From: Alentia gelatinosa
Lineage: Eukaryota; Annelida; Polychaeta; Phyllodocida; Polynoidae
DNA length: 64,000 bases
Reading direction: 5' to 3'
NCBI GenBank assembly: GCA_950022655.1
Contig: OX465584.1
Span: forward strand, 30,167,469 to 30,231,468
In this document: positions 1 through 64,000 of the stretch, one piece after another
How positions within the stretch are numbered: position 1 is the first letter of the stretch
How the letters are laid out: each line of letters opens with the position of its first letter
Program-made: the position numbers and the translations under genes
The notes under the pieces: model-generated
What the model saw: the letters and a program-made list of their open reading frames with translations, nothing else
Told to the model about the DNA's origin: nothing
Database searches by the model: none

Positions 1-164
1 GATAAACACAAGGAAAGTAAAATCTTCACTCTCAGTGGTAGTATAGTGCTGTCAAGTCGGTTGTTCACTAGCTTCGTAAAAAGAACACTCTTGGTAGGAA
101 GAAAGTCATTCATTATCTCTGTAAATGCAGTAAGTATTAATTTGATTCTCTGACTCTTTGATAG

Positions 165-3100
165 GGACGTGGTGCGCTACAAGATATCGACCAGATGTCG
201 TTGTTCAAACCCCTCTGCAAGTACTGTGCGACGATCAACCACATCCGGGACATTGTGCCCACTCTCCGCGAAGCACTCAAAGAGGCGCAGTCAGGAACGC
301 CCGGTATGCACTTCTCTCCACGCCAAATTCCATATTTTTATTTCTCAGATATTAATTCTATTTTTCCATAGAAATCCAGTTTTTCACTTTCAACCTATAA
401 AATAATCTCTCCTTGTTTAATACAAAGATAATATTAATTGACCCCCATTCATCCTGAATGGTTTGAAACTCCTCACAGATATTTAGTCGTGGTCGACACT
501 AACGTGTGTTTCTTCTTTTCTCACTCTGTCTGAGACAGCAAATTCCACATGAAATAGTTTCCACCTTGTTCCTACCCCAACTGACACCCTTGTTGATACC
601 TGATCAACATATACCCAATAACAATTTTGTTTTAAACCTCAATAACAGCAATTAAAAGGCCTGCTCCATTGAAAAAAATATCCTAGAAATAGAACTGCTT
701 TCAACTCCTCTCAGTTGTTTATAACATGTATTTTAGACTTCTCTACTGATATCATAAATGCATTTTGAACTATGGATGTCTTTGCAGGTCCTGTGTTTGT
801 TGAGTTCCCTATCGACACGCTCTACCCCTACAAACTGGTCAAACGGGAGATTGGCCTGAAGGATTCGGCCAAGGGTATCGTCCAGAAGGTGATCAACTGG
901 TAGGTAATATATAAATGAAGTACTCTCTTCATTGAACGAGACACTTGTTTCCTACCTTGGCACTTGAGGCACGATCTGCTTGGAGATCCCCTCCCGCATG
1001 TGGCCAGGTTGTAGAGGCAAGTTTCATGCTGTAGACTCTCGGGTATCACAATGACCCATTTCAGGCCATTTGCTCCTCTACTACTAGTAGAACTCTGTAA
1101 GTTGGTGGGTTAGTGAGGAATAACGACATTGTAGTTAATCAAGCCAACACTCGCAGCATCAGTAAAAATAACAACAAGAGAGTTTTCATAGACCCTATTG
1201 AGGTATCCCGTAATTCAGTCTGTTGACCAAGTTCCGGGTTTCGCTGGTTACCGACGTAGTATAGTGATAGACCCCTTGCTCGTAACCCAGAATTAATGCA
1301 GTTTAACGGTTTTCAAACATCCTCAAATTGAAATTCTGATGTCAGAAATGGAAATTTCAGCTATTTCTACATGGGAATCCGAAATTATATTCAGTTTCTC
1401 CAATTATAAATCAGAAAACTGCGGTTCATTTTGTCGTAGTGTGCCAAGTCTATCGGGAGCGGAACTTTGCTTTACCCGGGGCGATAATCGGGAGTTTAGT
1501 AACCTCTGGAGGCTCTATTTGACATCGTCCTTTATTATCCACCTAATACGAAGTCTCCATACTAAACCTATTGGGAGTGTATAATTCAACGTGCGGTCGT
1601 AATCTCTGGCCTACACAGGGCAGAGATTACCGGGGGAAAATCCCTTGTGTACAAAATAGTCTGTGTTGTTTTTTTGTTATCTTTTTTGGTGGCCGCAGTG
1701 GGTGTTTCTGCCCCGTTCTCCGATCACAAAATAGCGTTTCAGAAGATCGGTGGTCATATTGTCTTTTCTTTGATGATTTAAATTTGCAATACTGAAAAAA
1801 TGAATAGACCTCGGAGAAAACAGCCGCTTGAATCTGAAACCAGTTCACATTGTGTATATATACCACTAGAATGTTCTCTCAGATGCACTACCTTGGTTTC
1901 TTTATCCCTGACCTTATCATTAGCGATTCCACTTATTCGGAATTTGCAAAAATATTTGTCAGATATGCAGTCACGCCTTCATTTCTACACATCTAGGTAT
2001 CTAAGTAACCACCTTGCCAACCTGTTCGCCGGAGCTTGGGAAAAACGAGACGTCACGCCATTACCTGTTCTCAGACCCATGGCCCACCCTACCCAGAGTA
2101 AGTATTTTACTCTTGAGTGTTCCAGCGTTTTCCCTTTACAGTAGAATTTTAATCAGCAGAAGTCACAAAATATCCTAAAAAAATAGATTGATATTTATCA
2201 CAAAAGTGAATGTGTTCAGAGCTTTGATTTAATCCACACAGTCCAGGCATGCGTGGAGTTGGTATCACGAGCCAAAAAGCCGGTGATCCTGGTTGGAAGT
2301 CAAGCCACTTTACCTCCAACCCCAGTCGACAACCTGAGGGCATCACTTGAGGTAAGTCTGAGAGACCCAGACCAAATAAGACATAATCTACATAGGCCGG
2401 TAGTAGGCCTTATCTGCTTGGTAACGCAATTCATTCGGCCAAACAATCACATAACAACGTATTCGTTAGCTCTAGAGGACTGATTGTATGAGAGTAATAC
2501 GGCTATAACACCCGATTAGATATATCCAGTGAAAATGCGGTGATTGCATCATTTTCTGTAGTAGTATGCCAGCTTTCTGTTGGTGCGTTACGAATTTCTG
2601 CAGTCATGCAATCTGTGAAGATTACTACGTAGGCTAAACAAGATTTAAAAGCGGTCATCTCTATGTATCCTAGCACATTTGATTCTTCGCTAGCTTTTAT
2701 TGATATTCAACAATCCTATTAAGTGACTATACTTGTTCGCTGGCAGGCTATGGGCATCCCGTGCTTCCTGGGTGGCATGGCGCGGGGGCTGCTGGGTAAG
2801 GACAGTAAACTGCAGGCCCGACAGGCACGACGAGACGCGCTCAAAGAGGCCGACGTCATCATCCTAGCAGGTCTCTACCCTCCTCCTCTCTATGTTGTGT
2901 GAAAAAAGATGATTAAATCTAGAATTGTTTTGATTTCCAATGATTAAAATTATTTTCCTTGTAAATAACAAAATAAAGGATAAATTGAAAAACAGTGGTA
3001 TGAACCTCTCAACAGGCCTCTCTGAGGCACATGGAAAATCGTTCATTTTTTTGTCTTACGCCAACTGACTTCCTAATAATTTTTAAAAATCAATTAGTAA

Positions 3101-6100
3101 ATGTAAGAAAATGGCCAACGAAACCCACATAAGATATGTGGATTATTCAGTTTTTAATATGTGGACGTGCTTTTCTTACATGGAGTTATTTTGGTATGAC
3201 AAATTGTATTATGCCTAAATTTCAGCTAGGTACATATAGCCTTCTTCAGGGCTAAAATGGTTATTAGGATTTTTTTTATCTTGTACTCAAGTAAATAATG
3301 CAAAATCATTAAATGTTACTACATGACCCCTGTATACATGAATAACGAGCTGATAATATAGAACAGCAATGACTATATAGACCGAAACTAATATGGATTC
3401 AAATGTTTTTCTCAGCCATGCGATGTATATACCTGCCAAAAGGAATCACTGATACCACATCTATATGGACCCCTCTACCCACAATTAATACATTTTATGA
3501 ATGGTTTTGTATTGCAGGAGCCGTATGTGATTTCAGATTGAGCTACGGGCGTGTCCTGCCCCGCAAGGCGAAGATCATCGCCGTGAACCGAAGCAGTGAC
3601 CAGCTTCACAAGGTGAGAATAGCCCTGTGTTCTCGGTGAAAGGCATTGATCGTAAATGACTTAGCTCGGCACTGGTCGGAAAGTAAAGTAAAGTTTGTTG
3701 AGGATTTTCACTCATATGACCTTTGCATGGAATGTACCTCCAGTGGAAGATCTATCACATAAGATAGAACTGGTTGCAATAAACAAAAGGAAACATTATA
3801 TTAGGTGATGTATTTAAAAAGAAATGAGAGTGGTGCTTGATTCCTGACATTTCTTGTCCCTATTATGTGAACATTGATATTGTTTACTTGGCAAAGTTGT
3901 TAAAATTCAATATGACTGATATAAGTTTCTAAAATGAATTCCTATACTTCTGCAGTAAGAGGCATACATATCATGAATCACCCTTTGTTCTGATAGCCTC
4001 ATAACCTCCCTTATCATCACATACATTATGCGCCCCTTCTTTTCTTCTCTTCTCTCTGGTAAAAGATGAAAAAAATATGAGCTGCCAATTAGAATGGGAC
4101 CTGATTTAAAAGCAACCATTGGTGTACAGATTCCTGCTTCTGATCGGAGTAATATATCGTCTCTCTTCTTGCAGAACTCGGACATGTTCTGGAAGCCGAC
4201 AGTGGCGGTCCAGGCGGACGCTGGCAGTTTCCTGGTGTCGTTACAACAGGGTCTGGGCTCCTACACGTGTGACCAGGACTGGATCAGTACCCTCAAGGCA
4301 CGGGACCACGCCAAGGAGGAGGCCAATAGGTAGAGTGTCCCTAGAAACATAGAATTGATAATGGGAAAAAATAAAAGATGATATGAGAAACATAAATTAA
4401 CAAAACTGGGATAGACATACTTGGATCTGTGGTGAAAAGTAAACCAGGATTTAAGTGATGAAATAAGGATTGTTTTCATCATACAACAGAAGCACTTTTC
4501 TTTCCAATCAGATTTTGAATACCCTATCCGAGCAAACAACATTTACCGTCCACTTATATATATAGGATAGTAACTTGCATCAATCACTTCCCTGTCCTAT
4601 CATCTATATGAATACTGGACATTACTATATACCCATGCCGTAAACGCCTCGGTCCGTAAAAACTATAAATTACCATCTCGTTCTGTGAACTGTACAGCAT
4701 GGTCAGGACGTTGTATATAAATACGTTTAGTAGGCAGCATGCACTGGATATTACGCTTCGTTAATTGGACACTACACTTCGTTTTCGCAAGACATTGCTA
4801 TGGTCGCCTGGGTCACTACGCTTCATGTTAATGCTGTGTTTATGTTTTGTTGACAATCAAACCAGCCTGTAAAACCCAATCTGAGCTGTTTCTAACTCAA
4901 TTCTAGATACAGTTCTGATATGAAGTTAAAGGGGGTGGCATAACAAAGCGTAACGTCCGTTGGTCACTCCCGGAAAACTGAAGTGTGCTGGCAATGAAGC
5001 ATAGCGTCCAGACACCATCTATAGCAGCTTGTTGTACACAATAATTAATCAATTCAAAATAAATAATAGATGTGAATGATTACATTTTCGTCATGGCATT
5101 TGTTTAAGCACTGAAAATACCTTGAGAAAATTCAAATAGAATTCCCCCTGTTTTCATTTTATACAGGAAGAAGGCAGATGAGAAGACAGAGCTACATCTG
5201 AACCCAGTGAAAGTGCTGCACGAGGTAGAGAAGGTTCTCCCTGAGGACGCCATCCTGGTCGCCGACGGCGGAGACTTCGTCGGCACTGCAGCGTACATCC
5301 TCCGGTAAGTAGTGCGCATTTAGCAACAGGATGTACAAGTATTCCAAAAATTTATAAATATCTAAGATTTCAAGATTTTCATTTGTGATCAGTAAATCTT
5401 CACCATATCTTCAATTTGGCCGCAACATGCCATGCCCCGGCGCCGCCCCGGCAACACTAAGCCACCGACAGGCCGCCGCAATGTGACGCCTTTAATTTCT
5501 TTTTTTTAATCAGTTTTTCTTAACTTAATAACATAACCACACCTACATCTCTAACCATATATATCTTCCACCGTCCAGCCATTTTTCACCCTAGATTTGT
5601 TTTTATATATATTTTTGTAAACAGTGACTTGCATCTCTGTAGTTCGTTATCAAATAGATATTGAGACATCATTAAGTTATCATTTCGATAATAAACATGT
5701 AGAACATACCATTGAAGACATCCATGAATTATATCATGGAAAGGAATATTTGGATTTTCCACCGATTATTAAGATTTATTTGATCAAATAAGATCACAGC
5801 TGAGAAACATCTTATGAATATTCAAACATTGAAACATTTCGAAATAATATTGAAACTCGTATTAAGCTATCACAAACCAACGACTACGGTGAATATACTT
5901 TATCTAAAGTTTTAATTGTACTAAATGGTGACGTACGTGATCTCCATGATATTGAAAAGTTTATGATGTGAACAAAGCCTCTGTAAACTATCTGATGAGC
6001 AGGAATAGTTTAAACTATAACACCAACTTCGCCAATGTGCTCGATGATGTCTATTTCACTTCAAACCGTTCCTTTGCGATCAGTTTGATTTTCACGTATT

Positions 6101-7604
6101 AGAACCTAACTTGTTGATACATTGTGCGCGCAGACCTCGCGGGCCGCTCTTCTGGCTGGACCCGGGCGCCTTCGGCACGCTGGGCGTGGGCGGCGGCTTC
6201 GCTCTGGGCGCCAAGTTGTGTCGACCTGACAGCGAGGTGTGGATCATCTACGGCGACGGGTCGCTAGGCTACAGCGTGGCCGAGTTTGACACATTTACCC
6301 GCCACAAGGTGAGCCGCCAATCTCAGTGTTATATATACATTATGCGATGGTTAAGGTGGATAAGCTGCCGTAAACCACGATGGCTGGGCGCGTAGTAATA
6401 CACGAGCATTAGTGAGTGTATTACGCTGGCGACTTCCAAGTGGTTTACACAGATGCCTGTTCACAAAACCGTCATTTGTCATATTTATAATCCCTCTTCA
6501 CTAATAAATTGAACCGATAAATTGCCATATTATAGGGTCTATCAATCGGGACTTTTTTGTCTGCACGGACAAAGAGACTGCCAAATTATTTGGCTGTGTT
6601 TCTTCCTGTTATCAATGGCTTTGAGGCCTGTAATCAATAGCTTTAATATCTTTAATCAATGGAGTCACATGACTTATATCATTCGGTTAATTTGTTAGAT
6701 TTTATTGGAAGAACTGTATTGATAAAGATTAAATGTGAGTGTGGATATACAACAAAACTAATAGAACATACAGGGATATTGTAAAGATGTGTAAGTCTAA
6801 ACATCGGCGCTTAACTTTAAAGATTAGAAACTGTATTTTCATGGCGGTATAAATCTTCTTATCTCATTTCAGACGCCCGTATTAGCCCTGGTAGGTAACG
6901 ACGCCGGATGGACACAGATCGCCCGCGAGCAAGTCCCGCTCTTCGGCAGCAACGTGGCCTGTGAGCTGGAGGTGAGTGACTCGTTCCTGCGCACTGCTAT
7001 CATCTCGACTACATATGTGTATCATTATGCAGTAATATCATAATGAAACATTAAAACTACATATATCCTTTGATTTGAAGGCATTTCTAATGGTACCCCT
7101 GGAAATTCCCAATTGTCCTAGGGAAAAACCTGTGTATTTGACGCACCCCAAGTCTGGGCGAATCCTATAAGATGCACCAAGGGTTTGGTTTGCGTATAAG
7201 ATGCGTCTTATACGCGGGGATTTACGGTAGTGTGATCCTACCAGGATACGTGTGGTATATAGAGGGAATTATAGATTATACCATTTCCTCAAATTGCCCA
7301 ACCAAATTACTGTATTAGCTGTCTAATATGATATGATCATAAATAGTGAAAGAATTGCTGACTACATCCCGTTTATTTTGAGTGAACCACTAAAGTTGAT
7401 CATACTGGCATGTTACAGTTTACCAACTACGAAGTAGTGGCAGAAGGCTATGGCGGTAAAGGACTGAAACTGGACCGTTCTAACGAAGCACGGATGCGCG
7501 AGGTTCTCAACGAGGCTCAGAATGAAATGGCGAAAGGAAACAGCGTCCTCGTCAACTGTCTCATCGGAAAAACTAACTTCCGAGAGGGAAGTATTTCAGT
7601 GTAA
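165..7604 (+). CDS. ILVBL: ILVBL/HACL2-type ThDP enzyme, 3' eleven exons (5' end off window)
   Basis: The family (2-hydroxyacyl-CoA lyase 2, acetolactate-synthase-like) is an ER-associated thiamine-diphosphate enzyme of 2-hydroxy fatty acid alpha-oxidation. Eleven exons keep phase: 165-303, 788-899, 1997-2097, 2242-2351, 2747-2870, 3518-3612, 4175-4329, 5167-5304, 6134-6308, 6873-6971, 7419-7604 (stop TAA). They encode 477 residues. Human ILVBL is about 630, so roughly 150 N-terminal residues, including the catalytic Glu region, lie to the left. The central domain shows [13 protein letters not shown] (exon 2242-2351). The C-terminal ThDP domain shows GDGSLGY (exon 6134-6308) followed by GNDAGW (exon 6873-6971), the GDG...N cofactor motif. 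The protein ends FREGSISV, as in animal orthologues. Most donors are GTAAGT or GTGAGT-like. Exon 788-899 uses GTAGGT at 900; reading on would meet TAG. ILVBL is favoured over HACL1 because of the C-terminus and because there is no peroxisomal SKL/SNM-type end. Confidence 0.9.
366..597 (-). repeat. Dispersed MITE, CAGGGATGTCAG family, diverged copy in ILVBL intron
   Basis: Read on the minus strand, this begins near an AGGGTGTCAGTTGGGG end. It then carries the family core (tTTGCTGtCTCAGACAGAGTGAGAA) and finishes near AAAACTGGATTTC. It shares this layout with the copies at 36177-36414 and 53150-53402 but is more diverged. The hAT-like assignment is inferred from the terminal motif only. Confidence 0.45.
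3205..3258 (-). ncRNA. Hammerhead-ribozyme-like motif, Penelope-like element type
   Basis: On the minus strand the core CTGAAGA (3249-3243) is followed by a stem-loop (AGGCTA...TAGCT, one bulged G) and then GAAA (3223-3220). TTTA follows, so U16.1 and A17 are present. TTTTAGCC (3257-3250) before the core pairs with GGC(A)TAA after it, forming stem I with a bulge. Stem III would be minimal. Hammerheads with tiny stem III are known from Penelope-like retroelements. The first pair of stem II is A-U rather than G-C, which weakens the case. It lies in an ILVBL intron, antisense to the gene. Confidence 0.35.
4744..5011. repeat. Short inverted-repeat element in ILVBL intron
   Basis: The left end CTGGATATTACGCTTCGTT matches, with several differences, the reverse complement of the right end (CTGGACGCTATGCTTCATT). 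A second block, ACACTTCGTTTT against ACACTTCAGTTTT, follows in both arms. There is no coding potential. It resembles a non-autonomous DNA transposon of about 270 bases; the family is not recognised. Confidence 0.4.
7134..7230. repeat. TATAAGACGC-type dispersed repeat fragment
   Basis: Repeated TATAAGATGC / TATAAGACGC words with the end GCGGGGATTTACGGTA resemble a widespread class of MITE-like repeats in animal genomes. The GCGTATAAGATGCGTCTTATACGC block (7193-7216) is a strong near-palindrome. No second end was found, so this is a fragment or single-ended copy in the last ILVBL intron. Confidence 0.4.
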
Positions 7605-7923
7605 CTCGGTAATGAATGTATAAAGATGTGCGGGTGTATATTGTACTTTAGTTAAATTCCAAGGGCGTAGTCTTCTGTAAGATATGTGCTGCCAGCTAAC
7701 GTATGGTCACTACTACCAGTTGGGAGATTATAGCCTACGTATAGTGACAAAAGCCTAATAGGCTGATTATGCCTTAGGCTCCTCGATAGGATTTCCTGAA
7801 TAGGTATAAAAAATTCGTTTCAGTGATACTTAAGTGTAATTGTCAAGATAATATAAGAGATGTAAATGTACTTATTTCCTGAACACCTTTTGAAAATAAG
7901 TGTGAACTTACTGTACATTTTGA

Positions 7924-7929
7924 AATAAA
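7924..7929 (+). promoter_or_regulatory. Candidate polyadenylation signal of the ILVBL gene
   Basis: AATAAA lies about 320 bases after the ILVBL stop codon. It is the first canonical signal downstream, so the 3' UTR would be 7605 to about 7950. This rests on position only. Confidence 0.45.
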
Positions 7930-7949
7930 TACAACTAGGGTACCGGCAA

Positions 7950-10900
7950 AATTGGTTAGCAAACCCATCATAGTTATTCTTTGAAGATTTTTCAATTTTT
8001 GTACATTTGACAATTACACAAAGCTATGGTAATTAATACCATGTTGTCTAAGCATAGTTTCGGTGCTTTGACATGTACATGTGTACATAATATATTATGT
8101 TTGACATCATTCCATGGCACTGACATGATGGTTGTATTGTGATTAGAAGCGAGAGGTTGGAATGGTTTTGTATGCGTTTGTAATCTTTGAATGATTGTGA
8201 GATGTTATGAACTACAAAGTGTATGACAAAAACCGGCGTAAACTTCCTAAAACCCTTGAGACTCCCCTACTATCAGAGTAAATTCCCGTCCTGGTTGCCA
8301 GATTTGTCATACTTTTATTGCTGTATCCTAATATAATTACCTGAAAATAAATGCAATAGTAATGAAAATATCCCAATTAGTCTGACCATGGTGGTGATAC
8401 GGGAGTTTATTCCCCGACATAAATAACGCGGATTCATGGTGACAGGGATTTAATGGTACTCTAACCAAATGATATAATCAAATTGTACCAAATTATATCA
8501 TCAATTCTCACGCACCACTTGTGTCATGAGCGTGGAAACCCATTTCGTTTGGTAACCTTAACACGTTTTTCTATGCCAATATGCTGGAAATTATTGTTTT
8601 GAGAGAATAGTAAATATACAATGAATTTTGTATTAAACTAATTATTGATATACAAATTGATTTTTTAAAACGTATGAAACTATTTCCGTGACCATGTAAG
8701 GAAAGGGTTAAGCGTGTTCCCTCTAAATGCTGCTTCACTCTCGAAGTTCACTGCAGCCTGCTATTACGTTAACACTTAATCTAATCAGAGTGAAACGTGT
8801 GAGTATTGCCACATTTCACATGCTGAATATTTGATGAGTGATTATGTCAGACAAGTTCACGTCAAAGGTTAACCTACCTTACACATGAGAGTGGGCAACA
8901 TTCTATAGATACCGAATATTGATTCATTACTGTGCAATGGACAGTTCTTATTGTAGAAGAACAAATAAGTGCCATTTCGTTTTGTTTCCATCTATTAATA
9001 ATATACGTTATAATACAAATGTCACTTTTATGAATCTATAGCTAAAAAAAAAGGAATACAAATTTAGTTGCAATGTATCATGATGGAATCATGGAATATC
9101 AAATCGTGTCAAGGCCTAGATTGGCCCCACGAGCTCAACTACTATGTTTTTATAAAGTTGCATGGATCCATGAAGAATGAACATATTTACTTTAAATGCG
9201 AGTGTCTGGGATTTCAATTTTGTTTACTTATATGGAACCTCGTAAAGTATAAACAATCCATGTTTTTGCATCTTATGTTTATTACAGAGTGGTAGGGAAT
9301 AGACCACATTGAATTGTGGAACATCAGGCTTTTAGCTTGTCCTTGTAGTGTAATAGGGAGTATCCTTGCTTATCGCTCGTGCTGTTTGGGTTCAAGGATT
9401 GCCATGGCAAACTGCTTCGAGATGTCTAGTATAGTATGACGACAGTTTCACTGTTTATATTGGGTCCAGCTAAAGGCTTTCCCCTCATCAGTTTAAACGG
9501 AAGAACATTGCCTGTGATACAGCTCAGAAACAATATGTAAAACTAATTTAATAATAAAAAAGAAAAAAAAAACGTATTACAAAGTCGACGTATTCATATG
9601 TAACGATCGGGTATCGGAATTGCAACAACACCGAGAATTAAAGTGTCCAAGTCTTAAACTCGTTATATAGTAGTAATAAAACAGATACATTCAATAGCCA
9701 TCGACAGTCAATAGTCCTGACTAACCTAAATTACAATAGGTAGAGTACAGAGCCTCGGACAACCGCCAGTACTCCGGAGGACCGCCTTTGTTAATTAACC
9801 CTTTATGGGCGGGTACCTGTGGCAGTAGTATGTGGTAAAGGGCGGGTACTAGAGCTAATGTATACCGCCAGGGGGTGGGAGGTCTCAGGCCTATTGTAAT
9901 AGTTCTATAGTTTAGGACGTGATAGAATATGCAATCATTAATCTTATTATATATCTGGCATCCCCCGCCCCATCACAGTTGATGCCATATAGCATCACCC
10001 GCCGTGAATGGGTTAAACATATATGAATTTTGTTGTCTTCTGTATCTGTTACAAAGTGTCTCACCCACTAAATGTGACAATGTCCTATGCCTTGATACAC
10101 TCCGATTAGGATGAAACGTAAGAGCCCTGCCCCCCTCCTCTGTCAAATGTCAGCGTCCGTATCCTGAATTCGGCTTGGTTATTTATCCATTCCCCCTACC
10201 TATATGCGTTGGGAAAGTGGCTGCAACAGTGTGATGCCTCGTTGTTCTGATAACAATGTAGTCTGGGAGATTGCATAGTAACAGTTTGGTTCTGACGAGT
10301 AGAAGTCATTTTCAAGGTAGCGTTGCTCGTGATCAGTAGTGATTTTGCTTCTAAACTTAATTTCTTTTAAAAAAAAACCTTGATGGAGGATGACCATTAT
10401 TGATAAATGGCACGCACTATTTGTTATGCTATTTATTAAATGGAATGAATAGAGTGTGCTGCCTTTTATTCTTCAGACAGAGGGATACATCTTTGTTTTT
10501 CATATACATGTAGTAAATATCCTAGAACCAGTAAGAACTCTGATGTAAATGTTCATGTTGACGACAATAGAAAGACATTATATTAGCCGTACAGCTCTTA
10601 GAATGTTTTGGGGATGCATAAACGAGTTAAATTTTGCTTCTACTCAGACTCTGGTCAATCCTTCATCAGATGTCGGAAGCCTTGTGAGTAGGCACTCTTT
10701 TCAAAAGATCTCAACTTCTATCCAACCGAGAAGCACAAGATGTGGAAATCATCATCATACCTTTTTGCTTCTGGTATGCACGATGAAAAGAGTGTAATGT
10801 TTTTTTTATATATGAAGAATGTATTCACCTTGATTGTTTCCTTATAGATTTACAGCTTGTAAGTTCTAGAAGGGACGAGGGAGCTGGATCCCTGTGCATT

Positions 10901-11962
10901 CAGTCTACAATTAACCTCTGACCATGCACAACCGTGGCCATGAGATCGTTGCACTTGTCCATCTGCGACAGTAGCTTTCCTCCTAACTGCTGTCTGATAG
11001 TTAACTCCCGGAATATGTTATACATTGCATCCTTACTAGATATTTGGAAACTTTCAATTCATCTTTAATATTTCAAAACAACTTGTTATAATATGTGCAC
11101 AGAACATACAAATACATCACATTGTTAGTTCAGTTCATCTGAAATTTGGAACTCCTGTTCAACGGAAGGCATAGCTTCTGCAGCTGTAATGTTAAATCTC
11201 ATCATACCAAAGACCCTTTTCTCACTTTTGGGCAACGTAATAAGCACTCACCTAACCAAACCCTCTGAGTGTATGTAAGTCAGGAGTGCTTCTATGACAT
11301 CCACTTCTAAGTACTTCGGCATTTCAAGAATTGTAACATCTGTGCCAGGAGACATAAGAGCTTGCAGAGAGCACCCAAATGGTCAACTTGTTGAATCAAT
11401 TTGTACATGGTTTGTCAAACAGCCTTGCAACACTTGGAAACAGCAATGTCAGAGAGAGAGAGATATGTGCCCAAGATATATATACAACCTTTATACCTGT
11501 AAACTTTTATTGGGACAATTAAAAATAAGCAATAACAGGAGAGCGTATCACCTACTGCAAGTATTGTCAAAAGGAGGTTAGTTATGAGAGGAAGAATTTG
11601 TAAATATCCTTGCAATGCAAGCATACATGTGTAACTGTTGATAAGCCGCATTTCAGTTGTAGTATTGATTTTTCCATTCATAAATTCCAAGTTGTCGTAT
11701 AGGAGGTAAATCCTTTTAAATTGATGATTGCCCACCTTTATATCATGCTATAATATACCAATTGCTATAAAAAAGGAATAAGGTTCGCATTCAACAGAAC
11801 GATGATATGGAATTTGATTGAAAATAGCTGCTAGAAAATAATTTGAAGAGTTGTGCTATCTTGGTCATTATGATTAGTTTCAAATCTAGAACACATGACT
11901 ATCACATGAAAGATTATATTGCAATATATCCAAATCCACGTTCCATTGGATCTTACGATTCA
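7950..11962. other. Intergenic region between ILVBL and the GPCR
   Basis: No exon with convincing splice sites or similarity was seen on either strand. The short open frames here (for example around 9068 and 10549) have no recognisable protein character. The stretch is AT-rich and contains a piggyBac-like MITE at 9795-10016. The GPCR 3' UTR probably takes up some of the right-hand part. Confidence 0.6.
9795..10016. mobile_element. piggyBac-like MITE, 222 bp, TTAA-flanked
   Basis: The unit is bounded by TTAA on both sides (9795-9798 and 10013-10016). Its inverted ends are CCCTTTATGGGCGGGT and the reverse complement of ACCCGCCGTGAATGGG. TTAA target duplication followed by CCC at the termini is the piggyBac hallmark. 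There is no transposase. Near the right end GATGC-CATATA-GCATC (9981-9996) forms a hairpin, a feature shared in spirit with the copies at 22117 and 49003. Confidence 0.7.
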
Positions 11963-13216
11963 TTACTTCTGTTCATGGATTATGGTAGATATCGTTGAAT
12001 TAGCATCTACTTTTCTAACATTCAGATAATCAGTTGTAGAGGACATCACTTGGCTTTGGGAAAGGCCACTCCTGATCCTCACTTGCTGCATCGACTTACT
12101 GATCTTTATTGTCAACAACCTCCGGAACCTCCTCCCACTCATGCAGTAGAGTAAGAAGTTAATAGCTGAGTTGATAGTCACAAACATGTTAGCCACAGTT
12201 GCCATGTATGCAAAGTATCGCCAATCCATGATGAATTCTCGGTCATATGTCTTGATGGTACGAAGGATGCGAAACATTGCATCGGGTAATTGACAGAAGA
12301 TAAATGTTCCCACAACAAGAGCCACTGTCTCCGTCATGTGCTGATTAACATTAGTCGACACTTGCTTCTTCTCCCTGGTTTTGAAAACCAACTTTGATTG
12401 ATGAATTACCTGGAGTAGCTTCGCATTGAGAGCTGAAAGAATAAGTACTGGCCCAACTGATCGGAACATGAAACAGGCTAGGGTTTTGTAGAAGAGGTTG
12501 TAGTAATAATTTGTAATGAGAGGAACAGGCACTGCTTCCAACTCTCGAAGATCCGGGCACATGTGAACCGGCATAGTCTGCACCCGAAGCTCGAGATGAC
12601 AAGGCAGGTTGAAGAGACATGCTGCTATGAAAATGAGAGCCATCCACTGGCGATTGTGCCGTTTGGTCAGGGTAGCTTTTGCTTTTAATGGTCTACAAAC
12701 TGCATAATATCTCTCACTTGTTACCAATAGAATCAACCACACTCCTGTGGTCTGGGTGGTGTTGGCCAGTGGCCAAACCATTCGAGCTTTACAGTATGGG
12801 AGAAACCAGACGATATTAGCAAAGCTATCGTCATAGCTATACAATGTTTCTAGGGTTTGGAAAAAGAAGCAGTTCATCAAATACAGAGAGTCTGTAACAG
12901 AAAGCATCCTAAGTACCGCTGCATTTTTCATCTCTCCGAGAATCTGGAAGGACATGATGTTTCCAAGAATCCCAAAAGCTATGATGAAAGGCAAGAAATA
13001 CACATCCACAGCATACCTGAATATTCTGTAATCCGGTCCAAATACTTTGACCCCCAAAGGACATGCTGTAATGTTCTGCGAATCGAACACCATCCATGCT
13101 GTTTCGTTCGAGATATTGGAAGTAAAGGAAGTTTGCTGTGTTGGTGTCGGTAATGGTGAATTGGTCAGTTTGAGTGCTACGTGGCTGTCCGCCATGTTTC
13201 CCGCGTTTTGTTCCAA
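11963..13216 (-). CDS. Rhodopsin-class GPCR, peptide-receptor-like, intronless
   Basis: A single uninterrupted frame of 417 residues. Seven hydrophobic segments are visible at about 72-94, 100-124, 145-168, 190-205, 240-266, 296-318 and 334-359. Class-A landmarks are GN (85-86, TM1), Cys142 and Cys220 for the extracellular disulfide, ERY in place of DRY (168-170), FxxCQLP in TM6 (305-311) and NSAINFLLY in place of NPxxY (349-357). N-glycosylation sequons sit at N34, N37 and N48. The long N-terminus without signal peptide and the Ser/Thr-rich tail are typical. The first Met (13216) is used because the upstream sequence is low in coding character. The overall pattern suggests an FMRFamide/neuropeptide-type receptor at the plasma membrane coupling to G proteins. 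The ligand cannot be told from sequence. The lack of introns, unlike the neighbouring genes, suggests a retroposed or lineage-expanded receptor. Confidence 0.88.
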   Translation of the reverse strand: MEQNAGNMADSHVALKLTNSPLPTPTQQTSFTSNISNETAWMVFDSQNITACPLGVKVFGPDYRIFRYAVDVYFLPFIIAFGILGNIMSFQILGEMKNAAVLRMLSVTDSLYLMNCFFFQTLETLYSYDDSFANIVWFLPYCKARMVWPLANTTQTTGVWLILLVTSERYYAVCRPLKAKATLTKRHNRQWMALIFIAACLFNLPCHLELRVQTMPVHMCPDLRELEAVPVPLITNYYYNLFYKTLACFMFRSVGPVLILSALNAKLLQVIHQSKLVFKTREKKQVSTNVNQHMTETVALVVGTFIFCQLPDAMFRILRTIKTYDREFIMDWRYFAYMATVANMFVTINSAINFLLYCMSGRRFRRLLTIKISKSMQQVRIRSGLSQSQVMSSTTDYLNVRKVDANSTISTIIHEQK

Positions 13217-14759
13217 TGTCGTCTGCCCCTGATGAAATGATGCGCAGTCGCTGGTGGTGGCCAGGGTGTGGAATCTTCAGGCGGAATCAGCGTTGTGGAA
13301 TTATTTACGAGCAGTATCCAGTAAATGTTTGGAGAGTGTGATTGGTGCCTGCCTCTGTGGCTCTTGTTGAACCACATGTGTATAATTACCGTAAAGCTTG
13401 TCATATGATTAACTCAAATGTAGCTCGATAGCAGTCTTTCAAAAGGAGAATATAATTATGGAAATGTTTCTATGGTTTTGAGTGGATGCTTGAATGATAG
13501 ATTACTGATATGAAAAGTACTTCCATGACCATATGAAAAAGCCCGGTTCATATCGCCTTATAGATCTACCTTTTGCGTAGTCCATTATAACTGTGTATAT
13601 TCTCCGTTACATTATGTTATCAAAAGTAAATATCAGGGCCTGAATGCGAGTGTATGTAGGCTACTCTAGATATCAATAAGAGGAATACAGGCTTAAGTAA
13701 GGATGCTTGACTTCATATTATTTGCACAGGGTGCCTGTTAGATTTATATTCCGGCCCGGTCATTTGCAGGACGGAAGGCCTTTCGTCATAGCAACAATCA
13801 ATGGCATATGACTTTGCCACTGAACGTTTATGTCATTATAGTTATATCAGCCAACAGCATTTTTTTTGTTACAGTCTAGTCACCCTTTTCTTTACATCTA
13901 AGAACAAGTTTAGGTTTTTTGGTGTATTCGTTTTCAATTTACTCACTCATTAACCATGGAGTAATTTATCTTATATGGGTTGATTTTCATGTACAACTCT
14001 TGACTATGATTTTTAATTATTTGCATAGTAATCACATATAAATTCCCACAAAAAGGCACATGGTTTATTGCAATGAATCCAAGCGTTGTTGCAGAAAGTT
14101 TGAAAGTTAGCATGTCTGGAAAATTCGCCCTATGGGATTTACAGCACATGTATGCGACTTATTGGGTTCAGACTGGATCGTTGATGTCACTTTGGCTTCT
14201 ATTAATTGAAGGCCTTCAATTGATAGTCCATGGCCACACCATATACATTTCATACAGCCAGTCATATACTCAACCTATTGTATATCCATTGTTGTAATCG
14301 AAGACCAATCACCATCACTAAAATTTCACTTCTCAAGCGCGTGGGTGGGTGTCCTATTTGAGCTTGACAATGCCCACAGGCTATCATACAAATAGCAATA
14401 GCTAAGAGTTATATAATTACATGTATAAAGGTTATGCATTTTATTACAGGATCATAGATGTAGGCGCCCCTCAAAATTTATGTCTACTCCGTTTCGGGCG
14501 CCAATTTATTTAGTTATGATGAAGGTTAGACTCTGTCTTGTATACGGCCCCAATTTATATCTAAAACCAACTCAATTAATAAAGCATTTGGTTAGATGTA
14601 TTTGATTGATATTCTAGGTACTTGTTTCCCATGCAGGCCTGTAGGAGTTTAGATCTGACGAACTCGCCTTGGGTGAGAGAGGCACTAACCTGGAGTTCTA
14701 TTTTAACTGTTTTGCAAATCCTGGACCTCCCTTGGTCTATATCAATAGATGATTTATGC
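13217..14759. other. Intergenic region upstream of the GPCR
   Basis: Presumed 5' UTR and promoter of the minus-strand GPCR, then AT-rich sequence up to the LINE 3' end. A small frame at 14073-14297 has no recognisable features. No convincing promoter element could be assigned. Confidence 0.5.
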
Positions 14760-15209
14760 CCTTTTTTTCTTTTTTTTCACTTTTTTATTGAAACATCATA
14801 GTTTATCTTACACCATTCCAGTTATGTATCATCACATATCATTTTCCTGATGTCCAATAGCTCAGGTTGGGACTTCAACTATAGAGTTAGTTGATTTTCA
14901 TAGTCCTACCATAACACTTATTCAGTAGTACATGGGTATCATCTTGTATACACATAACTGAGCAAAGCAAGATAAAATAAAACTAATATCATATAAAGGT
15001 ACTCAATAAGTCACTACTCCGGCTTGTTCCAGGATAGTAAAACTAGAGTCAAGTCACAAAACATTACCATAGGTGAAACGACAAGTCTAAAGCAAAAGCC
15101 ATCATAATACAATGAGTAAGATATCATTAAAGCGAGCAAAGAGAGAGAGCCAAACCCCGATACACACATATATACAGGAAAACATCAGCAAGAGAAGGAG
15201 GGTAGTAAT

Positions 15210-18058
15210 TTATAAACGGTCAAGGCTATTCCAGAGTTTCGTTTTTTTTAGTGACTTGAAAGCTTTATATGTCTCTGTATTTCTAACCAATGCTGGTTGT
15301 TGGTTCCATAGACTTCCACCATTAAAATGTAACGAGTTCATGTATGCAGTACAGTTGGGCTTAAAAACGGTCAAAACTGGAGCATTAAACAGTCTAGTTT
15401 GTCTTTTTCCAAAATCTATAAACATTGGGTCCCTGGATCTCTTATACATAAAATTCATTAAGTGTGAGCTCCTCCTTTCAACCAAATAGGGAATACCTGC
15501 CCACTTGTGTAAATTTCTAATAGATGTATACCTCGGGGTCTTCAGACATATCTTTAAAAATCGGTTTTGTAGTAACTGTAGGGTAGAAAGATACTTAGCA
15601 GGACTTTTATTAAAAAGGACATCGCCGTAATCAAAATGCGGTAAGATGACTGTTTTATAAATATTAATAGCAGCATTTTTTGAAAGATATGAGCGCATTT
15701 TTGACAGTTGATAAATTCTATAGCTTACAGTTAGCTTTATGTGAGAAATATGGTGTCTGTAATCTAAGTTAGTATCGAGATGGACTCCGAGATACTTGTA
15801 AGAATATACCTTTGCTAATTGTATATTGTCAATTGACACATTCAGGTCATTTTGAACATTTCCTCTATTAAAGTTATAATACATACATTTCGTTTTCTTA
15901 ATATTAATAGATAACTTATTTTGCTGGCACCATGTATGTAACATATCAAGATCCAATTGTACACCTGTGTAAAGTTCAGGCTGGGTATTCCCGTGCATAT
16001 ACAAAACAGTATCATCAGCGTATAACAATAGTCTCGAATTATTTATAACTTTTGATAAATCATTAATGTAGATTAGGAAGAGGAGGGGACCCAAAATCGA
16101 GCCCTGTGGGACACCTGTTTTAATACTTCTATAGTCAGAGACTATATCATTTGTACTTACACACTGTCTTCTCCCTTCTAAGTAATTTCTAAACCAATCC
16201 AAAAGTGTTCCCTGAATACCATAATTTTTAAGTTTTAATAATAAAATTTCGTGATTAACCATGTCAAAAGCCTTCATAAAATCAATATAAACTGCTAAAG
16301 TATTTTTGCCCAAATTTCTGTTAATTAAAATATCATCCATAAGTTTCCCAACTGCTTCTATACTAGAGTGCCCAGGCCTAAAACCAAATTGATTCGGGGT
16401 TAAAATTTCATTATTGTCCAAATATTTCAAAAGTCTTGAACGTATTATCTTCTCCATAACCTTACTAATAATAGGTAGTAATGATATAGGTCTTAGGTTA
16501 CCACACGAAAATGGGTCCCCTTCCTTCGGGATCGGCCGAATCACTGCGGTCTTCCAAGCAACAGGAATATCAGCATTTTCAAAAACACATGAGAACAAAC
16601 TCACAAAAATAGCTGGAACAAACATCAAAGTATCTCTTAATACTCTGGCATTAATTCCCTCCAACATCGATTGTTTGTTTATTTTTAGCTCTCTCGCAAT
16701 GCTCACAATATCCTCGGTCGAGACCCCAACACCATCAAGTGTTGTGTCTCGTTGGTCTTCATATGGCTTCCAGGGAAGGAACATATCCCCTGCTAATTTT
16801 CCCCCTATTTCATTAAAATATCTATTAATATAATTTGGAGTGTTTTCGGTTGATATAAAACCAAGATCATTTTCTTTTAGTCTAAGTATCTTGTCTATAA
16901 TTCTCCAGAACTTCCGATGGTCGTTTTTGTTAATCTCTAACTGATCTATAGTATAAGTCTGCCTCGCCTTCTTCACCATGTAGTTTGCTCTATTTCGTGC
17001 CTCCCTCGCATTTTGCCAGTCAACAGGTAATCTTGTTCTCTTTGCACGTTTTAATAATGTATTTTTATCTCTGATAACTTCAATAACCTCTCTAGTTAAC
17101 CAGGGTTCATCGTCTATTTTGACAGAAAATTTCCTAAATTTACAGTCCTTGTCTAGGAAACCATTAATAACCCCTAATATGTAAAGCCATTTCTCATCTG
17201 CGGTTGTTAACCAATAGAAATTCTCCCAGTCATAATTTTTTAAATAGGATTCATATGCAGTAGAATCATATTTGATATATGACCTACCATTTACAACTTT
17301 CTTTTTTTTCTTGATTAATTGGGATTTTTTTGTCAAATAAATCATTTGGTGGTCGCTATAAGTATCGACTAATACACCAGTGTCTAAAATATTATTTGCA
17401 TTTGTAAAAATTAGGTCTATGATCGAATCGTTTTCCGAAAATCTAGTAGTATCACTTATACATTGTCTTAAGCCTAATTGACATAATTCTTCTAAAAGAA
17501 AACACACATCATGATTCATTTTATCCCTTATATTAATATTAAAGTCCCCCAACAAGATAATCTCAGCTGAAGTTGTGTCTTCAATTATTTTAATAGTGTC
17601 CACTAAAATAGATACGAACTCTCTAATATTCCCCTTGTTAGGCCTGTATATATTACCTATAATCAGCTCCTTCGCGAGTCCTTTGGACAGTTGAACGATT
17701 TGTATCTTGATATCTTTGGTGCTAGCATTTAAGTGAGAGAATTTAATATGATCATAGTTGTATTCGTCCCTTATGTACATACAAAGTCCCCCCCCCCCCC
17801 TATTTTAGGTTTATTATCATTAATATTATCCCTCCAGGTTCTGTCCCATCTGATCTGATTATATGTTTTAAGTTGATAATCAAGGTGGGAGTCATCCTCT
17901 ACCAGCCATGTTTCCGAAAAGGTTAATACATCCCATAGACTATCTTTATTATGTAGGATAATCGATTCATATTTGGCGCGGAGGCTACGCACGTTCGCAT
18001 GATTAATTTTGAAACCCTTAAGCTTAGTAACATTTGACAATTCCTTCAATACAGACAT
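15210..18058 (-). CDS. LINE ORF2: APE endonuclease plus reverse transcriptase, frameshifted
   Basis: The frame opens at Met 18058 with the endonuclease start (HANVRSL, then FSETWL). It is interrupted at a run of 13 identical bases (17788-17800; G in the coding sense) and continues in another frame to 15210. The second part, 856 residues from its first Met, shows the rest of the endonuclease: YRP (45-47), GDFN (78-81), IDLIFTN (120-126), SDH (142-144). The reverse transcriptase follows: NLRPISLLP near 428, FRPGHS (467-472), IDxxKAFD (499-506), PQGS (558-561) and catalytic YADD (587-590). A C-terminal tail with no RNase H follows. Family role: the endonuclease nicks target DNA and the RT copies LINE RNA from the nick. 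The frameshift is at the classic GGG(L/I)xxY endonuclease position, so an indel in the homopolymer or a sequencing error is the likely cause. Confidence 0.9.
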
Positions 18059-18442
18059 TCTAAATATATAGTTCAGTGAAGATCAACTCCTCGCCAGCAA
18101 TACCATAAGTAAACCATAGATCGATATAACAAGTCATTAGTGACAAAGTGACAAAATTCAAAGTAGTGACAAACACAAGTACCACACAAAACACAAAGAA
18201 AAGAGGGATAATATCGGCCAACTCGGCCATCATCCAACTATGTTCAATTGGATAATTCTAAACAAAAGAAGAGAAAATAAATTGTTTGTGTATGTGTGGG
18301 GCCACGAGGAAACCACGGTAGTCGAGAAAGTACCTGGTTTTTGACCCGTTTAGGCAATTACATGCCAGTTGAGTATCGGGGACAAATCAATCATAATATT
18401 GTCAGACAATAGAATCCTAGGTCATTACTATATTTAGACAGT
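18059..18442 (-). other. Spacer between LINE ORF1 and ORF2
   Basis: A 384-base gap separates the ORF1 stop from the ORF2 Met, longer than in most two-ORF LINEs, where the frames abut or overlap. It contains short pairing blocks such as ATCCAA...TTGGAT (about 18232-18254). No frame of length is present. It might serve internal initiation of ORF2, but nothing in the sequence shows this. Confidence 0.5.
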
Positions 18443-19702
18443 CTATGGGCCGTCTCTGACCCTTTGCAAAAGCTCACCCAACTTGTTTCCTTTCAGAGTA
18501 TCTTTTGAGAATTTGGTAATCTCACCCATATGCAATCCACATCCCCAATATTCATCCTTGGTTGCTTCGAATAGTTTTTTCCCTTTAGTTTGGGACAGTA
18601 TGTCCCGCAGCTGATCGTTTTGGGCGAATTTGTCCTGGAGAATCTGCAGCATACAATCGTCCCGGGCATCTGTCCATGCTTGCGATTTAGGCAGTTTCTT
18701 GGTGAGATATAGGGCTTCCATTGGCTCCGTGGTTCTGAGAATTTGTTTGGCGATATCTTGTGATCCACACATCACGGCTGCCTCATGTTGGTAATATTGT
18801 TCCGCTGAGTGGAAAACTTTGTCGTTTTTCACTATCTTGGTCGGGAAGAGGTTCGAGAGGGGTGCGTGGGAACCTTGAAAAAAGATCCCCTGCTGGTTTT
18901 CAATCGTCTTGATCTCTGCAATCGATAGTCCTTTGGGCAATTGATTTATCTGGCTGTAGTCAAATCTTTTTCCTTCAATGATGATATTAATCCCACGGAC
19001 CTGGCAATTGACATTTCTTTTCCTGGCCACGGCTTGGATTGCACGAAGATCTTTATTCATCCTTTTTTCTTCGATGGATAAATCGTCTGAGATATTTACC
19101 CTTCTCCATCTTTGTATCCCCCGTAGGCGGCTAATGTTTTTATAGATCAGGGCCTTGGCGTTAGCACTTATAAGTGTGACAACAATCGACCGAGCCCGGC
19201 CTTGTTGTGGTCGGCCTCTTCTATAAATGGATTCGATGATTGCGTCGCTCCCATCGAGACCAATGTCATTTAGTAGTTGGCTAAACCTGTCTCTCAGGTT
19301 CTCGTCCACTTCTTCCTTTAACCCGTCAATAATCAGAACTTTTCGCTTTTGTAGATTTTCCAATTTAAGCGTACGATCGTCCATGTTAGCTACCACCTGT
19401 GTTGTATCATCTGCGATTTGTTGGAGGAGTGCAATGTCATTTTCCTGGGTTATAACCGATGTTTCGATGTCATCTAATTTATCCACAGTCTTATCATGAT
19501 TCGTTTTCAGGGTCGCTAAGATGTCCGCAGTATCCTTTTGTAACTTATCCGCATTATCCATTCTTGATACAAGCTTGTCCAAGAGTGTAGAAGATTTCTT
19601 TACCGTGGATTCACATAGGGCGAGTCTGCCTTCAACTTCGTTCAGTCTGCCTATAATCTCACGGTTGGATGCATCTGCACTTAGCTTCGAAGTTGCCGGC
19701 AT
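18443..19702 (-). CDS. LINE ORF1 protein with C-terminal NADAR (YbiA-like) domain
   Basis: 419 residues. Residues about 10-120 are charged heptad-like sequence (coiled coil, trimerisation in L1 ORF1p). Residues about 121-250 resemble the L1 ORF1p RRM and C-terminal domain: KVLIIDGLKEE, YRRGRPQQGRARSIVV, RWRRVNISDDLS. Residues 271-416 match the NADAR/YbiA family in order: FFQGSHAPLSNLFP (274-287), FHSAEQYY (297-304), W343-AR, LQDKFAQN..LR..L (355-369), E379-KDEYWGCG (382-389) and GNKLGELL (405-412). NADAR proteins elsewhere hydrolyse N-glycosidic bonds: YbiA acts in riboflavin intermediate clearance, and others reverse ADP-ribosylation of guanine. The domain is in frame with no linker stop. 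The upstream in-frame stop lies near 19828 and the first Met is 19702. Codon use looks like ORF2, so the fusion belongs to the element and is not a chance junction. Confidence 0.87.
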   Translation of the reverse strand: MPATSKLSADASNREIIGRLNEVEGRLALCESTVKKSSTLLDKLVSRMDNADKLQKDTADILATLKTNHDKTVDKLDDIETSVITQENDIALLQQIADDTTQVVANMDDRTLKLENLQKRKVLIIDGLKEEVDENLRDRFSQLLNDIGLDGSDAIIESIYRRGRPQQGRARSIVVTLISANAKALIYKNISRLRGIQRWRRVNISDDLSIEEKRMNKDLRAIQAVARKRNVNCQVRGINIIIEGKRFDYSQINQLPKGLSIAEIKTIENQQGIFFQGSHAPLSNLFPTKIVKNDKVFHSAEQYYQHEAAVMCGSQDIAKQILRTTEPMEALYLTKKLPKSQAWTDARDDCMLQILQDKFAQNDQLRDILSQTKGKKLFEATKDEYWGCGLHMGEITKFSKDTLKGNKLGELLQRVRDGP

Positions 19703-19860
19703 CGTGGGCGATATAGGGCGAGTCTCGGGAACTGATTCCGACGAAGGTAAATCTGCCTTCTTTTCTGGCCCAGACTTCGTTGAAGTTTTCCTCTTGTGGG
19801 TTTTGACCTCCCCATTTGTGTCAGAAGGTTAACTTCTAACTAGTAGTCCAAAGTAGTTGG

Positions 19861-21223
19861 TACTAAAATATCCGTAAATGCACTAAGTCCGGTATTTTTC
19901 CTCACACGGCACACACACGCGTCCACAGTAGTTCACTCAGCCATTAAAAGCCTGGATATTGGTAAATCAATTTATAAGCAAAACAACTCTAAATTCATAA
20001 CATAAGATATTAAAATATTGGTCGAGAGGCACTATCTGTGCTCCCTATACAGTTCATACAATTGAATTGAAAATGAATACCTTTATGCTAGGGTCTCATA
20101 CAATTCGTTTATGCTTATCAGTATTTCTCCTTTTAAACTGTTATAACGCTGTAGTTGGTGGGTAGCTCCTTAACTCATCTAAATACAGTTCAGCTTTAAA
20201 TTATTCCTATTGGCTAAAGGAAAACATCAATCCTTTTCTGTCTTAATTAGTTCTATCTGCCTCCTTGTGGTTGATAGGCCTACACATAGACTGTTTTGCC
20301 CTACTATGATAAATCCCCACCACGTTCCCTAACGTCGTCTCTTGTTACGCACAGCTGGCGTCCTTGAGTGCCAGCTCCTGGCGATAAGGTGAGTGAAAAA
20401 CCCTCAGAAAAACACCCCACCCTTCTCCTTCATCACCTGTTAGCGCAGAGAGGTGTTATTTGGTCGGCGCTCCTGAGTCTCAAACCCACAAGAGCAGCTC
20501 TCGAGGCGACCTGCGACCTCAGAACCCACTTTCTCTGCGATGAGGTGAGTTGTTGTCAGCTGGGAATATTTTACTTACAGAACAAAATAATCTATGATGG
20601 CCGGCCGGTTGCTTTGTTAAAGGCCTAGTTGGTGGAACATACGCTCAAGACCTTTTGTTCATTGAATAAAAAAAAGATTAAAAAGGGAGATAAAAAACTT
20701 TATTTATCCCTTAATAATGATGAGACATAGTAGGGATGCTGCAGGTGGTAGGTCACGCATTTCCCACAACCAAAACCAATACTGATGAGATATATTTATT
20801 AGAGCAGTATCAAAAGTGTGACGATGCTACAAAACTGGGATACTCAATTGCCAATGTAGTGTCTTCCCTATCAAGCAAATACCTTAAGTGGAGATATTGA
20901 TATCTGTTTAGTCAGATGATTAATTTGCACAATAAACATTTGCCTACTAGATCACATTGTCCTTACCAAATGTTTGCAAGGCTATCCCGAGTGACGGTTT
21001 ACCGTCCTTATTGCAGAACTGTAACAAGTATCCTGAAAGAAGTGCTAAGCCTGGTACCTTGTTTTGGTGAATTACCCGGTATTCAACTGCTTCGGGGAGA
21101 CTGAGAAACAAGCAAACCATATGGAATGGAGTTAGGATGTGTATTGAGGTTTGAGCCACTGTTTCTTGGTGTGAATGAGGTCAAATTTATTCTCTTTGTT
21201 TTATACAAGAAAAAGTAATTTGA
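19861..21223. other. Intergenic, LINE 5' flank and MITE remnant
   Basis: No supported gene. A small frame at 20368-20628 has two GTGAGT donor-like sites but no similarity. AGCTGGC (20353-20359) and GCCAGCT (20370-20376) form a perfect 7-bp inverted pair. Sequence at about 21085-21210 matches the middle of the CAGGGATGTCAG MITE family (GAGACTGAGAAA, then CCACTGTTTCTTGGTGTGAA), so a partial copy sits there. Confidence 0.5.
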
Positions 21224-22540
21224 TTAGGGACCGTTCATTATTTAATGCAGGGGGGGATGAGCTATTGGAGGGGGGGGGGGGCAAATTATATGAGAGTATT
21301 TGCCTGGCGGGGCAATTTATTTAGAGGTATTTGCCTGGGTAGGGGGCATTTCATTTCGCGGTATTTGCCTGAGGGGGGGGGGGGGCATTTCATTTCGCGA
21401 TATTTGCTTGGGTCGGGCATTTCAATTTCAATGATTTACATTTTTGTGATTCACCCACATAAGAGGTTCTAGAACTGTGTATTTTGGATGATTTATACAA
21501 TTTAGAGGCCAATAGTGTCTGATCTCTTCTAGCAGAATTAAGAAATTTACATATATATATAAGCATGGTGATTGTGGCAGAGAAGATAATAATTGAGGTA
21601 CTGTGACACCTGGCAGTGCCATGTCTGTGAAGTGGGAGCTCATCATACTAAGACATCTTGTTATCTGCCATGCAAAATGGTCTAGTATTCACGATCTTTT
21701 AAAAACTTCAAATATATGAAAAACAAGCCATTACTATTTTCTGCACAAGAAAACTGCAATGATTTTAGAGTTTGTAGGTTGTGCATGAATATGCTAAGGC
21801 ATCAAAGGCAATACTGCTTTTAGGAGATTGCTACATGACCCTATGCGGTGCAGCTCCACTGTATTGGTACCTATACTCAGATCAATGGTCAATGTCAGGT
21901 GATCACCATGCAATGTAGCTTAGCACATACAAGTTGTCCATTTGGTGCCTCCACTGTCTCAATAGAACACCCCCTTAAGATAGGTCTCAGAGCAGCAGAT
22001 ACATAAGCTCCCATGCCAGCATGTCCTGACAGGCTAAGGGTTCACTTCCTAGATGATGGATATCTAATCCTATAACTATGATACGCCAGTTTGCAGTCAT
22101 TGCTCTTAAACCATCATTAACCCTTTAAGGGCGGATGATGCCTTAAGGCATCATTTACTGGATATTTATGAAATTGCTTTTGAAAAGGAAATATTTTAAC
22201 AATAAACTTGTAATTTGCACAGAATGTAGGTATAACATCATATTTTAGAATTCTAAATAATATCAATAGAAATACTAATGTTAACAGATTATACCACGGG
22301 CGTTTATCAGGGTATTTGACTGGGGGTGGGGGGTTATTTTGAGGTATTTCCGAGGGGGGGACGGTTTATTTTAGGGTATTTCCGAGGGGGGGGGGCCATT
22401 TTATTTGGAGGTGTTTCTGAAGGGGGGGGGGGGGGGGCATTTCATTTGGAGGTATTTCCGAGGGGCAATTTATTTTGGAGGATTCGCCAAGCAAAACCCA
22501 CACCCCCCCCCCCCTGCCATAAATAATTAACGCTCCCTAA
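21224..22540. mobile_element. TIR DNA element with G-rich subterminal direct repeats (1.3 kb)
   Basis: The left end TTAGGGACCGTTCATTATTT matches the reverse complement of the right end (TTTAGGGAGCGTTAATTATTT), each followed by TGCAGGGGG-type sequence. The flanking TTA/TAA may be a target duplication. Inside each end lies an array of about 35-base direct repeats of the form GGTATTTGCC(T/G)G or GGTATTTCCGA, then G8-15, then CATTTCATTT. About four or five units run at 21270-21440 and five at 22310-22490, in the same orientation. No transposase frame is present, so it is non-autonomous. A piggyBac-like MITE fragment (22117-22290) is nested inside. Confidence 0.65.
22117..22290. mobile_element. 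piggyBac-like MITE fragment nested in TIR element
   Basis: It starts TTAACCCTTTAAGGGCGG, then ATGATGCCTTAAGGCATCAT (22135-22154, a perfect 20-base palindrome). It then shares AGAATGTAGGTATAACATCATATTT with the copy at 49003-49373. The right half with its terminal inverted repeat is missing. Confidence 0.6.
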
Positions 22541-23540
22541 ACTGGAAATGAAAAGAAAGATTTCCTTGGAAAAGATGAAAAATGCCTTCTCCGAATAGTG
22601 AGACTGTATCCTGTCATGGTTATATTGTAGAAATCTATTGAGCCAGAAGGTAGGGGCTAGGGTCAGGTGGCAGGTGGACAGAACAGGCGTTAACCCTGAC
22701 AATCTGTGAGCATTTGGTGCCAAAAATCTCTGTGAGACAGACCATGGGTGGACTAGTAGTCACATCGAAAGAATAATAAAATAGTCATGTGAATGTATCA
22801 AAATTTTATAACATATAAAACAGTGTATAACAAATATATATAAATATATATATATGTATGAACATGTACTAGCTTCAGTCTGCAATGAGAACAATAACTG
22901 CTTACTTTATGTAAGTGCGATCCCATTCCCTATGTAAATAAAGATGAGTCCATATTAAACATAATGAGAGCACGTATGAGGATCCTGAACTAATGATGAT
23001 ACATGAATTATTTACATAAAAGTTTCCTCAAAGTGGAAAAATATATATCTAATCGGGTATATTTCTCACACAGCAAAGAGTTGGACGGAATCTTGATACT
23101 GCGTACTTTTCGTTAATCAATCCTAACACTATAGAAGAAATTAAAAGTATTTATATGATTCCTAAATAGTAACTTTCTAACGATTGTATACAGCTATGAC
23201 AAAATTGTACTTATATTGTATTTCTTAAATAAATGTCGACTCCAAAAGTATTTGTTTGCACATGTTATAAGAATGTCACAACTATCCTCAATATACCTTC
23301 TTAGGTCGTATGACTTTTTTTAAGCATATTCACTCAACCACAGACCGATGAAAGCGCGATGGCCGAAAACCGTTGGTCTGTGTGGGTAAATTGTGTCACG
23401 TTGCGATAAACTTAGATGAACGTTTAAGGCTCCTGCATGTTCGGGACCTTCTACATTTGAGTGCGAAATCGTTCAGCTCACTAGGTATAGAAAGTCATAC
23501 AATTCCACATGGGTCGATCTGGAAATACTTGACACCATAG
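22541..23540. other. Intergenic 3' of TMEM237
   Basis: AT-rich sequence with a TATATA tract near 22840-22860 and a hammerhead-like stem structure at 23339-23382. No gene was recognised. TTTATT at 23543-23548 is a candidate polyadenylation signal for TMEM237 read on the minus strand. Confidence 0.5.
23339..23382 (+). ncRNA. Hammerhead-like fold with 8-bp closing stem, core altered
   Basis: CACAGACC (23339-23346) pairs perfectly with GGTCTGTG (23375-23382). It encloses CGATGA...GAAAACCGTT, which follows the hammerhead order CUGANGA / stem II / GAAA / short stem III. The conserved U4 is C here and stem II is weak, so self-cleavage is doubtful. A related CCGATGAAA word recurs at 23631, after a 26-base A run. 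Confidence 0.25.
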
Positions 23541-23602
23541 GCTTTATTTCATTTCACCGAATTATGTCCCATTCTTGCTAGAGCTATGTTCGGTCTCTAT
23601 TC

Positions 23603-23654
23603 AAAAAAAAAAAAAAAAAAAAAAAAAATTCCGATGAAATTACGCGAAAGCGTA
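23603..23654 (+). repeat. A26 tract followed by GNRA-capped hairpin
   Basis: An uninterrupted run of 26 A (23603-23628) is followed by TACGC-GAAA-GCGTA (23641-23654), a perfect stem with a GAAA tetraloop. The A run may be the tail of an old retroposed copy, but the body of such an element upstream was not identified. Confidence 0.6.
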
Positions 23655-23903
23655 CGAGGCAGATTAAAAAAAACAAAAACTATTCAGGTCAGAGCTAAAG
23701 CAAGCCACCGATTAGGGCTCGAGTGGTGATCGGCACCAAATTTTGGCAAAATGGAATAAAGCCTTTAATATCGATTATAAATCCAGGTTCAGATTTTCCA
23801 ATGAAAACCTTTTAAGAACCATGAAGGAGAATTAGAAGCGTCTGTCATGTCTTGCTGGTAGGCACAGTTTGGCACGGGTTTCACACACTGACAAGTGTGA
23901 GCG

Positions 23904-26900
23904 TTAGGCGGCGCTGGTTCGGGCCATGTGCAGCTCGTCACCGATGGCGTTCTCCTCCGCTTTCTGCAGGTTTTTGATGAGTCGGTCCGTGTTGGGTCTC
24001 AGCGAGATGATCATCCACCCCAAGATGGCCGTCACGCCGCGCACCAGGTTTAACACCCTCCACGTGTTTAACTCCGAAGCCGTCGACTGTAATAAAAAAA
24101 AACACCACAATGAGAGAAGACAATTATAGTAAGGTACAACGCCATGCGCCATGTTTGTGATGATAATGCATGTATAAGAACAAGAGAATTTTATAATATT
24201 TTATTTATTTCAAAAGAGGTGCATCAGACTAGATCATTCTTGCAAGTTGGTTTCAGTGCAGGCCGCATGTGTGGCACGTTAAGCGGTTGCATACATGACC
24301 AGGTATGGAATTTGGAAATAAAAAATGCAGAAAAGGGATGCCGGAGGTTCTCGGGCGTGTTTCTTTAGTCTAGCTGAATTTCTGGCCTCAACATTTTTTT
24401 TATATGTCAACTTATTTACTCCTCAGATTTACATTAATCTAAAAAAAGAAAAGAATGACCATTGTCACGCAAAAGAATCCGCGGGGATCCTAGGCCTATA
24501 TGAGGCATAACCTCTTTTGATAAAAATGAGGATATTTCTATATATAGAAGTATAACTGAGGTATAGAATTGGTGCTATGGAAAACAATTTAGATTTTTTC
24601 CTTTTATCTTTGGTACCTGCCAAATGAACAACACTTGGCCTCTTATATGGAAGTACATTAAATGTAAGTGGTTCTACCTATCTCTGATTATATTCCTGGT
24701 ACACTCATCTTACATGGTTCGCCATTGTTGCAGGTTAGGTTACAGGGGACAGGTTAGGAAAGACAACGTCCCTTATTCAAGGTACTATCTCACCTAAATT
24801 AAGACCTAATCGCCTCGTCTTAAATATCTAGAGGTTGATAATATGGACTTCTACACATATGATTGCAATAATAAGACGGTGCTACGTCTGTGACCTATGC
24901 TAATGTTAAATGCTAAATGTAAATAACTGTATTGTTACAGCCCCGATCCACTGGTTCCCTATCCAACATAGTGGAGCTTTGAGTCTACTTTTTTCAAATA
25001 CATTTTATAATTATCTTTATTTAAACCGTGTGGTCCTTCCCTTCACGTACCGCTGGGTCTGCCCACAGGTTGTCATAGAGTTTGTAGAGACTGATCTTGT
25101 CATCAGTGGCGGCGATGGAGAGACTGAAGACGAGCCCGATGAAGTAGACGAGACAGGACACTGCGCCGTTCTGCAGTGTGAGCGCGCGCACAACGAACCG
25201 CTTGTTGACACAACTCAAATCGTACCTAGAGTAAAAAAAAGATATATAGAATTTTATTAGACAGGAAGGCAAAAATACCCAAGCCTTGGTTTTTATGGGT
25301 TCCGAGATTTGTCCCCAGACTCCATGAAATAGGAAGAAATGTGTGAGTCCCTGGTAAAAATAATCAAGGAAACAAAAGTGTAATCTCTTTTGTTATTGTA
25401 ATTGTTAACTTTAAGTTACTTAATAATTTCATGTATTAATGCTGCTGTGCTAATGTAATTGTATGCATAAATAGTTGTCCATGTCTTTATTGTGGTGCTA
25501 GTAGAACGGTGTCCTGTATTGTTTGCACTGGGATTGTCTTTTTCCTCTATAAAGAGGTGACCATAAGACCTGTATGTTTTCAATGGATTCCATCATTGTG
25601 GATACGTTCGGTAGAAGGTTGATGCATGAGGTATTTATTTACATATCCTCTCCCTCTTTTCACATAATACTGCAAATACATATGCATCCCAAATGGAGAT
25701 CACTTACAATATGAAGCTCTCCCTTTTTTTCCATTCTTTTTTTAAGGATTATGCGTAGTAACTGTATAATGGTATGTCACCGACTCCCCACATAACAGAA
25801 TACTCACCGGTCGAAGGTGGAGACCGTGCAGAAGACGAAAAGAAGGAAGTAGAGCGACTGGACGGGCTGCGCTAGGCGGTAGTAGTAGTTGAGGAAGGCC
25901 GTTGTGCCGGTTGTGTCGATCATAGTAAAAACCATCACGATGTGCCAGAGAGCGAAGCCCGCGAACAACCCGTGACAGAAGAGAGTGAACGTCTTGAACA
26001 CGCGATGTGTCGTCAGGCCGAACTGGATCGTCGTCTTGGACGGCAATTCCGGCGGAAGCTGCGCCATTTTGTGTTGTTCCTCCTCAATGCGACGCGCCAG
26101 CTTCACTTTGTCGGCGGCTTTAAATCCCTCTAGTGGAGAAAAGGGTGTTTTTTTACGAAGAGAAATGGGTTGAATGCACCATGGATAACAGGAAGACTTG
26201 AAAAATGTCAGATTATCATGAATCACATTTATGCCAAACATCTACTCGTTTTATTTAACCTTAGGTGCTAATTTTGTTCACCGCATTTCCCTTTTCCCTT
26301 ACAATAGAGGTTCATCGCCTAAGTTAACTTTTACGCAATTTTTACATTTTACCTCTTATAAAAATGCTTAGATAAAACATATATGATCTGTATATATTAC
26401 AAAGACCGACAAAAATAAATCCCCATAATTACCAGAGAATTACAGGAAATATCTACCACCACATAATTTGCTTATAACAAGATCATCCTAGAAATGGTTT
26501 AGAGGCAGTTGTCGCACCCTTCATGCCCGTTCCCTAAAATATTGACACACTTTTACTTTGTCAGTTAAATGGATATCCGTATGAAAACTAATGGGAACCG
26601 CATTCAAGCTTTATAATCTCAATTCTACGTTGTGGCAGCAGCCGAGAACGTTCATAAAAGTAGGATAGATCAAGTGAAACTTGATTCTTACTTTTTCTCT
26701 CTATAAACATGGTTCCAAGCGGCTCACTGCGCATGGGCGGGGCGCCCAGCGGCGCAGCTTCCCGTTCGTCATCCATGTCCTCCGCCTCCACCACATCGTC
26801 TTTGATTTGGGACAACTCTGCAGCCAAACCAAGCCCATAGTCTGACACCTCGTCACCAGTTTCTCTGTAAAAGAATCATGCACAGTTACACTTCCTAAAT

Positions 26901-29900
26901 AGTGATTGAAATACATAATACATGTCTTAAGAATAATGAAACCATCCATCAAAAGGGCATCGAATTCCTCAAATGATAGGTTATCAGAAATTCAGGTTTC
27001 ATAAGATTGAATTCAGGTTTCAATTTGAGCTAATAATTGATTTATGATCACTGTAAAGCATAACGAGGATATGATAAGAGGATACACCGAAGTCAGAACA
27101 GAATGGTAGAAAAAAATCATAAAGGATGTTGTCCTTGCTAAACATATTGGCATCCAACCATTTGTATTAATGTATCGTTAACTTGACTTCCAATATCTTA
27201 TGTCACTAATGTAGATGAGTAGTCATGTAGATGATGGGTTAAGTGGATATGGAGTCAGGATGGATGGGCAGTAATGTTGATGGGCAGTCAAGTGCGAGGG
27301 CGGTCTATTGAGAGGTAGTTCAATGACAGTACATTGGCTATGCAGTATGGTGAGGGTAGCAGGGCTGGGGAGGGGTGATATGTGACTGCTTTCTGCAGCC
27401 CTGAGCGGCTGAGCCTCTCTTTTGGGCAGCCATTCGTCGACTGTGTGAAAATGTGTCTGTGAGTCGCTGTACTGCTAGTCGGCGACTACAGATACTAAAT
27501 ATCGAGAATTGGACGCATTGAGACTTTTACCGTTTGAGCCCCCTGTCAGCGCGAAATAATAGACGCCTTAAGCTCACTCGCTGGACGCCTTGAGCCAACC
27601 CTGTGGACGCCTTGAGCCTCCACCTATTTTAGTTCCGACTGGCAGGTTAGGTTTACAATAGTAGTTGTGTCAGGGTTAGGGTTGTGTATATATTACAGTG
27701 AACCAGTTTAAGTGCACTTTCCTAAGTTTTTTCACCTAGAGGCCCATGACATCCAATAGGGGTAGAATATAGGCATCCACAGGGTAAGCTCAAGGCGTCC
27801 AGAGGAGTAGACACAAGGGGTCTAGAGAAAGGCTCAAGGCGTCCAGGGCTCAAATCGTTCTGGGCTCAAGGCGTCTATAAAACCGCCTTGTCGCTGACAG
27901 GAGGGAAGTGGGGCGTTCACACCTAGCGATTTGGCGCGCTAATCGCAGGTGGGACGCTGTAGTCGTATGCTAGGGCGCTGTAGTCGCTAGAAGTAGACGG
28001 GGCATTGCCTCAAATATATTCTTTGTAAAAAGGGAAAAAGCATTTTCAAGATACTTACGTCTGATCTACCTTTTTCTTTTTCTTCTTCTTCTTTGGGCGG
28101 GGATTGTCTTCGTCTTCATTTGGTCCCATTAAAGTTTCTCGACTTGTCCCTACCTTATAAAAGAGTGCATGGAATGCCGTTAGTAGTAAGTGGTATGTCA
28201 CTGCATGGACTGAAGGGGTTGGGCTGTAGACTGTCCCTGGTCACAGGCGTATGCGAATTTTTTTTCTTCAAATCTACGGACCCTGCTACAACACTGGTCC
28301 AGGTTCACAAAATAGACCTTGCGTAGATTTAAATTACATAATGGCGCTTTTAAACTTACGCGTGGTCTATTGTGTTGATATCATGTGGAGACATTTATAT
28401 GGATTTTACCGACAGAAAACACCTTTATCGAAAATGTATCGAAATTCTAAATTTCCAAGTATTGAAATAAAATAAGTTGTATGTATTATTCACAGTTATC
28501 ATACCACCCTCCGAAAAAAAACTAAAAAAATAGTTTCCCGAGAAAATTAAAGGACTCTAAAGGAATATTTGTGGATTTTTAAGAAAAGCAAAAAGAATAT
28601 GAATGGAAAGGTAATTCGAAATTTCAACAAGTTATCATCCTATACACAACCTTGTATACATTACTTGAAGTAGTTATCAGGCATATAAATCATTATAATT
28701 CATTTTTACACTGATTCATTTTCACACTACCTAGCTTTAGGCAGGATTCAAGAGATAGGAATGCATTTCAAATTGAAGGCTGTGCACTATCCAAAGTACT
28801 GTGCTGTGCCTGGCGGTGGTAGTGGTGGGGGTTATGGGGAGATGTGTTCATTCTCACTAGGTGTTCCTGATGTACTTTAAGAGAAAATCTGCTGGTTAAA
28901 TGAAGGCACTGTGTTAGGAAAAATCTGATATTTCCTGCACTGTCTGACTAAGTCTTGATTATATCAAGAGATTTTATAGAGAACTATAAATTTTATCTCG
29001 ATATGCACCATATTACTCCATTTGAGGTCGATTTAAAAAAGGGAAGGTTCCTTCAGGAAGGGATACTCCTACTACATCCTAGCCCAAGGCAACATCCAGT
29101 GGGGGCATGTTTTGTGTATTGCTTTGGATAATGCACAGGCTAAGAATTGAGCTAGATGCAATTTTCCCATGGGGCTGATGGTATATTGGCAACAAAAGCG
29201 CACTGCACGGAAACTAATGCAGTTTAACAGGTATCACGCTCACTGGCTGTTGCCGGGTACCTGCCGGTGGCACCCGCACAGCTGCCAAGCAGCCACCATC
29301 GGGGAACGGGTCGTCGGGTTTTAGATTTCCTATGTATTATATTGGCTGTTTTATTTCGGATTCCTATACAAGTTGACATGATTGGTAAACTCAACCTTAC
29401 AAAATGGAAAGCATTCAATGAGTAGACTGAACTCCCTTCCCTGAAGTGACAGAAACAACTAAGTGAATCCACACCACAGGGTACCCTCGCCTGTAATTCT
29501 GTTTGTTGGGTAGCATCATCTCCATTGTTTATTTTATAACAATACTCCACGGGCGTTAAGTACGAGTGTCCCAATGTTAAGTCTTGGGGGGGGGGGGGGG
29601 GAGAAATGCCAGGCCAGTGGGCCAGGGGTGAGAAAAAGTACCCTAACTCTGCAAGGCTCTGGGGCACACAGGACATTACGCTGGTTTATTACTGAATATA
29701 CTCATCAGATATACAACTGCTAAATACTATACTTTGTTCGTTTATACTATAGCAGAGCCGAAGGCGACACATTATTATAAGGTTTTATACTTCGTGATCC
29801 ATCATGATATATTATATATTCAATAAAAAATATTGTTATTATTGTAATTAGATTTACCTCTTTTTTCTTTTTCTTCTTGGTTTTCGATATAGTCGATCCA

Positions 29901-30223
29901 CTGACGGTCTCAGTATTTTGAAGTGATTCATCATCTATGGTAGTTGCATGACCATTTGACAGTAGATCTCCATTTGTTGTCGGAACAGCAGTTTTTCTCT
30001 TCCTTCTCGCTCTCGGGGTACCTTCGCTTGGACTGGCCACTCCGTCACTCTCTTCTGTCACTGACTGTTTTCTTGTGCGCCGCCTAGGCGTATCTGTATC
30101 ACTCTGTGCAGTACTTGCTTTGGGTTTTCTCTTTACTTTAGGGCGTTCACTTTCACTGTCCGGGGGTTCTTTTGGTAGGGCTCTGGGTGAAAGCGGTGGT
30201 AAATTCCTATTTTTTTCTGACAT
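23904..30223 (-). CDS. TMEM237: TMEM237, tetraspan ciliary transition-zone protein
   Basis: Six exons with matching phases: 30223-29858, 28153-28059, 26864-26692, 26129-25808, 25225-25051, 24086-23904 (stop TAA), giving 437 residues (human about 408). The N-terminal third is hydrophilic, Ser/Pro and Lys/Arg-rich, with Lys runs at the ends of exons 1 and 2. An acidic stretch (EAEDMDDE) leads to GTMFIERK, then four membrane segments: about 245-270 (FCHGLFAGFALWHIV), 298-315 (VQSLYFLLFVFCTVSTFDR), 335-353 and 388-408. These align in order with human TMEM237. The family acts at the ciliary transition zone with MKS/JBTS-module proteins; human mutations cause Joubert syndrome. Exon 2 is the least certain: its acceptor TTATAAG at 28155-28154 is weak but is the in-phase choice. 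Introns hold a foldback element at 27541-27902. The gene is divergent from CYB5R3. Confidence 0.9.
27541..27902. mobile_element. Foldback/MITE with GACGCCTTGAGC subterminal repeats
   Basis: The left end CCCTGTCAGCGCGAAATAAT matches the reverse complement of the right end (CCTGTCAGCG, then TTTTATAGACGCCTTGAGC). The word GACGCCTTGAGC or a close variant occurs three times in the left arm and, inverted (GCTCAAGGCGTC), three times in the right arm. There is no coding sequence. It lies in TMEM237 intron 2. The flanks also carry loosely inverted CTGTAGTCGC words, so it may sit in a larger element. Confidence 0.6.
29224..29700. other. Intron 1 of TMEM237, G-run and GC-rich patch
   Basis: No exon is supported here, although the minus strand is open for 150 codons (29676-29224). 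The translation is repeat-like, with a Pro run from the G-run at 29586-29602. GTTGCCGGGTACCTGCCGG at 29249-29267 resembles the GC-rich hairpin patch at 59262-59300. It is probably TE-derived. Confidence 0.4.
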
Positions 30224-31210
30224 GTTTGTCTGTGTTTGTCGCTGTGGAGCAATGCGGAAATAGTTTAAAACGAACCTTCAGTTATGAGAGTTCCACGAAA
30301 CATATTTAACTGGTTCTCGCTCGGCGTTAAATTCAAGTCGAATATTGTACTGGGTACCAGCGTATAGCTAAATATATGCTAGAAGAGTGATCTGGCGCGC
30401 CGTACCCACGTCACCGGGCTGCAGGGATCAAGCTGTGAATTTCTGCCCACACGTCCCTCGTCTTTGAAAGCAAAAAGCCGGATTATTGATCGAAAAAAGT
30501 AGAAAGTGATTCGTTTTAATACTATATATGGAAAACCAACGAATTATGCAAACAGCTTTATGTATTGAGCCAGAAAATGGAAGAAACAACGGTGATTTAG
30601 TTCTCTGAGCTGCAAAGACCGAGCAAAGAACCTCCTGGTTCTTTTTAATAGACCTCTACTCCATTGATTTCACACAAACTAAAGAATTCTTTTCTGACGA
30701 GCCTTCTTCTTCTCTTACACTCTTCATAGAGCTGTACTGAGTCAAGTCACAGATCTATGCACTGTTATAACATTGTCATAGCAAGTTCTTTTTCAACAAT
30801 TTCCGATAAACACTCTTCAAGCATATATCCTGGGCTTAACGCAGGGCTTGACGCGAGGCTTCAAGTTTTCGCTTGTCATTGGTGAGAGAGAATTCTTCCC
30901 ACTCTGCACTTCGTTATTACCAGCGACTGAAGGGCCTCTTCCTCCTGCAAGGTTGACGTGAAATGGCTCCATCTTCTTTGGAAGTGGTGAGTTCATTGGT
31001 CTAGTTTCGCCTTTGAATCTATTCCTTCCGTTGGTATTTATCCTCGCACAGACGGGAAGTGGCACATAGTTTGCCAACTACGCGCTAACCGCTCTTGTCA
31101 CGGCCATTTCATAGCCAGGTTCTGCCCTACTTTAGAACTTGTGAAGCCTGAAGGCAAAGGCTCTTGAAATCACGTAGACACCGGTACCTTCACCCTTCGA
31201 ACTTTCAACG
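30224..31210. promoter_or_regulatory. Shared upstream region of divergent TMEM237 and CYB5R3
   Basis: The two start codons (30223 minus, 31211 plus) face away from each other with 987 bases between them. The region must hold both 5' UTRs and promoters if the CYB5R3 first exon is correctly placed. It contains GGCGCGCC (30393-30400) and several CG-containing words near 30340-30460, denser than in surrounding DNA. No TATA box was assigned. Confidence 0.45.
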
Positions 31211-34200
31211 ATGGCTATGTCAACGATTATGAAGGTATTTCACGGTTTCATCTCGATCTGTATCCCGCCAGAGTATCTTTATTCCAGTTTGGCAGTGTTC
31301 CTCTCCTGTGTTCGGTTGGTGTCCCGTCCCCTTCGTTCAAAACTTTGTTAATTATTTGTTAACGCCTCATTTTTCTCACTGATAGTGATACTGTGATAGA
31401 TACAGTGATACTGTAACACAATACTATCATAGTGTTACTGTACCTTTTATTTTGAGTGTCATTCCCACTTCTCTATAGCCTAGTCCCCTTGAGGTGAGTG
31501 ACTGAATGAATGATGACTGCAGTATTTTGATTATTAAGATTCTTAATTAGGTATCAATCATATCTGTTTTGGACAGGGCTGGTTTCACTTGCTAACCTAA
31601 CAATATTCATTAACCCAATCCTTACTAGACTTTATATAGTAAGGACTAAAGTAACCAGTGATTAAATAAAGTTCCAGAATGCAATAGTAAAAGGCCTGTC
31701 GTAGACATCATGACTAGAAATAAATACATGACCCCAACACATCACATAAATGAACAATTTCAAATTTTGTTTTGATATGACCACAACAGCTTGGAACTTG
31801 CATTTAAGATCTGGCTAACGCCTAGATACTACCTAGACTTGCTAAAATCTTTGATTATAACATCATTGATTAAAAAGAAAGAAGTCTATTTTGCAATATG
31901 CGGCGAGGAAGCCAGTCTACATGCTACCCTGCCTATGGCTTAATATAATAAGCAATCCGTATTCAGGACTAGCCTCAGGGTTTGCGTTTCTGGCCTCATT
32001 CCTGGTTTGATGTATTTTAAGTGTGGCAAAGTTCCAGTTAACACTGTCACTGTGCCCACCTGCCACTCTGTATAACCACACGTAGTTACAGTGGCTTTGT
32101 CATGTAGAGACATTTCTGCCGTAGAATACTGGTCTTGTGTATGGAACGCACGTATTCCATTGTAACCATTTGATTTCTGACAGTGATGAATTGTATTTGG
32201 ATAAGCATATGATCAATATTGTGACCTACTTTTGAGTAACGATAAAAGAAACGTAAATACTACGTTAAGTTAACTCTGACAAATATTGATTTCTATCTGA
32301 TATTTCCCATATCGTTTAGGACAGCTAGTCGAGGTCAGTTAGACACCCACGTTAGAGATTGATTCAGGAAATATTACGTAGCCTCGCGAAGTTAAATCAT
32401 ATTACATCAGGGACCTGTCATATGACACCAAGGACCTGTACATGAAGCCCCGTCGTGGTGTAGAGTATCTACAGTTATTCCATTATTAAGTTGGGCCTCG
32501 TTCAAACAGATTCACCTGAAGAGGCCATTTGGCACTGCTAGATGTCAAAATAGACAATCCAGGCTGGTGTTGTTTAAGTCCACAGTATCCAACAGTTTAA
32601 AGTATCTTTCAAAATAACTTGTAGGGCCATTAGCAGTAAGGTAACTTGTACATGCACCTGGCTTCTTTAAATGGAACCTGGCCTAATAAAATGAAGTTAA
32701 TGCCTTTGAGGCCAACGGTCGACCACATAAACACCTTCACCTCTACCATTGCTAGGCTCAACGGCCACGCCCTCTAATACCATGCTTATGTGGTGTGGGG
32801 AGTAAAAGAACTCTTCACTTCGGTAAATGCGTAGGAATGAGAATCCTGCCTATATTCATCTCGTAGATTCGATCACAACCCATGTGATGTTAGACCAGTA
32901 AGAAAAGCTGAATTTTTTTTAGAAATTTGGAAATGACCTGAAATGTTCGAACAGGCAGAATATCAAACAGAAAACGGGCTGAACTCAATGCATTCATCTT
33001 ATGACTGGAACTCGTTTTTGGTACCTTGATAATAGTTTTATGTTTCAGTTAAGATTATTGTTAAACGACGAAAATATTTTTTTCGAAATAGCATCATTCA
33101 TTCAATCGTGGAAAATTACAACACCACAGATGCTAAGTCAAATAGAACATATTTGACGTTAAACTACCTGAACAAACAAAGTACAGATGCTCATCGTATG
33201 ACGCTTATAGCAGAATACACATTATTGTAATTGATTTCCTTTAATAGCTTCATGCACGTTTTTGCTTAGATATTTACTTTATACTCAACAGATCTGTAGT
33301 GATCTCTGTTTTGCCCATTTCCAGTGATTCAGCCAAGAAGAACTATTGAATTTCTATTTGTGATATTCCAAAACAGAGATCGCTACAGGTAAATTCGTGC
33401 GTTTAAAGGCCTCTTATGCTAGTTAAGTTCTGATTGTCTACTAACTTGCGAATATGCAGACATCAAGCATGCACGCATTTCTAATAATCCTTTATACCCG
33501 ATCGTTCTACTGAACCAGCCTGCTAACAAATTCACCAAAACTATTAGATATTTTAAGGTCCATATAACTATCCCAATCTCTACAAAACAATATTATTTAT
33601 CTTAACATCTCTACTAAACATATAATGTGCTGATAACATGGGGTCTCATTGTAAAGTATAATCTTTAATAGGTGAATATCAGGCCAACGGTTAGGTATTT
33701 ACACATGGTCATACAGGACATATGCATGTAGTGTAAATTAGACATTTGACTTCATTAGCTATACAACTGATTTCAGTCGTGCCAGTAACAGGTGGGCACA
33801 CCCAAAAATAGTCCTTAGTTTTAAAGTAAAAGTTATCCGGCTGCTTGGTGTAAAATTGCCTGTACTTTGTAATTACAACCCCATATACTCCAAGTATCTC
33901 TCTACAAGTAAACTGGATTGGGATTTAACGAATGATTAGGATTCATTAAATACATGTACATGTAACACTAACACTATGGGAAATCTTGATAGTGTACAAT
34001 TTTCAGTTGACACTCCAGAACCATTTACTGGTAAAATTAGAATTTTATTAATGAGTTGACTGTAATGTCTCAACTTCATGAAGCACTACTTTTAGAATTT
34101 TGTTAACATATGGGAGACGGATGTACTATGCCATATAGTTAGCTAAAGCGAGTCGCAATCTTTTGTCGCAAGTCTTAGCTTACCACCATGCTTGTGTACA

Positions 34201-37200
34201 GCGGGCGCTCTGTGAGCATTTGTTTTTGTTCCACGTCATTGTTGTATTCTCTGAATGAGTGCCGTTATTGTCACTACGTAAAATCCAGTCGTATACGGGT
34301 ATATTTTGCTAAATCATCACATTGCTACCGATATAACTAAAGAGATTCTCCTGCCATGATTCAGTGAAGGAAATTCATCCACTCGGAGTGAACTGTCAAA
34401 AATGCCTTTAAAATAGGTGTTTGAGACATCTGAGAGTCTACTGCATGGAACTTGCGATCTGAATCTGATGCGCCTTATGGCTGTGGTTTCGCCACACACT
34501 CAGCCAAACACCGACATAGCAACGTATTCTCTAGCATAAGAAGGTTGAATGTATGAGCGTTATACATTTATAATCATATTCTATGGCATTATAGCTCCAA
34601 TTTAGTGGAATAAACATGCATGCCGCCTCAGTAATACTTCAGATATGGTTCAGATAAACACCACAAATGGCTGCATGATTTATAAGACTCCATTTTGTCC
34701 CAGTAATGATATCTTGTTTTAAAAACTAAAAAGACACCAGCCTTGTGATCGCACAAACTGTTCACAATCTAGTTGTATGTGCATTGAATCCCGTAAACGA
34801 GAGACTAGACTGAGCAGTACGATAGAGAGCAACAGCCTGTCTCTCTAAACAGTGCACAGTCAGGCCGCTGAACGGTAATGCATGTATTGCATGAAGGATG
34901 AAGCTTCATTCTTGTCATATTTCTCAGTTTCATTAAAGTGTCCATCCAAGTTACAGTGTGCGGTGTGTGAGTTTGTTTACATTGATAATGTAGATAAACG
35001 AACTGACTTGAAGTTTTATATATTTTACTCAGACAGAGATCGAGGGAAAATTTACATAGAATATAATTGTAAAATATAAAATGATGTATTGTGAAATATT
35101 TGAATTATAAAAAGGCCGATATATACCTAGAATAAATGCTTAACTGAAAGCAGTAATAAAACAAGATTCAGTTCATGGGTCCCAGTTATATTGGGCCTCA
35201 TTTTATTAATATTTATGAATTTATGGAGATTAATCTAGATAGAGGTTAAAAGCAAGAAAATGATGGTAGGAACTTTTCTTGAATATTTCTTGAGCGGTTC
35301 CATACTTGGGTCACTCATCACTGTCCTGATAATTTTCCCTATTGATTAGTCTGACACTGCTTGTCTGACGAGTAACGCACGCAATAGAGTTCACAATTGA
35401 TATTACAGAATATCAATTTGTTCACGCAGCTCCCATCCAGGTGAACTTTAAAACAAACCTTTCTAATATCCTCTCTGGTGATTTTTCAAAGATGAATGTT
35501 GCTTTAAGTATTAACATGCTCGGACCAATTGTTACCTGGTAAACGTATTTTAAGAAACTAAATGCCATGCATGTACATAAGAAACTGATTCTTAAATGTC
35601 TGAAAAATGTCATGTAAGTTTTGAATAAACAAAATGTCATGTAACTAGAGACGTAAATCAATCAAAAAGTACCCGTGAAGTCAATATCTCTTTATCTAGA
35701 GCGAGTGTTCTCTTGAAGAAAATGCTATTGATTAAACCATACCAGGTGAATCTTTTGTGCTTAAAGTAGTTATCTTTTATTAGAATTGGAAATATTGGCA
35801 CCGGATGGCGTCAGTAAGCCTTGTTGGTCTTGCTGATGCCACGACTAGATGAAGGGTTCAATAACGTGTTACTGACATCCTTGTCCGTTTTTTGGTTTTT
35901 TTTCACAGACGGTGCCGATTATTATCGGTATCGGCGTCGTCGCTGTGACGGCCGTGCTCGCAAAGATGTTCCTCTTCAAGAAGAAGAAGGCCCCCGTGAC
36001 CCTGGTCGACCCCGCCGTCAAGGTGCAGCTTAAACTGGTCGACAAGGAGGTGCTGAGTCACGACACCAGGAGGTGAGCCGCCTTCATATTAACATCAGTA
36101 ATGTAAATACTCTGATAGACTATGAACAGACAAAATTTCATTATTTCTATTCATGATGATAACAATAAACATGGATGGCAGGTTTCCACTTTTCCATGGA
36201 AATCCATGTTTTCATTCTCAGTTAATAAGTATTTTTTCCCCTTGAGTAGAACAAATATATTATTTAAGCCTCACCAACACGAATAAAAGTGATTTGAACA
36301 TCCTCACAGACCCGCAATCCCATGACGAGGTCGATGTGTATTTCCATGTTTTCTCACTCTCTGCGGCACGAAATTCCACATTTCTTCTGAACGCAACCAT
36401 CTGACATCCCTGTGATAAAAATTCTGCAATATCTAGGAGTCTGCACATGAACGAAACCCTGCGTCACAGCGAGTGGTTATTCTCTCATTATAATCATTAC
36501 ACACATATCCCGCAGCTTTGGGCACGATTTACCGCTAGTACCTGACACTGTCCAGTCATTTTTCCCTCAATGTTTTGATGTCGGGCGAATAACCCTCCCG
36601 CATCAAAACTCAAAACTGCCCGTATTGGAAGTCTTACCACAGTGGCCACCTACTGGGCAATCGCTTAACTTATGTGGAGGAACTGTTTATAGAAGTTCAT
36701 TGTAGACTACAAAAGCATTTTTGCGATAATATCCACTTAGCCTCCTTTATCCTACCCCCAATATAAAATCCCATAGGGTTAACATTGGGTTTCCGTATGC
36801 CACGCTGACTGGCATACGGAGTTTTATATGCCACTAGTGGCATACAGCATTGTTATCACGTAATATTCCAAAATCGAGGAGATAGGGTAGGATAAAATCA
36901 AAACCTGATTCGTTTTAATCTTGGCCACCGCATTCCACTCCTGAAGTTTTGGCTCCGGACTTCACTCGGCTTCGCCCCATGAAGTCACTTTGCCAAACTC
37001 CAGTCGTGGAATATGGTGGCCAAGATTAAACCTCATCCAGTTTTACGATAATAACCATGGCCGTATTTCCTATACAATTAATACTGAACATTAAATGTTA
37101 TCCTGCAGGTTTCGTTTCGCGCTGCCTTCAGAGGACCACATCCTGGGTCTGCCAGTAGGACAGCACATCTACCTGACTGCCCGCATCAACGGGGAACTCG

Positions 37201-40200
37201 TCATCCGGCCCTACACACCTGTCTCCAGTGACGACGACAAGGGCTACGTCGACCTCGTCATAAAGGTAGGCTGACACGTCTAGGTTTCTCCTCAGGTGTG
37301 TAATTAACCCCGTCGTCACTACCTCTTACAGATATATGATAGACCCATAGATCAAACCAACCCTGGTCCTGCATTTGTCCTCGTCAGACCGTCTTGTGAA
37401 ACCAGAACTTGACATAGTGTGGTCTTACATATGAAAGTTGCCTGGCAGGATATTAAAACAATGGAAAACATTGTCTCATAACCCTTTTACGGTTAGAGTA
37501 TGCACTTAGTTTCGGTTTTGAGATGGTCTCTTGTTCTGCCCCATATCTGTTTCTTTGTATGCCCTTCTCTTTTTCGTTTCCCATTCTTAGATCCATTTTC
37601 ACCTCTTCCTTCTATTTATTCTCATTCTATTCATTTGGTATAGATTATAACTATCAAGAAATTCTATTGATCTAGTTTCAGTACCATTAATCGTCCCATG
37701 AACTATTTATTTAGTTATTTATTTAGTATTTTGGCATGGATTAAATGAAAACTGACCTACCTTTCATATGTAGTAAGAGCATTGCTGATTGCCTATTGAA
37801 GTTAACGAGACAAGGCAATAACATCTCTTAAGTTAGCCAGATGCTCTGAAGTAAGCCTGATGCCAATTGAAATCGCCTACTGGAAGTTAAATATAGTTTG
37901 GATTCTAAAATGGTTGGCATGGAATTGCATTCCATACACAACATCTGGTATGGTAACTGTTCTCTCCCTACTGACTTTTAAATACCTCCATCCGCTAATT
38001 TAGCCTTTAGAGGCCAATAATTCTGTTTTAAGGTACAAACTTGGCTCTTGTTAAATTGAAATAATTATGAATTATATTCTACACAGGTGTACTTCAAGAA
38101 TGTGCATCCCAAGTTCCCCGATGGTGGAAAGATGTCTCAGCATCTGGAGTCCATGGACATTGGTGACTACATGGAGGTGCGTGGTCCCAACGGTCTGCTG
38201 GTCTACAACGGCAAGGGTAAGTCCACGTGCTAGTCATGTGAGGGTGGCAATATCTATCGTTTGAGAAACACCCCTAGTGAACAGGCATGGGATTTTCCCG
38301 GATTTCAGGATATTTCAGAAATTCTGCGTATGTACTTTATGGGTGACGCTGTACCTGAATAATAGAGTAGTATCAGCTTAATCAACTGTTGGGGATATAG
38401 TGCTAAAAGTGTAGGAAGATCGTGGTAATATATTGTTGAAAAGTATAAGCAGTGTCTGAAGTCATAGTATTTTAATAGAGGACTCCGTGAATGGTATATT
38501 GTCTCCAACATAAATATTTGTAGGTGAGCTACCTCCAGCTGTGAAAATTCGTGAACAATACAGTCATACAAGCTGATGTTATACAGAAATGCTAGTTTTC
38601 CTTCATTTTTTCCACACTTAAATTCATTTTTTCATTTTTAGAATATATGATATTTTTCTTCTTTTATAAAACAAAAAAAAATTTTAATCGAGTCTTCTTC
38701 ATACTGGAAAAACTGGTTTGAACCTTCCCGCAGAACCTTGCCCCTTGCCATGGCCGACACCAATTTGTTTATATCTCATTTGGTTCCCTCTGAGGCAGCA
38801 AACTGCACATGAAAAACTTTTTTTCTCACCTCATCTGACATCCCTGCTATTATCTATGCTTTAAAGTAGGCAAAACGTATTTGAAACCCATTAAGAATAG
38901 TGAAATAGTAAATACAACTTTATGTCATTTAAATGTGTGGTTTTATATGTGTCTGGTAATGTTCTGACAGGAGAGTTCTCCGTGAAGGCTGACAAGAAGT
39001 CAGAGGCCAAGATCGTCACTGCCAAGAACGTGACCATGATTGCCGGTGGTACTGGTAAGTAGCTTCAAGCTCAGAAATATCTTAAAAATATAACATATCA
39101 ATTCAAAGTTAAAAGACTATGGATTGGATCCATAGCGAAATTTAGAAAATTAAGTAGTTTTGTAGTGGAATGTATAGGACTGAGGCTAGATTAACATTGA
39201 GCAGTTATCAACAATATGGTATACAAGTATTCTAGTGTGTTTTATTAGTGACTACAATTAAGAAAAATGCAAATAACTGAAATCTACCCGACTGGGAATG
39301 GGTGTTATAACGGACAAGAACGTATTAAAGAGAACATAGAACACATAAAGTATGTGGAACCCAGTGGGCTTTTTTAACCTGCTTCTACAGACCTTTGATT
39401 TAGGCATCTTTAAACCATGTGCGTATAGACATGTCTGTTGTGCAGGGAGGTCCAGTGTAAGAATGCTCTCTAAAACTTAGCTCAATAACCACAGGTCATA
39501 TAGTAACCGATGAGGCATAGAGGAGTAGGAAGAGAGTTATTGAAGGGAATAATTTTCAACAAAGAATATCTTGTACTACAGAGTTGTACATCCTGAGCAA
39601 AGCATATACTACAGAGTTGTCTATCGTTAGTGTAGCATATTATACAGAATTGTACATTATTAGTATATCATACTGTTGTACACCCTAAGTATAGAATATA
39701 CTAGAGTTATACATCCTAATAGTACGTGTGTATATGCTGAATATAGCATTATTACAGGGTTGTACAAAGTTAGTATAGCACATACTACAGAGTTGTGCCT
39801 CGTAAATATAGCTCATACTACAGAGTTGTACCCTGTTTTTGTTACCAGGTATCACCCCGATGCTGCAGCTGGTCCGCCAGGTCTTCAAGAACCCTGAAGA
39901 CAAGACAAACCTGTCTCTGCTCTTTGCCAATCAGGTGAGAATTATTCATGCCTTGCCTTCTAAAGTGGTTCTACTGCCAGACTGACAACCAATTTTAACT
40001 CCTTCCGTACTGATGTTAGGAGAGGATAGAGGTCATTGATCTTGAAAAAGTTATTAGTGATATGGAAAGCGTTGAGGAAGGTTCGAATACGGGATAATGA
40101 AACAGTGTAGTGATATTGTGTTTGGCTTTCTTGTATTTTCACAAGAAGATTAGATAAGCCATAGTTTATTCCTACTAGAAAATCAGTGTTTCGGGTCAAA

Positions 40201-40623
40201 TGCAATTCTGCAACTGATAATCAATTAGTTCCTATTTTCGTCAATCAGTATCATATCTTTGACCGCAATATAATATCCATTTGCTTATCAACAATCTTCA
40301 ATTTTTAAACAAGATAAATAATAACTTGACATAAAATTGCTGGTTTTCAGACGGAGAATGACATTCTGCTGAGAGACGAGTTGGAGCAGATCGCCGAGTC
40401 TCACCCGTCCCGCTTCAAGCTGTGGTACACGCTGGACCGCGCCGACGAGGGCTGGCGCTACTCCACCGGCTTCGTCAACGAGGACATGATCCGCGACAAC
40501 CTGGCCGGCCCCGCCGACGACAACCTGGTCGTCATGTGTGGACCGCCGCCCATGATCAACTTCGCCTGCCAGCCCAACCTCGACAAGCTGGGCTACAGCA
40601 AGGAGATGCGCTTCGCCTACTAA
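31211..40623 (+). CDS. CYB5R3: NADH-cytochrome b5 reductase, CYB5R3-type
   Basis: Exons 35909-36072, 37109-37265, 38087-38216, 38971-39054, 39849-39934 and 40351-40623 (stop TAA) are in phase. A 24-base first exon at 31211-31234 fits in phase 0, giving 305 residues (human 301). A membrane anchor at about 10-31 is followed by a Lys cluster. The FAD motif RPYTPVSS is at 96-103, GGKMSQ at 128-133, the NADH motif GGTGITP at 184-190 and CGPPPM at 278-283. The enzyme passes electrons from NADH through FAD to cytochrome b5 on ER and outer mitochondrial membranes, serving fatty acid desaturation, sterol synthesis and methaemoglobin reduction. The first exon is the weak point: its donor is GTATTT and the protein would lack the Gly2 myristoylation site of the vertebrate form. 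The core enzyme is certain. Confidence 0.93.
31235..35908. other. Intron 1 of CYB5R3
   Basis: 4.7 kb of AT-rich sequence. No further exon was recognised. It contains GTGATACTGT-type short repeats at 31383-31440 and a long-stem hairpin at 33294-33388. Alternative first exons for CYB5R3 could lie here. Confidence 0.5.
33294..33388. repeat. 20-bp inverted repeat with 55-base spacer
   Basis: CTGTAGTGATCTCTGTTTTG (33294-33313) is the reverse complement of 33369-33388 except for one position that would be a G-U pair in RNA. The unit is about 95 bases and lies in the CYB5R3 first intron. It could be a minimal MITE or a hairpin RNA; the long spacer argues against a standard animal pre-miRNA. Confidence 0.6.
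36177..36414 (-). repeat. Dispersed MITE, CAGGGATGTCAG family, in CYB5R3 intron 2
   Basis: On the minus strand it starts CAGGGATGTCAGATGG and ends TTTCCATGGAAAAGTGGAAACCTGCCATC. In between it shares TGCCGCAGAGAGTGAGAAAA and GGGTCTGTGAGGA with the copy at 53150-53402. TIR-like ends and small size fit a non-autonomous DNA transposon, possibly hAT-type. Confidence 0.55.
36746..37030. repeat. Compound foldback: nested palindromes in CYB5R3 intron 2
   Basis: First unit: TTTATCCTACCC (36746-36757) is inverted at 36885-36896. Inside it, CCGTATGCC/GGCATACGG (36793-36801/36811-36819) pair, and TATGCCACTAGTGGCATA (36827-36844) is a perfect palindrome. Second unit: TTTAATCTTGGCCACC (36914-36929) is inverted at 37015-37030, with matching inner arms (CTGAAGTTTTGGC against CTGGAGTTTGGC). 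The words TTTTGCGATAATA and TTTTACGATAATA flank the whole, like a decayed target duplication. Confidence 0.6.
38740..38853 (-). repeat. Partial CAGGGATGTCAG-family MITE
   Basis: The minus strand starts at CAGGGATGTCAGATGAGG and carries TTTGCTGCCTCAGAGGGAACC, as in the other copies. The far end was not found. It lies in CYB5R3 intron 4. Confidence 0.4.
39573..39835 (+). repeat. Minisatellite, about 34-38-base unit, abutting a CYB5R3 splice acceptor
   Basis: About eight imperfect units of the form TACTACAGAGTTGTACATC-n-TTAGTATAGCATA run to within 13 bases of the acceptor of exon 39849-39934. The last unit therefore supplies or adjoins the polypyrimidine and branch region. Confidence 0.75.
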
Positions 40624-40807
40624 GCCCCGCCGAGGACTGGGTGGCCGGAGTGGAGATTGGCAAACAGCTTCACTTGAATCGTGCATTTGTTCTGCAGTGT
40701 TATGGTTTCTTCTTCAGGATTTGGGCGGCCACGGTGTGCCTCGTGTAACATCAAAACGACTATACTGGTTTGAGGCATTGCGAAGATCTGCTGTGGTGTA
40801 TTCCATC

Positions 40808-40813
40808 AATAAA
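40808..40813 (+). promoter_or_regulatory. Candidate CYB5R3 polyadenylation signal
   Basis: AATAAA lies 185 bases after the stop codon and is the nearest canonical signal. A second AATAAA at 43133-43138 would give a 2.5-kb 3' UTR if used. Confidence 0.45.
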
Positions 40814-40849
40814 ACAAACCCACAAATATTTTATTTCTATCTCGATAGG

Positions 40850-43800
40850 GACAAAGTCAAAACAGAAGCTGTCCTTATTAGTTTGTGAGGTTATGCCAGT
40901 TACTTGTGGCGTTCTTGTTTTCCTCTCTGGAAGAAAAATGTCGTAGCACCATTATTACACACGCCTGCAGTAAAGATATTCACGTCAGGTCAACGAAATG
41001 ATATAAGAGAAACCTACCCTAGTGAAATGCATATATGCTTGTTTCCTGCTTCACTGAAAGCTCAGAGTATGATGACGTATTGGACCGATCAACGTGCAAT
41101 ATTATCGTCAAGCGACGTTAGCAAAGGGTAGAGCTTCTGAAGAATCACATTACACTAGTCTGCAAGGCTGAAGTGAAGTGGTGTGCGTGTGTCATATTGA
41201 GTCTACCAGAACGTTTTTTTCTGTATTTCATACATTCTTCTGTAGGTTCTGGGTTATTTTGGAATTTTTTCCATGTATCTTTATAACTGAGATTCCCTGT
41301 TGATTCAGGATTGTCTTTCTTTATTTTCAGACCAGTTTAAACGTTTCCATAGTAGAGGCCTTTCACGAAAGTAATTGCGAATTCAATGTCCTAGCTTTGA
41401 TAGCTGTGATCATGAATATATCTTGCTATCGCGGGTTTATCATCCCCCTCCTGGACTGCGTAAACGTTCAGTCCGCATACAAATATTGTGATAATGATAA
41501 CGTCGGAGTTTTCAAACTGTCAAAAGCCAAAAAATGTCATGAATGGTAAATGTGTAAATTAATTTAATCATGAAGTGAGTGTATATAAAAAGGTTATGGC
41601 GCTGCTGTGTTAGTTAGCGGTACTTAGTAGCCCTACAAACTATATTCCTAAATGCTCGTAGTAAACTGTAAAGTCTACTTCTTGTTACTGGTCGGTCGGA
41701 CAACTCTTGATGTGCTTAACTTTTTTTTTGTTATTCATAATTTATTTTGTGCTAATGAAGCTTTCATCTTCATGGTATAACTATCATAGAAATATATGTC
41801 TTCCGCAACTAGAGAAAATGTCAGTTGAACAGAAGGTAAAAGAAACCGAAGTTGCGAAAAAGATGAAAGAACAAACTCGACACAATCCACAAAACGGGGA
41901 CACATGATATTGGTGGTTCCAGTCGGGATCAGACCAAGAGAGCAATGAGGGGATGAGTATGACATACATAATATAAAATACGATTTTAAACAATTAAAAT
42001 GAGTTGTGAGTTTATTATTATTGAATCTAGTGTATTTAAGATTGGTGACGGGTTTGTAGTGAAGAGTTGTAGTGAAAGCATCCAGATTGAACAATGTGAC
42101 CTTTAGTGATTCTTTTATTCGTTTCTCTCTTCATTAAATTCTGATCTATCATAATTGGCATGATGCATGTCTGCTACGTTCGATCCATATCTAGCTGATA
42201 ACGGCTCCTCTTACCAACATATTTTACAAAATATAACTCTGGAATAAGATGTTAAATCACTGGAAGCCTACGTGGTGCTTAGTTCCATAAAGTGCTTTGA
42301 CTTGCCTGCTATTATATCATGGTCAGCAAGTCATTTACCCATATATCTACAAACCGCGTCTATGTATGCCTACTGTGTATGTGAACTGCGGAGTTCAGTA
42401 ACTACCTGTAAGGTTGTGCTGCATACGGTGTATTCAAATAGCTTGGACCAAGTCTTTTCAATCATGGTTATTGTCATGCCCTCATAATGGCCGATTTTAA
42501 AGTTGGTATATATGTGATTGAAAATACTGTATATATGTAAACTGCTTGATAAGCATTGAACATATAAACATATGAGTGTTTCATTTTGATGAATTATGAT
42601 ATCTATGACCTGCCAGGAATACAATGAAATGTATGCACCTAGAGTATAAAGTGCTGTTTGTTGCATAATAGTCTCCGAATTTATGGTAAACGTTCAGTTC
42701 CCAGCAACTGCAATGTATCGTGGTTTATACCCTGTAGCGTTATATAAAAAATTGATGCTGAAATGGGCTCGAATTAACAAAAATTCTACAATATCTTTTA
42801 TTTAGATCACTAATTAGCCATTGGATGCGCATCTAGAGAAGAAATAAGGGTATAATTTGGAGAATGCTCAGTAAATAATGTTCAGTCTGTATCATCCGTA
42901 CATTTAAAGTTAAATCGAATATCGACACATAATCATCCGCCATTTTCGCGACATCCAGTTATATTTCTGAAACGCTTCCTTTACTTGGTAAACTGGTGCG
43001 TTCTTTCCTGTAATTATTTGTTTCAGCTTTTCTCATTATATCTTATCAGTCTTTCTATACAAGTTATATCCGAAAAAGGTTAATGTACATGTACTTTTAT
43101 TAGTTCATTTGTTGGGATGATTGGATGACATCAATAAAGGTTTTCATTTCAAAAGGTGCAAAGAGTTATTGTACTTAATGGGTTGCTACCGGTCATATTG
43201 GCATGAAACACGGATAGGTCTGGCTGAAATATTCCTCTGTCAGAATACCTGGACCACTGATGAGTGTGTGTGTTTGTAGGTTATCTTCTGACTGAAACAG
43301 GATTAGGTTGTGCATTGTCAAGAATACATTGACAGTGGAACAGAAAACTGTTAAATATGTACCTGGGTCAATGATGTCAGAGTTCAGGGAAATCCCTGAA
43401 ATCAGGGTTTTCTAAAACACAGAAATATTGTCCTCGCTATCCAAAAACTTCAATAGAACCTGCGTATGTCACCTACATATCGTTTAAGGAACCCATTATA
43501 CTAAATTTCCCTTTAAATATGTGCATATATGATTTTTGTTTTGGATGGAAGGTTTTATGACCATACCATATCTGACAGTTTTCATTTTTAGTATTATGAC
43601 ATGGATTTTTAGGGAATAAAAATTCAGTTTTGTGGGGGAACCTTTTGAGTCACAGGTCCATTTTCAAGAACTCCTTTATGGACATATTTTTACCTATAAA
43701 ACTGGTCCAATCGTGATATAATATGCCTCATATGAAAGATAATAAAAAACAGTAGGTGCTAGGAAGTGGAATTTTCTAGGTAGGTTCCATATTTACAGAG

Positions 43801-45480
43801 ATATTCAAGTATTCGTTAAAAGGGTGATTTTGGGGACGAAATGGGTATACTCAAACAGATGTTTACTCAATATTAATTTACATTGAGCATTAGTGTAACA
43901 TTTACCATCTCTATAAGTGGCACTGACCATTGCTTGCAAGGAAGTGTCATTACTTAGGTGAAATGTATATTAATTTTGATGTGCTATTCATGTATTTTTG
44001 CTAAATCTCATAATGGGAGGGGGAGGCAGTAGGTGTATGAGAGCATGGTTTATTCAGTATATTTACACAAAAACAGAAGTCAAAATGGTTCATAACTCTG
44101 TTCTAGGAATCAGTTAAGACCCAGTAAAATAGTATTGTTTTGTAAAATCATTTGCAATATCATTTACCACCAGATATTGGCTTGACCTAATTTATTGGTG
44201 TACATAGGAACAGATTTTTGTTACCCACATGGCTAAGGAGCATGCAAACAGGTCTGTGTGCCTTCATCCATGAAGCTATCAAACTGAAAACGTGTCCTAT
44301 GTACTCATGGCATTGCTGATTGCCAATTGAAAACGCCCTCAGGTAGCTAAATATATGTGTGCACTGATCCATGAACTATTGAGTTCACAGAAGAGTAGGC
44401 CTTTAAATAGCCAGTCAATGTTATAGCTAGTCAGCCTATTCATGGATACCCTCCCTCCCTCCCTCCCTCCCTCCCTCCCTCCCTCCCTCCCTCCCTCCCT
44501 CCCTCCCTCCCTCCCTCCCTCCCTCCCTCCCTCCCTCCCTCCCTCCCTCCCTCCCTCCTTGTTACGTTTTAAATGCGTCCACCTGCTAATTTAGCATTTC
44601 AAAATGCTGACTAAGCTCTTGTTGAGAGCAACGTCACGGAATATGCAGTATAAATACATTTGATATATGAATTAGGCACCATACCTTATGAAATCGACTT
44701 CCCACAACTAATTATAAAACATGAAAAGAGGTAATTCAGGATAGCAAGCATGATATTTTGTGAGTGACACGGGTTTGAAAAGGGCCCATTTGAAGCAAGA
44801 TAGATGAGAGAGAAAGATTACTGGATTATGTGGATGCTCTCAGCGTGTATTTGATGGTGTCTAATCACCACATTGGTGAATGTAGGAAATTGCCACAGTG
44901 GCGCCACCTGCTGATGGTCAGCGATTGGATTGGATTTAAATGACTGATAGCACGGAGAGCATCGCCTTCTTAGATTTTCAGTTTCGAGTGTAATTATGGT
45001 GTTGTTGTTTTTTTAAGAATTTATCTAAAATGAAGGTGAGATTAGGTTTGTTAAAACCTATGCTTTCATCTGTTTCAGCATATTTCCTTATGCATGTGTC
45101 CAAAAAGCTGGCTTCCAAAGCTTGAGCAGGTAAGCATTTGTCCTGAGTATATTTCTAGGTCTAAATTTCATATATGAAGAGTTTTTCCTCAATGATGTAA
45201 TATTGCACCATCTCCTACTTGATAAAACATTTGTATACAGTGAGTTTGTATTTACATCGAAACTGTATTTCACATGATGTCAAGAAAAAGAATCATTATC
45301 AACATTTCCAAGCATGGAAGGGCATTCGATTTCCATGCTTAACAAGTTTTGCATTCTACTGAAGCTTTATATATATATTTTTTTTTATGAGTGGTTCTTG
45401 TTTTAGCACGGGGCCTTCAAACAAGTGCGTTTCACGAAAAGGCTCACTATAGATGAAAAACGAAGGTTGATCCTAATTTA
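40850..45480. other. Intergenic region 3' of CYB5R3
   Basis: No gene is supported. Small frames at 41707-41907 and 42272-42487 show no family features. The region includes possible extended CYB5R3 3' UTR and the (CCCT)n tract at 44449-44559. Confidence 0.55.
44449..44559. repeat. (CCCT)n microsatellite, about 27 units
   Basis: An almost perfect CCCT tetranucleotide tract of about 110 bases. The minus strand is (AGGG)n, which can form many stacked G-quadruplexes. The plus strand can form an i-motif, and the homopurine-homopyrimidine duplex can form a triplex. Confidence 0.95.
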
Positions 45481-45542
45481 GGGGTAAGCCACGAGTTTAG
45501 TTCGTTTTGAGGATGTTTTCTTATTTGCTAGAGTTTTCTGTG

Positions 45543-45690
45543 TTAGATTATCCATGGATTAAGGTTATTGTTTATTCCTAAGATAGATATAGTTTTTGAT
45601 AAGTATTTGGTGATTTACAGTATCGAAGGCTTTGGTCATGTCTATAAAAACGGCTAAGGTCATTTGGCTGTTCTAAATGGATTTTTTAAT
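45543..45690 (-). pseudogene. Decayed LINE reverse-transcriptase fragment
   Basis: The minus strand translates to TLAVFIDMTKAFDTVNH around 45660-45610, the RT catalytic block A. GINNNLNPWII follows in a shifted frame and then a stop. It is too decayed to be functional. It is distinct from, and older than, the fragment at 46548-47890. Confidence 0.6.
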
Positions 45691-46084
45691 TAGCATCTGT
45701 GAAAGTTGCTATCATCTGTGAGAATGTAGTTATCAAAAGTGTTAACAGATATCAGAAAAGTAAGGTACAAAATATTGAACCTATGGTGTGGAACTTGTTT
45801 GGACTATGTACTTTAGCTGCTTTGCGTATCATAGATAGTGCATTACGGCTGGGGTATAGCGATATCTCCCAGCCCTTAACGCCGAATTTCGTCCTGACAT
45901 TTTCTCAGAAATTGGGATTATCTCTGGTCCTGTCAGTGATATCTTGGGTTGTCCCTAGGTTACCGGACTGTAGGGTTCTTGATGGACCTGTTGGTCAGAT
46001 CTGTGATGCATATTTAAATAGAATGGACCAGGCTAGCTGTGGGTCAGTGGATTTATAGACATGACCCAAGTTTTGTTGTTGTTT

Positions 46085-47895
46085 TTTTTTAGATCATTTT
46101 ATTTAACCTGGCCTTAACAAGGCAAAATATGCCTGTTTTCAGTTAATACCACCATTGATATCACGATACATGTTTGTAAATTGGGCTGTATAACGCGTGG
46201 CTGCTAACTATCTAACATATAACATTCACATTATATCACATAGTACTAGAACATCCAATATGAACAATGTGGTACAGGACATAGGTCATTTCTGTCTGAT
46301 ACAATTCGTAGAAATTATCATTCTTGTTTCTTCACCTATGCATGCCCTTAGCTTAATACTTACAATCATACATAATAATGCGATTCAACATATATAAATA
46401 TACAATTATACAGTAATGGAGCTATGTGTCTGCCTAGGGTGTATTCATGCAAGCAGGATTAGATCTGTAAATCATAAAGTCGATGTAAATAATAAATACG
46501 TCTTGGGGTTATCTTGCTGACCCATTTTTCATTAACCAGTGATCATATTAGTAGTTTTGACGGCTTTTCTTAAGGAAGTCTTTTTCTTTATTTTTAAAAT
46601 GAGGATATGTAGGTAACTGTCTATATTCTGTCGGAAGGCGATTCCATAGGTGGGGACATTTGTATAGCATGCTTCTTTTAAAGATTGATCTTCTCTCAGG
46701 TATCACATTGAGTACAGGAGCATCGTGGAGTCTAGTATATCTGTTTCTCAGTACAAGGTGGCTGTCGTTTTTGCTTCTCTTATAGGCTAATTTGCGCGCT
46801 GCCGAGTCACGTCTTTCACTCAAAAAATTGAGGTTTGCTTCAATGTGTAATTGGGTGTTATTAGTTCTATATGGAAGTTTGAGTGTAATGCGGAGTGCTT
46901 TATTTTGTAGTTTTTATAGTTTGTCAAGAGTTTGTTGGTTTGTATTAATCAAAAGTGGGCCTCCATATTCAGCATATGGTAGAATTTTGGTTTTGTAAAT
47001 GGTTATTGCTTGATCTCTGTTTAAATATTGCCTGATTTTTGCAAATAAGTAAATTTTGTGACCTAATTTACGTGACATCTCTTTCTTATGTAATTCATAC
47101 GTCATTTTTTGATCCAACCTTACTCCCAAATAGTCGAACTGGTTTACATATTTGATGTTTTCATTGTTTAAGGTCAATTTGTTTGGTATTTGCAGTTTCT
47201 TTAATTTATTTCTAGTAGCAAAAATCATAGATTTGGTTTTTTTAGTGTTTATCGTCAATTTGTTCCGTTTAGCCCATATACCCAGATTATCTAGGTCAGA
47301 TTGAATGGTATTAGTGGCTGTTCTAATGTTCAATGAGGTGGAGTATACGACTGTATCATCAGCGTAAAGGTTGGAGCTGGCTGAAGTTAGAACGTCTGAT
47401 AGATCGTTGATATAGATTAGAAAGAGAAGTGGCCCCAGGATTGACCCTTGGGGCACACCACAGGATATTGATCTAGGGTTGGATAGAGACTCATTTACTC
47501 TTTTCACATGTGATCTTTCATACAAATAATCATTTAACCAAGCAACTATGTCTTGTTGTAATCCATACTGTTTACATTTCTGTAATAGAATGTAATGTGA
47601 CACCGTGTCAAACGCTTTTGACAGATCTATAAACGTGGCGGCAGTATATTCATTGTTGTTAAGCCCTACAAAAATATTGTCCGTAAAAGCAGCAACTGTG
47701 GAGACAGTTGAGTGCCCTTTCCTGAATCCACCCTGGTTATTGTCAAGGATGCTATTATCTTTAAGGTAAAACGAGATCTGTGAGTGTATGATCTTTTCAA
47801 GCAGTTTCCCTGGCAGTGGGAGTAGTGAAACTGGGCGAAGATTGGTAACATTAAATTGGTCTCCCGATTTTTTCAATGGTTTGTTTTCTTTGTTT
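46085..47895 (-). mobile_element. 5'-truncated LINE, RT region and 3' end
   Basis: The body runs from about 47895, cut before the endonuclease, to a T-rich tract at about 46072-46091 (plus strand) that looks like its A-tail. 5' truncation is usual for target-primed reverse transcription. It differs in protein sequence from the element at 14760-19860, so at least two LINE families are present. Confidence 0.75.
46548..47876 (-). pseudogene. LINE ORF2 fragment, RT with one nonsense codon
   Basis: The upper part (47876-46914, 320 residues) has NLRPVSLLP (12-20), FRKGHS (51-56), IDLSKAFD (83-90), VPQGSILGP (141-149) and catalytic YADD (171-174). A TAA at 46914-46916 interrupts it. The same frame then continues to 46548 with the usual LINE tail (RLHDAPVLNV, LWNRLP). 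Only this one in-frame stop breaks about 440 codons, so the insertion is recent. The endonuclease is absent because of truncation. It is not a functional gene in this copy. Confidence 0.85.
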
Positions 47896-49002
47896 TACTT
47901 GATACTTGTTTTTGTTTTTCTAATTATGGTATGATTATGTCTTTTCTTCCATTGCTTTATTGGTTTGCTGTTTTGATATTTTTCTTGACAAAAACATTGG
48001 ATCATTGTCTGAAATACAGACTTGTATTCTATCTGCCACCAGGGTATAATCTGGGTTTGCGAATATATTGTTTTTATATTTAGTAGGAGAGGATGCTAAT
48101 GTCTTTATGTCTGGATGAATGTTAGAAAGTTAACCAAAGTAACTTAATATCGATGTCCTTAATTCGGGCTTGCCATAGTATCCAGTTGGATTTGTTTTGT
48201 TTCTTTGTGTATGTGTGTTTTTTTCTATCCACCAACATGCACCGATAGGTGCCTACAGGCGACCCAAAAACCTGAGGAACTGACTGGTTAATTAAGGTAA
48301 AACTGAAACCAGAAACTACTCCCTTGGTGATTCCCAATGATAACTGTTGTCTTCGACCCAACACTTGCAGATATTGCCCCAAGTTCAACACTGATGGCCG
48401 AATTCATTGCTTGACCTCAGGTAGAACTTACATAAGCAGATATAATGCAGGGATGCCAGTTTGGGTCCCCAAAAAACATGGAAAATGTGTTTACCATAAG
48501 AAAAAGGAATTCCTATTATCTGAATCAGGATATTGGCATGTGGATAAAAATCATTTAGAACATAAACCCGACAAAGATAGAGAACTTTCCTGAAAACGGT
48601 CCACCACCACCCCTTGACCATAGAGTCCTCCCCCCCCCCCCCTCGAAAAAAAACCCGCCTTTTATGCTGCAATGGTCCACCTGTTTACAGCATTGGTTCC
48701 ACCCATCGGGAAATGACCCGCACGCGCCGTACGCTGGTTCCCCAAGTACACAGGCAAAAACAGGCCAGCTGGGGAATTTAGACCAATCAGAGCCATGGAC
48801 TGGTCCCCTTCCACAGCCCATCCATGTTTGCTGCTCCATGTGGGTTGGACAAACCTGGAAAATGGGCCCATGTTGGCAGCGGCCTGAGGCTGAGGGACTG
48901 TGGGGAGCGTCACTGTCAGTCAGTGGGAAGAGAGGGGAGAGCGGGCAACCTTTTTATTTTGGCATGTTTCTGGGAGGTTCATCTGGGACTTGTTAATAGT
49001 TG

Positions 49003-49373
49003 TTAACCCATTCAAGCCGGGTGATGCCTTGAGGCATCAATCATAGCTGGCCGGGTGATGGCTCAAGGCATCAACCGGTGCTGGCCGGGTGATGCCTTGA
49101 GGCATCATTTACAAAATATACGTTTTTTTAAATAAAATTGAAAATAATGACTTAATAAATTTGAAACTTTTGGAGAATGTAGAGATAACATCATATTTGA
49201 TTTTTCTAAGTGAAATGAAAAATAATAATAACTATCACGTGTCATGTCACGTGATCCAAAATCCAAATTTTCACAATAGGCCTATGTACCCAGCCTCTAG
49301 CGGCATACATTGGCACTAGTACCCGGCTCCATGACTGTAGCCCTGCCGCGGGTACCCGGCGCGATAGGGTTAA
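49003..49373. mobile_element. piggyBac-like MITE, 371 bp, with hairpin tandem repeat
   Basis: Bounded by TTAA (49003-49006, 49370-49373), with termini CCCATTCAAGCCGGGT and the reverse complement of ACCCGGCGCGATAGGG. Just inside the left end are three 34-base tandem units that begin GCCGGGTGATG (49016, 49050, 49084). Each carries GATGCC..AGGCATC, able to form a hairpin. The body shares AGATAACATCATATTTGA with the fragment at 22117-22290. Confidence 0.75.
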
Positions 49374-49534
49374 ATCAATCTAACACAAAGAAAACAAGTT
49401 TTTTATCCTGAAAAGGAAAACATGATTTTCCATGGAAATGTAGGGGTCAGGGTAGTCGAGCAGCATTGTTTCACTTTTACGCTAGATGGCGCGAGTGCCG
49501 ATCCCTGCTGTGCGGTAAAGCCGGCAGACCCTTG

Positions 49535-49920
49535 TATGTAAATACTACGGGGTCGCCCGCATTACATAACTCAGTCAGTATATAAGACTGAGTCCGCAGC
49601 AGTTGACAGGACTTCTCACGGTGCCTCTCTGTAGAGTGAACGCCTGGAGCCTCACGAGTTGGTAAGGTTGCATCGAAACCTTTCAACGTTGAAGAGACCA
49701 GAATCTCTTCCCGCACTAGTTGGTGCCCCGTAGCACCAACCGACTGGAAACATACCGAAATAAAGAAAGGTATACTGAAATAATCTGGAGTTTTGTGTCC
49801 ATAGGTAGCAGGAGGTTGTAGATCCCGCATCTCCCTGCCCTTTCCAGTGGGTCAATCCGAACCCACCCGTACTGGCACGGTAAGTACGGGGTAGCGACTA
49901 TGGTCTCGGGTTTCGCTACA
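49535..49920 (+). repeat. LTR-like or promoter-like segment, uncertain
   Basis: TATATAA (49579-49585) is framed by an 8-bp inverted pair ACTCAGTC/GACTGAGT. Downstream lie an AATAAAG (49760-49766) and a perfect hairpin GTTGGTGC-CCCGTA-GCACCAAC (49719-49740). TG...CA limits at about 49535 and 49920 would suit a solo LTR. No target duplication was found, so this is a weak call. Confidence 0.3.
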
Positions 49921-49981
49921 GAAACAAGGAAAACTGGCATCCCTAAAAATGTGAGCTGTTGCATCTCAAACTTAGAGTTCT

Positions 49982-50975
49982 GGGCCCTGTTTCATAAGTA
50001 GCGGAAGGTTTTAGCGAGCGAACCCGTAAATTAGCGGCTGGGATAGCGAGACGAACAACGTGCTTATTAATTCTGCGTTTCATAACCCCTCTCGCTATTC
50101 AGCAGTCTCGTTCGTTCGTTATTTACGGGCATCCGTTCGTTGTTCGCGCAACTTCACTCTCCCAGCAGATGTTTTTGCTACTTATCTTTTACTGGGCTAC
50201 AAGACCTATGTTCGGAGAGTGTATCATAGCGGCTGTTTGGGAAGAATGCATACGGTAGGGTAGTGGTTAGCGTATCGGTTTGTTGATCTCAGGATCGCGG
50301 GTACGATTCCCGGCCGCGGTAAAGTTTTTTAAAGTTTTTTTTTTAGAAGCAAAACAGAAACAAAACAGAAGCGAAGCCTTTATATTATATATATATATAT
50401 AAAAGACGTGGGGATGGAAAAAGGAGATGAGGCAGTATTGGCGGAGTAATGTATATTTATACAAACAGTGTAAACATTGTAACAGTTACAGAACCGACCA
50501 AAGGAAGGAAAGGAAAAAAAATGCCCCCGTGTACATAGGTATATCAATTCAAAATTATATTTTAGGCTTTTAAGATATTAAAATAGTCATGTTTCTTTGT
50601 TTGTTAAGCATAAAGAAAATGTTCCCCTAGAGGAAAAAAGTGAAAAGGATTCCCTACCTATTACAATTAAATATTTTTCCCAAAGCTGGGTTTTTTTCCC
50701 TGAATACTGAAAAATCTGAAAAAAATATATGTACATTTATACTGCTATTTGGGGATGTATGAGAGGGTCGACCTTCTCGTAAATAGCGGGTGTTTTTCCG
50801 CCAAAATAGCGGACGTATAGCTGGGCGGCAGATCCTATTGCAACGGACATTACGCCATTTCCTCCCTCTAGCGAACGAGACCATAAAACCTACTTGCTTA
50901 TATGCAACGGACGCTCACGCTATTAACGAACGAACCGCTTTTAACGAACCTTCCGCTGCTTATGAAACAGGGCCC
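49982..50975. mobile_element. GGGCCC-TIR DNA transposon, non-autonomous, 994 bp
   Basis: The left end GGGCCCTGTTTCATAAGTAG and the reverse complement of the right end (GGGCCCTGTTTCATAAGCAG) match over about 29 bases through GCGGAAGGTT, with one difference. Subterminal GTTCGTTCGTTAA-type words are inverted between the arms. There is no transposase. The interior carries a tRNA-like Pol III unit and a TA repeat at about 50384-50402. The superfamily was not assigned. Confidence 0.75.
50249..50320 (+). ncRNA. tRNA-like sequence with Pol III A and B boxes (SINE head or tRNA pseudogene)
   Basis: TAGGGTAGTGGTTAGCG (50256-50272) fits an A box and D arm. GCGGGTACGATTCCCGG (50297-50313) fits a B box and T arm, with one change from GGTTCGANTCC. 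T6 and T10 runs at 50325 and 50336 would stop Pol III. The acceptor stem does not pair well, so this is not a working tRNA; a SINE head is the likely reading. It sits inside the GGGCCC-TIR element. Confidence 0.6.
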
Positions 50976-53900
50976 TGCTTCACATGTAAACACTGCAGAA
51001 TACAATACGTTTGGCAGGACAAACAAGAACAGAAACTATGTTTTGCAGCCCATTTCAACAACATTACCAAGAACTGTGAAAGAGAGTGAGTTAGGCTGCC
51101 ACCATCACATGGGTCTTGATGATATAACCATACACAGTCAACTTTGTCTATGCAGCACCTAGCCAGTATTACCAGCCCTGTCCACAATGGAGATGTGGGT
51201 GTGAACATTTTACCTCTGCAGCACCCTATTCTGCAAAGGCAAAATACCAAAGAGACCTGTTGGTATTCAATTGTATCCATCATCTACAGACCAAAGGCCT
51301 GGTGGGTCTGAACCACTAAAGCATTTGCTTAAACCTAGCTAACACATAGACTGACTCAAGCCTAGCCATGTGAAAAATATCTTTAATACAATTTGGTCAA
51401 TGTATGGATACCTGGTAATTCTATCCAATTGACCACTCCTTTTTAACCAATCTTGGTTGTAGCTACCAAATAACTCTTGCATTTAGCTTAGAATCATAGG
51501 AGTTGACGGTTTTACATTGGATAGTCACCCCAAAATAGATTGGATTCACCAAGCCTAAAGATTAAATCATTGAGTCCATTTTATTAACTCTCATCGCCTA
51601 GATGAGGGGCAGCTTCCGAGTTAACTGAAGATAGGGTCAACATGACATTATCCCCGGTTTTCTCCTCCATAGAGCCTGATGAGCGCCATCCGAAACCAAT
51701 TAAGGAGGCTCAAACTTTTCTCCTACATTACAAGAGGGAAACCCCAACATCATAATGGTCATATCACCTCTCAGTAAGAAATTAACGTCATACAATACAA
51801 GTTACAAACAAGTTTTCTATGAAATGGCTAATGAAACGACGGTACATGTACTTTACCAAATCTTAATGAAAGGTTTAGGACAAGTCCTGGCATCAGTAAC
51901 AGTATCGTGCTTATTCAAATAAGGTTTCATCAAATTTATTCATGTATGAGCGCTCGCATTCAACTTCAGAAAATGTTATTTGGTGAAACACCAGGTGCAT
52001 ACTTTTTTGGTTGTTCATCAGATTATGACAATCGAGTTACGGCAGTGTGAACGGGAATTATGGTTAAGAAAACCAAGGCCGAGCAAAGTAAATGATTGAA
52101 TCCCAGCTATGATAGCCCTCCGAGGTGATTGATGAATTCTTCTCAGCCTTCATATTTCAACCTAATACCCTTTCCCCAACTTACTCATGAACTCTTATAT
52201 GACATCAATAATTATCTCGGTATAGATAAGAATATCTTAAATCAGATAGCATCAGCAATGCATTGAGGTTTTATCAGAATATTATTTTGACGCATTACCT
52301 AGTTTCCTTTTGAGAATTGCTTCAGACATTACCTGTTTTGGGAATACCCTGACAGGATTGAACTCCAAGCAGATTCTGTATATCAAAATTCATGTTCTAA
52401 CGGGGTATAATATAAGTAACAGTGGTTAGGCTGCAAAAATCGTACCCTAGGTTGTCCGGGACTATTCCAAAACCAGTGACGTTATTAGTGCATATGCACC
52501 TGGGAGCTACCTATTGATAAAAGGACAATCAGGGCAAGCTTAAACGTTTGCTGTTTATTCCCCAGTTACTCACAAATTTTAATGAAACCACAAATCTTTT
52601 AAATTAAATGAAGTCATTCATGAAGTCATTCAATAACATTTTATTTACAACAATTTTCAACATTTACAGAGAACCATTCATCCGTCTCCCTTTGTATAAA
52701 GAACATTAGTTTTGATAATTGACATTAAATGACTAACATTGTATTAGTTTGAATGTAGTTCTTCTTGTATCCAAAATATGACATTTACTTAACAAATGTT
52801 TCTTCATATTAGACGGGCAGGGTTTGTGGCACACATCTTTAAAATACATTTAGCAATTTTCAATCACCAAAACCATGCGGAGAAAACTGCAGTTTATTTA
52901 GCCTGCAATCAGTTTCAAATATTAGTAGAGTTTATTGTACGTTAAACATGAACATCAGAGGTGATGAATCGAAAACTCAGTGACTGAAAAAATATATACA
53001 CGTTTAACCATAAATAAAACAACGTAGTTACTTGTATCCCTTTCAAGACCCGCTGCTAGGCACCTAAAAATGTGCGATTTTTTAAAACCAGTATTTGTAT
53101 TCTCATCGTTATATTTTTAGATATCACATTTGAACGTCAGCAATGTCAGTCAGGGTCAGGGAAGAAAGTGGAAATATTTCCATATGTACCTTTCTGCCTG
53201 AGAGACCGGGAAAACTTGGATAATATGTCCTTGTCGGCCATGGCATGGGGCTGAGGGTCTGTGGGGAGTTTCAAACCACTGTTTTATCGGCGTGAATGAG
53301 GCTAAATCAATACTATCTTTGTTAGACGCAATGAAAAGCAATTACATATACTGAATATGGAAAAGTGGGTTTCCACGGAAAAGTGGAAAACTGACATCTC
53401 TAGAACGTATCGACTCATTCATTACTGGCCTCAGTTTTCTTACCGGGTAATTACATAATGCTCACCTACAAGTTAATACTAATTCAAATGGTGACTTCTG
53501 GCTGCAATAACGGTTTACCTGATGGTACCTGTTCATTACAAAATAATGCCCATAAAAATAGTTCCAATGTAGGTTATAATCTCAAGGCGCGATTCCTTTG
53601 GGAAAAGGAAAATAATTGTTGACAGGATTCAGCATCAACTTCAAGGCTTCAATATGAGAACTTACCATGAGATTGATATGTATTTTAGCACAGTAGGTGC
53701 ACCTTCCGAACATAAAACAATCTTATTTGTGGAACGCATTTCTCGCAGGAAGTGCTCAAACATTATAGTTCTGTTAATAGGAACCAAAGGGACACAGTCA
53801 AGATGACGTTATACAATGTATTGTATTGTGAATAGTATCAAGATTGCTTCTCATATCAAACCAGATAATACCGCAGATCAAAGCGGTAAGTGAACGGCAT

Positions 53901-56900
53901 TGGTTGAGATTGAAACCATCGACCTGGGCATATAACGAATGAGACGGCATCCTGATAAATTAGTTTATGTACTGTACCAACGACATCGATAATCAGTGAC
54001 GTTTCACTAAATGTCGTCTGCGACTGAAAGGTGTCCCTCGTGACACACTCGCGGAGAAAATGCTACGCCGGGTACAAGCAGTGGTTAACAAAACACAGCA
54101 TCCACAATCTGTCAATAAGTCTTTTACACCATAGTACTGGCCAGAAAATACATCACTACAATAAATGGAGGGATGATACAATTTCTCATTTAATTACATA
54201 TCACTCATAGAAGTTAATATCTAATGGCTTAACCCTAAGACACTAACATAGTAAACGCGGGGTGCCAGATTAACTTCAAATAACTCTATAGAAATCATTA
54301 TATTTCAAGAGCATAAAACTGCATATTTTGCTATGCTAATAATTAACCTTTCAATGAGCTTCAGTAGTTATATAATAAATCTTCAATGAGCGCCAATAGT
54401 TAATAGTAAATCTAACTTTCTTCATAATTCTTTGCTTGGCCTCATGAATAGGTTCAGAGATAAGACAGGTCACTGTAACCGACCTTGGGACTGATAGTAA
54501 GAAGCACCTTATAGAGATATGCAATGATTTATTAATAAGTTGTCATAGCTTCAACAATTGACTTTCAAAACACACGTATATACAATGAAAGTCATAAGTT
54601 AACATCGGTTAAAATGTCAAGTAATGACTTGATGAGTATGAAGTATAATAAATATAAAATGCTTCGTTGTGATGCTATATAATCTGAGTTGGGAGAAATT
54701 CAAGTTTCATGCTTTCACAAATATATCTATTATATAATAATACAAATGCTCACTATTACCTTTTCCTACTCTTTATGTGTTGTGAGCTAAATGAATGCGT
54801 TAGTATGGGAGAATTTGTAGACTATAGGTTTTATGCAGGAACGTTTAGGAATTGACAGATATATCACATCATTACAATTATAGATTGATACAAAAAATGA
54901 CTTTTTTGAGGTATCACTTGTCAATCTTTGGTATAATGTTCATCACATAGCACCACTGCCAAGTAACTGTCAGATTAATAATGCTCACGCCTTGAAATAC
55001 TGTCACAGATTGATAATCATCATTCGAATATAAGCAATTCTAAATTTTGTTTCGTTAATAGTCACATTGTAAATATCAAAATCACCTTTCCAGGAAAGAG
55101 GTGGTCACGTCAAGGTCAGAATATCTTTCATCTAGGGTTCGATCGACTATCATAGATACCAAACAATAGCTGCGGGGTTATCGCCTGAAACCTATCGCCT
55201 CGATGACATTCGGCGATCTCTGGCTATTAGCAACAGACAGGGTTATGGGTCATACCAATATTCTTTGGCATATAGATAACTCTGCGATTAGAAAAAAACT
55301 GTCCGTTCACCAGACAAATAGATCTCACAAGGTTCCGCTATGCGGCAATTCTGTAAGTTTGATCGCCTACTGAACCTGCCTGTATCAATCTCTTCAACCT
55401 CCTATACAGAATCACGGATTTGGGTGACAGTGTAATAAAGGTCCGTGACAGACTATATCATGCACTAGGTCTGTTTCCATAAGAAGAGTAATATTAGTAA
55501 TATCATCACCATCAAGGGAGTGTTCCATTGACCCGATGAAAGCGTCAAAAGGGAGGTCGGCCTGCACCAAACGACGACGCCTGACGTCGGCCACTGAGCC
55601 TCGTATATATTCTAGTGTCAATGGAGCAGAGTAGCAGTCATAGCATGGTTTTAATGCGTGACACGATCACACTCTAATGGCGTTGCCATTTTGAAGAAAT
55701 CCTTGCATAGAAAACGGTCCAAGCTTGTTTCTCCTATTTTGACTTTTTAAAAGATAGTAAGTCATTTCAAAAGCTAGATGAATGTAAAACTAGCTTTGGT
55801 AATTATTTAAAACGAAAACAATACGGCCAACTGAACTTTTTCAAATGGATACCTAATAAATTAGATTTCGTCAGATTCATGAAACCGGCCATCGCAGGTT
55901 GGCACTATTTTCAGTTAGTTTGTACACTATAACCATGAATAACACACACCCGACATCGTTCATTGGGTCAATGAAAGACTCCCTTTAGACAAACAGAAAA
56001 TGGAATAATACCATGGCGGTAAAATATCTAATCATGACAACTGTAAGAGGGAGGAGGCGTATGTTGGAAATGCAAACCTTAACTATAGACATATTAATTA
56101 TGCTAAGTCTCCAAACACAGGACAGTAACAACTGCAACAACAACGGATACTCCTACATTACGAACAAGCCGCATCATTCACATATCGACCAGCGATTGAA
56201 AACTTAGTTCCCGCCTTTGCAAATCTCAACAACAGAATGTCCTTGGAGTGTGAAACATAGCATGACTAATATGTAATCATCTTTGTACTATCTCGTATGT
56301 CTTCACATTTGTTTTGCATCTGAACACAATTTATGGCACCAGGTTATAGAACATATAATAGTAGTGAAAGCACCCCTCCTTATAATCTCCTCCTGACATT
56401 AATAATTTATACATCTATTTCAACGGCGCGAACATTACACCGAAGCAAGTTAAGCAACACTGGATTTTTACACTAATGGAACTTGTAAATGACTTCCTAT
56501 AGACAGAAGTCTATTCCTTTCAAGTCCGCTAACACTTCCCGTTTTCCTCATACCCGTACCTTCATATGGATATTTTCTGGACACCACATATTCACAGTAT
56601 ACAGTATATGCTGTTGTCCATGGTAACAGAAAAAGTACCTTATTTCTAACAAGTGCACCGTTCCTGAAGGATATGAAAATAGTTGATCAAAATCTCACAT
56701 TCATGAGGAAAATTACAATATACAGGAAGTCAAAATATCAGTCGCCCAGCAACTCTGATTTAAATGTGAAAACTGATGACAAGGCTTTATAAGTGAGTGA
56801 ACCCACGTGGTAAATGCATCAATTTCGCCTGTATATATATATGCATATTCATTATGAATATAATTCCTAAATATAACAGCCCATGCACAAGCGTTTTGTG

Positions 56901-57033
56901 AATTGGAAAGGTATGGTTAAGCTTGCAAGGGCAGAATCACCAGGGAAGAACTTGCTTGCGCGATGATATGGGTACCATTTGCCTGAGCGATATAAAGGTT
57001 GCCGCAGAAATAATAAGGACCTGGCAACTACTA
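50976..57033. other. Region 3' of PNPLA2-like gene, no other gene seen
   Basis: 6 kb of AT-rich sequence. Some may be a long 3' UTR of the lipase on the minus strand. AAATAAAA read on the minus strand at about 52641-52648, after three GAAGTCATTCAT units (52610-52635), is a candidate distal end. Apart from the MITE at 53150-53402 nothing was assigned. Confidence 0.45.
53150..53402 (+). repeat. Dispersed MITE, CAGGGATGTCAG family
   Basis: It starts near GTCAGGGTCAGGGAAG and ends CGGAAAAGTGGAAAACTGACATCTCTAG. The interior has TTTCTGCCTGAGAGACCGGGA and GGGGCTGAGGGTCTGTGGGG. It is the clearest full-length copy of a family with six or more members here. Confidence 0.55.
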
Positions 57034-60000
57034 TTAGTGGGATGATGCACAGCATTGCTCATCTTTCGTCTGGGTTCCACTCAGATCTGTTTCTGAACCC
57101 ACTAGCTTCCTATTTTTATCCATATTCAGGGCCTTGTAGAGCACACTTTCTGTGAGCGAGTCTCTTTTCGTGTCGCTTTTCTTTCGCGCCGGTCTACTCG
57201 CAAGACTGGAGGTACGCGACCGCACTGCCCCTAACTGCACATCCACACTGGGATCGTCGAGTTTGAAGATCTCAGTGACTTTCACCACGCCTGGATTGGC
57301 AGCCTCCGTGTAGTAGAAGGCGAGGATGGAGTCGCTCTGGTCGGCCACCTCTAGAGCATTCTCAAACTGGTCGTACGTAGCGCTGCTCGCTTCAGCCGCC
57401 TCGTCCACCTCGCTCGTTCCCGAGGCCATCTGCCCCTCTTCCGCCTCCTGCTCGTCCTGCTCCTCCTCCCGCTCGTCCTCCTCTTCCTCCGTCTCCGCCT
57501 CGCTCTCGTAGCCGTAGTGACTAGAGCAGTCCTCGAACCTGGGCCGCTTCAGTTTGAAGGGGATGCGGTCCTCGAGCAGCTCGTGGCGCAGGTCGTCGGC
57601 ACAGCGGACCGGGCCGTTGTAGCCGGCGGCGGCGCGGTGACTGCGGGCCGAAGGCAGGGCGGGCCGCGCCGGCAGGTTGTGGTTGTGGCTGTGGTGGTGG
57701 TAGAGGCGCTCGGTCGCCTTCAGCATGGTGCGCCGCTCTATAAAGGGACTGCCCACTGAGGCGCTGCCGTGCACCTCCACCGACCTCGGGGTGACGTCCA
57801 TGTCTGTGATCGCCAACTGGCACGAGAATCTATGAGAGAAAAAACGGATAAAGTTACCTAATATTCTTTTGATCTTATGTTAGATAAGACTCGGTGAATC
57901 AGTTGAATTAAATGCGCTTCATGTACTGGAATTTCAACGGAATCTAAAGGGGGGAATCTAATATCATACATGAGTGACCAGTTAAAGGCAAGCCGTTAAT
58001 GTGGGCAGTTATTTGTAATGGATAGAACATAATCAAATACACCAGATTTATATCTATACACAATGCTGGAAATCAACCAAGAGATATTGGACCAGGATAT
58101 TTCATAGAGTGGGAGTCACATAAAATAACATACTTTACTAGACTAAGTTTTCCTGATCACCTTGACACCCTATCAGCGTATGAGCCAATATCAGCAAAAC
58201 TTTGTCCCCTTCCCAACTTCCTATAAAACAGGAGTTCTGTTGTCTTTTTGCCCTATTTAGCATATGTTATAAATAACAATACATTCAACATGTCAGATTA
58301 CTACGCGGTGCTATCTCCCTAATGGCCTAGGGCTACGAAGATAGTAGTCTCTACGGCGAGTAAGAACATGTTTGTAAGGCTAGTTTCTAGGCGTTCTGCC
58401 TGGTGACCCTAGGGAAAGTAGGTGTGACATCACCAAGCGATGGTCAGGTACAGTGTTTAAACTGTTACTCAAGGTAGCATCAGCTTAAGGAGCAGACGTA
58501 GCTTCGTCTTCTTTTCGATTTTACTTGTCTTGACTAGAGAGGTAGTCTGATAAAAATATTGAGCCATTTCCGATAGATTCTAAATCTATTTACGAATCCA
58601 TGCACACACGAATTCCATGCACACCAAGTCTCCCTGTCATACAGCCCCCCTCCCCCCACCACATCTGCTTCTCATTCTCGATACCCCAGCGCCACCCAGC
58701 GGCGCGTACCGCACACTGCCCCTGCCCCCTCCTGTCCTAACTGAACACCTGCCAGAGACCACCCCTTATCGCCGACAGTGTCTAGCTACTCGAAATGCCG
58801 AACAATGTAGCTAGACTCTCTTACGTAAGTTCTGAGAATGACTCGAACCCATGACCCAGGCTCAGAAAATGTCCGCCCTGCTTTGCCATTTGTTAATGAA
58901 TTATTTTGAACATAACCAACACTAAAGGTATCTAGAGCCAGATTGAACATATTTTTTAGGGAACACTGCTCTTTCCTTGACTTCAGCTTTCTGTTTTCAA
59001 TACAAATTCATCAGATGTTAAACTGTACAGACCAGGGGAATCGTCCACAGTATGAGATTAGTGTTGTGCTGTGTATCAAAAGCACTAAGCCTAACAGTGT
59101 GAAGATCGTTCCTTACATCATTGACTCTTGTTTCCAATGTGTAACCTCGCGAAATACTGTTTGCAATACTTTTGACATTGTTCCCATGAATTAGGCGTTA
59201 ATGTCATATCGATAACTGAGAATAATAAAAGATAATCTGATTCTTCCGACATTCAGTCCGTCTCTCGGCGGCCGGCACCTACTCAGGTGCCGCCGGGTGC
59301 CGCAGCGTAACAGCTTATTTTACATATCCATCGCTAGATCACATGCCTTGAATTAGCCAAACTACGTGGTGCCTGAAGAGGTCAACGAGGACGAAACATT
59401 GCTACCATCCCAAACTGTCTTTTGAATACAGTTTCAGAACCTAAAATGTGCTTTGTTTTAATAGCCCAGTCTCCTGCTGTATATATATATATTTTTTGTT
59501 GTTGAAAAAGGTTTATTTCTGACGAAAAACATTTCACAGACAAATTCGCCGTGATCTTCCAAAGCATCCGTCGAACGACATCATACAATAAGACATACTT
59601 GATAGTTATACACCGTCACACAAGAACAGTACAAGGACAAAGTATATGGAAAGTTCAACATTTGTGATTCTTTGTTGCTATGACTGATCGTTCTAAAACA
59701 ATGTGTAAAAATGTGTATTTGTATGCATGGTAAATAGCGCTATTTAGAAGTTACAATCACGCATCGATTATACTTTTATCTTATCCTCTCCCTCACACAG
59801 GTCAAGGGCTTTCTTCGCCACTTTTAGTGAACTTTATCTGAAGAACTACATGTACATGATTTACCTAAAAACTGAGTGACAAAGGGAAAGTTTGATGAGG
59901 AGTGATTACTGTGACAGCATGATGGGAGGAATGATAAAAACCTGTTTGAGGTCAGGAGAGCGTCCTAGTTCTTGGACTATCACGGGTCGTTTGTCTCTGC

Positions 60001-63000
60001 GGTGTACTTATCAATGTTATAATCGTTATCTCAATAAACTGATAATCTCCACGTGACCTGCACGTTACTTTTAGATAATAAAAAGATCCGGTATGGCTTT
60101 GACAGTCGAAACAGGATTTTACTCTCATTGCAAGGAGTGTGTTGATAGGCCAACTAGATTAAAAATATGAAATATTAGTTAGTTTCTGATACTAGTGGGC
60201 GTATCCTCCAAGTAGCAAAGGCATCGCAATATGCGAACATGACCAAGGATATTGCGTAGGGTATATTATATTACGATACTCGAGAATTGTCTAGTTCTTT
60301 ATTTTCAACGTTTAGAAAGAAGGTACAGAGGAAAAACGGTGGATCTGAGTAAATATTTTTAGAAATAGAATCACTCACCTTGCACTGTACTGGTGGCGAC
60401 CATGTTTTACAAAGCGGATGAGTTCTTTGGCCAGAGCGGAGAGTTCACGTGCGAACCATTGCATGTCATTCGGCATGTAGGGCACCCACTCATACAACCT
60501 GTAACACACAGATCAACAGTAATTACAGTGAAAGTCAAATGATAGTTATATGTATGTTTTCACGGGGCCTAGCGTCGAGCTCCTTCCCTACCATGAATTT
60601 TTTTTCCACCCACGGACTCCGTACGGAAGTCCAACGGAACGAAGAAATTATGCACGTCAAATGATAGTTACATTTCTTGTCACCAATGATTTAAGTGAAT
60701 GTCTTCTGAGACAATAGAGATGCACCCCAAAGTTATGTTGATTCGCTTTCTTATGTTGATAGGTAATCGTAGCGTTATTCATACTAATTGGCGGATATAT
60801 ATCCCGTGTAATTGTGAGAGGATTTATGTTATTATCTGAGGAGAAAGTACTAAAGCAGAAATCAACAGGTTTTGGTCAAAGTCGTTATTCTCCACGGGTT
60901 TGATGCGGATTGATATATGGCGACAGCCGAGTGAATATCACATAGCATTCAAATGAGTTGGAGAACGACTTCTTTGACTAAAAGTTGCTTTCTGTTTTTA
61001 TCTCACCCCTGTACACACTAAAAGAATGGAAGACACACAGAATACAGCCCATGCGGAACGGACTGCAATACTCATAGGTCAGGGATGTCATTTGGGGTCA
61101 GAAAAAAACAAGGAAATATTTCCCTGGCAATACAGGGTTAGACATCAGATCTATATATATACACCAAAAAGACCTAAAATATAGTAGATACAAATAACAT
61201 TATCACTACGGAACATGAGTCTGGAGGCAGGTTAATTTATGAGTCATGGTTGATTTGAGTATTTTTTAATTGTTATGTTCATTTTACACAAGAAAAAAAA
61301 GGATACCTTATTCCAAAAATGAAAACACGGAATTCCGCGGAAGCGAGGAAAACTGACATCCCTGATAGGGGCATGGAGAACGAGTTCCCAATGTTAAGCC
61401 TATGGAACAAAAATACCAGGGGTGAGATAACCCACTGAACTGAGGAGCGCATTGAGAGCGGGACTGACCTCTGGGCGAGCACGAGAGCGACGTCTACCGG
61501 CAGGATGGCGGGGGCCGTCATGAGCGAGATCACGCCGTAGGCGCGTGAGTTGTACATGGGCGCTAACAGACCTTTGTTGACCGAGTCAATGGCCGCTTCC
61601 AGGGCTGTAACCAAGAGAAGGTGATTTTGTCAAAATCATTTTATTCATTCATTTTTATTGCAATATGGTTCGAGGCAGGCAGGAAACTGTCATTTTCAAG
61701 GTTGTATCGGCTTGGTGAACAGGTATTTAAGCAAGGTCCTGCAAACAGGTTTGTTAAATCTAGTCTCCAGGAGGAGTGGGAGTTAAGGTAAGAACAGGGG
61801 CAGACGAAGAGCAAATTAATGCTAAAACTGTGTCCAGTTTTCCTAGTTAAGAATATACTGAAGAATGTAGGGAGGGGTGGATATAGGAGATAATAGGGTT
61901 CCTGAACCTCATCTCTACCACTGGGAGACTGAGGGTAAAGTCACTTTTTCCCTTCTCTAAACCCACCAATATGGCTCATTGAAAGCACGAAACTCCATCT
62001 ATAATAATCAACTGGGAGGTGTTTTTGGTTCACCCTCTAAAGATTGCAAGTCACCTGTAAATGAAGTCCTAGCTTACAATTCAGTTTCATTATCCTGGTC
62101 AGGGAACCCATCAAGTTCTCCACACTTGGGCGATTGCCTGGAGTACCTGTGGCAGCGTTTTTCACTTACATATTTCTTATACCAAAGACTATTACCACAG
62201 ATTATGTCAACCAGTGCTGGCCGAGTACGAAAACCAGTCACATCACGAAAACCAGTCACATCATTGTACTAAACTTGTCAAGTCTTGAACCAGCTAAAAT
62301 AAACGATCTATGAAATAAACCGACGCATTTTCTCTTGGCAAAATAATAGACACAGAAAAGATTCTTTCCCGAAGGTATACACAGGGACGATCATATATTT
62401 TAACTTTCCAGGCTGGTTCCATCCACGTACCTATGACGACAGCGGGTGGGAGGCTGCTGGGCGGCTCCTCCCTGCGGTAACGCACGCAGTCATCGCAGTT
62501 GCCGTCATCTGACTCGCTGTCGTCTGAGGCGCTGTCGTCCACGCTGGAGTCGTCTGACACGCTCAGGTGCACGGGCAGAGCAGGGTCCGCCTCCTCTGTC
62601 ACCACACTCGACTTGATACTCAGGTGTCGTGTGCAGCTGATGAGAGCTGGAAGAGACGGACAGGTCATCTTACATGTTCAGCTTTTAGGGTAGAGTAATT
62701 ATTAGACACCGAACGAGACGAGACATGTCATGGCACGCCACATAAAATTTGCCTATGTTAAATCAATGACATATTCTTAATTAGTGGTAGGATAATAGCT
62801 ATAACGAATTTGCTTTATGAAATTAAATCCGCATACCGGTAGTGTATATAATAATTTTCCGGAGTTTTAGAATACATTTTAAAAAGCATCCTGAATGCAG
62901 TTAAAAATAAAATTTGCTTCTGGTTGGACATCGCCATAAAGCACATGTTCCAGCATGAAGGCTATTGCTCATTACTTTATTTGTCTGTACATACGTTTTT

Positions 63001-63596
63001 TTTAATTAAAAAAAAAATCGGTTCAACTGACATTTCTATGAAGTCTTCAGACTGAACATATTAAAGGACTGCTATAACATAGACAAGACATAAATCAATG
63101 AGTGTGATACTGAATGGCGATATGATATTATACCTTTTTATCAAGCATTCATGGGCTACGCTATTCTTATATGATTTCCCACAGATGTGATAATGTGATA
63201 TTCCAGTGGAAGAACTGCCCCCATGGCAGAACTGGCAGAATAAAAAAAAATATATATATTCATCAAAGTAAACTGATTTTATTTTGATGGGGTACTGGGG
63301 ACTAATGACAGTGAAGAAGTGCACTGACTGTTTTTCTGGAGGAAGCGCAGCGTGTCGTCGAAGCCCTGTTTGCACGTGTCGGCAAGCACCTCGGGGTGCG
63401 GCGGGAAGAAGGCGTACGAGGCCCGGTAGAGGTTGCCCACCGTGCACTGGATGCTCGTGTTCACCAGGTTGATGTGCATGTCGTTGGCCGACACGTCCGT
63501 CGGGCAGATGTCCGACTCGCCGGCGAAAGGCGACACGGTGATGGTGTCTTCATTGAGAATGGGGATGTTGTCACTCAACCCACCGTCCACGTACCT
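57034..63596 (-). CDS. PNPLA2: PNPLA2/brummer-type triglyceride lipase, 3' five exons (5' end off window)
   Basis: Exons 63596-63329, 62646-62431, 61604-61469, 60498-60379 and 57829-57034 (stop TAA) are in phase and encode 511 residues. The first visible exon holds the patatin DGG motif with the catalytic Asp ([11 protein letters not shown]). [35 protein letters not shown] and [15 protein letters not shown] follow, all diagnostic of PNPLA2/3. The catalytic Ser (GxSxG) and oxyanion Gly exons lie right of the window. Next come a Ser/Asp repeat (about residues 105-130), an ALEAAIDSV...ALVLAQ hydrophobic part, [16 protein letters not shown] as in human ATGL, and a long tail with an acidic run ([10 protein letters not shown]). 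The enzyme performs the first step of fat mobilisation at lipid droplets. With about 165 missing residues the protein would be near 675, longer than human (504). Donors GTCAGT (63328, 61468) are less common but phase-consistent. Confidence 0.9.
57830..60378. other. Last intron of the PNPLA2-like gene
   Basis: 2.5 kb with no exon seen. It contains a GC-rich hairpin, GGCACCT-ACTC-AGGTGCC (59274-59291), a hammerhead-like motif at 59367-59407 and a TA/T tract at about 59480-59497. The motif and the tract are probably parts of one degraded retroelement. Confidence 0.5.
59367..59407 (+). ncRNA. Hammerhead-ribozyme-like motif, Penelope-like element type
   Basis: TGGTGC (59367-59372) pairs with GC(T)ACCA (59401-59407), forming stem I with one bulge. 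Between them are CTGAAGA (59373-59379), GGTC-AACGAG-GAC for stem II (one extra G), GAAA (59393-59396) and then CATT, so U16.1 and U17 stand at 59399-59400. All conserved core positions are present. Stem III is almost nil, as in the dimer-acting hammerheads of Penelope-like elements. It lies antisense in the lipase intron. Confidence 0.45.
61079..61366. repeat. CAGGGATGTCA-ended repeat in PNPLA2-like intron
   Basis: The left end GTCAGGGATGTCATTTGGGG and the reverse complement of the right end (ATCAGGGATGTCAGTTTTCC) define a 288-base unit. Its interior differs from the other copies except near the ends, so it may be a relative of the same family. No clear 8-base target duplication was seen. Confidence 0.5.
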
Positions 63597-63628
63597 CTGT
63601 TACAAAAAATATAGCAATATATATGTAC

Positions 63629-63815
63629 AGTCAGGGATGTCTGTTGGGCGGTAAGAAAAAAAGGTGGATGTATTTTTCAACAGGAATATTCTGCCTCAGA
63701 GTGACTGAGAAAATGTCGAAAATATACGTCATGGCATGGGGCTGAGGGCCTATGGGGAGTTTCTAACCACTCTTTTATTGGCGTGAGAGTGGCTCAAATC
63801 AGTGGTGTATTGTTA
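63629..63815 (+). repeat. Dispersed MITE, CAGGGATGTCAG family, partial
   Basis: It begins GTCAGGGATGTCTGTTGGGC. Further in it matches the copy at 53150-53402 (CTGCCTCAGAGTGACTGAGAAAA; CATGGCATGGGGCTGAGGGC; GGGGAGTTTCTAACCACT). The far end is not evident before the window ends. Confidence 0.55.
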
Positions 63816-64000
63816 TACAGTATAATCACTAGATGCGTACTAATGAGTTGTTGTTTCTATGATTTGTGCAGAAAAGTTGAGTGGGAATTGCAGGAAACAC
63901 GAGAAAGCTTATGCGGTCTGAAATCCTCTGCATGCTGTCTTATTTTATCTATTAAATATCAAATGGATACGGTATGAAAACTTCAATAATCATTATTTTG

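Follow-up and report, generated by a model that had tools for sequence, protein, structure and literature searches.

In 2013 the ORF1 proteins (ORF1ps) that bear an SGNH esterase were called unique among ORF1ps for their enzymatic function (PMC3905857). These ZfL2-1 and CR1 proteins carry an enzyme domain on the accessory protein of a LINE, as does the element reported here. Type II ORF1 has been listed for the L1, CR1, L2 and R1 clades in a paper whose main text contains 0 occurrences of NADAR and of DUF1768 (PMC4120745). In 2025 YbiA/NADAR domains were reported in Tx1 LINE ORF1s of Crassostrea gigas, which were found through Repbase, and also in Pol of a Gypsy lineage of Ectocarpus; RNA processing was suggested as the role of YbiA/NADAR in retroelements (PMC12477816). 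This was the sole paper on NADAR in LINEs found in a literature search that covered few subscription journals, and the same search found no earlier account of the selective constraint, of the esterase-like ORF between ORF1 and ORF2, of a second kind of ORF2 or of the pocket change reported below.

Hydrolysis of ADP-ribosylated guanine has been shown for NADARs from bacteria, from a phage and from an oomycete (PMC11543638, PMC11125620), and the role of animal NADARs is listed as unclear (PMC11125620). The nematode protein SNA-3 of SL1 trans-splicing is a eukaryotic NADAR protein that works with an RNP and needs its pocket residues: its NADAR domains were disabled by mutating residues homologous to those critical in YbiA. 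Unlike the protein described here, SNA-3 is encoded by a host gene, has three NADAR domains and is nematode-specific (PMC9303266).

The present element lies in a 64,000-nucleotide stretch of the genome of the polychaete Alentia gelatinosa (contig OX465584.1), from here on called the window. Like the C. gigas Tx1 LINEs it has a YbiA-type NADAR within ORF1; to that account, as far as it goes, the present analysis adds a copy survey, an analysis of selection and an analysis of the pocket (PMC12477816). Since NADAR has been noted in the C. gigas Tx1 ORF1s, the fusion of NADAR to a LINE ORF1 is known in outline, and the preliminary description of the window, for which such a protein would be a new kind of counter-defence, has to give way as to the fusion itself to the C. 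gigas and Ectocarpus cases (PMC12477816).

The element and its two proteins

In the window ORF2 lies downstream of ORF1, both on the minus strand (positions are those of the window):

14762..19944, minus strand: the complete LINE element, running from ATGGCTGAGTGAAC at its 5' end (19944) to the poly(A) of its 3' end (about 14762)
18443..19702, minus strand: ORF1 as first read, 419 aa (open reading frame list; frame open over 461 codons)
19346..19687, minus strand: coiled coil, residues 6-119 (single long helix 6-119 in the structure model)
18899..19345, minus strand: L1-ORF1p-like RRM and CTD, residues 120-268
18455..18892, minus strand: NADAR domain, residues 271-416
17781..18058, minus strand: N-terminal part of ORF2, in the window copy in a frame different from the rest (G-run near 17790)
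15210..17780, minus strand: ORF2 (endonuclease and reverse transcriptase), 856 aa in the main frame; RVT_1 E=2.1e-42, Exo_endo_phos_2 E=5.7e-7

ORF1 is a LINE RNA-binding protein of type II (L1-like) that is extended at its C-terminus by a NADAR domain. It has the coiled coil, single RRM and CTD of this type in the order and with the fold of the known proteins (2yko); its C-terminal domain has the YbiA fold of the NADAR superfamily and matches PF08719 (NADAR) with 94.4 bits versus a cut-off of 35.1. Both the fusion and the order coiled coil, RRM/CTD, NADAR, which the preliminary description had read from the sequence, were thus borne out by the profile search and the structure model.

The element is a LINE retrotransposon with an ORF2 encoding endonuclease and reverse transcriptase, common ends, a poly(A) tail preceded by AATAAA at the 3' end, and dispersed copies. 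Both ends are common to L009, L010, L013 and L014, each in a single alignment (L012 aligned in two pieces), and among nine copies compared the flanks are unlike one another, which sets the ends at 19944 and about 14762. Target-site duplications were looked for in 9 copies, none of them convincing. In the profile scan of the window ORF2, PF14529 scored above and PF03372 below its cut-off; its best PDB match was L1 ORF2p with 78 bits, R2 reaching 52 bits. The siblings L013, L014 and L016 have unbroken ORF2 frames of 957 aa. In the window copy the start of ORF1 is out of frame, L009-like siblings having a Met 38 codons upstream (MGRSKP...); because of this and the break of ORF2 at the G-run we regard the copy as young and slightly damaged. 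The first bases of the element (ATGGCTGAG...) are repeated in the upstream flank of L010 and L013, and ATG GCT GAG TGA at the 5' end is also a tiny upstream reading frame.

Recurrence and mobility

The genome searched comprises 1.23 Gb in 101 contigs. With ORF1 as query 3729 first-look candidates were obtained, of which 100 were scored; all 100 matched at E <= 1.3e-100 with 41-100% identity, about four fifths near full length and the rest partial, and 72 were free of stops by a hand count of the listing. The search with PF08719 gave 3136 candidates, and all 150 that were scored lay above the cut-off. ORF2 followed downstream on the same strand in 18 of 20 full-size loci (none was seen at L015 and L018), and identities of ORF1 and ORF2 to the window ranked alike (rho 0.988; 10 loci hand-picked for long unbroken matches). 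The fusion is therefore not confined to one copy by chance insertion, which the preliminary description had named as a way to be wrong: it recurs together with ORF2 many times over and in families that have diverged.

Two pairs of loci on different contigs, L013/L014 (99.5% identical over 5234 bases) and L020/L021 (99.7% over 5526 bases), are near-identical over more than 5 kb, which indicates recent mobility. Both frames are unbroken in 6 of the 20 fetched full-size loci (L013, L014, L016, L020, L021, L023). Outside this genome, 9 further proteins in the protein database align over ORF1 and NADAR, and 1 more was found by profile; they are 23-34% identical. An ORF1 scan of viral contigs gave no relatives, and alignment A1 had no usable conserved stretch.

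We also considered whether related LINEs have swapped in another ORF1, and rejected this. Of 11 loci with a related ORF2 and no listed ORF1, 3 carry NADAR upstream (L137, L140, L142) and 8 have no ORF1 match; five of the latter (L138, L139, L141, L143, L144) were read for frames of at least 70 codons and had nothing ORF1-like, so that 5' truncation is likeliest there. At L005 (G000:C2:18938871-18942614) the ORF1 match continues in the same frame, with one internal stop, directly into ORF2 from residue 35, apparently by an internal deletion. ORF1/ORF2 copies of like identity are clustered on G000:C6 (11.29-11.68, 15.75-16.25 and 21.96-22.03 Mb) and on C10 (11.13-11.15 Mb), which suggests segmental or tandem amplification.

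Selection on the NADAR domain

The NADAR domain is under purifying selection. Ratios of dN to dS were obtained from Nei-Gojobori counts for 16 hand-chosen pairs of stop-free copies. For NADAR, which the preliminary description had proposed for such a test, the ratio is low in the two pairs that combine many changes with a dS short of saturation: 0.06 for window/L012 (12 nonsynonymous and 38 synonymous changes; dS 0.62) and 0.14 for L022/L023 (dS 0.90). All copies in these two pairs already carry Ala308, the residue discussed below. More diverged pairs gave 0.03 (window/L016), 0.03 (L032/L036), 0.10 (L042/L045) and 0.07 (L033/L038), of which only the sign is safe because dS is 1.4-2.5 (2.5 and saturated for window/L016; undefined for some other pairs). 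Higher values were found for recent pairs with few changes, namely 0.66 for L044/L046 (14N/6S) and 0.45 for L026/L027 (5N/3S).

For RRM/CTD the ratio is 0.03 in window/L012 and 0.03 in L022/L023, and thus equal to or below that of NADAR, which is the higher one in several pairs (e.g., 0.14 versus 0.03 in L022/L023). Invariant positions among 27 hand-chosen representatives number 26 of 146 in NADAR versus 19 of 150 in RRM/CTD. The constraint on NADAR is perhaps slightly weaker than that on RRM/CTD.

The NADAR pocket

In the NADAR of P. nicotianae the ligand contacts include E43, K50, R79, W89, R93, E125, D130 and W133 (PMC11543638), which by alignment correspond to E301, A308, K335, W343, R347, E379, D383 and W386 in the window. 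The residues mutated in SNA-3 correspond, in our reading rather than in an alignment, to E301, W343, D383 and W386. Four positions of the domain lie as follows:

18800..18802, minus strand: Glu301, equivalent to P. nicotianae E43, distal-ribose contact; in 37/37 copies and in 10/10 other ORF1-NADAR proteins
18779..18781, minus strand: Ala308, at the place of P. nicotianae K50, the ADP-ribose-gripping lysine, lost; K in 1/37 copies
18566..18568, minus strand: Glu379, equivalent to P. nicotianae E125, the last-strand glutamate of the YbiA family; in 37/37 copies
18530..18532, minus strand: His391; in 36/37 copies of its own lineage and 0/10 other ORF1-NADAR proteins

The counts refer to 37 intact rows from the same genome, window included. 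Left out were L001-L004 and L006-L008 (the window itself or duplicates of L009-L014), L005, L015, L017 and L025 (internal stops) and L019 (split ORF1); the proteins P0011-P0013 were not in this alignment.

The window NADAR resembles those of P. nicotianae (8bau) and E. coli YbiA (2b3w) in fold, ribose-side glutamates, tryptophans and the basic R79 and R93 places. E301, W343, E379 and W386 are each present in 37/37 rows; the R79 equivalent is K or R in 35/37 and the R93 equivalent R or K in 34/37, and at the D130 place D (19) and N (18) are about equally frequent. Unlike 8bau and 2b3w the window has A and L at the K50 and K75 places, a histidine (His391) conserved in its lineage, and the fusion to an RNA-binding protein. 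Among the 37 rows the K50 place is occupied by A21 F4 L3 R3 Y3 M2 K1 and the K75 place by L20 M10 I3 K3 Q1. In the ten ORF1-NADAR proteins from elsewhere, the former is K6 R3 H1 and the latter K in 10/10. Cys388 and Gly393 are present in 37/37 own rows and also in 5/10 and 2/10 of these proteins, for which reason only the histidine of the three is particular to the lineage.

The lysine is largely conserved across the NADAR superfamily, and in the E. coli C7 NADAR it (K95) is essential for efficient hydrolysis of guanine-ADP-ribose, arginine being tolerated in vitro (PMC11543638). We found it in 80/80 bacterial NADARs, a narrow control made up of the top 80 of 547, which lie near the phage query, in 18/18 of those outside the lysine-holding retrieval pattern, and in 6/6 phage NADARs. 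From the outgroup rows we infer that the lysine is ancestral; the tree requires at least 5 changes between K, R/H and non-basic residues at this place. Decay of the putative catalytic residues, which the preliminary description had named as speaking against function, has thus occurred in one part of the pocket, the lysine being lost in most copies, and is absent from the other, the glutamates and tryptophans being invariant in 37/37. Since the latter are invariant and the lysine place variable in a domain under constraint, the ribose end appears frozen and the ADP end drifted or rebuilt.

Related NADAR-ORF1s in the same genome

Eight further NADAR regions were read, hand-chosen from the 150 for best score and long frames, so that the lysine counts in them are not those of a random sample. 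Six are ORF1-like (L147, L148, L149, L151, L152, L153), with frames of 565-811 aa (that of L153 is cut at 745 aa by the fetched end) and NADAR towards the C-terminal side; their lysine place holds K in 5 and R in 1. In L147, L148, L152 and L153 a separate frame of 224-278 aa with (G/S)DSR and DG(I/M)H motifs lies between ORF1 and ORF2. Such a middle frame is also found whole in the window's sister loci L023, L024 and L026 (250-258 aa) and shorter or broken, as look-alikes, in L022, L025, L027 and L028; none of 110 codons was seen in the window's subfamily or in L019-L021.

By its profile match the middle ORF of L148 classes as an SGNH/GDSL esterase (PF00657 25.7 bits versus a cut-off of 23.6; PF13472 31.7 versus 32.9), and the others are likely of the same kind: the other six have no Pfam match above cut-off, and that of L024 has Tyr at the motif His, and a profile of all 7 matches the ZfL2-1 esterase 4c1b with E=6.3e-4. 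In the window's sister families an SGNH-like ORF thus adjoins NADAR-ORF1, to be compared with the esterase ORF1ps of ZfL2-1 and CR1 (PMC3905857). Unlike in ZfL2-1 and CR1, the enzyme fold on ORF1 is another one, NADAR, and the esterase-like ORF is separate and was not found in the window's subfamily.

L149 (G000:C7:34362500-34366900) has no middle frame and is followed by an L1-type endonuclease (8sp5, 81 bits) and reverse transcriptase (8c8j, 52 bits). The window ORF2, about 957 aa in intact siblings, has in contrast a PF14529-type endonuclease, and therefore two or more distinguishable kinds of ORF2 go with NADAR-ORF1s. In the fetched flank of L151 no endonuclease frame was present.

Four long proteins (P0011, P0014, P0015, P0016) join NADAR to a GDSL-like domain, three of them also having a PHD-like finger, all PHD and GDSL matches being below the Pfam cut-offs; their lysine places hold C, S, S and K, respectively. 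Similar PHD and esterase types of ORF1 occur in CR1 elements (PMC4120745), and these four, known from protein sequences alone, are possibly a second LINE ORF1 architecture. No kinship between the middle ORF and these proteins was found by hhalign. The NADAR tree (57 rows) is weakly resolved; it neither rejects (p-AU 0.115) nor demonstrates that the 36 LINE-type rows form a single clade.

Possible function

By analogy with L1 ORF1p, the coiled coil would oligomerise ORF1p and the RRM and CTD would coat the RNA of the element, and each RNP would therefore carry many NADAR domains. In the mechanism that we propose, NADAR would cleave as a ribosyl N-glycosidase, either inside the RNP or during reverse transcription, and its target would be a ribose-linked group of nucleic acid or nucleotides. 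The ancestral substrate was probably ADP-ribosylated guanine; with the ADP end of the pocket apparently rebuilt in the window lineage (lysine lost, histidine gained) and the ribose end fixed, the present substrate is probably a different one. That this type II ORF1 with C-terminal NADAR acts as an altered ribosyl N-glycosidase is a prediction whose chances we regard as evenly poised. Against this, binding could be the role of the invariant glutamates, Asn stands at the D130 place in 18/37 rows, and in the E. coli C7 NADAR the E88A exchange (E43 place, E301 of the window) had only a minor effect in vitro (PMC11543638).

The same Asn and the loss of a lysine essential for efficient ADP-ribosyl-guanine hydrolysis (PMC11543638), missing also from 3/4 of the P0011-type proteins, would suit a NADAR that no longer cleaves and instead reads a ribose-containing group, such as an RNA end or an NAD-derived ligand, or offers the RNP a surface for oligomerisation or for contacts between proteins. 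However, ribose-side glutamates and tryptophans kept in 37/37 rows beside a free ADP-contacting lysine are the reverse of the pattern that ADP-ribose binding alone would keep, and a binding module seems to us on the unlikely side. The variable lysine speaks against the proposal of the preliminary description that a canonical NADAR removes ADP-ribose from element RNA, cDNA or target DNA against a putative PARP-type host defence: 1/37 copies of the window lineage have it versus 80/80 bacterial (best 80 of 547) and 6/6 phage NADARs. This proposal can point to the guanine-ADP-ribose hydrolysis by bacterial, phage and oomycete NADARs (PMC11543638, PMC11125620), to the K or R of the six other ORF1-like NADARs, and to the restriction of human L1 by ZAP/PARP13, which associates with the L1 RNP; for the restriction, however, the zinc finger domain of ZAP alone is sufficient (PMC4441479), and for the window lineage we consider the proposal clearly improbable. 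A chance insertion or decaying passenger without function might be read from the window copy, whose reading frame is shifted where ORF1 begins and again inside ORF2; with purifying selection on NADAR, and NADAR kept in open frames across families 41-58% identical, it is scarcely credible.

Beyond the altered glycosidase itself, we tentatively offer a wider picture that we find plausible and yet short of probable: animal LINEs that have radiated with two or more kinds of ORF2 would have armed their RNA-coating protein with NADAR, often beside an SGNH-esterase-like ORF, and in one branch loss of the lysine and gain of His391 would have re-engineered the pocket. The resulting glycosidase would have a new specificity, for RNA or cDNA of the element itself or for a host nucleotide signal, and would be the trace of an arms race. 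If true, a nucleic-acid- or nucleotide-directed glycosidase would be at work inside a retrotransposon RNP. What is at hand is a recently mobile LINE group of an animal genome; its RNA-packaging protein bears an enzyme domain of the ADP-ribose type that selection has kept and whose pocket has changed. A NADAR under selection on a protein that coats RNA suggests that retrotransposition involves a chemistry of ribose or ADP-ribose. The lysine-bearing and lysine-lacking versions in one genome are a ready pair for probing the function of animal NADARs.

Other NADAR genes and neighbouring sequences

At L146:728-1453 lies a NADAR gene that stands alone (179 bits); its pocket places hold E, K, E, D and W. 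An uninterrupted frame of 1040 aa at L150:224-3343 matches LRAT (29.2 bits, cut-off 24.3), contains many nearly identical repeats and carries at its C-terminus a NADAR in which the lysine is kept. It has the appearance of a host gene, or a domesticated one, more than of a LINE ORF1. The window itself contains, also on the minus strand, a second reverse transcriptase fragment (46914-47876; RVT_1 E=2.2e-36), an uninterrupted rhodopsin-type GPCR frame (11963-13216) and a TMEM237 match (25804-26241), the last two indicating an animal host.
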